NCBI RefSeq assembly: GCF_958298935.1
Contig: NC_084936.1
Location: forward strand, 7,323,501 to 7,387,500
DNA: 64,000 bases
Direction: 5' to 3'
Source of the DNA: Phragmites australis
Lineage: Eukaryota; Streptophyta; Magnoliopsida; Poales; Poaceae
The position numbers and the translations under genes were made by a program. Numbering within the stretch: the first letter of the stretch is position 1; every line of letters starts with the position of its first letter. Below are positions 1 through 64,000 of the stretch, one piece after another. The notes under the pieces were generated by a model, which did no database searches, had not been told where the DNA came from, and saw only the letters and a program-made list of their open reading frames with translations.

Positions 1-583
1 TTTGGCCAGCTATGCGTTCTTCCCTTTTGGTAAGAGAACAAGTATTTGGCTTCACTTCCTTCCGACATAGCATTGCATTCAACATCTAGTCAACTGAAGA
101 CTGCATTGTTCCATTCTGCAACAAGCCCGCATCAGTCTCTGGCACTTGCTCCGTGTGTATACGGGCCGCGCCTGTTTGGAACGTGGCAACTTCGCAGGAA
201 TTTCGCAGAGAACTTTCTAATTCCTCGCGTATATTCAGCAAACGAAGCATGAAGCTCCTCTTGCTTCCTTAGACTCGAGCATAAGAAGGCTGTTAGATGA
301 CCTCTGACTAATTCTGGTTGCGGCACAAGTAGAAAGAACGAAACTTACAAAAAAAAATTATTTAGCTCATAGAGCACTAATGTGAAGAATTGCACTTTGC
401 TTTTCGCAACCATGAATCGTCAGGTGAAAATACTGTATTACCTTATCAACTAATCTGCTCTTGAACACGCACTGACGCAGCTTGGAACGATGTGGTGGAG
501 AAGGCATGCCGGAACGGGATCGGTGTGATCGCGGAGCCCGGGAGCGGCATCAGGGACCAGGACTTCGTGGAGTTCTGTGACTA
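1..583 (+). pseudogene. 3' end of ATIC/PurH gene, copy A (broken)
   Basis: The window opens inside the penultimate exon of a bifunctional phosphoribosylaminoimidazolecarboxamide formyltransferase/IMP cyclohydrolase gene (last two steps of IMP synthesis). Bases 2-29 read LASYAFFPF, followed by a GT donor. The last exon begins at 481 after a CAG acceptor and reads [20 protein letters not shown]. It then runs to a TAG at 582-584. The family, and the second copy at 8626-8780, end about 17 residues later with a conserved GVRHFRH tail, which is missing here. The loss coincides with the left edge of an AT-rich insertion, so this copy is truncated. Most of the gene lies outside the window, so whether the upstream part is intact cannot be judged. 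Confidence 0.8.
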
Positions 584-1288
584 GGGGTGGTTTCTTAGTA
601 AGAGGAGCATCTATAATACATCATCTGTATCCTTATATTATTGTTATATATAAAAACTCCTCATCCATATTACTCTATACTCCAATAACATATCTATTAA
701 TACATCATCTGTATCCTTATATTATTGTTATATATAAAAACTCCTCATCCATATTACTCTACCACTCCAATATATATTACTCTACCACTCCAATAACATA
801 TCTATATTTCGTTCTTCATATTCTCTCTTCTATTTTTAATAGTACTCTATAACTAATAATAATTTTAAAAATTAGTACATTAGTTTATACAAATATTTAT
901 GATTTATTCTGATTTTTAGAAATTAAATTTATGCCCAAAAATTCAAGAGAAGTATAAAAATACTCAAATTTAGAGAACTTTTATTTAAAATTGTAAAAGA
1001 TTTTTAGTGGGAACCAATTAAAAAAAGGTTCTTTGTTATTATAAAAATCGGTGTGATTTTAAGAACTCTATAAAATTACTTTTTAAATTTAGCTGGCTTC
1101 TCTAGTCTCTAGAGGAGGATGTCGTGGGGGATACGCACGCCACATCTGGCGTGGCAAAGTAGCGTGCCCGATGCGTGGCGAAGTAGCGTGCTGGATACAG
1201 GGTGTGTTAGAGGTTATTTTTTTAGAAAATGGATGAAGGATGAAATGAAAGGTGGAACATAAGGGTTCTTAGAGATGCTATAAGAGCA
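584..1288. mobile_element. AT-rich insertion that truncates PurH copy A
   Basis: Copies A and B align on both sides of this block but not inside it. Copy B has about 150 bp here (8741-8892), including the PurH C-terminus. The block contains a direct repeat of about 75 bp with an 84-bp period (copies starting at 617 and 701). A short inverted pair is present near the ends (GAGCATCTATAA near 604 and TTAGAGATGCT near 1269), which resembles degenerate grass MITE termini. No coding potential was seen. The superfamily is not certain. Confidence 0.5.
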
Positions 1289-1633
1289 TCATATTTTAAC
1301 GGGTGTTCATATATACATCAACTGTGTACAGTGCGACGGATATTGAGCTTAATTAATTTTTGCGATAATTAACCATGCAAGAGGCTAGTTTTTTTTTGTC
1401 CAAACGTACGATTGTTTATTCGAACTAACATTGCAAGCTGCACACGTGCGCCGCCCTCCTGATATTTATTATTGTTACAAGCTGTAGTTATGTATGCGTG
1501 CGCGTGCGCAGCATGCCAAGCGACAACAAGGTAGCTGACACAACGTACGTGTAGGTAAGGTACGGCGACCATGGCGAGCTGCAGATGAGCTCGCCGATGG
1601 CCGGCCGGCCGGGCCAGGTGGAGGGACGATCGA

Positions 1634-1953
1634 TCAGCATGCCTTCTGGCACGTGCAGACCCTCCAGTGGCAGTAACCGGCGGTCCACCCGCCGCCCTGC
1701 TTGATGCACTGGTTGCTGCAGATCCGGTCGGAGATGCACGGGAACGAGTGGTGCTGGCTCTTCCCCGTGCACACCCGCGCCTCCGCCATACCTACTCCGC
1801 CGCCGCCGCCATTGCCGTCTGCACAAAACCAGACCTCATCAGAATCCATCAGCAGTCAGCTGGAAGCCAACAGCTATATGCTTTCGTACGTGAGAGCAGC
1901 AGCAGCATCAGCAGGAGAGCGCACACGGTCGCCCTGGACTTCATGAGCTCCAT
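1634..1953 (-). CDS. plant defensin, minus-strand type, copy A
   Basis: A two-exon plant defensin (gamma-thionin), a secreted antimicrobial peptide. Exon 1 is 1953-1890 and encodes the signal peptide, starting MELMKSRATV and followed by a leucine-rich core. A GT donor follows. Exon 2 is 1818-1634, after a TGCAG acceptor, and codon 22 (CAC) is split across the junction. The 82-residue precursor has a glycine-rich linker, then MAEARVC and a 47-residue mature domain. That domain has eight cysteines in the family order, including the C-x-C pair (VCTCQKAC). The intron is only 71 bp. It is divergent from the plus-strand defensin at 3333 across a shared promoter region. Its TATA box appears mutated compared with copy B. 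Confidence 0.88.
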
Positions 1954-2082
1954 TGCCGCGTCGATCGGCCTCGATTTGTTCGAGGGACTAGAGCAACAGC
2001 TACCGTACGAAAGGTTTATGAACGGTTTGCCGCCGACAACGTGTGATGGGGTGAGAGATCAAGTTCGGAGAGGTAGCTGCTA

Positions 2083-2088
2083 CTTGTA
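2083..2088 (-). promoter_or_regulatory. decayed TATA box of minus-strand defensin A
   Basis: The minus strand reads TACAAG here. The aligned site in copy B (9711-9716) reads TATAAG in otherwise matching context. It sits about 130 bp upstream of the start codon. The assignment as TATA box is inferred from position and alignment. Confidence 0.45.
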
Positions 2089-2092
2089 GGGA

Positions 2093-2760
2093 TGAGGCAG
2101 CAAGGGAGTCGATCGGGCACGTGGCGGCTCGCCTCCTGCCACCTGCCGCGCCGGGAGGCCATGCTCAGCGACTCCGTTAGGCGAGCAAAATGCCAGGAAG
2201 ATGATACAAGCCACTGCCTGCCTGCATGACTGCTTTTATGATACCTCCTGTATCGTAAATTCGTGTTCCTATCGTATAGCAGCAGCTAGCACATCTCATC
2301 GGTACAGTATCCTTATCTTCTCGTTCAGCGGTTGTAGCCTGTTTTAGCTGTACGTACCGGCTGGCCCACGTACGCGCGGTGTCTACGTACAGAATAGAAG
2401 CTGGCTGTGGCTGCCGACACTCGGCGATCGGCGGTGGTGCCGCTCAACCAGCCGCGTACAGATGCGACCAGACATGTACAGAGCGGGAGCCTGATCGGCC
2501 GCATGCATGCACCACAAGTACAGGGGAGGAGCATCGCCGCGTGGCGTGCCACGTGCTCGCTCGCAATGCGGCGTCGACCGTCTATATATAATATATATGT
2601 GTTATAGAATATTGTGTAGAGTATAATAAACTCAGGAATTGATTGAAAATCAAATTATATTATTTCACTGTTGATATCATATGTATATACATGTTAAATA
2701 GACGTCTCTAATGGACACGAAAACCGCTAGTTGCAGTTATCATAACTACAAATGGCAGTT
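2093..2760 (+). promoter_or_regulatory. orphan duplicate of the plus-strand defensin promoter
   Basis: Bases 2093-2590 are a near copy of 2787-3200, the promoter of the plus-strand defensin. They share the GAGGCAG...GGGAGTCG start, the conserved GTAGCCTG and CTGGCTGTGG-like blocks, a G-box (CACGTG at 2550-2555) and a TATA run near 2582. The first copy leads into about 170 bp of AT-rich sequence with no defensin exon. It is either a relic of a deleted gene or a tandem promoter duplication. Confidence 0.6.
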
Positions 2761-3163
2761 GCTAATGCTGATCACATTTTGCGTTAGGAACGAGGCAGAA
2801 AGGGAGTCGGGCACGTGGCGGCTCGCCTCCTGCCACCTGCCGCGCCGAGAGGCCATGCTCAGCGACTCCGTCGCCAGGCGAGTTTTATGATACGTGTTCC
2901 TATCGTATAGCAGCAGCTAGCATCTCATCTCATCTTCTCGTTCAGCAGTTGTAGCCTGCTTCAGCTGTACCTACCGGCTGTGCGCGCGGTGTCTACAGAA
3001 TAGAAGCTGCCTGTGGCTGCCGACACTCGGCGGTCGGCAGCGGTGCCGCTCAACCGGCCACGTACAGATGCGGCCGAATCCAAGCGAGCGGGCGCCTGAT
3101 CGGCCGCATGCATGCACCACACGTACATGGGACGGAGGGGCGGAGCGTCGCCGCGTGGCGTGC

Positions 3164-3204
3164 CACGTGCTCGCTTGCAACGCGGCGTCGACCGCCTATA
3201 TATG
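3164..3204 (+). promoter_or_regulatory. G-box and TATA box of plus-strand defensin A
   Basis: A CACGTG G-box (3164-3169) lies 27 bp before a TATATATG box (3197-3204), about 130 bp upstream of the start codon. The same pair with the same spacing is kept at 16761-16800 upstream of the paralogue, and in the orphan promoter at 2550-2590. G-boxes bind bZIP and bHLH factors in plants. Stress or hormone control is an inference. Confidence 0.6.
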
Positions 3205-3332
3205 CATGGCGCATGCAGGCAGGTGATCCATCCATCTCCACCGAGTCCGAGTCAGCACTGTCAATCTGTCACGAGTCGTCTTACACCAACACTACACCCA
3301 GCAGCTGATCATAGCCCAGGGCCCAGTCAGCC

Positions 3333-3692
3333 ATGTGGACGAGGAAGGTAGCGACGCAGGTGGCCGTCCTCACGCTACTCCTCCTCATCGCACGTACGTC
3401 GTCGTCTACGTGCTCCATCAGTGACTGATTGTTAACTACATGCATATTCAAGTTGCTGTATATGATGCCCAAGCATGGGTGGGTGAACTCACCATGATGT
3501 TATAAATCTGTGCATGCAGAGGAGGCGACGATGCCGGCGGTGGAGGCGCGTGTTTGCCGCCGGCGGAGCGGAGGGTTCAAGGGGCCGTGCGTCTCGGACC
3601 ACAACTGCGCACAGGTGTGCATTGGCGAGGGCTGGGGCGGCGGCAACTGCGATGGCGTCCTACGCCAGTGCAAGTGCGTCAGGCAGTGCTAG
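3333..3692 (+). CDS. plant defensin, plus-strand type, copy A
   Basis: A two-exon plant defensin. Exon 1 (3333-3393) encodes [12 protein letters not shown] plus a hydrophobic stretch and ends at a GTACGT donor. Exon 2 (3520-3692) follows a TGCATGCAG acceptor, and the split codon gives Q, so the junction reads LLLIAQEATMP. The precursor is 77 residues. The 47-residue mature part starts [12 protein letters not shown], has eight cysteines in the defensin pattern, and ends QCKCVRQC. It is more basic at the N-terminus than the minus-strand type. AATAAA at 3825-3830 is the likely poly(A) signal. Nearly identical to the gene at 16917. Confidence 0.9.
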
Positions 3693-3839
3693 CCTAGCTA
3701 CTAGTAGTAGCTCGCACGAACGAGCACGACAGCAAGTGTACGTGTATGCATGTCGGTAGCTCGCGTGCATGCGTGATGCCTGCGTACGAGCCCAAAGCTA
3801 CATCGATCGATGGGCTGTCACGAGAATAAAAGAGTGCAA

Positions 3840-4637
3840 TAGAAAATTGCGTGCTGTTGGCGCTGTATGGCTCGTCGCAATAAATTTATAATATTTTAAA
3901 ATATTATCTCATAAATTATATCGATATCTCTATACCCAACAAGTATTTTATCTTCTTTGGCCTTTTATGACTAGTCTACTAAGGGCATGTTTATTTTATT
4001 GTAATTTTAATAATTTAAATTTTAATTCTCTCAGTCTAGAATCTAGATTATAGAATCTAAAATAAATAATAATAGATTATTAGAATCTCTACTCTCTTTC
4101 CTCCCTCCCGTACATACCTCTCTCAGAGATACAGACTTTTTATCTCCCTCCTTAAGTCTGCTTCTGCCATTGGAGGCCGAAGTTTGCCATCGACTATCAC
4201 TGTACCCCTTCATCACCTACTGTTGTGTTGACTCTCCCCACGGCTAAATTTGCTTCTGCTTCCCCATCCCACAGTCGCCTCTGCCCCTCTGACGTCCCCG
4301 TGATAGCGCCTCATAGCCTCCCACCACACAAGCTCATGTTCTCTGGCAACATGGAGGCAACATGGAGAAGCTACAGGCAGTGGCCATGGCCATGAAGGGG
4401 AGGCAAGAACCTCCAGCCACCATCACTGCCGCTCCTGCCCAACTGTTGGTAGTGCCGATCGAGGAGCAGTCAGTGCGGCAGAAGGCGTAGAGGGGCATGA
4501 GCAAAGCATTCAAGACATGGAAGGCGGCGGGTCCACACGCATCTTCGTACGATGGGCGGGGTCACCATCGCCCGTGTTCACAACGAGGTTGTTGCCACGA
4601 TGGATGTTGTTGTCGCTGGAGCACGTCTCGTGCACCA
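3840..4637. other. non-genic: AT-rich segment then GC-rich low-value ORFs
   Basis: After the defensin poly(A) signal there is an AT-rich stretch with short inverted repeats (AGAATCTAGATTATAGAATC around 4035) and a GGGCATGTTTATTT motif like the ends of grass hAT or PIF MITEs. A GC-richer stretch follows with no recognisable protein. No clear element boundary is visible. Confidence 0.3.
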
Positions 4638-4825
4638 TTTTCATGGTCCACAACAACCCTTTAATGGAGAAAGAAGCGACCTATTATTTTGTAATAGCAT
4701 GGTGGGTAAATATGTGTCATAATCTGCTCTATTTTCATGGTCCACAACAACCCTTTAATGGAGAAAGAAGCGACCTATTATTTTGTAATAGCATGGCGGG
4801 TAAATATGTGTCATAATCTGCTAGA
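4638..4825. repeat. 94-bp tandem duplication
   Basis: Two head-to-tail copies of a 94-bp unit beginning TTTTCATGGTCCACAAC. I see a single substitution over most of the unit (GGTGGG versus GGCGGG), so the duplication is recent. It abuts the 3' edge of the Gypsy fragment. Confidence 0.85.
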
Positions 4826-7735
4826 AATAGTCTTTTTCTGGATTATGGATTGTGGCATAATTTGATTCCTAGTTGTTTGCATTACCTTCACCTTACCACT
4901 GTTGTTGAACTTTTGAATACGATAAAGGTGAGGATGGTTTCTTGTCGATAAGGCACGCTTCTTGATCATATCTGAACTTATCAATTTTCTGCAGCTTCCT
5001 ACATCAATAAGGACTCGAACACGATAATCGTTGACTATGATGAACATCTGAAACAAATTATGGTGTTGTAGCTGTTCCACTTGCTCCATTTGAGTGCTTA
5101 ACACTCGCTGCAGAGGGTCCGATAATCCTTCGTGGCAGTGGCATCGAACACTTCCTCATGATCGATATCTGTCTCACGACCATCCCCATCACCTGCATGG
5201 TTAGCTGTAAGAGCATATTCATACTTAACATCACTAGCACTTACATATCCACCGTCTTCTGTTACTATGTACGCTCACTGACTTGGGCAATCCTTCATGA
5301 CGTGGTCCATTCCCTTGCATCGGTGGCATACAATCCCAGTTGATCAGTCTATAGAAGCAACCGAAGAAGAGCTCTTGATTGAACCCTGCACACTTACGAA
5401 TTTTCTTACCTCGGGAGCATGCGACAGTGTCGAAGATACTGTTAAACGCGCCCTACTCGAGAAGGGGGTTGCAGATCATGTAGCTGAATGCGAGGCTATT
5501 CTGACTTGTCCCGGTGTTGATTTTGAAGTGGTCATACTTCCAAAATTGCTCCTCAGCCTTTGTTGTCGTCTCTGCAATTCTTTTTCTGCCAAACATACAA
5601 GTTGGAATAATCTAGAAACACTATCGCATTCTTTGTAATCAACTATATCCTGAATTTCACACCTTAACCCTCCATAAAAGTGTGCCGTTGCAGCCTCTTC
5701 ATCCTCAATAATATCACAACGCAACATACTAATTTGTAGCTCCTGATAATATTCTTCTACGAATCTATCACCTTGATTTAAGTGCTGTAATTTCTTACGC
5801 AAATCACGTTTAAAATAAGGTGGAACAAATCTGTTACGCATAGCAACCTTTAAAGCATTCTATGTTGTAGACTCTAATCTATCGATGTATACTCTATTCC
5901 ACCAGATAATTGTAAATTCTTTAAATTTACTAGTGGCTTGCCTAACTCTATGCACTTCAGGAAATAAATGAGCATTAAACTTCTGTTCAACTGTCATCTC
6001 CTAATCTAAATATTTTTCAGCATCATAAGTACCTGCAAAAGATGGTATGGTAAACTTAACATTAGCAAATGGATCATTATTAACACATAGGTTACGTTGC
6101 TAAAAATTATTACTTCTCATACCTTAACGGTTGAAGTTTAATCGGTCTCGTTGTTGTGCATCAAAGGTGTCTTTTTCTTGCCTCAAAATTTCATCATCTG
6201 TGACGGACTCCTCTTGCTCATGGTCTGCACCATGAGGATCCACACGCCTATGGTTTGGTGGCTGATTAACCACTCGATCAAAGTGTGTATTGAGCATGAT
6301 AATACTATCATTAAGTCGTTGCAGTGTAGTGTTTGTCTCCGCAAGCTTCTTATCGATGTCGTCACTAATAGCTTGTCGATGATCATCCAACAACATTGTG
6401 AGTTCTTCCCTCAAAACATATTCCTGTACATCCGATGCTTCTCCTGCCATGGTTAGTCGAAGATAGAAAACCACGAAAGAAAATTTATCTCTATCGACTA
6501 CTAGCTGGTGGAGGTGGAGTCACACACTCTCAAGCGTCTTACCACGCTCTTGCAAGTGTTCATACCAATCACTACAGTTGGCGCAACTGGTGGCTGGTTC
6601 GTGATACCTTATCAGGTGCGAGTGAGGTAGTTGCAAGGGGAGAAATCGTTCTGATCGAGAGAAGGTGTAGCTTGGACATGCAGTATTTAGTAGTAAGGAA
6701 TAGTAATAATTGAATAAAAGTCCATAGTACTCGTCACAGTTGCTGGCCCGAACATGTTCGTAGAACTAGCTTAAGCAAGCCGAAAACTATAACGGACACA
6801 AGTACAATGGAATAAAATTCGTAATGCAAACTGATTCTCTTTTTTTAAATTATCTCTCTCTTTTTTTGCACTCTTTGCTCTTTGCTTATTTTTTTTTCTT
6901 GCGAATTGGCACAAACTCAAAAACTCATCTACTGCCTTTTCTAAGACCAGTGAGGTACGTGGGTCACAAACTTTTTTCGAAGAGCAAGGGTATAAAGGTA
7001 ATAAAAAGAGCAGGGTATAAAGTTAATAAAACAATATTCTCTCTCTCTGAACTTTGGCTACCTCTGTTTCGGTTATGGTGGTCGGATCCAAGAAGGTGGG
7101 CGAATCCGATTAGGTGGTCGAACCTGAGTGGGAGGTCGGAGTACCTGGTCGGACCCCGAGTGGGTGGTCGGAGTGACTGGACGGGACCCCGAGTGGGTGG
7201 TCGGAGTGACTGGTCGGGACCCTGAGTGGGTGGTCGGATCGACTGGTCAGGACCCTAAGTAGGGACACAAACTCGGCTATAGCAGACTAGGGCAAGCCTA
7301 GTAACTCGACAACTAAATTAGCAAAGACTCGATGCTAGAAACTAGAACATGATAACTTGACTAGCAATAAAGACACTGATGATAGACTCAAACTCAGCAA
7401 CGTAAAAACTGAAAATAAAATTATGAAAGGCACAAAGTAGTTTGGACAGCGAAAAACTAAGATATGAATTCTTTTGTTTTTATGTGGTAATTTTCTATAC
7501 TCTAGGTAATGAAACTCGACGAAACAAAAGGGATAACTGAAATTACCTAATGGGCAATCGAGGTTTTGATACCACTTAATACGTGTTTGCTCAATCTTTC
7601 GAAAGATAATATAATAAATTGATTGGTGTAGTTTCGACGTTAATAATCTAAGACTCCGAGGTAGCATCCAGACGCCATGCTCCTAAGCTACAACTCTTCT
7701 TCCTCTATTGTTGTCCGTTACCGCTGACATATTGA
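4826..7735 (-). mobile_element. Ty3/Gypsy retrotransposon fragment (PBS, gag, zinc knuckle, protease)
   Basis: Reading right to left, the PBS-like TGGTATCA (7574-7567) complements initiator Met tRNA. Next comes a gag N-terminus (6474-6124, MAGEASDVQEYVLREEL), a gag body (5841-5476), and a CCHC zinc knuckle around 5335-5285 reading CHRCKGMDHVMKDC. An aspartic-protease-like stretch (5104-4811) reads VLIDVGSCRKLISSDM, where the family usually has D-S/G-G. Stops and frame changes separate the parts. RT, RNase H and integrase are missing, so the element is 3'-truncated at the 94-bp repeat. It separates the two defensin blocks. Confidence 0.75.
7078..7262. repeat. GTGGGTGGTCGGA minisatellite in Gypsy leader
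   Basis: About five imperfect copies of a 35-40 bp unit built on GAGTGGGTGGTCGGAGTGAC lie between the PBS and gag of the Gypsy fragment, that is in its 5' untranslated leader. Later copies are more alike than the first. Confidence 0.65.
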
Positions 7736-7740
7736 CATCG

Positions 7741-8780
7741 CTACATGTTTGGGATATTGCAAGGGAAATCCGTGAATTCAAGAGTCCCATAGATGGCCAG
7801 ACACGAATGTTCTATGAGATTGTTGTCGCGCCTGGCTACACTGAGAAGGGTCTTGAAACCTGAAAGGGAAATCGAAGACGCTGAGAATACTCGAGGCGAA
7901 GAGGAGCGGAAAAGAGATGCTGTCACTCAGGCAGGTGAACGGTGGCTGGCTGGCTCAGCAGTCCGATGATCTGACTCTGGAAGACATCACGTTGACGGAA
8001 ATGTCCGAGGGGGGCCCCGGAGGACGGTGAACTCTCGGACGCCAAATTCGCCTGGCTCTGCGTCAAGCCGTGAAGCACGTCAAGAGCAACGCCATTGTGA
8101 TCGCCAAGGTCAAGTGCGTCATTCTTCATTCTGCAGAGAAAAATCTCTTGCGTCCAACAGTTTGTTGAGAAAGATCTCTTGTTGTGCAGAATAACTGCAT
8201 GCTAGGCATGGGCAGTGGCCAGCCGAACAGGCTGGAGAGCCTGAGGATTGCTTTCAGGAAGGCAGGAGAGGAGGCCAAGGAAGCTGCTTTGGCCAGCGAT
8301 GCGTTCTTCCCATTTGGTAAGAGAATAAGTCTTTGGCTTCACTGCCTTCCCGCATAGCATAGCATTCAACATCTAGTCAGCTGAAAACTGCTTGTTCCAT
8401 TCTGCAACAAGCCCGAATCAGTCTCCTGCACTTGCAACTTGGCAGCTTTTTCGCAGAGAACTTCGTAATTCCTCGCTAGATGACCTCTGACTAATTATGG
8501 TGGAGGCAAAATAATTTTAGCTCACAGAGCACTAATGTAAAGAATTGCACTTTGCTTTTTCGCAACCATGAATACTGCATTACATTATCATAAAATAATC
8601 TGCCCTTGAACACGCACTGACGCAGCTTGGAACGATGCGGTGGAGGAGGCGTGCCAGAACGGGATCGGTGTGATCGCGGAGCCCGGGGGCAGCATCAGGG
8701 ACCAGGAGTACGCCGTGGAGTGCTGCGACAAGTACGGGGTGGCCCTCCTCTTCACCGGCGTCAGGCACTTCAGGCACTGA
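7741..8780 (+). pseudogene. 3' part of ATIC/PurH gene, copy B (pseudogene)
   Basis: Three exons of the C-terminal half of plant ATIC/PurH are recognisable. The first, about 7745-8108, contains AREIREFKSP, MFYEIVVAPGYTEKGLE and VKSNAIVIAK. The second is 8190-8316 (NNCMLGMGSGQPNRLESLRI). The third is 8626-8780 ([20 protein letters not shown]...GVRHFRH, stop). The last two exons are clean with good splice sites. The first has a TGA at 7861-7863 just after KGLET, at least two frame changes, and an out-of-frame stop near 8066. The 5' half is absent and replaced by Gypsy sequence, so this is a truncated pseudogene unless a new start is used. Confidence 0.82.
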
Positions 8781-9257
8781 AACAACTCGACTACTTTAGC
8801 TGCTCTGATCCTGGTGGATTCAAAGTTTAAGCTGAAGCTGAATCCTGGACATTTGTGGAGCAGCCCTCCTTGCCTACTGAGTCGTAAATCTGAATCATAT
8901 TTTAACGGGTGTCCATATATACATCAACTGTGTAAAGTCTGACGGATGTTGAGATTAATTTTGCGATAATTAAACATGCAAGAGGCAGGGTTTTTTTTTT
9001 GTCCAACTGTACGATTCTTTATTCGAACTAACATTACAAGCTGCACACGTGCGCCGCCCTCCTTATGTTTATTATCGTGTATAGTGGAGCCATCACACAC
9101 GCGAGAGCACGCGTGCGCTTACGCAGCATGCCAAGCGACAACTAGCTAGCTGCCTAGCTGATACAGCATACGTGTAGGTAAGCTACGGCGACCATGGCAG
9201 GCTGCAGATGAGCTCGTCGATGGCCGACCGGCCGGCCAGGCGATGTGGAGGGATCGA
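8781..9257. other. shared spacer between PurH tail and defensin
   Basis: No gene. From about 8893 it aligns with 1288-1633 of copy A (for example ATATTTTAACGGGTG), which defines the duplication. It would hold the 3' UTRs of the convergent PurH and defensin genes. Confidence 0.6.
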
Positions 9258-9585
9258 TCAGCATGCCTTCTGGCACGTGCAGAACTTCAAGCGGCAGTAG
9301 CCGGCGGTCCACCCGCCGCCCTGCTTGATGCACTGGCGGCTGCAGATCCGGTCGGAGAAGCACGGGAACGAGCGGTGCTGGCTCTTCCCCGTGCACACCC
9401 GCGCCTCCGCCATACCTACTCCGCCGCCGCCGTTGTTGTCTGCACAAAACCAAACCTCATCAGGATCCATCAGCAGTCAGCTGGAAGCCAACACAGCTAT
9501 ATACAGCAACAGCTTACGTACGTGAGAGCAGGAGCAGCATCAGCAGGAGAGCGCACACGGTCGCCCTGGACTTGATGAGCTCCAT
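9258..9585 (-). CDS. plant defensin, minus-strand type, copy B
   Basis: Paralogue of the gene at 1634-1953. Exon 1 is 9585-9522 (MELIKSRATV plus a leucine core, donor GTACGT). Exon 2 is 9439-9258 (acceptor TGCAG, split codon giving H). The precursor is 81 residues. The mature domain starts RVCTGKSQHRSFPC and ends KFCTCQKAC, with all eight cysteines. Differences from copy A cluster in the mature peptide (HH/HR, I/F, N/R, HWRV/RLKF), making copy B slightly more basic. A TATAAG box lies at 9716-9711. It is likely the better expressed copy, an inference from the promoter only. Confidence 0.88.
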
Positions 9586-9710
9586 TGCCGCGTCGATCGG
9601 CTGGCCTCGATTTGTTCGCGAGACTAGATCGAGCAACAGCTACCGTACGAAAGGCAGGTTAGTTTGGACTGTGATGGGGTGAGAGATCAAGCTAGGAGAG
9701 GTAACTGCTA

Positions 9711-9716
9711 CTTATA
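9711..9716 (-). promoter_or_regulatory. TATA box of minus-strand defensin B
   Basis: The minus strand reads CCCTATAAGTAG about 125 bp upstream of the start codon. The equivalent in copy A reads CCCTACAAGTAG. Confidence 0.6.
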
Positions 9717-9811
9717 GGGACGAGGCAGCAAGGGAGTCGGACACGCCTCCTGCCACCTGCCGCGCCGGGAGGCCATGCCCAGCCACTCCGTTGCCAAGAA
9801 GATGGTACCTG

Positions 9812-9999
9812 TGTTAATTGTCTAATCCAGGAAGGTTCTCACCTCTCTCGAGGTCGCGTCATTTATATATATAGGGCAGACAAAACGCAGCAGAAATTGC
9901 ATACGATTACAAGTCCATGTCGGTTAATAGTTTGATCCGAATACAACTCAAATCAATCTATCTATATGCTACAGCTGAACCAATAATTTATCTCTAACC
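9812..9999 (-). repeat. Copia LTR (left, 3' LTR)
   Basis: A 188-bp LTR that on the plus strand begins TGTTAATTGTCTAATCC and ends CTCTAACC. Next to it (10000-10013) the minus strand reads the purine tract GATTGAGAGGGAA, the expected polypurine tract. Confidence 0.75.
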
Positions 10000-10858
10000 T
10001 TCCCTCTCAATCATAGCTTGTTGCGTTTGAATTCTTCTAGACTCCGAGCTGACAGTAGTTTAGCGAAACCATATGCAACTTGAACTCATATAGGTGCAAA
10101 CTGGGTATCTAACTTTTGAGCAACCCGTTCTATGGTAAAGTGATAATCAACTTCAATATACTTAGTTCTAGTATGAAAGATTGGATTTGTCGAAAGATAA
10201 ATTACACCAATATTATCACATCACACTCTGGCAGCTTGAGGACAAGAAATACCTAGTTCTTCAAGTAATATTTGCACCTACAAAAATTCTGCTGTTGCAT
10301 TGGCTAATGCATTATATTCAGCTTCTGTACTGGACTTTGAAACTGTTGCTTGCTTCCATGCACTCCAGGATATAAGGTTTGTTCCTAAGAACATAACAAA
10401 ATCTCAAGTAGACCATCTATCATCGCAACATCTTGCCCAATCTGCATCATAGAAAGCACTGACAAGTGTAGATAGTGACCTACAGATCTTTAATCCTATA
10501 CGCAGAGTATATTTCAGCATTCTCTTGACTGTTGTCCAATGCTAAGTAGTAGGAGAATACAAATACTGACATACATTATTCATTGGCAAGGCAATATCTG
10601 ATCGTGTTAGAGTCAAATACTATAAGGCACCAAAAATACTTATGTACTATGTTGCATCCTCATGTCCTAATGTCTCTCCTTCATGCGCTGATAATTTTTC
10701 CAAAGTAGAAAGGGGTGTAGTCACTGGCTCACTGCTTTACGGTTCGTCATCCCTATACGTTTGAACAAGTCTGAAGTGTATTTTTCCTGTGTTAACATAA
10801 TACCTTCATGTACCTTTCTCACTTTTATTTCCGTAAAATAATGAAGATCGCTCAAATC

Positions 10859-12709
10859 CGCTACATGAGAAATCAACATAGGAGACGCCACATTAGTGAT
10901 GTCCGCTTAGTAACTATCATTAATGTTATATTAATGACAAGTCCAATGATGCTCCGTCACTAATGTGACTCTAGGCTGGGACCCAGCCAAGACCCATCAC
11001 TAATAACACATCATTAGTGATGAGAGAGTAAATCACCTATCACTAAAGGCCGTAGTGACGGCTCATATGAAAGCTCGTCACTAATGACCAGTTATTAGTG
11101 ATGGGTAGAGACGGCACACGTCACAAAAGATATCTTCTAGGCCGCATAGTGCAGTGACCACTCAATAGTGACGAGTGAAAACTATGACCTATCACTAATG
11201 TGAAAGTCATTAGTGATGTGTGATAGCTATAACCGGTCACTAATGACTAGTCAGATCTCAAGCACTTTTATGAGGATAACTGGTCGGAAGAATGTACATT
11301 AATGACGGGTTATAGATATGACTAGTCACTAATGACTGGTCAGGTCTCAAGCACTTCTATGAGGATAACTGTTCAGAAGAACGCACATTAGTGATGGGTT
11401 ATAGCTATGACCCATCACTAATGATCTTCCGACCAATGCCTGTTCTTTCCGACTAGTATCAGAAAGCTACTCAAAATCCAAATAGAGTCATTAGTGATGG
11501 GTGATAGCTATAATCTGTCATTGATAATTAAATGCAGCTCATTTCAGAAATTCATAATTTTTTCATACGAGTCGGATGAAGACAAATTTTATATAAAAAT
11601 TATAGCTCTCGACGAGACCTACAACTTTGTAGTTGATCACTTTTTATTTGAAACCATATAGATGCACAAATAAACATATAAAGACTATCGAAGGAAACCA
11701 CACACTTGACTACAAACTAAATTGTTAGATCTAGTGTAAAACTAGTATGAATGAATGAAAAAGCCACACACAAGGTCACAATGTTGACAACTATAAATTC
11801 AAAGATTTTCATTATGAGTTTGGTAACTCGGATTGATGAAACATCTGCGCAGCACTAACTTTCAGATGCAGCACTATGTCTCCAAAAAAATTTAAGCAAA
11901 TTGGAGAATATCAATTTTTTATCAAAAACTTCAGAGGCCCTGTCGAGGGTCTTCCGAACTTTTTTTTGGAGTCAAGAAAGTTACATGTGTAAACACCTGT
12001 ACTTTTCTCAGATGTGTCTCCTCGTTAGCTTTGAAAGTAAAGGTTGAACCTCAAAATTGGACTCTGTATACAAAAATTATGGCTATTTGACTGAACACTG
12101 CACAGATTAGACATAAACTTTTTCACACGGAATCGGATGGAGACAAACTTTATATGAACATTGTAGAAATCGACGAGATCTACAAACTTTGTAGTTGCTA
12201 ATTTTTTTCATTTAAAGCCATATAGATGCCCAAATAACCGTCCAAGATTTGAGCAGGAAATATCAAAAGAATAAATTTCAATGTAACCATCAGGTAAGGC
12301 TGTGAGGTGAGATGGTAAGGAAGCTTTTACACGAGGGGGAGATCGCCGGTTTGAATTGTAGAAAATGCACGGGTGCGATTTGAGTGAAAGTGACCACTGG
12401 AGCCACAGGGGGAGGGGGCGGGGGTTCGTTCATCGAGTGCGAAAAAGTTTCTCTTTTTTGTTTTTTAAATACATTCATCACTGATGTACAGTCATCAGTG
12501 ATAGGTCTGAACCCGAGCAGTCATTAATGTACAATCATCAGTAATGGGTCTGGACCTGATCCTTCACTGATGTACAATCATCAGTGATGGGTCAGGTCCA
12601 GACCCGTTACTAATGAGTCCATATTAGTGACGCGTTCGGAGTGACGGGTGTGGCACCTATCACTAATGAGGTTTATCACTCGTCACTAATATGGATTTCT
12701 GACGTAGTG
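10859..12709. mobile_element. non-autonomous CACTA element in Copia RT gene
   Basis: A 1,851-bp insertion inside the Copia RT reading frame, flanked by the 3-bp duplication ATC (10856-10858 and 12710-12712). Ends read CGCTACATGAGAAATC (left; the first A of CACTA has mutated) and CACTACGTCAGAAATC (right, inverted). Both ends carry long subterminal arrays of the motif ATTAGTGATGGGT and its inverse. No transposase is visible. The ends match those of the TNP2-bearing element ending at 58612. Confidence 0.85.
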
Positions 12710-13958
12710 ATCCTTGATAGCAAAATATGTCTTGTGATCTCGAAGCAATGTCATAGTTGCGTCTTGTGAAGAACTCGCAACAATTATATCATCAACATAT
12801 AAGCACAAATATCATGACACTGCTTTTTTTATTAAAGAACAAGAAAGTGTCAGCTTGATGGATGAAAACCCAATTCTAGTAGCTTAACACTAAGTCGAGA
12901 ATACCATGCTCCGGGTGTCTATTTCAAACCATATAATGCTTTGTTCAATTTACAAATATAATGTGGCTTGGATATATCTTCATAGCCTAGTGGTTACCTC
13001 ATGAAAACATCCTCCTCTAGAACACTATTAACAAACGTATTCTGCACATCTAGTTGACGAAGACTCCATCCCCTTAATACAGCAATAGACAGCACAAGTC
13101 TAATAGTAGCAGCCTTAACTATAAGATTAAAGGTATCCTCGTAATTAATATCATGTCTTTATTTAAACTCTTTTACAGTCAGTCTAGCTTTATATCTATC
13201 AATAGAAACATCATATTTGCGTTTTATTTTATAACCCCACTTACGATCATTGATATTGTGTCCTGTCTCCGGCGGAACTAAATGCCAAACCTTATTTTTT
13301 ATGAGAGCCATATACTTACTATCCATTGCCTGTTTCCAGTTATCATTACTCAAGGCTTTCTGTAAATTTGAGGATCATCAATTGTTGTACCTGATCGTTC
13401 CATCCGTGTACACCTTCGGTTTGCGCCCACAACGTTGGAGGCGTGTCTGAGGCCGGCGCACAGAGGATCCTCCTTGGTCGTCATCAATATCCGCATGGCT
13501 CCTGTCCCCTCGTGCTGGAGGGCACGTCGGCACGCCCAGATGCGCCAGGCCACGCGTCGCCTGCAGAAGGATGACACAGCTGCAGTCATCGAGGATGATC
13601 CATAGGAGCAAGTACCGAGGCAAACTCCAGGCCTACACACGTAGATCCCGAGTTGGGCACAGAACCCGGACCAGATACACCTCCAATTAATTGGCGAGAA
13701 CCTGAATTAAAGGGCTGTACAGAGTGCACAAAAAAAACGCGCGACCGCTGTTTGTAATGATATTAGTATCATCCGAATGAGTATTAATCGATCATGTATA
13801 TGATCACCCCTAGTACTGGAGTCAACAGGAACCAAAGGGTCGGAGGGCAGAAGCAAGATTTCGGACCGAAGAGAGCTCCTGCATTTGGATTCAACTGAGC
13901 AAAGGGAAAAATATTTCTGTCAAAGATAATATTCTGAAAAATATAGATATGACTAATA

Positions 13959-14211
13959 TTTCCTCTGATGGTAAATGTAGGTCGTTTTAGCCTCCTCAAC
14001 TATTCTCTAAATATAAATTATTCTCGAACTTCTATGCATTTTTTTTCTTTGGTTCCTGTCTTGCCCTTGTTTAATAAATGCTATCACTCTCACAAATGAA
14101 TGAGTTATCTTTTCCAATACAGAATAAATGAAGGGTAACAAGATCATTTGATCTACTTTCTTAATCCTTGTGCATAAGTCTAAAACGACCTATATTTGCA
14201 ATCGGAGGGAG
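13959..14211. mobile_element. Stowaway-like MITE in Copia integrase
   Basis: A 253-bp element with TA duplications (13957-13958 and 14212-14213). The inverted ends read CTCCCTCCGATTGCAAATAT (right, inverted) and TTTCCTCTGATGGTAAATG (left), both followed by AGGTCGTTTTAG. It interrupts the Copia integrase/linker region between KGFKCLD-like and ISHIYIFQ-like coding parts. Tc1/mariner-type MITE. Confidence 0.85.
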
Positions 14212-14934
14212 TAGCTATATCAAGACACTTAAACCTTTTGTAAAGATTGCTATAGCCAATAAAAGCACATCTTTGGATCTAAATTGGAGTTTGCGAGATT
14301 ATAGGGGTAGAGATTGGGCCAACACGTGTACCCAAAAATACGGAGAGATAAATAATCTGGTTTTTGATGAAACAGACGTCCTAAACGTGTAGTGTGTCGG
14401 ATGACTTTGCTTGGTATGCGATTGATGAGGTATGTGGCTGTAAGAAAAGCTTCGTCCCAAAATTTTATACGCATCGAAGCATGGGCAAGAAGGGAGAGAT
14501 CAACCTCTACAATGTGACGGTGCTTACATTCAGTAGCTCCATTCTATTCATGAGAATGAAGGCACGAGATAAGATGGATGATCCCAACCTTCTCGAAGAA
14601 AGAATTAAGCTTCTCATATTCACCACCCCAATCTATTTCCATTGAAATAATTTTCCTGCTAAACAGGCATTCTACAAGATTTTGTAACTCATGAAATTTT
14701 TGAAAGACTTAGGATTTATGTTTGAGCAAATATATGCAAGTAAATTTGCTATAATCATCGATGAAACTAACATAATATTTCTTTCTTCCAACCGAATCAG
14801 GTGCAGGACCCTATACATCAACGAGCTCACCGTCCAGACACTGGACACATGGCCCGACATGAGAGTCCTCATGCTAGAAGAGGCCTCATCTGTAAGCAGA
14901 CGCCATTTCTTGAAATCTTGCACAATATTTAATT

Positions 14935-15446
14935 TTCTTCAAATTTTGATTGAGATTTTGGTTTCTTGCTTTTCAGTTCACGCTGAAGGTGATCGCCAAC
15001 ATGCTGATGAGCTTGGAGCTCGAGGGGGAGGAGTAGGAGAAGTTCTGGGGTTTGGGGGTTTTGTTTTGATTTTTGGACTGCAATGTCTCTTGCTTGTGTA
15101 TGTGGTGCTCGGTGTGGTGGGTTTGAGCTCGGCGGCTGGGAAGAAGGGGGGACGGGGAGGTGCGGAGGAGGACGGTGAGGAAGAAGGGGAGCTCAGCGAT
15201 GGCGGCAGTGGCGGCGGCAATGGCAATGGCGACAGGGGAGCGGCATCCGAGCTGACTTGGAATTGAGCCGGCTTGGATGCCGCTCCACCACCAATTTTCT
15301 CCTTTTTTATTCTCTGAAAATAGTAATTGTGCCAGATGGTCAACCGGCACTGATATTAGCCGAATATCCGTGCCGAGTAAAGAGTGCGAAAAACTAGTAG
15401 TGAAACTATTTTTTAACCAGCACTGATATGTCTTTTTGCAATAGTG
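14935..15446 (+). mobile_element. CACTA end carrying a captured exon-like fragment
   Basis: The right end reads (inverted) CACTATTGCAAAAAGACATA with subterminal CAGCACTGATAT motifs, typical of CACTA elements. Just inside is a pyrimidine tract and a TTTTCAG acceptor at about 14975, then FTLKVIANMLMSLELEGEE and a TAG. This resembles part of a cytochrome P450 of the CYP85 clan, where a CAG codon would be expected at the stop, but the match is from memory and weak. A GC-rich stretch (15120-15260) follows. No matching left end was found, so the element is truncated. Confidence 0.45.
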
Positions 15447-15583
15447 ATGTTATGTATATAAGGGCTGGCAAAACGCAGCAGAAATTACATACGAGTACAA
15501 GTCCATGTCGGTTAATAGTTTGATCCGAATACAATTCAAATCAATCTATATGCTGCAGCCGAACCAATACTTTATCTCTAACA
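15447..15583 (-). repeat. truncated internal Copia LTR
   Basis: 137 bp matching the right part of the LTRs at 9812 and 16209, ending CTCTAACA. Its left third is missing at the CACTA junction. To its right, 15584-15709 repeats the defensin promoter sequence found right of the LTR at 16209-16398. Confidence 0.75.
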
Positions 15584-15709
15584 AGCTAAAGGACTGCTTT
15601 TATGACACTAATCATACTATACCTGTATCGTAAATTCGTGTTCCTACCGTATAGCAGCAGCATCTCTCATCGGTAGCCTGTCTCAGAATAGAAGCTGGCT
15701 GTGGGACCG
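15584..15709 (+). repeat. duplicated piece of defensin promoter inside Copia complex
   Basis: Matches 16399-16600 and the copy A region 2205-2400 (GACTGCTTTTATGA, TATCGTAAATTCGTGTTCC, TATAGCAGCAG). It is host sequence trapped between two LTRs, indicating a local duplication or a second insertion event. Confidence 0.7.
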
Positions 15710-15770
15710 AGACGAGCCGCAACAGAGCTGGTGAAGGCATGTCGACGTCGCAGAGACGGCAGCGCTTTTG

Positions 15771-16000
15771 CCGTGGACGAGAGCGCGACAGTTGCCGCAC
15801 GTAGATGATGACGAGCCGACGCACGCAGAAGCTAGCAGAAGATACGCCGTGGACGAGAGCACGACAGCTGCCGCACGTAGATGATGACGAGCCGACGCAC
15901 GCAGAAGCTAGCAGAAGATACGCCGTGGACGAGAGCACGACAGCTGCCGCACGTGGATGAAGACGCGCCGACGCACGTAGAAGCTGGCGCCGCTGTTACA
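15771..16000. repeat. 76-bp tandem repeat, three copies
   Basis: Copies start at 15771, 15847 and 15923 with CCGTGGACGAGAGC. The first two are almost identical; the third diverges after about 40 bp. It lies in the leader/gag side of the Copia complex. Confidence 0.85.
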
Positions 16001-16208
16001 CAGACGCGACGCGCGGCAGCAGAAGATACTCCGCGCGCACTGCTGTCGCAGGCGCGCTGGCCGCTGGAGCAGGCGTCGGAGGCGCGCACGTAGATGCGCC
16101 TGAAGCAGCAGATGGAAAAACTAGCGACGGAACTAGGTGAAACCGAAGCTAGCGACAATGATAGATAGATTGTCGATGCGCTTAGAGGAGAGGCCCTGAT
16201 CGATGCCA

Positions 16209-16398
16209 TGTTAATTGTCTAATCTATGAAACGTTCTCACCTTTCTAGAGGCCGCGTCATGTATATATAGCTGGCAAAACGCAGTAGAAATTACATACGA
16301 TTACAAGTCCAATATCGGTTAATATAGTTTGATCCGATACAGCTCAAATCATCAATCTATCTATATGCTGCAGCCGAACCAATACTTTATCTCTAACA
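16209..16398 (-). repeat. Copia LTR (right, 5' LTR)
   Basis: A 190-bp LTR with perfect TGTTA...TAACA ends. The adjacent sequence to its left (inverted) reads TGGCATCGATCAGG, a degraded form of the Met-tRNA primer site TGGTATCAGAGC. Confidence 0.8.
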
Positions 16399-16748
16399 AC
16401 ATGCAGGACTGCTTTTATGATACTAATCATACTATACCTGTATCGTAAATTCGTGTTCCTACCGTATAGCAGCAGCATCTCTCATCGGTGTGGCCTCATC
16501 TTCTCGATCGTTCAGTAGTTGTAGCCAGTTCCAGCTGTACGTACCGGCTGGCCCACGTAAGCGCGGTGTCTACAGAATAGAAGGTTGCTGTGGCTGCCGA
16601 CGACACTCGGCGGTCGGCAGTGGCCGGCATGTAGAATGTAGAACTGTGCCGCTCAACCTGACCTGGCGCGTATGGCCGGATCGAAGCGAGCGGCCGGGAG
16701 CCTGATCGACCGCATGAATGCACGACACGTACAGGGGAGGAGCCTCGC

Positions 16749-16800
16749 CACGTGGTGTGCCACGTGCTCGCTCGCATGCGGCGTCGACCGCCTATATATG
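16749..16800 (+). promoter_or_regulatory. G-boxes and TATA box of plus-strand defensin B
   Basis: Two CACGTG boxes (16749-16754 and 16761-16766) precede TATATATG (16793-16800). Copy A has one G-box at the matching place. The start codon is about 120 bp downstream. Confidence 0.6.
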
Positions 16801-16916
16801 CATGCCGCAGGCAGGCAGGTGATACATCCATATCCAGTACCGAGTCTGATCACTCAGCACTGTCACGAGTCGTCTTACACCAGCACTACACCCAGTAGCC
16901 CAGGGCCCAGGCAGCC

Positions 16917-17297
16917 ATGTGGACCAGGAAGGTGGCGACGCAGGTGGCCGTCCTCATGCTGCTCCTCATCATCGCACGTACGTCGTCGTCTACCCTGCTC
17001 CATCATATCAGTGACTGATTGTTAACTACGTATTCAAGTTGCTATAGATATACACACATATATGATATGTCCATGCGTGGGTGGAGAACTCATCATGATG
17101 TTATATGTAAATTTGTGCATGCAGAGGAGGCGGCGATGCCGGTGGTGGAGGCGCGTGTTTGCCGCCGACGGAGCGCGGGGTTCCGGGGGCTTTGCGTCTC
17201 GGACCACAACTGCGCGCAGGTGTGCATTGGCGAGGGCTGGGGCGGCGGCAACTGCGATGGCCTCCGACGCCAGTGCAAGTGCATCAGGCAGTGCTAG
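16917..17297 (+). CDS. plant defensin, plus-strand type, copy B
   Basis: Paralogue of the gene at 3333. Exon 1 (16917-16977) encodes [17 protein letters not shown] and ends at GTACGT. Exon 2 (17125-17297) follows TGCATGCAG, and the split codon again gives Q. The precursor is 77 residues. The mature part starts [12 protein letters not shown], keeps eight cysteines and ends [14 protein letters not shown] at 17395-17400 is the likely poly(A) signal. It still has about 500 bp of the duplicated promoter, so the Copia insertion has separated it from its divergent partner without removing its core promoter. Confidence 0.9.
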
Positions 17298-17400
17298 CCT
17301 AGCACGAACGAGCAAGAAAGCAAGTGAACATGTATGGTGATGTACGTACGTAAGTGCCCAAAGCTGCATCGATCGATCGATGGGCTGTCACGAGAATAAA

Positions 17401-17792
17401 AGGCGAGCATGTTACGTCGACGAAATTAGCATGTGTGCATGCATGCGTACTTGTCGATGATTCCAGATTTGGTTACTGCAATGTTAATGCATATATTCTC
17501 TAGTGAAAGGCTCAAAATTTGCTTCGGCTACATGCTACGTACACCCTTTTAAGTGCAAAATTATAATTCCTTTCGTAAGTAAATTAAAAACAAGTTCATA
17601 AGCCACGCACGAGAGTAACCTCTCTTTAATTTCCATCTGTTGGGTAATAACGGATAGGATTGGATAGTAACCTCCCATCCTGTCTCTCCGCACTTCCCCG
17701 CCACCGGCCATCTCCGGCAGCGAGGACGTCCCTGCAGCCCCTGCCACAGTAACTGGGCTTGCCGAGATGCCTTTGCCCCATCCTAACCCATT
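17401..17792. other. non-genic spacer
   Basis: No gene or clear element seen between the defensin poly(A) signal and the 62-bp repeat. Confidence 0.4.
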
Positions 17793-17930
17793 GGCCATCT
17801 CCCGCCGCCTCGTCCTCGTTGTTCCACCTTCACGCTGATCTCCTCTACTGGGTTGGCCGTCTCCCGCCGCCTCGTCCTCGTCGCTCCGCCTTCACGCTGA
17901 TCTCCTCTACCAGGTTGGCCATCTCCCCTA
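17793..17930. repeat. 62-bp tandem repeat
   Basis: Units begin at 17793, 17855 and 17917 (GGCCATCTCCCGCCGCC). The first two are complete with a few substitutions; the third is cut short. Confidence 0.85.
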
Positions 17931-18093
17931 GAGCTTGGGTTGGCCTACCTCCCTTAGAGCTTCTTCTAGACTTGAAATCTATGACACCTCTTCCCTAACT
18001 CGACGCTTAGTACTATGTGACTGAAATTTAAAAGATATATAGAAATATACACTGACACAACGACACAATATTTATACACATCACACACGTAAC

Positions 18094-18095
<2 letters not shown>

Positions 18096-18147
<52 letters not shown>
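18096..18147. repeat. (TA)n microsatellite
   Basis: About 25 uninterrupted TA dinucleotides, likely length-polymorphic. Confidence 0.95.
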
Positions 18148-18149
<2 letters not shown>

Positions 18150-18164
18150 TTTAATTATTCAAAT

Positions 18165-18335
18165 CACACTTATACATACACGGCATCAGCAAGCCAATAG
18201 CAATACAAAAGAAAAATAATCACACTTAAATACACGGCATCAGCAAGCCAATAGCAATACAAATGAAAAATAATCACACTTAAATACACGGCATCAGCAA
18301 GCCAACAGCAATACAAATGAGAAATGACCAAATAT
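18165..18335. repeat. 54-bp tandem repeat, three copies
   Basis: CGGCATCAGCAAGCC recurs at 18181, 18235 and 18289, an exact 54-bp period with one or two substitutions per unit. Confidence 0.88.
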
Positions 18336-18550
18336 ACATATATGTTAGCCGAAGCAACGAACCAACAGGCACGGCAGCAACAACCAAAGGCAACCAGTTC
18401 AACGTCTCAATAGTACACAATTCAACTGCTCAGTAATTGGATGATCCGATTTAAAGCATAGATTATCCGATTTCAATTGTCAAATATTATGTATCCATCA
18501 AATATTTTTTATCCATCGGATTTTGCCAAATCCTATATCCTAACCACATC

Positions 18551-18711
18551 TAGGGGTGTAAATTAATTAACCTAAAGTACCCACTGGCTCTTCTTAGTTT
18601 AACCAATAACATTAGTATTTAAAAAAATTGCTTAATTTGAGAAAAATAATGTTATTGATAGAACTAAAGAGGGTAGGTGGGTACTTTTAGATTAATTAAT
18701 TTGTATCCCTA
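18551..18711. mobile_element. MITE with arm-length inverted repeats
   Basis: A 161-bp element whose halves are inverted copies over about 60 bp each. The ends read TAGGGGTGTAAATTAATTAA and, inverted, TAGGGATACAAATTAATTAA. The arms continue through AAGTACCCAC and TCAATAACATTA. The transcript would fold into one long hairpin. The family is not certain. Confidence 0.8.
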
Positions 18712-18756
18712 TCAATATCTGGACACAATCAAATAGAATATTGATAGGATATAAAA

Positions 18757-19750
18757 AAGGAGCCTTGCTAGCGCCCGGATGTCCAATCCGTGCGCTAGCA
18801 TCTGGACACTTTGTCGTTGTTAGATCGTAAGAGGTAGACAACTCACTACCGTCTGATGCAAATGAAAAAGTCACACCACAACATTGTAGATTGTTTCACG
18901 CAACATCTAATGGGCGAATCCCTTTTCCTCCTCGGGTGGTTGCTAGCTCTCGAGCGTAGCTGGCAGACTACCAAGGAGCTAAAGGCCCTAACCAATCTCA
19001 AAGAAAAATTGCATGAATAATATCTTATATCCTAGAAAAATCAAGTCCTGCATGTTAAATCACGATCTCCGATACCCAAACAACCACAACAAAATAAACT
19101 ATAGCATGCAACAATCCAAGTACACTTTCTCAACATCAATAAAACTCTACTGTAACATATAGAAAAAGCATCCCCATCTACAGTTAGAAATAATCCAAAT
19201 CTATTCTGCAATATTCATAAAGCGCTAGTGCAACATCAAGTCATCGTTTATGCAACATCCATAAAACGATTGATTGCAACAAATCAAAGCAGCTACTGTG
19301 ATAAAAATAAATGATGCAACAAATCTAAAGACATACTGCAAAAAATCCAAAGGCGTACTACAACAAATCCAAACCACATACCACAACAAATTGATTTGGG
19401 GTGAGGAAGCAGTGTGGAAAAAATGACGAAAAGAGAGGTGGAGCCAGATGGATGAGAGGGCCACGTGCGAAGTGTCTGATATGTTCATGTGTCGGACGCA
19501 GGCAAGTAGTATTAGTATTAGTATTAATTCAGCACTGTCCATTACATATCCACTTGAATCCTAGCAGGATGAGTTGCCCGATGTCAGTTTATTGAGTACT
19601 GGGGAAGATAGAAATTTCGGGTCCAATACCTTGGATAACGATGGATAGGATGCAGTCATGCCATTAGATACATGGACAACGGTGGATGGATCGTCCGAAC
19701 AAATCGTCCAGCGTCGAGCGTTCGGGTAGGAGCATTACCGTATAAAAAAA
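18757..19750. other. repetitive segment, possible DNA transposon
   Basis: Starts with a small palindrome (GCTAGCGCCCGGATGTCC ... GCGCTAGCATCTGGAC) and contains many GCAACAAATCCAAA-like motifs. It ends near GTCGAGCGTTCGGGTAGGAG. It looks like a diverged non-autonomous transposon, but the ends are too weak to assign. Confidence 0.3.
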
Positions 19751-21229
19751 CCTCCCCATATCCGAGCCTCAAAGATTGGGTTCGGATCGGATTCGAGAAT
19801 TATCCTAACTGCTTTCACCCCTGATCATCCCATATCTGTTTTATCACTTCTCTCTTGGTATATATTGCTTTAATAATGTTTCCAAAGGCGCTAGGGGCGC
19901 CTAGCAACGCATAGGAGAGCCTAGACGGCTGTATTATTTGCATGTTATCATAAAAAAGAGAGAAAATAGGGGTTGGAAAATTAGCATAAAAATAGATAAC
20001 ATAAGTAAAACATAGACAAAACGCCTGGGTGCTAGGCGAAGCAGTGCTGCTCCTTGATTTATCACTAAAAGGGGTCTTCTACATCTGAAAAATATCACTA
20101 AAACCGCTAGCTCCTTGATTTGCGCATCGTGGAGTTTGAAAACGAATACCATATGGCTCAACCTAACATGTCGTATTTCTCTCCAAGTCATTTGTACCCT
20201 CTCATTTTCTCTCCTTCCCCTCTCCCCTCTCAGATCTAGCGAGTACGACATCAAATCCGGCAAGCACGAGGGAAGAACAACTCCGTCTCTCCCGTGGATC
20301 TACCCGAATCTCCCCTGGTAGTACCATCCAATCGATGCCGTATAGCTTCCTTCCCCATTAGGTACAAATAATCATATGATAAGATGCGTCTTTTGGTTAT
20401 TTTTCTTGTATTTTTGCTGAATTGAATGATTTAATTATGTTCCAATGGTTTTGTTATTAGGTGCACGATGTCAGATTCGGCGAGTGAGGGGAAGAATGGT
20501 GCCACCTCTCCCATGGATCTACCCAAATCTTCCCCAGCAGAACCATCCAATCAAGGCCCCATAGCTTCCTTCCCTATTATATACAGATAATCAAATGATC
20601 AAATTTGTTGTTTGGTTATTTTCCTGTTTTGGTTATTTTTCTTGCATTTTTTCTCAACTATTTGGTTATGTTCCAATGGGTTTCTTGATTGGAGATTTAA
20701 TTTCCACGTACTCGGGAGTTATCAATTATCAAGGTTTTATGATTTTTTGGAAGGGGGATTTTATATTGCATCGCTCTTGATTGACTTTATTCTATAAAGA
20801 CATGTTATTCTTTGCTGATAAATATTTAATCTGGCAGGTGATGATTCAAAGGAAGTGAAGGCTAGGCCGAAGCATTGGGCATAAGCATTAACATGAACTA
20901 TCAAACTCTTTTTTGCTCCTTTTGTAATGATCACTAGGTGATCTAATTGTTGCACACTTGTAATTCTTGATTAGTCGATGATTGCTTTTCTGAATATGTG
21001 ATTAGTTTCCTTTCGAGAGAGAAAATCTCGTAGGCTGTTATTGCCTATGTACTCCATGTACGGTGCAATATTGCCAAATAAATCAACATGTGCAAATTTT
21101 GGTTTCATTCTTTGTAACATATATTTTTTGGCCACACCAACATATGTTTTCCGGTCATGCTGACATATGTTTCCCAGTCACGCCAACCATGTTTTCGATT
21201 CAAGCCAATATATAGTTTTCGATCGAGGA
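19751..21229. other. non-genic with a ~230-bp tandem duplication
   Basis: 20240-20455 and 20470-20690 share CCATGGATCTACCC-like, CCATCCAATC, ATAGCTTCCTTCCC and GGTTATTTTTCTTG blocks in the same order, so they are an old tandem duplication. Neither copy keeps a long open frame. No protein family is recognised. Confidence 0.4.
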
Positions 21230-21745
21230 ATAGGTGTTTTCTGGTTTCTTAATATGTGTTTTTCTATTTTATAATATTTACTTTCCAGCTTTCCTATTTT
21301 ATAATGTTTATTTTCCTATTTTATAATAAGGATTTTCCAGTTATGAGATGAAAATTTCATACATTTCCCACCCACAGACATGTTTGGTCACTCCGATACA
21401 AGTTTCATGTTTTGTAACATGTGTTTTTCTGTTATTTAATGTGTGTTTTTCTGTTTATAATGTGTGTATTCATATTTTATAATGTATGTTTTCCTGTTTA
21501 TAATGTGTGTATTCATGTTTTATAATGTGTGTTTTTCTATTTTATAACATGTGTTTTTCAGCATTCATGTTTTATAATGCATGTTTTCCCATTTATAACG
21601 TGCGTTCCGGCTTCCTGATTTCTTAATAGGTATTTTTCTGTTTATAATGTGTGTTTTTCTGTTTTATAACGTGTGTTTTCTGTCTTTTCGGTTTCTTAAT
21701 AGGTGTTTTCTAGTTTCTGAATAGACTATTTCCTGTTTTTTACAC
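21230..21745. repeat. degenerate TTTATAATGTGTGTTTTTC repeat
   Basis: More than ten imperfect copies of a 20-30 bp T-rich unit containing TTATAATGTGTGT and TTCTGTTT. Downstream lie an inverted repeat (ATTTAACACG and CGTGTTAAAT near 21810) and a TA run at 21842. Confidence 0.65.
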
Positions 21746-22001
21746 ATGCGGCCATGTTTGGTCGCTCTGGTGCGTTCTGATTAGTATGGGCGCAACACAT
21801 TGAATAATATTTAACACGCAACGTGTTAAATAGTGTGTCCATATATATATATATATATATAGCCCCCCTCCCCCTCCCATGAAGCTGATCTTCTAGTGAC
21901 TTTTACCAATAGGTAGTACTGGGTTAAGACTGACTCAATCAAGTCTATAATTAATGTACAACTATAGCGTTAGGTGATCAACTCAAGGGGTTGATTACTT
22001 A

Positions 22002-22293
22002 GAGCCTGTTTAGCAGAGCTCCCAGAGCAGCTCCCCGAGTGGAATCAGGGGGGCTTTGTCAAACAATAGTTTTCAGTTTTTAGCTCCCCGAGTAGAATCT
22101 ATAGGAGTGATTCCTTGAAATAAACTAGATGATAAGAGCTGAAAAAGTAGCTTCTCTGATTTACTTCTGACACAAAATCACTTCCTTCATAAAGTTTACT
22201 CTAGAGAATCACTTTTAGCCACATAATAACTTTCCTCAGAGAATCATTCCTTCCAGAGAATTTGGATCAAGAGGAACTCTACCAAACAGACCC
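22002..22293. mobile_element. Tourist-like (PIF/Harbinger) MITE
   Basis: 292 bp with TTA duplications on both sides (21999-22001 and 22294-22296). Inverted ends read GAGCCTGTTTAGCAGAGCTCC-like and GGGTCTGTTTGGTAGAGTTCC-like. Confidence 0.75.
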
Positions 22294-22296
22294 TTA

Positions 22297-24950
22297 TCAC
22301 ACAAGATATCATAGTGGGGGCATTTAGGACAAGCATTGCATCACCAGTGCTCATTCTAGGTCTAAAGACCTCACATTCCATAGTTGGTTAGGTTTAACTA
22401 GATTCGGATTGATCATGCTGGTGATCTCTTTGTAGTACTGGTTTTTCAAAATTCATGCAAAATAACTCATCCACATAAGCATGGATCGGGACTTGCCTAA
22501 GACAACAAAACTATCAGAGTGCTAGAAATCTAATAAAGTCTAATACTCTATGGCTTGTCCAATGCGTGAAAATCGAATCAGATGATTCTATGAGACAATG
22601 TCCTCTTAAGGTATTCCTTAAGGAACAAGTGATTACATCCTAAGTTCATAACCTTGAACCCCAGATAAGTCATATACTAACTTTAGAAGACTTCCTAAGC
22701 TTATAGGAATTTTGTATTATTTTTAGATCTCGAGTTGGTAACAAAATACAATAGATAGTATATTTTTCCTATTTTATAAACATTTGTTCATGTTTAGAAA
22801 TTTAATTCCATATTTTTAATTAGTTTTATAGAATTTTCTAGAATTAAAGAAATTAATTATGTATTTTTAATGTTCCTATTTTTAAAATAGAAATTAAAAC
22901 CAAGAAAAGAATAAAGAAAACCTAATATTTTGGGAAAAAAAGGTTGGTTTGGGTTTTGGGCCAAAAGTCGGCCCATAGCTCAATATGGCTCATACCCAAC
23001 TATGCCCTTTCGGGCCTAACTTGTATTGATCTATAGAGCCCAACTTGGTTTGGCCCTTCGGATGAGGACGGGCTTGTTAAGGACTGGCACCAATCGACCT
23101 CAGGCCCAACCTGGATTGGTCCATATGGCCCAATTCAGTTGACACTGATTGGACCAGGCCGACTAGTTAAAGGCCTGACTCCCAAGACTCTTAACCTCAT
23201 CGCCTGACCAAGTCGGGCCAAAGGACATGACTGATCTAGTCGGTCATCTCCTCCTATTATCTCTCACAAGCACCGCCTCAGTTGAATCAGTCGAGCCGCT
23301 CCACTGACCTCCTCGTTGTCAAGTGCTCGCCGGTCCCTTCTCCTCCACCTCTACATCCTCAACTATGGTGGAGCTCATCCTTAGGGCCTTGCTCCACCAC
23401 CACGCTAGTGATGACTCGGCTACCTTGATGCCGCCATCATCATCGATCGTGAGACAACGAGGGCTTGGCCCTGCACCACTCTAGCAACTACTGTGGTTGT
23501 CGCCCATGTAGGTTGGCTCCCTTCGGTCTCCTCTATTCTACTCTAACCCGAGCTTAATTTAGATGCTAATCTAGCCCTAGTCTAGCTTAATTGCATTGAA
23601 ATGATGCACTTGTTGATCTAGATGCCTTTGATATGCTCGGTGATGCTAGTGATGTGATGATGTGCTCGATGATGCTTATGATGCTTGCATGATCTTAGCT
23701 GAAATCACACTAGCATGATGGTTGATCCTTAATTGAGCTAAGAGCAACTTTGCCTATTACTTGTTATGAAGATCATGTTTAACTAAGCAAAGAACATGCC
23801 ATGCACTTATTAAATTGATAGCCAATTGTGATCCTTATGTTGGCCTATACATGCTAGTTGCTCATGACCAACCTAGTTCAGTTGTAGTGAAGTTTTATTC
23901 ATGGCATTGTGAGATGGCTTGATCTATATGTTGCACTTCAACTCTTAAGCATGCTAGTTGGATCAAGCAATTCATATGCATGCTAGTACAAGCACTTGAC
24001 TACATATGCACTTGTGCTTGTTCATCTACTCTCTCATGTCTATCATGATTGCCACTCTCATTCTTGAACTCATCTCACAAAGGAAGTAGAAGCAAGAATA
24101 AGAGGTGGATGGTAGATGACATTATGCTCCCCTCAATCCCTTCCCTTCATTGCTTCCTTCATGGCATGATCTTTTGCACGTTAGCCATGGGCTTAGAAAA
24201 AAAAGAGAAGAGATGAGAGAGGGAACAACTCACCCTTGCCTCCACCAAATGAGGATGGTGGCTAGCCAAGATGGCCTCCCTTCCTATTTATGTTTGATGC
24301 ATAGTCCTAATTCTACCATGATTTGTGTAATTGTTTTGGACTTTGCATGTCTCGATAATTTTGTGGAATGACACCTCACCATTTGCATAGGTTGGAGGCA
24401 TGGTAAATGGATATTTAGCTCATGATGTGTTATGGTAAACTTGACTTTCAAGGAAAGGGTATTTTGGTAATTTTGCTATATGAAAGTGTTGGTAATTTCT
24501 GGCTTTTGGAGGCTAAACTTGTAAAAAGAATTATTGGAAATAATTATTTTGCTATAGGAAATGTGGCATTCTTGTATTTGGGCCCTTGTAAATGATATGG
24601 CTTGCCTGTGAATTCTTGGGCTAGGTTAGTTTGGGCTGGTTTATGTCTTGGCTATGTCGGTATGTGATTTTCCCCAAAACTGAAGATTTTTTATGCAAAT
24701 AGCCCTTGGCTTAGAAAAGTCAAAGGATTTGTTTGAAATTTCTAGAAAAGGTTTGGGTTCTTTTGTAAATTATACCAAAATGCCATGATCATTAGTTTTG
24801 CTTTGCTTAATAGACACATATTGACAGTCATAGGGAATTCAGAAGAATTTCTAGCTCTGATTGGTTTCTAGATTTTGCAGGTTTAGCCTCCAACAGTAAA
24901 ATACTTCCCACTAGGAAAGTAGATATACCCTTTTAACAAAACAATATAAG
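22297..24950. other. non-genic, possibly old retrotransposon LTR or leader
   Basis: 2.6 kb without a credible frame. It contains GGCCCA-rich stretches (22970-23230) and repeated GATGATGTGCTCGATGATGCT-type motifs near 23640-23700, a style common in long LTRs of grass retrotransposons. No ends were found. Confidence 0.25.
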
Positions 24951-24984
24951 GCTCCTCCACTATGGATGCAAGATGCAAGGATGC

Positions 24985-25385
24985 GTGAGGCTGATTGGTT
25001 GCCCGCATGAGACAATCCTGATCCGGCGAATGCGTATAATCTCAGGAAGAAGCGTGTTTGGTTGCCTGCATGTACTACTCCAGCGTGGGCCAACGGATGC
25101 AAATGTACACCTACAACCTGGCTCAACGGATACAGGCTCCTATATCTGCTCATACAGGTAGGCCCACTTGTTAGTGTCACAAAATTATCTTCATGCGAGC
25201 AAACAATCACAATATCAACTCTTGCATTCGCTCATGCCACCTCAGATTCGGTTAACCAAACAGAAACTCAGCTTAGCCTGTCCAGACAGATACAACCAAC
25301 TAAACACTCTTATTTTCAACAAATATGACTTCGCTCAGCCCGCTTCCCCTACGACCCTATGCTGGCAACCAATCACACCCCGTGT
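24985..25385. mobile_element. probable MITE with GATTGGTTGCC ends
   Basis: GGCTGATTGGTTGCCCGC near 24990 and GGCAACCAATCACACC near 25367 form an inverted pair. The interior is moderately GC-rich. No clear target duplication is visible. Confidence 0.4.
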
Positions 25386-26343
25386 GTGTATATGTAACTA
25401 GACAAAGATATGTATCCAAATGCAATTAATGTACTATTTCAATATGAATTCAATATATGAGAATTTGATATAAGAGTCAGAATTATCTGATTTCCATTGT
25501 AGAGAACTGCAACGAGCTCATGACTAGCAATAGCATGAAAAACCATGGGGTATTACACTAGCTTCTTAAATCCTATCAGTGGAGACGAAAAGGCATAGAA
25601 ATTGCTTGCGTGAGGTGTTTGGTACATATGAATGGCTTGGATGAGGTGTTTGGAAATTTGGGGTGCTTGACACATGAAAAATACATGAATTTTGAAGAAT
25701 ATATGTCCATTACCAAGAGAGAATAATGAAGAAGCATTGTAACTCTAAAATTAATTGAGAATATTTGGTTATACCTCATGTTCAAATTCCTCCAAAATAC
25801 GGGGAAACTTTCCTATCCTTTAAAATTCTTTTGTAGCAATCCTACAAATAAAACACCACGCATATGGTATTTTTTTTCCTACAAAAACGAATTGTGTTTC
25901 TTCAAAAAAATTCAAAGATCCTTTGTTCAGAAGAGAGCCTAAGTATCATTGATTTTCTCTTCAAAATTCCTTTGTTCATTTTTCCTCCAAAATTCTTCGT
26001 GCCCTACGCCCTAAATGCCATTCTACAGTAACATGGGCCGGAAAAAAAGCACGGTTGCGTCTGGCCCGGTTGCTATATGTTTATTGCGTCATGTTGGTTG
26101 GGTTGAGCCCGGTCAAAAAATGCAGGGCAAATTGGGCCCAACAGAGCAGCTAATCACTAGCTTAGTTGCTTCCAAACTTGTCTAAAAAAAAATTCTTCCA
26201 AACTGAGGGTAAGGACAAACCACAGTACCACAGCCACTTGGATTGGATGGAACACATGCACTCCTCTGTTCTCACGGGAGAAGAGCTACGTTTACGACAC
26301 AAAAAACCGTACCTTGACGGTACAAAATGCGTACTCAGGTTGC
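25386..26343. other. non-genic spacer
   Basis: AT-rich sequence with no gene or element that I can identify. Confidence 0.35.
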
Positions 26344-26346
26344 TTA

Positions 26347-26633
26347 GGGCCTGTTTGTTTCAGCTAGAGATTCTGAAAAGCAGTTTATAAAAGCTGGATT
26401 GTTAAAAGCTGGATTGTGAAAAACTTTTAGACTGTAGATTCTAAAAAAATTTAATGGACAGTTTAGTAAAATAGATTTTCACAATCTATCAAAAGCTAAG
26501 AAAAACCAGCTTCTCAGATTCTCACAATCCAACTAGCAGATTTTAAAAAGCTATAACCAAAAGCTGCCTGTTTGTTTCAGCTTCGGATTATAAAAGCTGA
26601 AAGCCAGAATCCGAAGCTGAAACAAACAGGGCC
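26347..26633. mobile_element. Tourist-like MITE
   Basis: 287 bp with TTA on each side (26344-26346 and 26634-26636). The ends read GGGCCTGTTTGTTTCAGCT and, inverted, GGCCCTGTTTGTTTCAGCT. PIF/Harbinger class. Confidence 0.85.
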
Positions 26634-26636
26634 TTA

Positions 26637-28570
26637 GCAGTCACATTAGTTTGATTCAGCCAGGCTCGTGTTAATGCCATTATTTGTAGATATTTGCATA
26701 CTCATTGACCATGCACTTAGTTAGGTTTCTACCTTCCTTTTTTTTCTGCATGATGGAAAAAATGTTGTCATCACCGAAATACAAGAATATCAAATTTGGC
26801 AATATAAAAAGATGGAAAAAGTCTATCGAAGACACGGATGCAACTGTCCTAAAATTTGATGATGTGTCAATTAAATCACCCAAAACCACTCAAGAAACCA
26901 GCCTCTAGTTATAATTTGCACTGGTTTTGAGAGTTGAAGGATGAACGTAAGAACGATTAAAGGAGAGGTGAACAGACTTTTTAACAATTTTTTTTTTAAA
27001 ATCGATAATTTCTTCTATTTGTATCATCCTACGCACCTCAAAACTTAAGCGAAAGCAAAAATAGAGAGAAATTTTAACAAGAAAAAATCAATGCAACATA
27101 ACATCATGGATGGTATATGAAACATAAATTTCATTTAAGATCAATTCATACATCTTAGCACTCGAAAGATCATAAATTACAAAGAAACAAGAAAAAATGA
27201 AAATCGAGCAACGAAACTCTCTAAGTTGATTATCTAGATGCATGAGAATTCAAGATCTCATTACATAAGTGTGTGTATGTGAATTTTATACCTCTAGTAA
27301 CAAGAAGAATGATCTTATAAGGTACTAAAATTTTAGTCCAAAATTCAAAATGAAAATCAAATCTGAAAACCGAAACATTTGCAAACTTGTAAGGGAAATA
27401 ATAGAGGGAAACTTGAAGGAGATGAGCACAATAATATGAAGAAAAATAAACTTCATTATAGCATAGATCAACCCTATTTTAGGTAAATCAAAAAAAAAAA
27501 TTCTCACAAAGCTCTCACCTAGTACGTAACCTAAGCACTAATCTTCCTCTCCTCTAAAACCCTAACATAAGGTTCTCATATGGATGGTACAAGGGACTCA
27601 AAATGGCTGATTCATATCTTTTCATAGCTTTACTCCTCTATTTATAAACCTAGAAAACTTGATCACTAAGTTTTGTAGCTTTTTTAAAAAAAATACGCCT
27701 ATCTTGTAGTACACTTCTATATACTACCGAGAGTATTTTGGTCTATTTTCTTCTCTATTCATCCGACAACCACAACGCCTTCACGACTTAGCTTCGTCTC
27801 AATGTAAGCTTCACGATGGTGCAACGTACTCCTTCAGTTCTCCTACAGTTTTGAAGCCAAACCATAAAACCTTAGCACGCTTCTCAAAAGTGTGACTCCC
27901 TACTTACTTACACCTTAAGTAAGCGCTCCGATGTCGACACGTGTATTCCGTTTTGCGATTCTAACAGCCGGTAAGTCTCTCCCGCTCCTGATTCCTCGGG
28001 TCACATTGTCACTTGCACCGGTATCTCTTTCGCTTGACTCTGTTAACACGATGTCTTCATCCTCTGTTTTATGTCTTGCTTGACCTCCACATATACAGCT
28101 AGGATCACCATTAACTCCATCCAACCTCCTTGATCGTCCAGCATCAAGCACTCTACTTGGCCCTGATCATCCTGCCATCGATTGCCAAATTGCATCCATC
28201 ACCTGCACACCATGAGACAAGCAAACACATATCTCTAATTCCAAATCCAGTTAGTCTATAATCAATATGCTAAAATAAAATCCCAAATCAAATCAAATCA
28301 CATCAAAACTCATGCAAAACTAAAAATCATCAAACCAAATAAATACCAATATCAATCACTCATCACAAGTAAATCAAGGTATATTTCAACTTAGTTTTTC
28401 AATGAATTTTATACAGTTTCAGACACGAGGGATAAGAATTAAATTTTAGAGAGTTGAAGGAAAAAATTGACTCTTTCATGAAAAGTATTATCAAATTAAC
28501 AAATGGAACTCGTGAAATGGATTCCAAGAAGAGTATTTCATACATAACTTTTCACACTTGAAAATATATA
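26637..28570. other. non-genic, AT-rich, probable decayed element
   Basis: No credible gene. Long A/T-rich stretches and a short GC-richer part at 27900-28150. No ends or protein motifs were found. Confidence 0.3.
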
Positions 28571-28574
28571 TTCA

Positions 28575-29365
28575 AAGACATGACTAATTCTAAATCTATG
28601 AGTCATACCCGTTGTCTTGGCAAACCAATGTTTACTGGCAAATGGTTTTTCAAATTGATTAATGAAGATGGAGTTTGGCAAGATATCCTTAAGCGTAAGT
28701 ATCTCAAAAACCAAACGATGGCTCAAGTGGAGAAAAAAGCATGGAGACTCACATTTTTCGTCGGATTTAATAAAAGTTAAACACCAAGTTCTTTGTTTGT
28801 GAACGTTCTATCTTAATGATAAACATTAAATTAGATTTTAAGAAGATAAGTGACTAGAAAATTTCACCCTCAAGTATATGTACCCGTCTCTATATAACAT
28901 TTTTAGTAGAAAAAATGCATCCATAGCAACAGTGTTTGAAAGGATTCCTCTAAATATTTTTTTTTTAGAAACTTACATCAGAATGACCAATTTTGGTTCA
29001 TTCTATGTATCGAGCTATGATTAACAATGAAAATATTGAGAATATTATGTGGAGTATAGAGCTTTTTTTTGAAAATTAATATATTTATGTGGTACTAAAA
29101 TGGGAGTTATTTTAACCAAGGACAAATGTTAGTAAGAAGTGTTTTTTTAAGTAACAATAAGACCATCCAACATTTATTTTTGATTATTATTATGCTAAAT
29201 TTCTCGGGCGTGGTTGTGGACGGCGTGTGGATTGGCGATGTTGCTCTTGGAAGAGTGGTTCCGGACATGTTTGTAATTTTTGTCTTTTCTAAACAGCTTT
29301 TGTAAAACGTTGGTGTTATACTGTGCTTCTTTAATATAATCAGGCTCCCAACCCATTCAAAAAAA
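28575..29365 (+). mobile_element. 3' end of a LINE (non-LTR retrotransposon)
   Basis: 28610-28780 encodes the tail of the LINE pol protein, RCLGKPMFTGKWFFKLINED followed by VWQDILKRKYLKN and QVEKK. This matches the region after the RT domain in plant LINEs (family form KWLWKL...W..V...KY). A frameshift after QVEKK puts the following DSHF/IKVKH part in another frame. A 3' untranslated part follows and ends in an A-rich tail near 29360. 5'-truncated, as usual for LINEs. Confidence 0.65.
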
Positions 29366-29738
29366 GACTCCTTTTCTCTCTCACCCTTTATTCGGAAATC
29401 ATATTGTGAAGATTGTATCCGCTATTACACCACCTCTTAAACATTTCCATAGACATACATTTTCCGTAAAAGCCATATCCAAGTACTTTTCCTTTCAACA
29501 CGAGCCAAGTCACCGCTATTAAAAGCCTTCGTTTCCTTCGTTTCCCTTCTGGAGAGAGCCGTCACTGACTGACTGGAGCCGAGCCGACGCGCGCGTGTCT
29601 GCCGTGGAGCTCTCGTCTGCTGGCTGCCGCTGCTCCTAAAAAAAGTCTCCCTCCCCTTTGGCCCCCTTCCCTTCTCGACTGACCCCACGCCTCGCCGTAA
29701 CCCTAGCCCCCGAGAGGCCCGACGCCATGCGCCCGACG
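29366..29738 (+). promoter_or_regulatory. promoter and first exon of the MBD gene
   Basis: A pyrimidine-rich leader with CCCTAGCCCC, then ATGCGCCCGACG followed by a GTGAGT donor (29739). The donor is strong, so 29738 is a likely exon end. The short frame MRPT joins in phase to exon 2 only at weak acceptors (AG at 31463-31464 or 31466-31467), so this exon may be 5' UTR instead. Confidence 0.45.
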
Positions 29739-30881
29739 GTGAGTCCTCGCCCCGCGCCTTCTCCCTCCCTCGCTCCGCCTCTCGCTCTCTTCCGGGTGCG
29801 CGCTCTCTCTCCAGCGGCGCGCTGGTTTGGGGGCGATTCTGCTGGTCTTGGGCTCTCGGGTTCCTGGGGCGGGAAGGGGTGGGGTCGATTGGGAGCCGGT
29901 GGGATTCGGTGGCCTCCGGGACGTTTGGTTGGGTGATTCGGTGCGGGACTGCCGGTGATTTTTGGTGGTTCTCTATTGCGTGGGTTTGCTATTCGCCTGT
30001 TGGGGGTGGGTTTGGAGAGTGTGGAAAGATGTGATTTTTTTTATGCCAGAGTGTGATTCCGTACAGTAGCTCGAGTAAAGTTGGAATTTTGGCTCACGAT
30101 ACTTAGGAATTAAGGTGCCATTTTCTGGGTTTCTGGGCTGATCGACGATGTGGTTAGTTGTTCAGGAGAGATTTAGGGTTGCGTGTGGCTGTTGGTCCGA
30201 ATTTAGCATCCAGGTCTGCTTTGAGACCAAAAGTTTTGAGTTTTCTTATGCCTAATGGACGAGTGCTTTAATCCATGGCTTGCAAAGACATTCCAAAATC
30301 ACGTGTCAGGGTGTGATGTCTCAAGACTCAACAGCATACCCACTTTTGGTTGATTCGTGGCCTATATTGGTTTATGGTTTCAAATTGGATCTATTCTGTT
30401 ATAACCAATAGTAAGTTAGCCATTTCTCATTTATGCTGCATGCTCTGTTTCATCAGACTCTTCCTTAAATTCCACAAAAGTTTGCTTATAAACCAAGGAC
30501 AAGGTATATAGACTGATATTCATGACAAAATTGATGCTGTAAAATAGCTTCTATAAACAGTGAACGGATTCCTAGACACTTGACATGATAAGACTCTACA
30601 TGATTAGTACTACGGACAGATTGAGACGAACAATTGTATTTTTCTGATCCTCAGTATGGCTCAGTTTTTCTATGCAAAGAGCAGATAAAATTACGGAAGG
30701 GTTTCAAAAGGTTGATGGTCAAGCATGTTTTCCTTGAATACATTACAGAAAGTTGGAAAAGGTTATGAGTAGCAAGGGTAAAACATATAGAATTTGAGCA
30801 ACACTTCCGTTAACAGTTGCTTTTGTACTAGTTTTTCTAATTTACTCTACTTGAAGTTCTGAGACATTGTCACCAATCCAC

Positions 30882-31283
30882 TGTTAGCACAGCTCTCTCT
30901 CTCTCTCTCTACTCACGCGTGATCACTTGGAACACAAGCTGGAACAGAGTGAACACACACGCACAGGAAACAGAGCAAGTTTGGTGCTGCTCAACTGACT
31001 GCAGCGTTTTTGGATTTTCTATTTAAAGAATGGCAACAGAAAGATCGTGCGTTGAGGCCGCGGCAGACACGCCGTGCTCAGGCCAGATCATGCGCCATCC
31101 TGCACGTTGCCTTCTCTCGCTGAGTCCACCGCTCAACAACCTCCACAGCGGAAGCTAACTTTGCATGTCCACAGACCGGTCATGCAGAGAGACAACAAAA
31201 AAAACAAACAAGCAAAGCTAACATGCAGAACTAAAATGCAGAGCTAACAGAAAAACTAACTGCGAACAAGGATTATTTCAACA
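30882..31283. mobile_element. solo LTR in intron 1 of the MBD gene
   Basis: 402 bp starting TGTTAGCACAG and ending TTTCAACA, flanked by the perfect 5-bp duplication TCCAC (30877-30881 and 31284-31288). A CT microsatellite lies near its left end. No internal retroelement sequence, so it arose by LTR-LTR recombination. Confidence 0.85.
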
Positions 31284-31476
31284 TCCACCATCACTAATTC
31301 CAACTATTTTAATGAACAATATATTTTGTGTTCCAGTACAAGCCTGTTTTGTTTTACCAGCATGTTTTAAAGATAAGTTTAGGTTCGCGGTCTGCAGCTT
31401 CAGGAAGATTATACTTCTGTTTTTGGTGGAATTCAGCAGGTCTTTGTGCGCTGAAGTGACTGAGAAGGGCAACATT

Positions 31477-34400
31477 ATGCATTCCGGCGGGAGTTCATGT
31501 CCTAAGACACAAAGTGGGGTTGTCAGGGTAAACTACATTATGGATTCTGGCAACAGTTTATGTTCTAGAACACGAAGTGGGCTTGTAAGAGGAAACAGCA
31601 CTATGGATTCCAGTGACGGTTCATGTTCGAGAACACGAAGTGGGCTTGTAAGGGGAAACAGCTTTATGGATTCCAGCGATGGTTCGTGTTTGAGAACACG
31701 AAGTGGGCCTGTAAGGGGAAACATCTTTATGGATTCCAGCGATGGTACATGTTCTAGAACACGAAGTGGGCTTGTGAGAGGAAGCCCCCCTGTTGTCAAG
31801 GTACGCAAGTTTCTGACTTATCCCCCTCACCCCCTCCGTTTATTTCTTAGTGCAGCATGAAAAGTATGTTAGAATTTGCCACTTTTTTTTCATACTAGGC
31901 TCTAAGCAAGGATGAAGCAGTCACGAAGGAGCTTCCTGATGGATGGATGAAAGAAGACATGCCTGTGGGAAAGAGTGGGCATTTGAGACGAAGCCCTACT
32001 GTCAAGGTATGCTATTTTTTTTACTTACTCCCCACTTTTTTGTTTGTTTTGAGTACAGCGTTACAAGTTTGTCAGAATTTGCCACTTCTTAATTCTTATT
32101 CCATACTAGGCTCTAATCAAGGATGAACCAGTCACAAAGGGGCTCCCTGATGGATGTTTGAAAGAAGAAATGCCTTCTAGAACGCGGAGTGGGCTTGTCA
32201 GAGGAAGCCCTATTGTCAAGGTATGAAAAATTTGTCAAATCTGCCACTGCTTCTATTTCTTTGCTAGGCTCTAAGCAAGGACGGACATGTCATTAATGGG
32301 CTGCCTGATGGATGGCACATGGCAGAGAGAAGACATGCCTGTTGGAACACAAAGTGCATTTGTCAGAGGAAGCCCTGCTACCAAGGCATGCAAATTTTCT
32401 TGCTTGCCCTTTTGTTTGTCTTAAGAGTGCTTAAGGGTGCAGCGTGACAAGTATTGTGAGAAATTGTCATTTTTGTTTCATTACTAGACTCTAAGCAAGG
32501 ATAAACCAGTCATTAAGGGGCTGGCTGATGGATGGCTGAAAGAAGACAGGCCTCTTGGTACACGAAGTGGCCTTGTCAGAGGAAACCTTCTTCTCAAGGC
32601 ATGCAAATTTCTTGCTAATCTCCCCGTTTTCATTTGATCTAATAATGCAGCGTGACAAGTATTCTGAAATTGCCACTGTTATTTCATTATTTGGCTCTAA
32701 TCAAGGTTGAACCAGTCACAAAGGGGCAGCCTGATGGATTGCTGAAAGAAGATAAGCCTGCTGGAACGCGAAGTAGCCTTGTCCAAGGAAGCCTTGCTGT
32801 CAAGGCACGCAAGTTTCTAACTAATTCTCCTTTTTGTTTGTTTTAAAGGTGCACCTTGACAAGTATGACAGAATTTGCCACCTAATATTTCATTACTAGA
32901 CTCTAAGCAAGGATGAATCAGTCATTGAGGGGCTGCCTGATGGATGGCGGAAAGAATACAGGCCAAGGAAGAACGGATCATGTCAGAAGAATGATCCGGT
33001 ATGTTGTTAAGATCCTTTTCCTCCTCTTTTTTCTATATCTAAACATCATATCTAAGTCATTGTAACCTACATTTATTTGGGATAAAAAATTGTATATTGA
33101 AAGTACCTTTTACTCTCTCTCTTTCTCTCTCACATCAAAATATCTCAACTTCCGAATGAACGCTAGTGTAATCATACTTCACCTTTGCCTGTTTCCTACC
33201 TTGTAGTATGCTTGTAATGATCCTTGAGTCATTATTGGGTAACTACTGTTGGAAGGATCAAGGATGGCTTGGCGGCAGATGGTGTGGATTAAGACTGGGA
33301 TGAACTTTTAATAATTCTTTCTTGCTTAATCCATAATAATAACAACAACCTACTTAGCTAGAGGTTGTAGTCCCTGAATAACGTAAACTACCTTAAAGGA
33401 AATCTAAAGTACTATGCCTGTAATGATCATTAAGTCATTTTGGGGTATGTACCATTCGATGGATGGTGAGACAGCATGGCTCCCTTTAGAAAGAGGGTAG
33501 AGACCAGAGAGTAAGACCGAGATGAACTTTAATATTTCTTTCTTGCTTAATCCATAATAATAGCAATGGCCTACTCAGATAGAGGTTCTAGTCCCTGAGT
33601 TATGGAAACTATTTTAAAAGAAAACTAAAGATCATGGTTCTTAAGGTGGTAAGGCGAGGTGTGGTGTCCCACCCCCTTCCAGCCGCCTAGGCGCTTAAGG
33701 CGCGTGGCGAGGTGATGCCATACACACATCCTAACCTATAATTGCTGCAGATTTTAGTAGCAGTGTAGCATATATACTTACCTTGGTGCTGCCAATGATC
33801 TGACCTCTCTTCTCTTCCCATCTGTTGTGACTTCTCTTGTCCCATGCAGCAAGCTACACAAAAAATTGAGCTCAGCAGTTAGTACTTATCAACAAAAAGC
33901 CACACGACAATATTGAATAACATGTAAGTGACAAATCTGAGAATTAATATGTAAACAAAGCAAAACATAGCAAAACAGAGCTACTTCTACTTCATATGTA
34001 AACAGAGGCACAGAGCTACTAGCCTTCTCTCTCGTCTGATCGCTGCCGAGAAGAGCAGAAACAAGAGGAGATCCTGATTCCCGGTGCCGAGCAGAGAAGG
34101 CTGAAGAATAGCAGCATCGGGAGGAGGTTCGGCCACCGCTGAGAAGAGCAGCATCGGGAGGAGGTTCAGCTGCCGCCGAGAAGAGCTGCCCGAGGAGATC
34201 CCACAGCCACCGTCGAGCCGCCGCAGCCTCCTACTGGTGTCGCCCGCCACCTCTTTCCCTCTCTCTATTTCTATTTCTATTTCCCTCTCTTTTCCCCGCG
34301 CGGCCCTCTTTTTCCCGCGCGGGACTCTTTTCTCGCTCACCTGCTCGCGCGGCTTGCTGAACGGCGTCCGCCTCAAGCCTCTGGGCGCCATTGCAAGGCC

Positions 34401-37050
34401 TTACTGCACCTAGGCGACGCCACAGACCTCAAGGCAGACGCCATCAGATAGCAAGGCGACGCTGACGCCGATGCCTACCGCTTCAGCTCGCCTCAACGCC
34501 TAGGCAACGCCTTAAAAAGCATGCTAAAGATAGCAACTTACCTACAGGAAATACAGAACTTTTGGCGACGCCTTAAAATGCATGCTAAAGATAGCAACTT
34601 ACCTACAGGAAATACAGAACTTTGTGTTTTCTATGCTATAGAATGTCCTTCATAAATCGTATTTTGCTCACATTGCTTTGTTTACTTTTTATTGAACCCC
34701 TTTTGTTGACCTCTAATTCTTTGGTCACTGCAGTACTACATTGATCCAGTCAGTGGATATGAATTTCGCTCTCTGAAGGATGTGCATCGTTATCTTCAAA
34801 CAGGAGACATCAAACAGTGCGCTACGAGACCAAAGAAGGGAACCATCTATGATGTTTGCATAACAGAAAACCAAACTCATGTGAGTCCCTTGCAGCTTTT
34901 CTTGTTTCATCCATCGGAACATTAGAGGAAACAAATACTAGGTATCATAACTCTGATGCACACCTCAAGTTGAACACATCTGTTCATGATAGATATTGAC
35001 GAGTTTGGTCCTAGTCATGTGATGCTCTAGGCATGTACACCAGCCACTTGCCAACTGCTCTTATCCTGGTTGACTCAGTATCTTACAGAAATTAGGATAT
35101 CACCTATTCATGTTTTTCTTTGTGCCATTTGTGTGGAGACTGGAGAATCAGAGTTTTGACTTCAGATGCACCTTCTATGGTGTAACCAGATCACAAGATT
35201 CAGATGCCTTCTGATATCTGAATACCATTTCATTTTCTAGATCTTATATGAAAATTTAGAAGATGGATTAAAAAAAAATCTTTATATTAATGTCCTTCCA
35301 CTTGCTTTCTCCAATGTTCACTGCTTATTACATTGTTTTGTGGAAACAGACAAGTACATCATCACAACACACAAGGCCAAGTACTGCTGATAAGGCTATT
35401 CAGTGCGAAATATTAACATCAGAAGGTATCATGCTGCTGTCGGAGGAACTTTTTACTCCATATAGAGGAAAGAACACTGAACATACGAAGTTACTAGAGT
35501 CTGAGAGCATGAATGCAATGCAAGGGTATGGCAATAAGCTTGAAACTTTGGAACACAACAGTGTTCAACCAGTCTCTGCACAAGGTGCTCAAAGGCAAAC
35601 CAAATATGTTAAAAGAAAAGAACAAAATGTAGAGGTGAAATTCAAGAAGCGTAAAAGAAGGCCTGCAGCGACACCTGTCCGAGTGTCGCCCCGCTTAGCT
35701 GCACTGAATGTTCAGCATGAAGTAAGCATTGAGCCTGAAGATCAACCGAATAGTGTAAATCTTGTCAACCAGGTACAGACTATAGAAAAGAACACTAATG
35801 ATCAGTCACAGATGAGCCAATCAGGCACCATGAATCAACGACATGGTAATCAGGAAAGCACTTTCAACCAGTTGTGGTCGAGCCAAGCGGACACTGCTAT
35901 CGGAATGCATGCTATGCAGGAAAACACTACCAATCACTTGCAGCCGAGCCAAGTAGACACTGTGAATCATATACAGACGAATCAGGAAAACACTTCCCAT
36001 GAGTTACAGTCAATGCTAGCAGACACTGTCATTCCAATACAGACCATGCAAGAATACACTACCTATCAGCCGAGCCAAGCAGACACTATGAATCATATAC
36101 AAACGAATCAGGAAAACACTGCCCATGCGTTACAGTCGAGCCTAGCAGACACTGTTGTTCCAATACAGACTATGCAGGAATACATTACCGATCAGCCAAG
36201 CCAAGCAGACACTATGAATCATATACATATGAATCAGGAAAACACTGCCAATCAGTTACAGTCAAGCCTAGCAGACATTGTCATTCCAGTAAGTGCTACT
36301 CAGGAATGCACTAGCGATTACTCACAACCGAGCAGTGCTGACTCTATTAATCAAATACAGGCCAATCAGGAAAACACTGCTGCTCAGTTACAGTTAAGCC
36401 AAGCGGACACTGTCACTCAAATACAGATAATGCAGAAAAATATGACCAAGCAATCACAGCTGAGCCAAGCGGACACTGTGAGTCAGATACACATCAATCT
36501 GGAAAACACTACCAATCACATGCAACCAAATTATGCTGAAAATCCTATGCTGCAGGCTAGTTTCTCTTGGGCTTCTGAACAGAATGGCGGAGCTCTTATT
36601 ACAGACTTCTGGAGAAATGTTGAAAATCAGGACTCATCGGTTCCCATGCAAATAGATGGAGCACCTGTTACAAGCTTTCCGGCCAATGTTAAATTCCAAA
36701 ATGCGGCATCAGCAGAACCTGTTATACCGTCAACACAGGCTGCACTGCCTGGAACAGCTTCTGATCAGTCTGGGTTGGCCTTTTCATCTCTTTTTGGAAA
36801 TGTGTGGTCAGATCCATGCATTGAGTTTGCATTCAAGACCCTTACAGGTGACATCCCTGTTCTTGATGACACTGCAGCTGTCACAGGCTACTTTCCTCAG
36901 CAACTAGACTTGAATAAAGGCACAGCAACACCAAATTGTTCAGCTTCCACTTTTGACAATACGAGGAAGCGTACAAAAGTGGATGTCAACCTCCCATTGC
37001 CAAGGCCATCAGATAAGCTCTACAATGGCAGTTGGTTCCCTCCCCAGTGA
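31477..37050 (+). CDS. methyl-CpG-binding-domain protein with tandem exon array
   Basis: A nuclear DNA-binding protein related to plant MBD13-type proteins. Exons: 2 (to 31800), 3 (31899-32006), 4 (32110-32220), 5 (32268-32385), 6 (32488-32598), 7 (32694-32804), 8 (32900-32998), 9 (34734-34880), 10 (35350-37050). Exon 2 holds five 21-residue repeats (MDSSDGSCSRTRSGLVRGN). Exons 3-7 each repeat LPDGW..KED plus RTRSGLVRGSP. Exons 8-9 form a complete MBD: LPDGWRKEYRPRKNGSCQKN, then YYIDPVSGYEFRSLKDVHRY and LQTGD. Exon 10 has a basic nuclear signal (KKRKRRPAATPVRVSPRLAA), about six Q/N-rich repeats and a conserved C-terminal motif (WSDPCIEFAFKTLTGDIPV). Exons are symmetric, phase 0, except exon 5. 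AATAAA lies at 37511. The first ATG is uncertain; 31477 is the first ATG of the repeat frame. Confidence 0.78.
31899..32998 (+). repeat. six tandemly duplicated exons with intron
   Basis: Exons at 31899, 32110, 32268, 32488, 32694 and 32900 share the start CTCTAAGCAAGGATGAACC and a body encoding LPDGW. Five are 108-118 nt; the last is 99 nt and continues the real MBD. The short introns between them are also alike (TTTGCCACTT... CATTACTAG). Spacing is 158-220 bp, so the duplicated unit is exon plus intron. Confidence 0.9.
33203..33628. repeat. ~210-bp tandem duplication in MBD intron 8
   Basis: Two diverged copies share TGTAATGATC, GATGAACTTT.AATA, TTTCTTTCTTGCTTAATCC and GAGGTT.TAGTCCCTGA. 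The hAT-like element is inserted at the end of the second copy. Confidence 0.75.
33633..34523. mobile_element. hAT-like element in MBD intron 8
   Basis: 891 bp with a perfect 8-bp duplication CTAAAGAT (33625-33632 and 34524-34531). Inverted ends read CATGGTTCTTAAGGTGG and CATGCTTTTTAAGGCG. The inside is full of GGCGAGG, CCTAGGCG and AAGGCG motifs and has no transposase, so it is non-autonomous. Confidence 0.82.
34503..34630. repeat. 61-bp duplication spanning hAT right end
   Basis: The last ~20 bp of the element and ~40 bp of flank (GCATGCTAAAGATAGCAACT onward) are repeated once with a 61-bp period. It therefore arose after the insertion. Confidence 0.8.
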
Positions 37051-37510
37051 CTTCACTGAAGGGGGAAAAATGCAATAACATTTTGTACCTGTGAAAGGTG
37101 AATCAGAGGGAAGGCAAGTGGCCAAGCCCAACGGATAGCATCTTACTCTTGTTAGTGCTGTGCTATGAATTCGCGATCCCAGAGGATACATGCTGTAAAA
37201 AGACACTAGCTTTGTTCTAACGTTACTAGACAATATGTTAATCCATCCAACTGGATGCTGCCTTGTCGGATCAACATTGCTTCGCGGAGAGACCGTCAAG
37301 TAGCTGACCTGGATTCGATCATGTCTCCCGTTCGTTTGCGTCTGTGCAGTTGCCTGGTAAACTCAATTCGTAGTACACTAGCTTGTTCTAATTATGAACA
37401 CTCTTGCAAGGAGCGCGAGGGTTTAATTATTGTGGATAGGAACTTTTTTTCTTGTGGACATACTGAAGACTTAAACTGCTTCGCTGAAAACTGTCTTGAA
37501 TTGCTTGTGT

Positions 37511-37516
37511 AATAAA
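37511..37516 (+). terminator. poly(A) signal of MBD gene
   Basis: AATAAA about 460 bp after the stop codon, the best candidate for 3' processing; a second TAATAATG-type site is at 37535. Confidence 0.5.
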
Positions 37517-37519
37517 GCT

Positions 37520-38950
37520 AATCCATTGTTTGTGTAATAATGCTGAATGAATTTTGATGTGTTTGTGGTTGGCTACTTGAATTTATGTTTCTGCTGGGCT
37601 TGTAGTAACGATGTCTCTTTTCTTTTATTTTTGCAACAATTGTTACTTGTTGGACAATTGATTGAATGGTTTATGTTCAGATTTCAGAGATACTAGTACA
37701 TTTTTCAAGTAGCCTTTTTTGATGGGAATGTTGTTGTACCGCACTTCACAAAGCAACAAGCAAAAGTAAAAGTTAGCCTGCTATTCTGAAAACTTGCACA
37801 CATGAGTAAGAATAGATACGTTTTGCACAATACTGTGTTCCAGCTTTGTAGAAGTGGATAGCATCCCATTTGATACCAAAATATACCCTTAATCAAATCC
37901 CTGAATATTGGCAGTGCAAAATAGGCTCAGGCAACTAATTCATATTGCTATCAGGATACAAACATCAACTTCTTTTCACTTTTCTCGAACGCGCAGAGGA
38001 ATAATATGTGAATATGAATATTAATTCAAATACAGTCAAAATACGACAATTTATATTTCACTTGTAATCTACCGTAAATACAACGTGTGTATGTGATGCA
38101 CATGAAGGGTGGGCATGCAATTTCGTGTGTCAAAAACTCTTGACTTCAACGAAGTCACGGCGTGAGTTCAGCATAAGAGCCGTCTGATTTATGATTGACG
38201 TTTAAAATTGAATCTCAATTTTACTGGAGTTTAGTTTTTTTATTAGTTACGTAATATTTTTCGGTTTGAATTCAAGTTATGGTAACTTGAAAGGGGTGAA
38301 GTCACAGGATCCGCGCTATGTTATGCAAGGCAAAATGCTTTTAAGAAGGGTGAATTGCGTATTTGCACGGCACATTTGCCAAGAAAAAAAGTAACTGCAT
38401 ATTTGCCATTAATATTGGATAAACCCAACGTATCTTGCATTAGACTAATGGTTTGACCGACGGCATTCGCCATGGGAGAAGAAGCACCCAGCTCGAAACA
38501 CTGTGCGAGGGATAAAGAATGGGAATACCGCGGAAATGGATCCTCCGACTTTGCTAAGCAAAGTCAAGAAGCAATAATATCTTTACTTTAGTCTTGTTGT
38601 GAACCATTGTATTAAAAATAGATGGTTAAGATTTAGTATGACACTAATATACTTTAGTGTTTTGCTGTAAGGCACTGCAGCTCATCTAACAAATTACTGT
38701 TCACAATCCTGTTCCTCCGTGACTTTGCTTCAGCAGGTAGGATGATCCATTTCCGAATACGACATATGCAGGCAGCAGAAGCAGTAGCTGAGCTGCAGAG
38801 CACCTCCTCGTCGTCGTCCCACGCTGACACGATCCAATCACGACGCTAATCAGTCAAGCTCGTCCTAATTAATCGGCGGCTCGAGATCGGATCGTATCAT
38901 CACTGCCTTGTCACAGATCTCTCTCTCTCTCCCTCTCTCTGCTGCTTCAG
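37520..38950. other. intergenic between MBD gene and UAP pseudogene
   Basis: No gene recognised. The last 150 bp (CT-rich, CTCGTCGTCGTCC) look like the promoter/5' UTR of the UAP gene. Confidence 0.4.
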
Positions 38951-39065
38951 TCGGAGATGACGGAGATGGTAGTGGCGGCGCGGGCACGGGCACCGGCGGC
39001 GGGGAGGTGGGGAGCGGGGCCACCGCAGGAGCTGCTGGAGAGGCTCAAGCACTACGGCCAGGAGG

Positions 39066-40261
39066 CAGGATTAAAAAACCGTCGGTAACCATAAAAAAAT
39101 CACGGTTATCGATGTTCTCGGTCCGATCCGATTTCAGAAACCGAACGGTAACTAAAATTTGAAGTTAAAAAATATAAAAAAATAAAAAAATTCAAAAACA
39201 ATTTAAAAAAATCTTTAAAAAAAAACTAGACACAATTCTAAGACCTTCTGTGAAAAAAAATTTCAAAAATAATGTCGTTTGCATCATATTCTATAGGGAG
39301 AAAGTTTGAAAAAAAAGAAAAAAATTGAAGCGTGCGGCTCAATTATTAACTCACGTTAAGGAAAAGTGTAACATGCAAACACATATTTTTCTTGTATAAA
39401 ACGTATTTTAAGAGAATCTTGAAAATTGATTTCACTTTATTTAGAGTTTTATTAAATTCTCTATGATTTTTACAAAGTTCACAAGCATAAAATGAATATG
39501 TTAAGAAATATTACTGTAATTAACTTTTTCATGTCTACTTTTATTTTTTCTACATAAATCATAGTATAAATAAGCTAATGAAAGTGGTTTCACTAATTTT
39601 TGAGGTGTGATGGGTCAGTTATGAATTAATCTAGTCACAATATATTTACACAATCATGCATGTTACAATAACTAATTCATGAGTTCATGTATTTTTAAAA
39701 GATATAGGATCATGTAAGAAGACTAACAAAATTAGTTTCATGATTTTTGGATTAGCAAAGAGTAAACTATGCATTTAACTTGGTTTAACAAATAAAATTT
39801 CTCACAGAAAATTTGAACTTTTTTTATGAGTATAAATACTTTTATCATGTAGATCATGTTACAAGGAAGCCAACAAAATTTGTTTCACTTGATTTGAAGC
39901 TCAGATGAATTAGTTATTGATTTTACAAGATTGAGCCTTTTTTTAGGTTTTTTGTTGAACTGCGCTGAAATTCGATAAAACCGCTCGATAAATCGAGGAA
40001 ACCGAGCGGTTACCGACCCAAACCGCTCGGTAACCGACCAAATCAAAAATGCGAGAAAATCGCTCGGTAACCGACCCAAACCGCTCGGTAACCGACCAAA
40101 ACCGAGCGGTTACCGAGAGGGCAAAAACACGATTTTTTTCGCAAAAATTCAAATTTTACCGAATGAATTTTCTCCGATTTTTTTTTGAATTTTTGACTTG
40201 TAACCGCGGTTACCGCGAGATTTCGGTTACCGCCGGGCTTCAGTCGGTAACGTGAACCTTG
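39066..40261. mobile_element. hAT-like element in UAP exon 1
   Basis: 1,196 bp flanked by the perfect 8-bp duplication CCAGGAGG (39058-39065 and 40262-40269). The ends begin CAGGATTAAAAAACCG and, inverted, CAAGGTTCACGTTACCG. The right part has many copies of ACCGCTCGGTAACCGACC and its inverse. No transposase found. Confidence 0.85.
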
Positions 40262-40918
40262 CCAGGAGGGCGCCTTCGCGTTCTGGGACGAGCTCGCGCC
40301 CGAGGAGCGCGACCACCTCATGGAGGTCAGCAGCGATCGATGCAATAAAGATCTCTTCTTGCGGTTAAAGATTTTTTCTTTCGCTTGTTTGCGTGGGACA
40401 AAATATGCAAATATTTCGTTATACTCTTTTGGTTGGAACCTGAACCTGAGTACACGATTCATTTTGTCGTCTCAATTGTATTTGTCCCAGTATTTAGATG
40501 TGCAACTGATGTCATATGGAAAAAAATAGTAGTAGTGAAAAACAGGAGGCAACTTGATTGGTTACAGCATTACTTTACTCTTTGCATTCATGATTCAGCA
40601 GCTGTTACCCTTGGACACTTAGCTCAATTGTTATCTCATATGCAAAGTGAATTGACGGCAACGCCCTGTTGTCACTAAATTTGCCGGATCATTGACCGTT
40701 GCTAACTGGGCTTTATGGACTGCATTTCAGAGCCTAGATCTTCCTAGGATCGACCGGATCATTCGGTGCTCACTCAGACCACAAGGTTTGTAGACACTTC
40801 CTATGCTTGAGTATGCTATGTCGATTTTTAGTGAATGTTCAATCATGTGATGGTATTGTCATGGGAAGTTCAGGCGCTCCTGTCCCGGCCATCGAGCCTG
40901 TTCCAGAGTCGAGTGTCT

Positions 40919-41469
40919 CATTATTATTAAGTCGAACGATTAGTCGCGACTAACCATCGAATAATCGACAAATCGGTACCCGTGCTCGACTAGAGGGCCT
41001 TGACTCGACTTGGAGGGCTAGTCGAGCGACTGGTCGACTGGACGGCGACTTGCGGCGACTAGGCGACGACTGGCTGCGACTGGCCGTTTGACTGGAGATC
41101 GATTGGGCTATTCTTGGTCCATGTTTTCAGCCCACATTTGTTGCTACCAGCCCACCAGTCCAATTCAGAAATTATAACCCTAAGCAGCTAAACCGTCACA
41201 GCAATGCTACGTTAATCTGCAATTCTGCATTCTGCTGTGTGCTTTGATGCTGTTCTAAATTCCTATTCTCCTAATATTTATCTTTATCTGCTGTCTAAAA
41301 GTCTTGCAATTGTTGTTATATTGTGACCTGTGAGGCCTGCAAATACATGGTCCAGAGTCCACCTCCAGACTAGTCGTGGACTAGTCGCGACTAGTCGACC
41401 GACTAGTCGACAAAGTCGACAAGTCGACCCTATGACGACTCGACTTGACTTTACGACTTGATAACTATG
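40919..41469. mobile_element. second hAT-like element in UAP exon 3
   Basis: 551 bp flanked by the perfect 8-bp duplication GAGTGTCT (40911-40918 and 41470-41477). Ends read CATTATTATTAAGTCG and, inverted, CATAGTTATCAAGTCG. The interior is rich in GTCGACTAGTCG palindromes. Non-autonomous. Confidence 0.88.
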
Positions 41470-43402
41470 GAGTGTCTGGACGACAGAGGACAAAGAAAGG
41501 TGGTGGAGGAGGGGCTTGAGAGCCATTTCAGAAGGGAAGTTGGCCACCGTCCTTTTGGCAGGTGGTCAGCTACCCTAGAAGGATTCCCTTGGATTGCTAC
41601 GTTGTTGTCCAGATTATATATTGTATTATGGTGGAAAATGCTCATATACTTTGCTCCTTTTATCAATTGCAAACGGGGGACTCAGCTTGGCAGTTCTGAT
41701 CCTAAGGGATGTTTCAGTAAGTCTTTCCAACCAAGCCCTTGAGTGTCACTTCCTCTTTGTGCTACTAATTTTACGCGCAGTTTTTATTCTGAATTTCTAT
41801 TTTACAGATTTATTTTGTTCTTGTTGTAGATTCTCTATACAAAAGCAATATTACACCATCCCATGTTCTTCTAATTTCCTTGTGATCGATGTGAGGATAA
41901 TCATTTTGCATGCATCATCTGCTTTGTTTGTTCACTCAGTTAGCATGAGTGTGATATTACCGTTTGAGTAATACCCAAAACTACAGTTATCTTCGAGTCT
42001 TTTATTGATCAAGAGTCATGGTGTTCATTTCATCTCCAATTTCTGCTTAGGTATTGGGCTTCCATCTAGGAAGTCACTTTTCCAGCTACAAGCTGAACGG
42101 ATTTTGTGTATTCAGAAGCTGGCTGCTCAATGCACTGATGGTAAATTAGTTTTAGCGCATTTTTATTAGGTTATTTCTGTTTCGATAAAAATTCTCACAC
42201 CCAAAATGTTGTTAACTACTTGCAGCCCCTGGTAGCACAGTGCAAATCCACTGGTATATAATGACTAGTCCCTTCACCGACGAAGCCACCCGCAAATTCT
42301 TCGAAAGCTACAGATATTTTGGCTTGGAGCCTAACCAAGTAAGCATAGTTACATGATTTTTTGTGGTGATTGGAAATTCCATCGAATTTTAATGCATGAC
42401 TTCCTAAATATCACTATTAAGAATTATCGTCAATTTTATTCTTCTCTTTGCAGGTGACCTTTTTCCAGCAGGGTACTGTTCCATGTGTCTCTCCTGATGG
42501 AAGATTTATTATTTTGAAAGAGAGGGGCACCAGAATTGATTTCAGGTTGCTTATATTCTGATACTAGTGACATATTTTGCAATATCATTTAAAAACCAGG
42601 TCGCGAAGGCTCCTGATGACAATGGTGGAGTTTATGCTGGTAATTCCTTAAATCATGATGAAGTAATTATATCCTATTAGTGTATTCCTTTTATTCCTTA
42701 AATCATTCCTTTTATTTTTGTAGATCTGCTTGCATATGTTCGCTTTGGATTTTCTGAATTAAGTAACAAACAGTCTTGAAAAAGATAGCATGTGAGTACT
42801 ATTTTATTCTTGCATTTTATCCATTCATGATGCATCTCATCCTTTTTTAATATATAATGTAATTGCTGCATATATTTTTCTCAAGAACATGTAACTGCTG
42901 TGTATCTTAAAACGGCACTTACTAATTGAGTGTTGACTTACAATTGCTCCATCGTTTGTGCTTAATTTGGAATTTTGTGGGCAGTTACCATCTAGCAGAG
43001 AAGAGGATTCCTTCAGTCCATGGGCACACAGCTGGCTTAAAGCTTGAACAATTTATATTCGATGTGCTTAACTATTCTCCTTCAACTGCTCTTTATGAGG
43101 TTTGATTTCTTATGCACTATTGCTCAAAGTAAAGCTGTCTTGTTCTTCTATCTCATTTCTGAAAGAACACATTAGTTATCAGTCTGGGAAAATTTCATCG
43201 TGGCTTGTTAATACCTGAGGTTCCAGGTTTTGCGCGAGGAGGAATTTGCACCAGTAAAGAATGCTAACGGTGCAACTTATGACACTCCTGATACCACCAG
43301 ATTAATGCTGCTTCGGCTTCTCACAGCCGATGGGTGGTTGCCGTAGGTGGCTTCTTGACTCATTCCGTGCCCTTGTATATGACAGGTAATTTGCTGCCCT
43401 AA

Positions 43403-43736
43403 GGCCATCTCCAGCAGTGCCCGTTTCCAAGTGCTACAGTGTGAAAATGCCGATCGGCAACGAGCTTCAGCAGGAGCGGCAACTGCCACTACAGGGATGC
43501 GGCCTGGATGCCGCCGAAGGCTTGAAACTCCAAATTTGCTGCTGCTCTCTCTCATTCTCTTATCACTGTTTATAGAGACTGACAGGTGGACCTGACATAA
43601 GGTGAATAGTAATGGAAGGTAGAAAATAGGGTAGCTGTTGGAGATGAAAAAAATAGAGGATGTTGTAATAGTATTAGGGGATACTGTAATAGTGTTATAG
43701 GGGAAGAATTTTTTTATGTATCTGCTGGAGATCGCC
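43403..43736. mobile_element. Tourist-like MITE in a UAP intron
   Basis: 334 bp with TAA on both sides (43400-43402 and 43737-43739). Ends read GGCCATCTCCAGCAG and, inverted, GGCGATCTCCAGCAG, a common grass PIF/Harbinger end. Confidence 0.8.
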
Positions 43737-44184
43737 TAACATTACCTGTACTTTTAGGTGTTGAAGTTTCTCCGCTTTGCTCTTATGCCGGAGAGAACCT
43801 AGAAGCTATATGCTGAGGAAGAACATTCCATGCACCAAGTGAGATTTCATTCCAGGCATATTGGTTGTCTGAAAGAAACTGCAGTCCCAGTACAAGAAGA
43901 TGAGATCTGCCAATTTTGATTACGACATGACAACTCTTGCCATTAGGATGTTGATATTAGTCAAGTACTGTATGTACCAATTAGTGTAACGCAACGCTTA
44001 AAGTTCCTGTCTCCCCTAGCATTATTAGTGTAATCTTTGTCAAGAATATCATCTCTCTGAAATACTTACATTTGCACAATTGTAATTGTTGGTTCTATGG
44101 GATATATGTGTGAGAAAGATCAATGAATGGAATGCGCTATTTTTCCCTGTTTCAAGTTACGATTGTTCTCTATCTACAGTTACT

Positions 44185-45661
44185 TCAAGCAGATATTATT
44201 GAATCACAGTATGGTTTCAGCCATCGATCTCCATCGATGAAAGATGTGTTCAGGAAAGGCAACACTTGCTCATCACTAAGCTTTTGAGCATACGGCACTC
44301 TATCTGCCAGGTTTGCTCCATCACCTGTACACTTGTACTCTCCATAAAATACAGTCCTGACAATTCAAATCATACAAAAGCTGAGGTTAGTGTACGTTCT
44401 GTTATGCAGATAAGAGTTAACACAGGCATCGGAGGGCACATACTGATCTCTTGAAGGATCATTCCAATCATTCCATCCTTCAGAGGCTATGATGTCTGAC
44501 ATTAATGTGTAGGCAAAGACGACACGAGAATATGGTCTCCATGCTCGGCCAAGCCATATCCAACCGGTGCCACCGATGCTGCAATTGACGAATGAGTAGC
44601 CAGTGTTATCGTCGTCGGATTCCCGGGCATGTGGAGTGACTGAACCGGTGATTGATCTTTGCCCTGCAGGCACTGGATCTGCAATGGAGATCAATCTGCA
44701 GTTCTGGAGAATAAAGAGACAGAAGTAGTTAGTAACTAAATAATTGTTCTGCAGTCCTTGAAGTTACTTTTCTTTCACCGACTTCATATAGTGACCTAGC
44801 ATCTCCAAAGATGAAGTCTATGGAGCCTTGGATGAAACATTCCTTGAAGTAGTGCCGGCCTCGGTCGTCATGGAGGGTATCTTGCGCACCGAAGAAGCCA
44901 CAACCCCAGAATGCGGCTTGGTCACCGTTGATCCTGATTGCCACTGCCTGCGCGTCGACAGCACCAGGCCTTGGGATGGGTGCTACATTCTGGTGTCAAA
45001 TAATCAGGAGAGTTATCATTATTACCCAACTTAGCTGAATGCATCCAAGCACTTACAATGAAGCTTATGTTTTTCGCGACAAAGCCTGCTGCGAAAACGG
45101 AGACTGAAGCGCTATAGAACGTGCCGTGTGATGAGTTGGCGGTGTCATTCCATGCAATTGCCGTCAGGTAGAATCCCTGCCCTTGAAATGTAATGTTGGG
45201 CTTGGTTGCTGGGACTGTCACTGCAACAATGCAGCTTCAGTAGCAGCACACTTAATAACGATGGACATTGAATTCTGGAAGCACTTCAAGCCTGAAGTGA
45301 ACAAGGAGAACTGCTTACAAGTAGACGCCCTTGTTGATCCACACAACATTCCTCTTCCTGCTGAAGTTTGGAACAGCATTGACCGCCGCCTGCACCGTCG
45401 TGAAGTTGCAGCAGCCGTTGGGGTCTACACAGAAGATCGACACCGTCGGTGTGTCGGGCGGTGGAAAGTCCGGTGGGAAATCATCGCATAGCGGGTTATA
45501 TTCATTGGGAAATTGATCTGTAAGAAAATGGAAGGGAAGGGAAGGTACTACAAGATCAGATACTACTCTGAGCAATGAAGTTGTTGGGTAGTAGAAATGA
45601 GCAGGGAACAACAGAATTGCAGCAAGAGAGAGCAGCAATTGGGCTTGGCACCCATTTGCAT
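44185..45661 (-). CDS. pectinesterase (pectin methylesterase) family protein
   Basis: A cell-wall enzyme that removes methyl esters from homogalacturonan (Pfam pectinesterase). Exons in transcript order: 1 (~45661-45319), 2 (45234 or 45220-45057), 3 (44989-44783), 4 (44703-44444), 5 (44356-44185). Motifs present: [32 protein letters not shown] (catalytic Gln); [15 protein letters not shown] (Gln, Asp); GSIDFIFG (Asp); [16 protein letters not shown] (Arg, Trp). The end reads [16 protein letters not shown]. No long inhibitor-like pro-region. Two doubts: the ATG at 45661/45655 is out of frame with the downstream exon 1 frame (an indel near CCCAATTG or an unseen intron), and the exon 1-2 junction is in frame only with the acceptor before 45234. 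Probably functional downstream, the N-terminus unresolved. Confidence 0.75.
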
Positions 45662-46890
45662 TGCTGAAATGGGTTCACTGTTGGTTGGCGAAAATCTAAG
45701 ATGGATTAGGGGGTTTTAAACAGGATGAAATGCACTTTAAGGAGAAGCTTGAATTGCATGCCTTGCAAACAAGCCTTCTCCTTTCTTCAAGTTTGAGACG
45801 CCAGCCAAGCTTGCATGCACCTCATGAATGCCAAAAAAAAAAGGCATGTCACTGTCAGAATCTTTACATGATCTGACCAGGTAGTTGCTTCAAAGGTGCA
45901 TGTTCCAGTAGCAACAACTCACCATAGGATATATATCCCAGAAAAAAAGTAATAATTAAGTACACTTCAAAGCAACTGTTTCAATCAGGAAGAGAAAAGA
46001 TAGCACATAATTTCGTACCTTTGTAAGGTCAGTGACATGGTGAAATTTATCTTGGTGCCAACGAGGCAGACAAAAAAAAGAAGGCACATTGCCATCACAC
46101 GGCTCAAAAACAGGCTGCCGATGATATTGCTTCAAAAATAAGGTTGACGGACTGATAGTACGCCACAAGACCAACCACTGGATAACAGCAACCACAATTT
46201 CCATGGCCGGAGAGATCTAAGCAAAACTTGCACGGATACATTTCAGCTTTCATGAACATGCTCAGATGAACGGCATTGATCGGGACTTCAAATTGGAAGT
46301 CAAAACTCAAAGCTAGAAGAATTATATGTGAACACTCTTATCTACGACTACTGGAACAATTTGACATTGCTGGTAAGCTCAGGCAGCGGTGAAAGCCTTC
46401 TTCCCACCGCCATCAGTGGATCCGGCCGGAATGACTTTAAGGACGTTGAACCGCACAGTTTTTGACAAAGGTCTGAAGAAAGTAGAGAAATTATACATCA
46501 GCATCGAATAAAAGTACAGAACCACATAAAAATGAGTGATTCATGCCCTGGTTCACAAAACAAAACCAACTAAGAACCAGTAATCCTGGCTAGTTCTTGG
46601 GATCATGGCAAATTTCATAAATGCCTAGACCAACAACAAAAACTAAAAAGATGGAATAACGACCATGGTTAACGAAATCCAACCATCCTGGAACCATTAT
46701 ATCCAGGCAAGTTTTCAGAATCACATTAAATTCTTGCCAAGGGCAAAATTACAGTGACAAAAAGTCACTGGACTACTGATAATGATTGGTAAATAGACCA
46801 AGATCGATCGTTTGAGCTCTAGCCTCGACATGATGGTGATTGGCAAATAGACCAAGATTGATTGTTGAGCTTTGGTCTGACATAACATCA
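45662..46890 (-). other. pectinesterase upstream region with a coding-like fragment
   Basis: Mostly non-genic. At 46490-46385 the minus strand reads [20 protein letters not shown] followed by GKKAFTAA and a TGA, which looks like the last exon of a conserved basic protein, but I do not recognise it. No matching upstream exon was found. Confidence 0.25.
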
Positions 46891-49800
46891 AGGAGACAGA
46901 GCAGTGATGGATGAGTTCCTCAACCTAAAGCAAGGAGATAGGGCAGTGATGGATTATGTGCAGGAGTTCAATTCTCTGGCTCAGTATGCGCCGGAATATG
47001 TCTCCACCGACAAGCAAAGGCAAGAGTGCTTTATGGACGGACTGTCCACGAGAATGCAAAAGAGACTCTCCGCCCATAGCTTTGACGATTTCAACATGTT
47101 GGTGAGCAAGTCAGTTATGGTGGAATACAAGTTGAAAAAGCATCAAGATGAGAAGAAGCGCAAGAGGGAGGAAAAGCTTTCTGATGAAGACAACAAACTA
47201 TATGTGGGCGTGGGACAGTCGCTAGTGTCTCATGCAACGGTCGTAGCACCTCCACAATCTATGTGCTTGGCCCATTCTTCTCAGTCTCAAGAAGCCACCC
47301 AAAAGCAAAGGAACAACTCAAGACGTGGAAAAAGGAGGCCGTGCTTTAATTGCGGCCAGTTTGGGCACTTTGCCCAAGTTTGTTCTCATGCAAAGCAAGA
47401 CGGTGTGGTAAATATCCCAATTATGCCATCACCTCTTGGTTCACAAAAGATCCCAGCTCTGAAGCAGGGGAATGTTAACATCGCCACCATTGAGGATGCC
47501 CAGAAGGAGATTGATGTGCTCTTGAGTACGCTCCCCGTCAACTCTCACCCAATGACAGTGCTCTTTGATTCTGGAGCGTCTCATTGCTTTGTCCAGCGGA
47601 GTTGTGCCATGACTTCTAAAACACAGATACTTCAATTAGGTGCCGTATCCGATACGTGATACGCCTCCGATACACCACGGATACGTATCGGAGAAGTATC
47701 AGAATAAAAATGAATAACATAATTCGGGATACTTGGTCCGATATGTATCAGCCCATCTTCACGATACGGCCTAGCCCAAGAGAGGTACTCCACGCAAACG
47801 AGCGTACATTAGGCGAACGAACTGGCGTTCCCTACCACAGCCGTCTTCACTCTTCACGCACACGGGCGCATGTCGCAGGAGAGATGCGCCGCCTCCCATT
47901 CACCCCGACTCCAGCGACGGCGACTGGAGTCGGTGAGGTGACTGGTTGTATGCACGACGGTGGCTACATACGCTTGAGTTGCAAGCCATGTCTTTTGGAG
48001 ATGTGGAGGTTGCTGTTAGGGAGAATTAAGCAAATGATGATTAAGAAGAAGCCTAGGTGGATTGATGGAGGATGAACTTGCAAGCTGCATTATCATTTCC
48101 TAAATTTGAGATTGTTATGTTATTGACTTATTGTTATGTAATAGAGCTTTAAGTAGAACCTGAACTGCGAACTGATGACTTTGAACTCTATCTCTATGGC
48201 TTATTGTTGTGAACTGCTATGTCAATTTCAATATATGTGAACTGCTATGTTGTGAACTGCATATGTGCAGTAGCTATGTGCTAATTGTTATGCTATCTGA
48301 TTCAATAAGGAGGCTGGCTGGAACTGGAAGGGGAAAAGGTGTTGTAATTCATTATTTCAATATGTTTTTCCCCCAAGTTTTTACACTATGCTACTTGGAT
48401 CATTGGATTGGTTGTTGGAAAAGAGAGAAGAAACATCACAAGAACAAGGTAATTTGTTCATGCTACTATAGTTTATATGCACTATATTACTTTTTTTAAA
48501 AATAGTAAAACGTATCCACGTATCAGAGTTTTTGGGAAAATGGCGTATTCGTGTATCCGTATCGGCCCGATACCGATACACGTATCCGTATCGATGCTAC
48601 ATAGGCCATGACCCATGCCTTTGCCATACAAGTCATGCCTACTCCCTATATCATATCATCAACCGGTGCGAAGATGCTCACGAAGGATATAGTTCGGCAT
48701 GCTCGGATTCTCATAAATGGGGTAGCCTTCCAAGCTAATTTGATTGTGATGGACGCGATGGGCTTGGATGTTATCTTAGGGATAAATTGGTTGACCCAAA
48801 ATAATGCAGTCATCAAGTGTGCACCGAGGTCCATTTCTCTTGCAAGTCCTTCCAGTGGTCATGTCACCTTATGCCTTGACGAGACTGGTCCACGTCTTTG
48901 TGAAACGAATGTTGATGTCTTCGCGGATCTTTCTCATATTCCCATGGTGTGTGATTACCAGCGGATATAAGGAAACGAACGCATAAGCACACGAGTTTCC
49001 GGATGTCTTTTCGGATGAGTTACCAGGAATGCCACCTGATCAGGAAGTCGAGTTCGCCATTGAGCTTGTGCCTGGAACAGCTCCAATATTCAAGTGTTCC
49101 TACCAAATGCCGCCAAATGAGTTAGCAGAGTTGAAGAAGCAAATTCAAGAGTTACTAGCGAAGGGTTTCATTCGTCCGAGCTCCTCACCTTGGGGATGCC
49201 CAGCGCTCTTTGTGAAGAAGAAGGATCAATCTTTGAGGATGTGCGTCGATTACTATCCGTTGAATGCAGTCACTATCAAGAACAAGTACCCACTCCCTCA
49301 GATTGATATTCTTTTTGATCAGTTGATCAGTGCTCAGGTATTCTCCAAAATTGATTTGAGGTTGGGCTATCATCAGATAAAAAGCCGACCAGAGAACATT
49401 CCAAAGACAGCTTTCTCTTCTCGCTATGGACTGTATGAGTTCACAGTTATGTCCTGCAACCTAACCAATGCACCGGCATATTTCATGTACTTGATGAACA
49501 CAATTTTTATGGAAGAGCTTGACCAGTTTGTCGTGGTTTTCATCAACAACATTCTCATTTACTCCAAGACTGAAGAAGAACATGCCGGTCATCTCCATGT
49601 CATTCTTGAGAGACTTAGGAAACATCGCCTCTATGCCAAACTCAGCAAGTGTGATTTTTGGCTAAAGGAAGTCTCTTTTCTCGGACATATTCTTTCTGAA
49701 GGTGGCATCACCATTGACTCGAGTAAGGTGCATGATGTACTCAATTGGGTGCAACCCTAGAGTGTCACCGACATCCGTAGTTTTCTCGAACTTGCGGGTT

Positions 49801-51838
49801 CTTACCGCCGGTTCATCGAGAATTTCTCCAAGATTGCAAAGCCGATGACTGAGTTGTTGAAGAAGAATGTCAAATTTGAATGGTCTGATGAGTGTGAAGC
49901 GGCTTTCCAGACTTTGAAGTCCCGCCTCACTACAGCTCCAGTTCTAGCACAACCGGATATTTACAAGAGCTTTGATGTGTATTGCGATGCCTCTCGCATC
50001 GGGCTCGGTTGTGTTCTTATGCAAGAGGGCCGAGTGGTTTCTTATGCTTCACGCTAGTTGAAGCACATGAGGAGAACTGCCCTACTCACGATGTGGTGCT
50101 TGCAGCAGTTGTCCATGCTCTGAAGATCCAGCAGCACTATCTCCTCTGAATGTGTGCAACGTCTATACCGATCACAAGAGCCTCAAATACATTTTCACTC
50201 AAGTCGACCTCAACATGAGGCAAAGGAGATGGCTGGAGCTGATTAAGGACTATGAGTTGGAGGTCCATTATCATCCGGGCAAGACTAACATCGTTGCTGA
50301 TGCCTTGAGTCGGAAAGCCTAGTGTAACTGCCTTATGATCTCGCCGGTGGATTCCACCCTTTGTGATGAATTCTAGAGGCTCAGACTAGAAATGGTCTCG
50401 GAAGGTTTTCTTGCTAACCTAGAGATCAAATCTACCCTCCTCGACCAAATCAAGGAGGCTCAGAAGGAGGATAGAGGCATGGAGAGGATTCAGGGTAAGC
50501 TCAGTGAAGGACAAGCCAAGTGCTTCACTCTTGATGATGAGGGTATTCTGTGGTTTGGGAAGAGACTAGTGGTTCCTAAAAACCCGGAACTGAGAAAGAA
50601 GATACTAGATGAAGAGCATGACTCATTGCTATCTATTCACCCGGGAAGTACCAAGATGTATTTGGATTTGAAGCAAAGATTTTGGTGGACTCGCATGAAG
50701 CGAGAAATTGCTCGTTATGTATATGAGTGTGACGTTTGCCGAAGGGTGAAAGCCGAACATCTCAAGCCGACCGGTACGCTTCAGCCTTTACCCATTCTTT
50801 CCTGGAAGTGGGAGGAGGTCAGAATGGATTTCATTACCAGTTTGCCGAAGACCTCACATGGTTATGACTCGATTTGGGTCATTGTAGACTGATTGACCAA
50901 GTCGGCTCATTTTCTTCCTGTCAAGACCACATATTCAGTCAAGCAATATGCGGAGCTGTACCTCACATGAATAGTTTACCTTCATGGGATTCCAAAGACG
51001 ATCGTTTCCGATTGAGGCACTCAATTCACCTCTCACTTCTGGAGAAGCCTGCACGAGGCTATGGGAACTAACTTGTTCCATAGCATAGCGTTCCATCCAC
51101 AAACTGACGAACAAACTGAGGGGGTGAATCAGATTTTGGAAGATATGTTGCGGGCATGTGTTCTCACCTATGGGAAAAAGTGGGAGATTTTCTTGCCGTT
51201 TGCGGAGTTTTCCTACAATAATAGTTACCAAGCCAACATCCAAATGGCTCCATTTGAAGCTCTCTATGGAAGGAGGTGCAGAACCCTATTGAATTGGTCC
51301 GAGTCCAGCGAGAGGGTTTTCTTAGGCCTGGACTATTCTCCAGTGTCTCCTCATGGCTCAATCCCAACAGAAAAGCTATGCAGATCGCCATCGACGAGAG
51401 CTAGTTTTCACCGTTGGAGGTTATGTCTATCTCAAAGTGTCACCTCTCAAAGGGGTTCGACGCTTTCAAGTCAGAGGGAAGTTAGCACCTCGATATGTGG
51501 GACTGTTCCGGATCATTTCTCGGCGTGGAGAGGTGGCCTATCAATTGGACTTGCCTCCGTCCCTCTCCGCCTTTCATAACGTGTAACACGTGTCGCAATT
51601 AAAGAAGTGCATTCGAGTTCCAACTGAAGTCATTGAAATGGTGAATCAAGAATTGCAACTGAACCTCTCATATTGTGAGCGCCCACTACAGATCTTGGAT
51701 GAAGAGGAACGCAAGACTCGATGACAATCCATAAAGTTTATCAAGGTCCAATGGAGCAACCACACCGAGGACGAAGCAACGTGAGAGCGGGAGGATAAAA
51801 TCCGCTCTGAGTATCCCGAGCTATTTGAGAGCTTGTAA
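46890..51838 (+). mobile_element. Ty3/Gypsy retrotransposon coding region (defective)
   Basis: gag from 46904 (LKQGDRAVMDYVQEFNSLAQ) with a CCHC knuckle CFNCGQFGHFAQVC near 47343. Protease VLFDSGASHCFV near 47560. A hAT-like insertion at 47614-48604. RT from 49029 ([20 protein letters not shown]) with FINNILIYS near 49541, where active RTs have F-x-D-D. RNase H 49845-50057 (FDVYCDASRIGLGCVLM). Integrase HHCC finger (IHPGSTKMYLDLKQRFWW, CDVCRRVKAEH) and core with stops at 50890 and 50968. A C-terminal domain runs to 51838 (KIRSEYPELFESL). Several stops and frameshifts. The 5' LTR and PBS are absent, so it is 5'-truncated. Confidence 0.85.
47614..48604. mobile_element. 991-bp insertion in Gypsy protease, 8-bp duplication
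   Basis: Flanked by GCCATGAC on both sides (47606-47613 and 48605-48612). Removing it restores the frame ...SCAMTHAFAIQV. It contains GATACGTGATACG/CGTATCCGTATCGG inverted motifs at both ends (47645-47700 and 48510-48595). The 8-bp duplication suggests hAT; the terminal bases themselves are poorly matched. Confidence 0.75.
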
Positions 51839-51949
51839 ATGTCGTTGTAATTTTGTACTTTTGAACCTCTCGCATGTCTATGTTCATCACCATATTGAAT
51901 GGGAGTTTGTTTCCAAAGGTCGTGCCTCGAAACCCATCCAACCAGAAGC

Positions 51950-52120
51950 GGGCAAAGCCTAGTTTTACTCTCTGTTGGCTCGCGGTCTGACCGGTGCCTC
52001 AGCCAGTCTGACCATTGGTGGGCGGTCTGATCGCCACGAGACTTGCGGTCTGACCGTCAGCGCCCAAAACTCTTTGTATGATTTTCGGTCTGACCGCTAG
52101 CTCATGTGTAGACCCGATGT
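51950..52120. repeat. GCGGTCTGACCG motif cluster
   Basis: At least five copies of GGTCTGACC/GGTCTGATC between pol and the 3' LTR, similar in style to the GGTCAGACCG cluster at 56330-56730. Confidence 0.6.
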
Positions 52121-52241
52121 CTATCTTGTCGTCTGTCAATGGACCTCGATGAAATTCTTTTCTAGTTGAGGGTAGATGACTTTCCGCTCTAACACTATTG
52201 CCTTCTTCCAAGAATTTCTGAATCTCGGGCCGAGATTCTTT

Positions 52242-52266
52242 TAAGGGGGGGGGGGGAGGGGAGGTT
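52242..52266 (+). promoter_or_regulatory. polypurine tract of Gypsy element
   Basis: AAG followed by at least 12 G residues, then AGGGGAGG, directly before TGTCACGTCCC, the LTR start. This is the plus-strand primer site for reverse transcription. Confidence 0.8.
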
Positions 52267-55035
52267 TGTCACGTCCCAAATTCTGTAATCGCGTGATTAA
52301 ACTTAATCATGCATCATAATTAAAATTGTGGTAAATTATTTTGGCACACTAGAGCAATTTGTTTCGAGTTAATCGGATGAGAGAAAGAAATTCAGGAGAA
52401 GAAGGAATAGAAATTGCAGTTGATTCAGACTTGTTTCTCTAGCTTGTGGGACCCACTGGCCAGCCCCACACCACACTCTCTCTCTCACTCACCAAAACAA
52501 CCCCTCTCCCTCATGTGCTCTCTCTCACTCCCACCCGAGCAAGCAGCAGGGAGCTCTCCTTCTCACTCTCTTTCAAGCTCCCTCTCTCTTTCTCCCCCAA
52601 AATCTAACCTCAAGGCTTGGAATTGAGGTATGCATGTGGTACTCACGCGTTCCTTAGCTCCTAAGCTTCTCATCCATCCAATTTATTTTTATTTTCCCGG
52701 AAGATTCGAACCGGATTTGACGTCTTTTGGTGTTTAGGGTTGAAACACAAGGAACACCAGATTTCTTCCTCTCCCGGTGATTTCCTTTGTTTCCTTCATC
52801 AGTTCTTGAGGTTTTGGACCAAATTAAAGGATTTGAGGAGATTTGAGTTAGGAATCGTGTTTCTAGTTTGATGAGTGAATTCTAGATTCTCTAAACTATC
52901 TCAAACATGTCTCTCTTTGGATTGGAGAAGCTCGCAAATTAACTTGGTCATTTTTCCCCACGAAGAACAACGGTTTTGGAAAGTTCGGAGACTCCAAATT
53001 TTTTTTCAGAGACTCCGCAGTCCGGAGACTACACAAAATTCGCTGATACTCTGCAAAAATGCGAAGTCTACGCAAAAATTCGCGGAGGCTCCGCAGTTAC
53101 TGTTTATCAGGCGAATTGAGGTTTGTAAAATTCATAGTAAATTATCCGTAACTCCAAAAATTATGAAACTAATTTTGTTAGTTTTATAATAACCTCTTCT
53201 ACCTATTAAAAATTTCCCCATCCATTAAATGATTAATTAACGTTTTGAGATGAATTAATTAGGTTAAGACTTCATTAATTCACTGTTAATTCTTTGCAAG
53301 TCCAAAATTGATGAATCCAATTTTGCTAGTCTTATTATGACTTGTTCTAGCTAAGAGAAAGGTTTTCATGCATTATAATGCATAATTTCATGGTATTTCA
53401 TTATTTGCTTATTGTGGTGTATTCTTTTCTTTAGTGATCATCGTACCGAAGACTGACAGGTTTCCGCAGGAAGGTTTTGTGGTTGATCTTGTTTTGAAGA
53501 AGAGCAGCAAGGCAAGCATTTAAGAATACTCTACCTACTACTTTGGATCTCGTATGATATAATTTGATAAATTATACCGCATGTATGTTTGCATAATTAG
53601 AGTTCCAGAGTTGGGTGATATGGGTAGAACCTATGTTGATTTGCATTGCCTCTACCTTGAATTATTGTTGATCTATGTCCTTGTACCTTGGGTTCAATAC
53701 TATGTTATCTAACTTAAAAGTGATACGAGATGCTTAGCAATGCATTAGGTCATCAGTAGAAGTCGAGCGGTGAAATGTTTCATCGTTCGCAAGCATAGGC
53801 TTTAATTACTGTCACAAATTATAATATTGTTGGGTTGATGATGTTGATTGAATGAGTTGTGAGTATGAGGCGAGATGTGGGTGGTGTTATGGGTATCTTC
53901 TGCCCCGGATGAGTTCCTCGGGGTAGTTCGGGAGAGGAGCCCGGATATCGTAGACCGCTTGCATCGTTTAAGGCCATCCGTCGGTGCAATTGGCTTTAGC
54001 TTTTCCGTACTTACCACATGTCGCATATGGGAACGATAAGCCAAGTACCGTAAGTTACCACATTCATTTGACTCATGCACCCGGGATGTGAGCAAGGGAT
54101 TGTAGAGGCACTTGAGATCCGCCAGTAAGACGTCAGGCGCTTGGGGTCTTAGGTGGCCTCCACATACATCGGGCATGGGCACAAAGGTTCGTGGTGGGTA
54201 CGTGAAAGGCTGATACATGAATCATCACTCGCAACTAACGGGTTGTGTGGGTGTAAAATCAATTCGAATTGCTGTGCTCTCGGTTATCGAGCAAGCTTCT
54301 GTTCATTTGCATCGGTCGTAGAGTCACGAATATGGGATGATATGTGGCAGTTTGGTATGTTGGGACATGGCAGTTATGGTTCTGTCTTACACTTATGTTT
54401 ATATTGGTTCTAGTTACATTTAGGTTCTAGATGATTTTTACAGGGTAGTTTTGGTTTAGGCACTCTAGAGTAGATGCTCACATATTTATGTCAAAAGGTT
54501 GCATTTCGCATATGTAAATTACTTAACCTTGTAGCCTTTTTCCTTGCTAATGGCTCAATGCATAATCCTTAAAGTCAGTCTATTTATATGTGACCTATAT
54601 GGATTGAGTCTTACGAGTACCTTCGTACTCAGCTGCTCTATAGCTTTTGCAGGTGATGAGGAGTCGTGTTTACCGATGTCGGTGGTGGGAAAGAGTAGTG
54701 CATCCAACTCTCTTCTGGCATGCTTTTGGGTGGAGCCTAAGGGCATATGGCTCTGCGTTATTTTTGTGTTGATCGGTTTTCTTCCGTTGCGTAGTTGTCT
54801 CTTTTGTTGTAAATTATTGAAAATGGTTGAATTCTTAAGAACTTGTAATGTAATGTTAATTACCTGCTCTCTCTTAAGCTTTGTTGTGATGTGTAAGTTG
54901 GAAAGGCATGTGTTCCAATCTTGGGCACAAAATACGTGCCCAGACTACCAGAGCGGTATTCAGGTTAATCATTGAAGTCATGATTAAGTAAATGATCGAC
55001 TTAATGATTAATTTGAATATTATTTGGATAGTTCC
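52267..55035 (+). repeat. 3' LTR of Gypsy element (and possibly flank)
   Basis: Begins TGTCACGTCCC right after the polypurine tract. No coding content; contains CT-rich stretches (52460-52600). The right boundary is not clear. CACTA transposase sequence begins at about 55035, which limits it. No second LTR is present to confirm its length. Confidence 0.55.
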
Positions 55036-56066
55036 TCACATATTCATACCATTTGTGCTCATAGAAAACCTAATATTTCTTAATTCTTCAGCGAACCAAC
55101 CAAATGTAGAATCAATGGTTTACCACTGAGCTAAATCTGTGGGGTGCCATATCATTGCGTCGTTCTTACGACCCTCCTTGTGCCACCGTAGCAATTGTGT
55201 ATCCTTTTCGTTCGTGAACAAACGCTTCAAATGAGGAATTACAGGGAAATACTACATCACCTTCCTAGGAGTCCCTTTTCTCTTACTGCCTTCCTCCATG
55301 TCGCCACCGTCATTTCTACGCTTGTATCGATTGGTTTCACAAACAGAACATTGATCCAGGTTTGCATACTCTCCATGAAAATGACATAATCCTCCTTACA
55401 TGCATGTTTTTTTTCTATTTTCAATCCCAAAAGATAAATTATCTTCTTCACTTTGTAGATGGTCTTGGGCACTTTGTTTCCCTCTGGTGGCATATCCCTT
55501 AGCAGATGCAATAATGCTTTAAAACTCCTATCATACCAACGATGGGTTGTCTTCAATTACAGAAGAGTAAGCACCGCAAACAACATCGTGTATTTCTCCT
55601 TACAACCAAGATAAAATGGTGTCTTCGAGTCTCGCACTAGTTTCTAAAATTTGGCAAACTCACCATCACTATACTCATTGTGCCCCTTAGCACCACATAC
55701 CATTTGGTCTACATTCTCCACCAAATCCACGGAGTCATCATTGAATCCTAATATGTCTGCACCCCTGAGATAATTATCCATATCACCAACTGGCGGGAGT
55801 CCTTGATCCATACTACCATCTGGGAGGACCTGGTCCATTTCCCCTACATTAAGGCCTTCCTCACCATGTTTGTTCCAAATGTGTCATCTCTCTTTGAATC
55901 CATGCCTTAACAAGTGATTGTACACATTATCAGGTTTTGGGAACTTCTTCTCATTCTTGCAATCACAACATGTACACCATATTGTTGTTTTACGCCGACC
56001 TTCCATATTCGCCACAACGACACTCATGAAAGACTTCATTCTGCTCATGTACTCATTACAAGTATG

Positions 56067-57120
56067 GCTATACGATCTAGGATACCGACTAGAGGGGGGG
56101 GTGAATTGGTGGTTTTTAAAACTAATTGCTTAGCGATCAATAAATCTTGCACTAGATGCTCTCACACTCTCAAATGTGCAACCACTAAGCCAAGAGAGGG
56201 AGAGGAGGAGGGCAAGTGCTCAAGAGATCAGAAATGTGATGCATGCTAGCCCCTTTGAACCAGCAAGGGGTCTATTTATAACCCACAACTCGAAATATGG
56301 TCATTGCCCATGATTTGACAACTTTGTGCTTCTGGCGGTTAGACCACACTTTACCTAGCGGTCAGACCACCGCCTGTATAATAACTATAAAAGGTGTAAT
56401 GATGACTGAGATCGCCACTTGTCTTAGTCAAACCGTGAGCTTAGAACAGAGTACCAAAACTCTCTGTTCCCTGGTGGTCGGACCGGTCATGCCCTGCGGC
56501 CACACCGCTAGCCGGAGTAGAGGGTCTGAACCCCTCTATTCCTTGGTGATCAGACCAGAATGCACCACGGTTAGACTGGGACTGAGAACCTACTCAAAGT
56601 CTAGTTGGTTTACATAGTGGTCAGACTGACTATAGTCGGCGATCAGACCGCCACACCTTGAATTAAAAGGAAACTACCTTGTCTATACAGCGGTCAGACC
56701 GGCCACTGCTAGTAGTCAAACCGCCATGACTCAAAACATTTCAAGGATATTTTTTCTTTGATTCTTCTCAAACTAAAATCCTCATTCTAGATGAAATCCT
56801 TAGGGCACTTTTGATATTTCAAGTAAATGCACATCAACCCCTCTTAATAGTACAACATTGATCCTATCAATCTGATCATTTTTCTTCTCTAATCACCATT
56901 GATCGGCAAAAGAAAATATCCTACATTTTATACCTTTGCCTTGAGCTAGCTATTTGCATATCTTCCACACGTGCTTCTTCTAGCTTTACGACATCTTTAG
57001 GACTAACCTTTTCATAACTCAATTAAACATGTTAGTCCATAAATTTCATACCGTCATTAATTACCAAACCTCAAATTAGGTGCCTAGAAGCTTCAATGGC
57101 AATCAAGGTACATCCAACTT
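56067..57120. mobile_element. insertion with GGTCAGACCG motifs inside the CACTA element
   Basis: Starts TCTAGGATACCGACTAGAGG and G-run, a sequence common at the ends of grass repeats. Contains about ten GCGGTCAGACCG-like motifs (56330-56730) and no protein. It breaks the transposase sequence at 56066. The boundaries are approximate. Confidence 0.4.
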
Positions 57121-58065
57121 TGGTCCGTCATCTACAAATTAAAAAATATTCATTGTTAATAGAAATGACAGAGTTTATACAATTGAATAAGTATAACAAA
57201 TATAACTAAATATAACTAAATTAAGCTAATTTCTTATCTAAGGCGAAGGATCCTAGCTAGCTACTTTCTACATAGGCAAAGATAGGTCTTATTCCCATTC
57301 AAGGATATGTGGCCCGAGTAAGTTATTACTATGCTCTTATACAGTTCTAGAGAAATTTTCGGCAGTATCTCCCCGATGTTCTCCAAATACACGTCTCGAT
57401 AACAAGCCAAGAGGGTGTGTATCCGTAGAACAACAGGGAGATGACACCGATTTTCTATCTAGAACCATACAAGAGCACAAAAATCTACTACTGGGGCCAC
57501 ATATTCTTGAACTATCCAAAGTTTATGGACAATTCAGGAACATCTTCTTATAAATATGATAAGTTACCAAGTCATATTTATAATCAAACACTCCCGAACG
57601 GAACGTAGGTTACGCAAACTGGGTTCACTTTTAACAATATAATTAACATAATTACACTATAAAAATATCAAGATTTGAACCTAATAACACCCTAATAGCA
57701 ACATAATTTCACTTTTAGGAATATAATAGCACCATTGCACCATAAACATATCAAGATCTACTCAAACCCTACAATCTAGCAAATAGGAGAAAGAGGAGAA
57801 AAAAAGGGGATGCAAACCTTCCAAGGCCAAGGGGGACAATCCACATGTATCAAGATTTGGGAGATGGAGCAAAATCAACTCAAACCCTAGAATCCACCAT
57901 ACATGATGAAAGGAGGAGGAAAGGGGGAGGCAAACCTTCAAAGGCCAAGGAGCAATCCCAACTTCAAATCTCTAAGATTTGGTTGGTCTTTAACATAATC
58001 GCCAAAAAATTGCACCTTTGCCGAGCAGCCAGCGAACAAACACTATTTGGTCATGCTGCTCGGTG
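57121..58065. other. CACTA internal non-coding with diverged tandem copies
   Basis: AT-rich. 57755-57840 and 57855-57960 share CTCAAACCCTA, AAAGG.GGAGGCAAACCTTC and AAGGCCAAGG, an imperfect tandem pair. No credible gene. Confidence 0.4.
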
Positions 58066-58612
58066 CAGTAAACATCACTTATTAGTGATGGGTGTTCTCA
58101 TAACCTGTCACTAATGGTGTTGGCCACAACCAATTCAAGAACAACACATTAGTGACGAGTGATAACTATGACCCATCACTAATTACTTTCACATTAGTGA
58201 CGAGTGTTCTCATTTACCTGTCGCTAATGCCTCGGCTATGAATTAATTGCCCGAGGCTACATTTAGTGATGTGTATCATCTCTACTCGTCACTAATGACT
58301 ATATCATTAGTGACGAGCTTTTATGTGACCCGTCACCACTATATTTAATGACAGGTTGTTTCCTCGTCGTTACTAATGACTACATCATTAGTGACGAGCT
58401 TTTATGTGATCCATCACTACTATCTCTAATGACGGATTATTTTCTCGTCGTCACTAATGACATTCATTAGTGATGGGTCTTAGCCGGGTCCCAGCCCGAA
58501 CCATATATTAGTGACGGATTGTCACTGGACCCGTAATCGATAATGCATTAGTGACAGGTTTTAATCGGTCGTAACTAATGACGTGTCTCATTGAACGATT
58601 TCTTAAGTAGTG

Positions 58613-59047
58613 TCACAAACGGTGTTTATTTACACCAATCTATAATCTAACGCTAACAATTATTTTACACCAGATTATGAATAAAGAAAAATCATATAGC
58701 TGAGTAAAGCAATTTTGAGCAGACAACTTAAACACTTAAAGTTAAAAGCTTCCTTCCTAATAAAAAGTAATCGGGCTATTGACTATCCCGACACCAATAT
58801 ACCATCCTTAGTCATCAAGAAATAAAAACTCATTTCAGGCGCCACATTATAATTTCTGAGGTATAAGGGGGGAAGATTGCGGAGGTGAGAATAGAATGAC
58901 CATCATGATCATCTGACCGAATTTAAATTGCAACTAATATACAAAACTAACAGTACATCTGTACATACCACAGAAAACAAGAGCATGCATAGCAAAGCTA
59001 GAAAGGTAAATAGTTTATGAATAATGAGCAATCTATTTGTTTTGTAC
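58613..59047. other. spacer between CACTA end and RPS11 fragment
   Basis: No gene seen. It would be intron and missing 3' exons if the RPS11 gene were complete, but no S11 coding sequence is found here. Confidence 0.4.
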
Positions 59048-59277
59048 CTTCAATTGCTTCCCTGGGGGTTTTGAAGCCAAGTCCAATATTCTTCCAGAAA
59101 CGGTTACCTCCCTTGCCAAGCATCTTCCCCTTACCAGATTTCTTTGGGCTGAAATTAACATTCTTTAATTTGTTAAAGATTCACGAGCTGTGTTTAATGA
59201 ACTGCAAAAATTAAGAGGTGGAAGCAGAGCCTGCACCAAGGGAAGACTTTTGGCTGCTTCAAGAAAGCCTTCTCAGT
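59048..59277 (-). pseudogene. ribosomal protein S11 (40S, uS17) gene fragment
   Basis: Two exons: 59277-59237 (TEKAFLKQPKVFP, after TTTTTGCAG) and 59148-59048 ([20 protein letters not shown], then [13 protein letters not shown], donor GTACAA). They join in phase through TG|C. This matches the N-terminal third of plant cytosolic RPS11, a small-subunit protein. The start exon and all later exons are missing, so it is a fragment, possibly carried by a transposon or a gene cut by one. Confidence 0.8.
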
Positions 59278-60091
59278 CTGCAAAAAGGGAATGGCACATC
59301 AAAACTAGGAATCTACTGCCCAAGGATTAGATATGGCTAACTAAAGGAAATGTTCCAGAGCCAAATCTCTAGGCACAACATAATGGTGGAAATGGCACAT
59401 ACAATTATCATGTCAAGGTCAAAGGAAGGCTGAACCACCATACTAAGGTCAGTGCTGGGAGGCATATATAGCACAGGTACATATCAACATGAGAAATGAA
59501 ACATATAATAGGTATCAAACTCGTCAAGGTATTGGCAGAAACCTCCCTACATCAGTTTGACATGTTTTGAGAAAATAATTCCGAGACTCGCATTGAAACA
59601 TCTGAGTAGTGACAAGAAAGAAAACTAACTTTTGTGCAACTTTCGCTTGTATTACACAGGTTAATTACTTCACACGGCTGAAGCCAATCTTACCACCATT
59701 CAATTCACGAACCACTGTTCTAAAAGGCCACAGCCTAGCCAGCCTAAGCGGACGGTGCCTAGGCACTAGTCGCCACCCTCCTGCTTATCCCCTAATCACC
59801 GTACGTGCAGCCTACTTGTTGATCACTAAAATTTGACGACCAAACAAACATCGTCATGACAGCCGTTACTAATTGCTGACCAACAACACAATTTCGAAAT
59901 GTCATCTAACAACAAAATGCACCGCACCAATAACCGTCTTGTGGTATGAACTGCCGTGCATCGGTGTATGAATTCTCAACCCACTCTCTAATCACTATCC
60001 CATCCAAAGAAACTGCATAACCTCACGGAATACAACCAGCAGCTAAGCAAGCCACGAAATTCACCAGATCTTGCAACCATTTCCGAACACT
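59278..60091. other. non-genic spacer
   Basis: No gene identified. 59715-59780 contains CCTAAGCGGACGGTGCCTAGG-type motifs like those in the hAT element at 33633, hinting at a related fragment. Confidence 0.35.
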
Positions 60092-60635
60092 CACGACAAT
60101 AGAACAGGTCACCTGAGTCAGGTCATCAGTGCTGGCTAGACTAGAACTGGCGCTGATGAAGTATCAGTGTTGGTTTGTAGCATCCCACGCTCGATCAATT
60201 TTGATTCCGAGTTGAACCATCACTAATACTCAATATCAGTGTCAGCTCTTAGAAAAAGGCACTGATACTCTCACTTTCGGTTTATAATTCGAGCCGGCAC
60301 TAATGGTTGGAAGGACCTAAAATTTTGGTTCAATTGGCCTTTGGCTCCCATCCGCTTAGCCAGCTCATCTCTGCTCACGTCCGCACATTCTCATCTACTG
60401 CTCGACCACTCTCATCCACTCCTCTCTCTCTCTCTCTCTCCCACTCTCATTCGTTGCTCGGCCACTATCATCCACTCACCTATCTCTCTTGACCACTCTC
60501 ATCTCCACCCACGTCTGTGCCCCTCCTCCTCCGTCGTCGCTGCGCGAGCCCCTCCTCCTCCTCCACTCCTCGGCAAGTTAGATCGAGTCTAGGTGACATC
60601 CTCACCCCTCACCTGATGGAGCTCTCAGCCTTATC

Positions 60636-60669
<34 letters not shown>

Positions 60670-61897
60670 GGAGCTGACCTTCTCATGCTGATCCATCAAC
60701 GCCAATGATGGCGCGAGGTCATCCAACGCGTTGGCGGATCCATCGCAAGGTTGTCACTGTAGAGGCTCGGCTTCAAGATTGATCCCGCGGTGGGCGGCAA
60801 GATCTACGATGGGGTGCATGGCGGTAACAGGGGCATCAATTTCCCAGCCATGGCGGTCTCATCACTCATCAAGATCAGCGACCTACTTAGGCAGGCGGGG
60901 TCTGAGATCGGTGCCTGCATCAGCAACGCCGTGCAACAGCTTGCGTGGCGGTACAATCGAACGAGGCGAGGAGCCACCAACCAGGGAGCTCGTGGTGCTT
61001 GGCTAATAGGTACAAGTCTTCTCCCAGCCTTATCTGCTCCTCCATCTTCCAATCAAATTTGGGCGTAAATCCCCTTCCCTTCCTCCTAAAGTAGTTGCAG
61101 CCATTGACTGCTCCTCCTAGTGCCACTACTACTTAGTCCTTCCTGCATCCCAGTGGATGCTGAGCGGAAATAAGTCCGCGAGGAACCATTTCTCTGTTGA
61201 TCTCCCAGTGGCCACTGCTACTTTGTCTGTGGAAAGACGTCCGCTAGTTAGTTTGTGTTTGGATTTGTTTTTGTTCCCCATTCAATTGTGTTGTTAAATT
61301 AATCCCCTTTCTCTCTCTTATTGTTCAAGATTACTTGTGGGAATGGATGAGCGGAGTAGGGCCGTGGATTCTCTCACCGTGTACGACGTCTTCGGCAAAT
61401 GTTTTTGTTGAGCTAGTAAATTGTGAAGAAAAGAGTTGATTTTGTTATTCAGAACTATCTGGTAAATGTTTAATCTGTTCAGATGTTTGTTCTATGCCTA
61501 CAATACTTCGATTTGTGTTTTTGATAATCAGATTTGTTCTGTGCATTTGGTTACTTTTTGTGATCATCACCGCAATGAGGTCTCTCCTCTGCATCGGTGA
61601 CTCTATGTGTTTGTGCTCTGTGAGATGATTGGAATGAAGGTGGCTCCAGGTCGATGCATCAAGCCAGCTCATTTCCGGTAGATTTTTTGTTTTTCAGGAA
61701 AATTGCAACATTGCCGACTCATGACAAAAAGCCGACACTGATATCAGTGCCAGTTCTTTATTATGGATCCGTCCTGATACTCATTATCACTGTTAGTTCA
61801 CAACCGGCACTGATAGTTCATGACTATCAGTGTCGGTTCAAAAACCACCACTAATGGCATTTTTGAGCCGACACTGATGACTTTTTTTGTAGTAGTG
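60092..61897. mobile_element. non-autonomous CACTA element with possible captured exon
   Basis: 1,806 bp with the 3-bp duplication ACT (60089-60091 and 61898-61900). Ends read CACGACAATAGAACAGG and, inverted, CACTACTACAAAAAAAG, both followed by GTCATCAGTG. Subterminal CGGCACTGATA motifs flank both sides. Inside are CT microsatellites (60420, 60645) and an open stretch 60760-61060 reading FKIDPAVGGKIYDGVHGGNR then INFPAMAVSSLIKISDLLRQ, whose origin I do not recognise. No transposase. Confidence 0.75.
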
Positions 61898-61900
61898 ACT

Positions 61901-62477
61901 CTCTACATAAGAACGCCATGAACCTAGCATATAGATCGGGTACGAACTAACGGAAGCAGTAACAACCTACACTACACTCGATCGGACCAGGATATGTGCC
62001 AGATTAACCATGCATGCTCCTTGAGCTATAAGAACTATCCTGACTGGATCTCACGATGCAGAGATCAGTCAGCGACAGAAATTTTGTGAAATTTTGGGTG
62101 GATTTGGTGGAACGGTGAATCACGGACAGCGAACAGTAACAAGAACAAGAACCCTAACTACTTGAGGAGATAACTGGGGAATGATTCCTTGATTTCCATT
62201 CACTTTCACAATTCATTTTTAACACGCCAGTTCAGCTATGCGGTTGTTTTCGGACTGTAACAGTATTAACCATTTAACCAAATTACAACAGCTCTTATGG
62301 TTGCATTAACTAAAGGACTTCGCTTAATTAACCCGCTCGACTATCCACCATTGGATCTCATCTGGACAATCATCTGAGCCCATAACGCTTCACCAAACAG
62401 AAATGAGGAGACAAACTGAAAACTCTAAAGAAGCCTGACGAAAGTGAAGAACTCTGCATTCAGAATTCCTGATAATT
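61901..62477 (-). repeat. probable 3' LTR of the right-edge Gypsy element
   Basis: Lies directly beyond a purine-rich tract (inverted, CAGGAAAGGGGAA at 62490-62478). Non-coding. The far end is not defined. Confidence 0.35.
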
Positions 62478-64000
62478 CCCCTTTCCTGAAAGCATCCTTG
62501 TCCTCAAGGATGCAAGTTTGGAAATGTACCTTGGATGAATTTAGCGTCCTCCCAAGTATCATCCTCCACTGATAAGTTTGCCCAATGAATCAACCACTGC
62601 ATGACAGCTATGTTGTTCCTCGGTATAACTCTCCTATCAAGCACTGCAATAGGTTCAATCTTGATTTTACCTTGTGCACTCACAAGTGGCAAATTTGGCA
62701 GTGGTATAGCATTAGCTCCCAAATGCTTCTTCAGTTGACTAACATGAAATATAGGGTGAATGTTGGATCCATTTGGTAGCAACAATATGTAAGCCACCTA
62801 CCCAATTCTATTAAACATCCTGAATGATCCATAAGACTTTTATCTCGGTTCAATGGACCCCCTCAATCCAAATGCATTAAGCCTATAGGGCTGCATCTTG
62901 AGATATACCATGTCTCCTTCCTTAAACTCTCTTTCGGTTCTCTTTCTATCAGCAAAGTGTTTAATTCTCTCTTGAGCCTGGGTCAAGTTTATCTTTAGCT
63001 CCTTCAACATTTTCTCCTTCTCTAGCACTGTCACCCTTGCTTCCTCAGATACATTACATGGAATAGACAACTCTCCTATATGTGGGGATGGGTAGCCATA
63101 TACGGCTTGAAATGGGTTGGTACTTAATGATGTGTGGAATGAGGTATTGTACCACCATTCAGACATTGTTAGCCATTTGAACCAATCTCTTGTATCCTAA
63201 AATACCATGCTCCTCAGATAATTTTCCGAACATTGATTTACCCTCTCAGTTTGTCCATCAGATTGTGGATGATATGCAGTGCTAAATCTGAGTGTTACTC
63301 AAATAATTTGAATATTTTTTGGTATAATTTACTTGTGAATATCCTATCTATGACAAATACAATCACAAGAGGAAAACCATGTAGCCTAAACACTTGATCA
63401 ATGAAGGTTTGAACAACTTTCTGAACAATGTAAGGATGTGACAATGCCAAAAAGTGTGCATACTTAGTTAACCTATCAACAACAACTAGGATAACAACCT
63501 TTCCCTTCACCTTAGGTAGCCCCTCAATGAAATCCATACTAATATGGGTCCAAGCCATATCTGAAACTTCTAGTGGATTCAAGAGTCCTGTATATGCAGG
63601 TTTTCTGATTTAGTGATCTGACATGTGGGACATTCAACAACCAACTTATCTACATCAAATTTTAGATGAGACAAATAGAACAATTTCTTGATTATGTGAT
63701 AAGTTACTCTTCTCCCAGAATGTCCACCTATTACTGAAGAGTGGAGTGAGTTAAGGATATCCTTTCTTATATTAGTTCCTTATCCCACACATATTCTTCC
63801 CTTATACCTCAATATTCCATCTATTATAGAATATTTGCCCAGTGGATCTGCTTCATTGTCCAGTCTTTCTAATAATTGCTGATACTTGTCATCCTCATTG
63901 TAACTGTCCTTGATATCTTTCACCCACTCAGGTTGGACAGAAGTAATACCAAGACAATCATCCCTTGGCTCCACAGTTGCCTTCCTGGATTATGCATCTG
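62478..64000 (-). mobile_element. Ty3/Gypsy pol, C-terminal part (runs off the window)
   Basis: Right to left: integrase finger-adjacent part (63974-63780), integrase core (63582-63295: WTHISMDFIEGLPKVKGK, VDRLTKYAHFLALSHPY), core end (63166-62840: WWYNTSFHTSLSTNPFQAVY, then a coiled linker and EGDMVYLKMQPYR), and a chromodomain-like end (62797-62504: HPIFHVSQLKKHLG, then WLIHWANLSVEDDTWEDAKF). Stops lie between the parts. It is a chromovirus-like element by its C-terminal motif; defective here. Confidence 0.82.

What the first reader, a model, noticed from the sequence alone, without database searches (positions are those of the whole stretch)
31477..35350. MBD gene with five 21-residue repeats and a six-exon tandem array repeating half of the MBD
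Known plant MBD proteins carry one to three complete domains. Here five exons each encode only the front part (LPDGWxKE) plus a basic RTRSGLVRG motif, with no matching back half; only the last exon pair builds a full domain. The same RTRSGLVRG motif is the core of the five repeats in exon 2. This looks like expansion of a basic repeat module from a DNA-binding domain exon. All units but one are symmetric phase 0, so any subset can be spliced in.
Basis: partly seen in the sequence, partly recalled or inferred. Interest (0 to 1): 0.75.

Follow-up and report, generated by a model that had tools for sequence, protein, structure and literature searches.

The report
Grass methyl-DNA reader with motif array
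This grass gene for a methylated-DNA-binding protein has copied one short motif again and again, partly by fusing it to the front half of the DNA-binding domain, and related grasses have kept the core of that motif almost unchanged.

Summary
The array is real and not an assembly artefact. The gene is the grass MBD13-like methyl-CpG-binding-domain gene; 20 of 38 homologues carry both repeat types by a strict count. Only the last exon pair makes a complete domain (PF01429).

Two corrections matter. First, the five partial exons are hybrids: their heads match the MBD front exon, but their tails match the end of exon 2, not the MBD exon. The RTRSGLVRG motif therefore entered the array from exon 2. 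Exon 2 looks like a multiplied N-terminal leader, start codon included, that is single in a sister gene. Second, not every unit is usable here: U3 is frameshifted, U5 has lost its splice acceptor, and U3-U5 have GC donors.

In relatives, contigs too short for the introns read several units in series. The array is predicted to be disordered. The motif core is the best-kept part (0.99 in U2, 0.96 in U4). U2's head is looser (0.59), U4's is not (0.78).

My reading: a chain of short linear motifs tethered to one MBD. The anatomy is well supported; the molecular role is inferred. New variant of a known kind.

The parts
31477..31800 (+). Exon 2 (coding part): five 21-codon repeats (31477-31791), each starting with an in-frame ATG; core S-R/K-T-R-S-G-L-V-R; ends phase 0 with GTCAAG|gtacgc
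31899..32006 (+). Unit U1, hybrid half-MBD exon, phase 0, motif decayed (ELPDGWMKEDMPVGKSGHLRRSPTVK)
32110..32220 (+). Unit U2, hybrid half-MBD exon, phase 0, LPDGC, intact SRTRSGLVRG
32268..32385 (+). Unit U3, 118 nt, frameshifted by a 7-bp insertion, GC donor; an internal AG acceptor would give in-frame 32326-32385
   Evidence: compare P0007 and P0009
32488..32598 (+). Unit U4, hybrid half-MBD exon, phase 0, GC donor, intact TRSGLVRG
32694..32804 (+). Unit U5, hybrid half-MBD exon, open frame, acceptor TTG instead of TAG, GC donor; probably not spliced in
32900..32998 (+). Unit U6, front exon of the only complete MBD (GLPDGWRKEYRPRKNGSCQKNDP), phase 0
34734..34880 (+). Back exon of the complete MBD (YYIDPVSGYEFRSLKDVHRYLQTGDI...), phase 0
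35350..37050 (+). Last coding exon, with its own Q/N-rich repeats and the conserved C-terminal SDPCIEFAFKTLTGDIPVL

Best explanation
An MBD13-like grass gene with one complete MBD has built up an N-terminal chain of the short motif S-[RK]-T-R-S-G-L-V-R by two kinds of tandem duplication. (1) An N-terminal leader of about 21 codons, start codon included, was copied in tandem inside exon 2; this is inferred from the sister gene, where it is single. (2) A segment running from the tail of exon 2 across the intron into the head of the MBD front exon was copied in tandem in the PACMAD clade. That made phase-0 hybrid exons: half-MBD head plus motif tail. This step is supported at DNA level in the window, and an extra copy of the same kind is seen at protein level in one finger millet protein. 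In relatives the units are read in series. The chain is predicted to be disordered, and the motif core is its best-kept part; the half-MBD heads probably act mainly as spacers (clearer for U2 than for U4). Inferred mechanism: each motif is a weak binding site for DNA/nucleosome or a chromatin partner, so the chain adds avidity or recruits partners while the single MBD supplies recognition of methylated CG. I put about 0.85 on the evolutionary anatomy and 0.4 on the avidity/recruitment role; binding directly to DNA rather than to a protein is a coin toss.
For: Hybrid origin: heads and upstream introns of U1-U6 alike (z 8.4-15.0 and 3.4-9.7), tails of U1-U5 like exon 2 but not U6, and exon 2's downstream intron most like those of U4 and U5 (z about 4 and 6; U3 and U6 only 1.2-1.5). 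Clade split of tails: 60 of 61 PACMAD units against 2 of 19 BOP units score closer to the exon-2 tail. The same duplication again: finger millet protein P0025 carries two extra [exon-2-tail + unit-head] copies that are absent in P0013 of the same species. Single-leader state: of 41 rows, ten short grass sister proteins start with the leader and two carry it further in, and none of these 12 has a second copy before its MBD. Read in series in relatives: P0018 (825 aa, 3395-nt contig), P0011 (877 aa, 4240 nt) and P0001 (954 aa, 3558 nt), whereas P0026, P0032 and P0085 from the same kinds of source run into intron sequence, so these sources do not splice. Motif kept: in-register U2, core 0.99, tail 0.88, head 0.59 (17 sequences); U4, core 0.96, tail 0.80, head 0.78 (13). 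U2 has lost the MBD tryptophan in 20 of 20. Window pN/pS: 0.45 in the exon-2 core, 0.97 in its spacer, 1.25 in unit heads (1.00 without U5). Disorder: P0010 model, all 28 ten-residue blocks over 1-280 have mean pLDDT 28-42, the MBD 86-94; nearest solved folds AtMBD5 and AtMBD6.
Against: No transcript of this species was seen. Unit tails in the window show no constraint (pN/pS 1.15, three sequences), U1 has lost the motif, and U3 and U5 are damaged, so part of the array is decaying here. U4's head is as well kept as its tail (0.78 against 0.80) and keeps its tryptophan in 8 of 13, so 'head as mere spacer' is not shown for U4. Maize protein P0014 keeps one non-terminal unit, so most units are dispensable. 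Only 5 of the 12 sister leaders match T[RQ]SGxVR exactly; the others are looser, and the leader could also have been reduced secondarily there. The pN/pS counts are small, pairs are not independent, the orthologues are related and many are gene models. The net charge of the repeats is modest, which weakens a pure DNA-binding reading. No ligand of the motif came from any call.
Confidence: 0.45

Rival explanations
1. The array is mostly a by-product of a slippage- and recombination-prone locus. Phase-0 units are tolerated because they add harmless disordered residues, and they are slowly lost.
For: Heads and tails of the window units show pN/pS near 1; U3 is frameshifted, U5 lacks an acceptor, U1 motif decayed; non-terminal units vary from 1 (P0014) to 5 (P0001, P0010); the last exon has yet another repeat array, which suggests a repeat-prone gene.
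Against: U2 keeps S[RK]TRSGL[VIA]R in all 20 PACMAD sequences compared, while its head diverges. The exon-2 core is more conserved than most of its spacer in both clades.
Confidence: 0.35
2. The units are alternative front halves that compete to join the single back half, giving MBDs with different L1 loops.
For: All boundaries but U3's are phase 0. Maize protein P0016 joins a U2 tail directly to YYIDPVSGYEF.
Against: P0001, P0011 and P0018 carry the units in series with a U6. The MBD tryptophan is lost from U2 in 20 of 20. The U2 and U4 tails of the window lack the D before YY. P0016 is only a gene model, and P0018, nearly identical over the shared part by eye, has U4-U6.
Confidence: 0.07
3. 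The half-units fold or self-associate into MBD-like DNA-binding modules.
For: Heads keep the DGW pattern in U1, U4 and U6 of the window; U4's head is well kept among orthologues (0.78) with the tryptophan in 8 of 13.
Against: No Pfam hit; P0010 model has pLDDT 28-42 and no strand over the units; heads show no constraint within the window.
Confidence: 0.04
4. Assembly artefact or dead gene.
For: U3 and U5 are damaged.
Against: A like array occurs in proteins from many separate grass assemblies and in short contigs read as one frame. The long last exon, the MBD and the C-terminus are open and conserved.
Confidence: 0.03

Closest known systems
Grass MBD13-like proteins (e.g. Panicum hallii P0002, Stipagrostis P0010, maize 'Methyl-CpG-binding domain-containing protein 13' P0014)
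   Same: Same architecture: exon-2 motif repeats, half-MBD units, one complete MBD, Q/N-rich repeats, SDPCIEFAFKTLTGDIPVL C-terminus
   Different: Number and state of units differ; in the window U3 and U5 are damaged. BOP grasses mostly have units with MBD-exon-like tails instead of motif tails
Short grass sister proteins (P0041-P0043, P0048, P0052, P0077 and others)
   Same: N-terminal leader MDS..xTRSGxVR, exact or loose, followed by one MBD; related C-terminus
   Different: One leader copy, no half-units
Arabidopsis MBD5/MBD6
   Same: Closest solved MBD structures to the complete domain
   Different: Short proteins without motif arrays (recalled, not checked here)
Arabidopsis MBD7
   Same: Repetition inside one MBD protein (three MBD domains: passage in PMC5462541)
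   Different: Repeats complete domains; here only a front half plus an unrelated motif is repeated
Primulina MBD13-like proteins (P0034, P0035)
   Same: Internal duplication of the MBD region; P0034 also has front halves without back halves (by eye)
   Different: Six PF01429 stretches; the motif pattern finds no TRSGLV in them

Membership tests
[quoted passage not shown]
   PF01429, 42 bits, cut-off 21, E 7.1e-11, on U6+back exon
[quoted passage not shown]
   Model of orthologue P0010 (not of the window protein), pLDDT 86-94 over the MBD; best PDB matches AtMBD5 7feo and AtMBD6 7fef, probability 0.99, E 0.036 and 0.056; none of 21 matches reached E 0.001 with the whole 901-residue model as query
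[quoted passage not shown]
   The aligned R, D, Y and FRS positions of AtMBD6 are present (AtMBD5 has F at the Y); which of them contact DNA is recalled. Binding was not measured
Grass MBD13-like orthologue group | End-to-end similarity including C-terminus | tested here: met
   16 of 17 PACMAD-type hits that span the array and cover at least 86% of the query have 54-64% identity, the other (P0016) 53%; conserved columns in A2 (window not in it)
Cassette-exon array with free choice of units | Each unit has an acceptor, a donor and phase 0 | tested here: not met
   U3 frameshifted, U5 acceptor TTG
Mutually exclusive exon cluster | Only one unit per transcript | tested here: inconclusive
   P0001, P0011 and P0018 of relatives carry several units in series, which speaks against it; no transcript of this species was available

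The most novel reading that the evidence does not exclude
S[RK]TRSGLVR is an undescribed grass-specific chromatin-binding motif. It was born as a protein N-terminus and multiplied, start codon included, then spread into hybrid half-domain exons, so that copy number tunes how tightly a methyl-DNA reader with one domain holds chromatin.
Probability: 0.25. Interest if true: 0.7.

Novelty: new variant of a known kind. Interest (0 to 1): 0.5.

Why it matters
It shows how a piece of protein can multiply without ever copying a complete domain: a duplication crossing an intron fuses a motif exon to a half-domain exon and keeps the frame, and the motif core is what stays constant afterwards. Because grass species differ in copy number, the locus is a natural dose series for asking whether motif arrays tune a DNA-methylation reader.

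Tried and rejected
Rejected: the motif in the units being the MBD exon's own L1 loop. At DNA level the tails match exon 2 and not U6. A deeper link is not excluded: sister protein P0041 has an MBD loop reading RKTRSGSRIKGDSF and a Musa MBD reads KTTRSGTV, but such short likenesses can arise by chance.

Rejected: a coding first exon at 29728 (ATGCGCCCGACG). Joined to the acceptor ending at 31439 it gives a stop after a few codons, by hand reading, so I take it as 5' leader; not confirmed by transcripts.

Led nowhere: PDB sequence search with exon 2 (best E 0.44); paper search for the motif letters (0 papers). Searches on MBD genes in plants, rice, maize, wheat and Poaceae and on exon duplication with half domains listed no paper whose title or abstract start describes this array; the listings were partial (20 of 53, 15 of 50, 10 of 120). 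I saw passages only of PMC7893954, PMC5462541 and PMC8900393.

Limits: the species was not determined; the hit with the highest identity is Arundo donax P0015 (80% over the 67% it covers). The count taken loosely gives 25 of 38 homologues, but its repeat hits include unit tails and P0013 has overlapping heads; the strict recount gives 20 of 38. In one search, 5 of 57 PACMAD and 6 of 59 BOP repeat rows were dropped because the anchor pattern was absent, the anchor itself favours the core, and at least two kept rows (P0006 last, P0014 last) are unit tails. In one search sequences were picked by a pattern that includes part of the motif; for U2 all 19 PACMAD proteins given plus the window passed. 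Its U2 and U4 head figures (0.49, 0.56) mixed rows out of register, and the P0021 row under U4 is another unit. I recounted with in-register rows only: 17 of 20 for U2 (dropped P0006, P0013, P0025) and 13 of 16 for U4 (dropped P0004, P0021, P0025); the order U2, U4, U5, U6 (with U3 where present) holds by best match in most PACMAD proteins, with a misfit in P0001 and in P0011, and not in Aristida P0021, whose four non-terminal units all match U2 best; no unit of any protein picked window U1. One search was given 15 of 19 PACMAD and 7 of 10 BOP proteins.

Full report
What is there. The gene lies on the + strand. Its coding part runs from ATG 31477 to the stop ending at 37050, with all exon boundaries in phase 0 except U3. 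Exon 2 holds five 63-bp repeats (31477-31791). Six exon-like units follow. Five (U1-U5) have only an MBD-like head. The sixth (32900-32998) joins 34734-34880 to make the one complete MBD (PF01429, 42 bits). The last exon carries a third, Q/N-rich repeat array and a conserved C-terminus.

State of the units. Acceptors are TAG in U1, U2, U3, U4 and U6 but TTG in U5. Donors are GT after E2, U1, U2 and U6 but GC after U3, U4 and U5. U3 is 118 nt long with a 7-bp insertion (ATGGCAC next to ATGGCAG) that shifts its frame. An AG inside U3 would give 60 in-frame nucleotides, and two Panicum virgatum proteins begin U3 at that point. So in this species U1, U2, U4 and U6 are usable, U3 possibly in short form, and U5 probably not.

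Where the units come from. Pairwise alignment against shuffles gives a clear pattern. The first 57 nt of all six units are alike (z 8.4-15.0), and so are the 60 nt upstream (z 3.4-9.7). The last 45 nt of U1-U5 match the last 45 nt of exon 2 (z 5.9-10.8) and do not match U6 (z -0.8 to 1.2). The intron after exon 2 begins most like the introns after U4 and U5 (z about 4 and 6), less like those after U1 and U2 (about 3), and not clearly like those after U3 and U6 (1.2-1.5). The simplest history is a tandem duplication of [tail of exon 2 - intron - head of MBD exon]. It makes a phase-0 hybrid exon in one step and explains why the motif occurs in both places and why no back half was copied. By eye the join lies between GAAAGAA and AGAAC.

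Relatives. A homologue search with the spliced protein gave 38 proteins: 28 from named grasses, 5 unnamed that match grass sequence, and 5 from Primulina, Ananas and Typha. Twenty of the 38 have at least two motif repeats upstream of at least three unit heads, the terminal one included. In most PACMAD proteins the unit order U2, U4, U5, U6, with U3 where present, is recognisable by best match; P0001 and P0011 have one misfit each and Aristida P0021 does not show the order. In BOP grasses 17 of 19 non-terminal units score closer to the MBD-exon tail, whereas in PACMAD 60 of 61 score closer to the exon-2 tail. Finger millet protein P0025 has two extra, nearly identical hybrid copies that P0013 lacks, which looks like a recent event of the same kind (both are gene models).

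Origin of the motif. A sister group of short grass proteins begins MDS..xTRSGxVR and then has one MBD. Of 41 rows examined, ten begin with this leader and two more carry it further in; five of these twelve match T[RQ]SGxVR exactly and the rest are looser. None of the twelve has a second copy before the MBD. The remaining rows start downstream, are truncated or have another N-terminus. Zizania P0041 and P0042 also have TRSG inside the MBD itself. Each of the five window repeats begins with ATG in the same register. I infer that exon 2 is a multiplied N-terminus.

Expression. P0001, P0011 and P0018 come from contigs of 3.4-4.2 kb and read several units, the complete MBD and the last exon as one open frame. 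P0026, P0032 and P0085 from the same kinds of source run into intron sequence before the last exon. So these sources do not splice, and I infer that the first three are cDNA. P0018 is close to maize P0016. Nothing was seen for the window's own species.

Selection and structure. Among in-register PACMAD sequences U2 has core identity 0.99, tail 0.88 and head 0.59 (17 rows); the MBD tryptophan is absent from U2 in all 20 rows. U4 has core 0.96, tail 0.80 and head 0.78, with the tryptophan in 8 of 13. So the motif core is the best-kept part of both units, but only U2's head is clearly loose. Exon-2 repeats: core positions carry 3.1-4.3 bits, spacer positions 1.4-2.9, apart from the S four before the anchor in both clades and the C after it in PACMAD. 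Within the window pN/pS is 0.45 for the exon-2 core, 0.97 for its spacer, 1.25 for five unit heads (1.00 without U5) and 1.15 for three unit tails, all from small counts. AlphaFold on P0010 with 30 sequences folds only the MBD with confidence; the 28 ten-residue means over residues 1-280 are 28-42. Closest solved structures are AtMBD5 and AtMBD6.

Mechanism. Supported by sequence: hybrid duplication, phase, conservation of the motif core, and units read in series in relatives. Predicted: disorder. Inferred: the motif is a weak binding site whose repetition adds avidity or partner recruitment to a single MBD. A mostly neutral, slowly decaying array is the main rival and fits U1, U3, U5 and the low unit count in maize P0014.

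Verdict. The interpretation needs its direction reversed, and the free-splicing claim needs limiting. No paper describing the array was found in the searches listed, some of which showed only part of their hits.

Noticed in passing
window 35809-36518: Third tandem array in the same gene: about nine 66-bp (and 126-bp) repeats coding Q/N-rich 22-residue units, with related sequence in the grass homologues.
   Followed up: partly
window 32999-34733: The intron that splits the MBD is 1.7 kb long and holds a GC-rich repeat-like insert (about 33630-34525, by eye) and a 61-bp tandem duplication (34503-34623).
   Followed up: no
window 46886-51579: Broken reading frames that look like a degenerate Ty3/gypsy-type retrotransposon (zinc knuckle, reverse transcriptase and integrase-like peptides, by eye).
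   Followed up: no
P0034, P0035 (Primulina): A dicot MBD13-like gene with six PF01429 stretches; P0034 also has front halves followed by unrelated sequence instead of the back half.
   Followed up: partly
P0025 against P0013 (Eleusine coracana): Two extra hybrid units in one finger millet protein that the other lacks: probably a recent duplication of the same kind.
   Followed up: partly
window U3-U5 donors (32386, 32599, 32805): Three successive GC donors. Proteins of Dichanthelium (P0012) and Miscanthus (P0008) read through at corresponding sites, which suggests shared GC donors (for P0008, for P0012).
   Followed up: partly
window 31477-31791: Every exon-2 repeat carries its own in-frame ATG; by eye the second and third have a better start context than the first, so shorter N-termini by leaky scanning are possible.
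   Followed up: no
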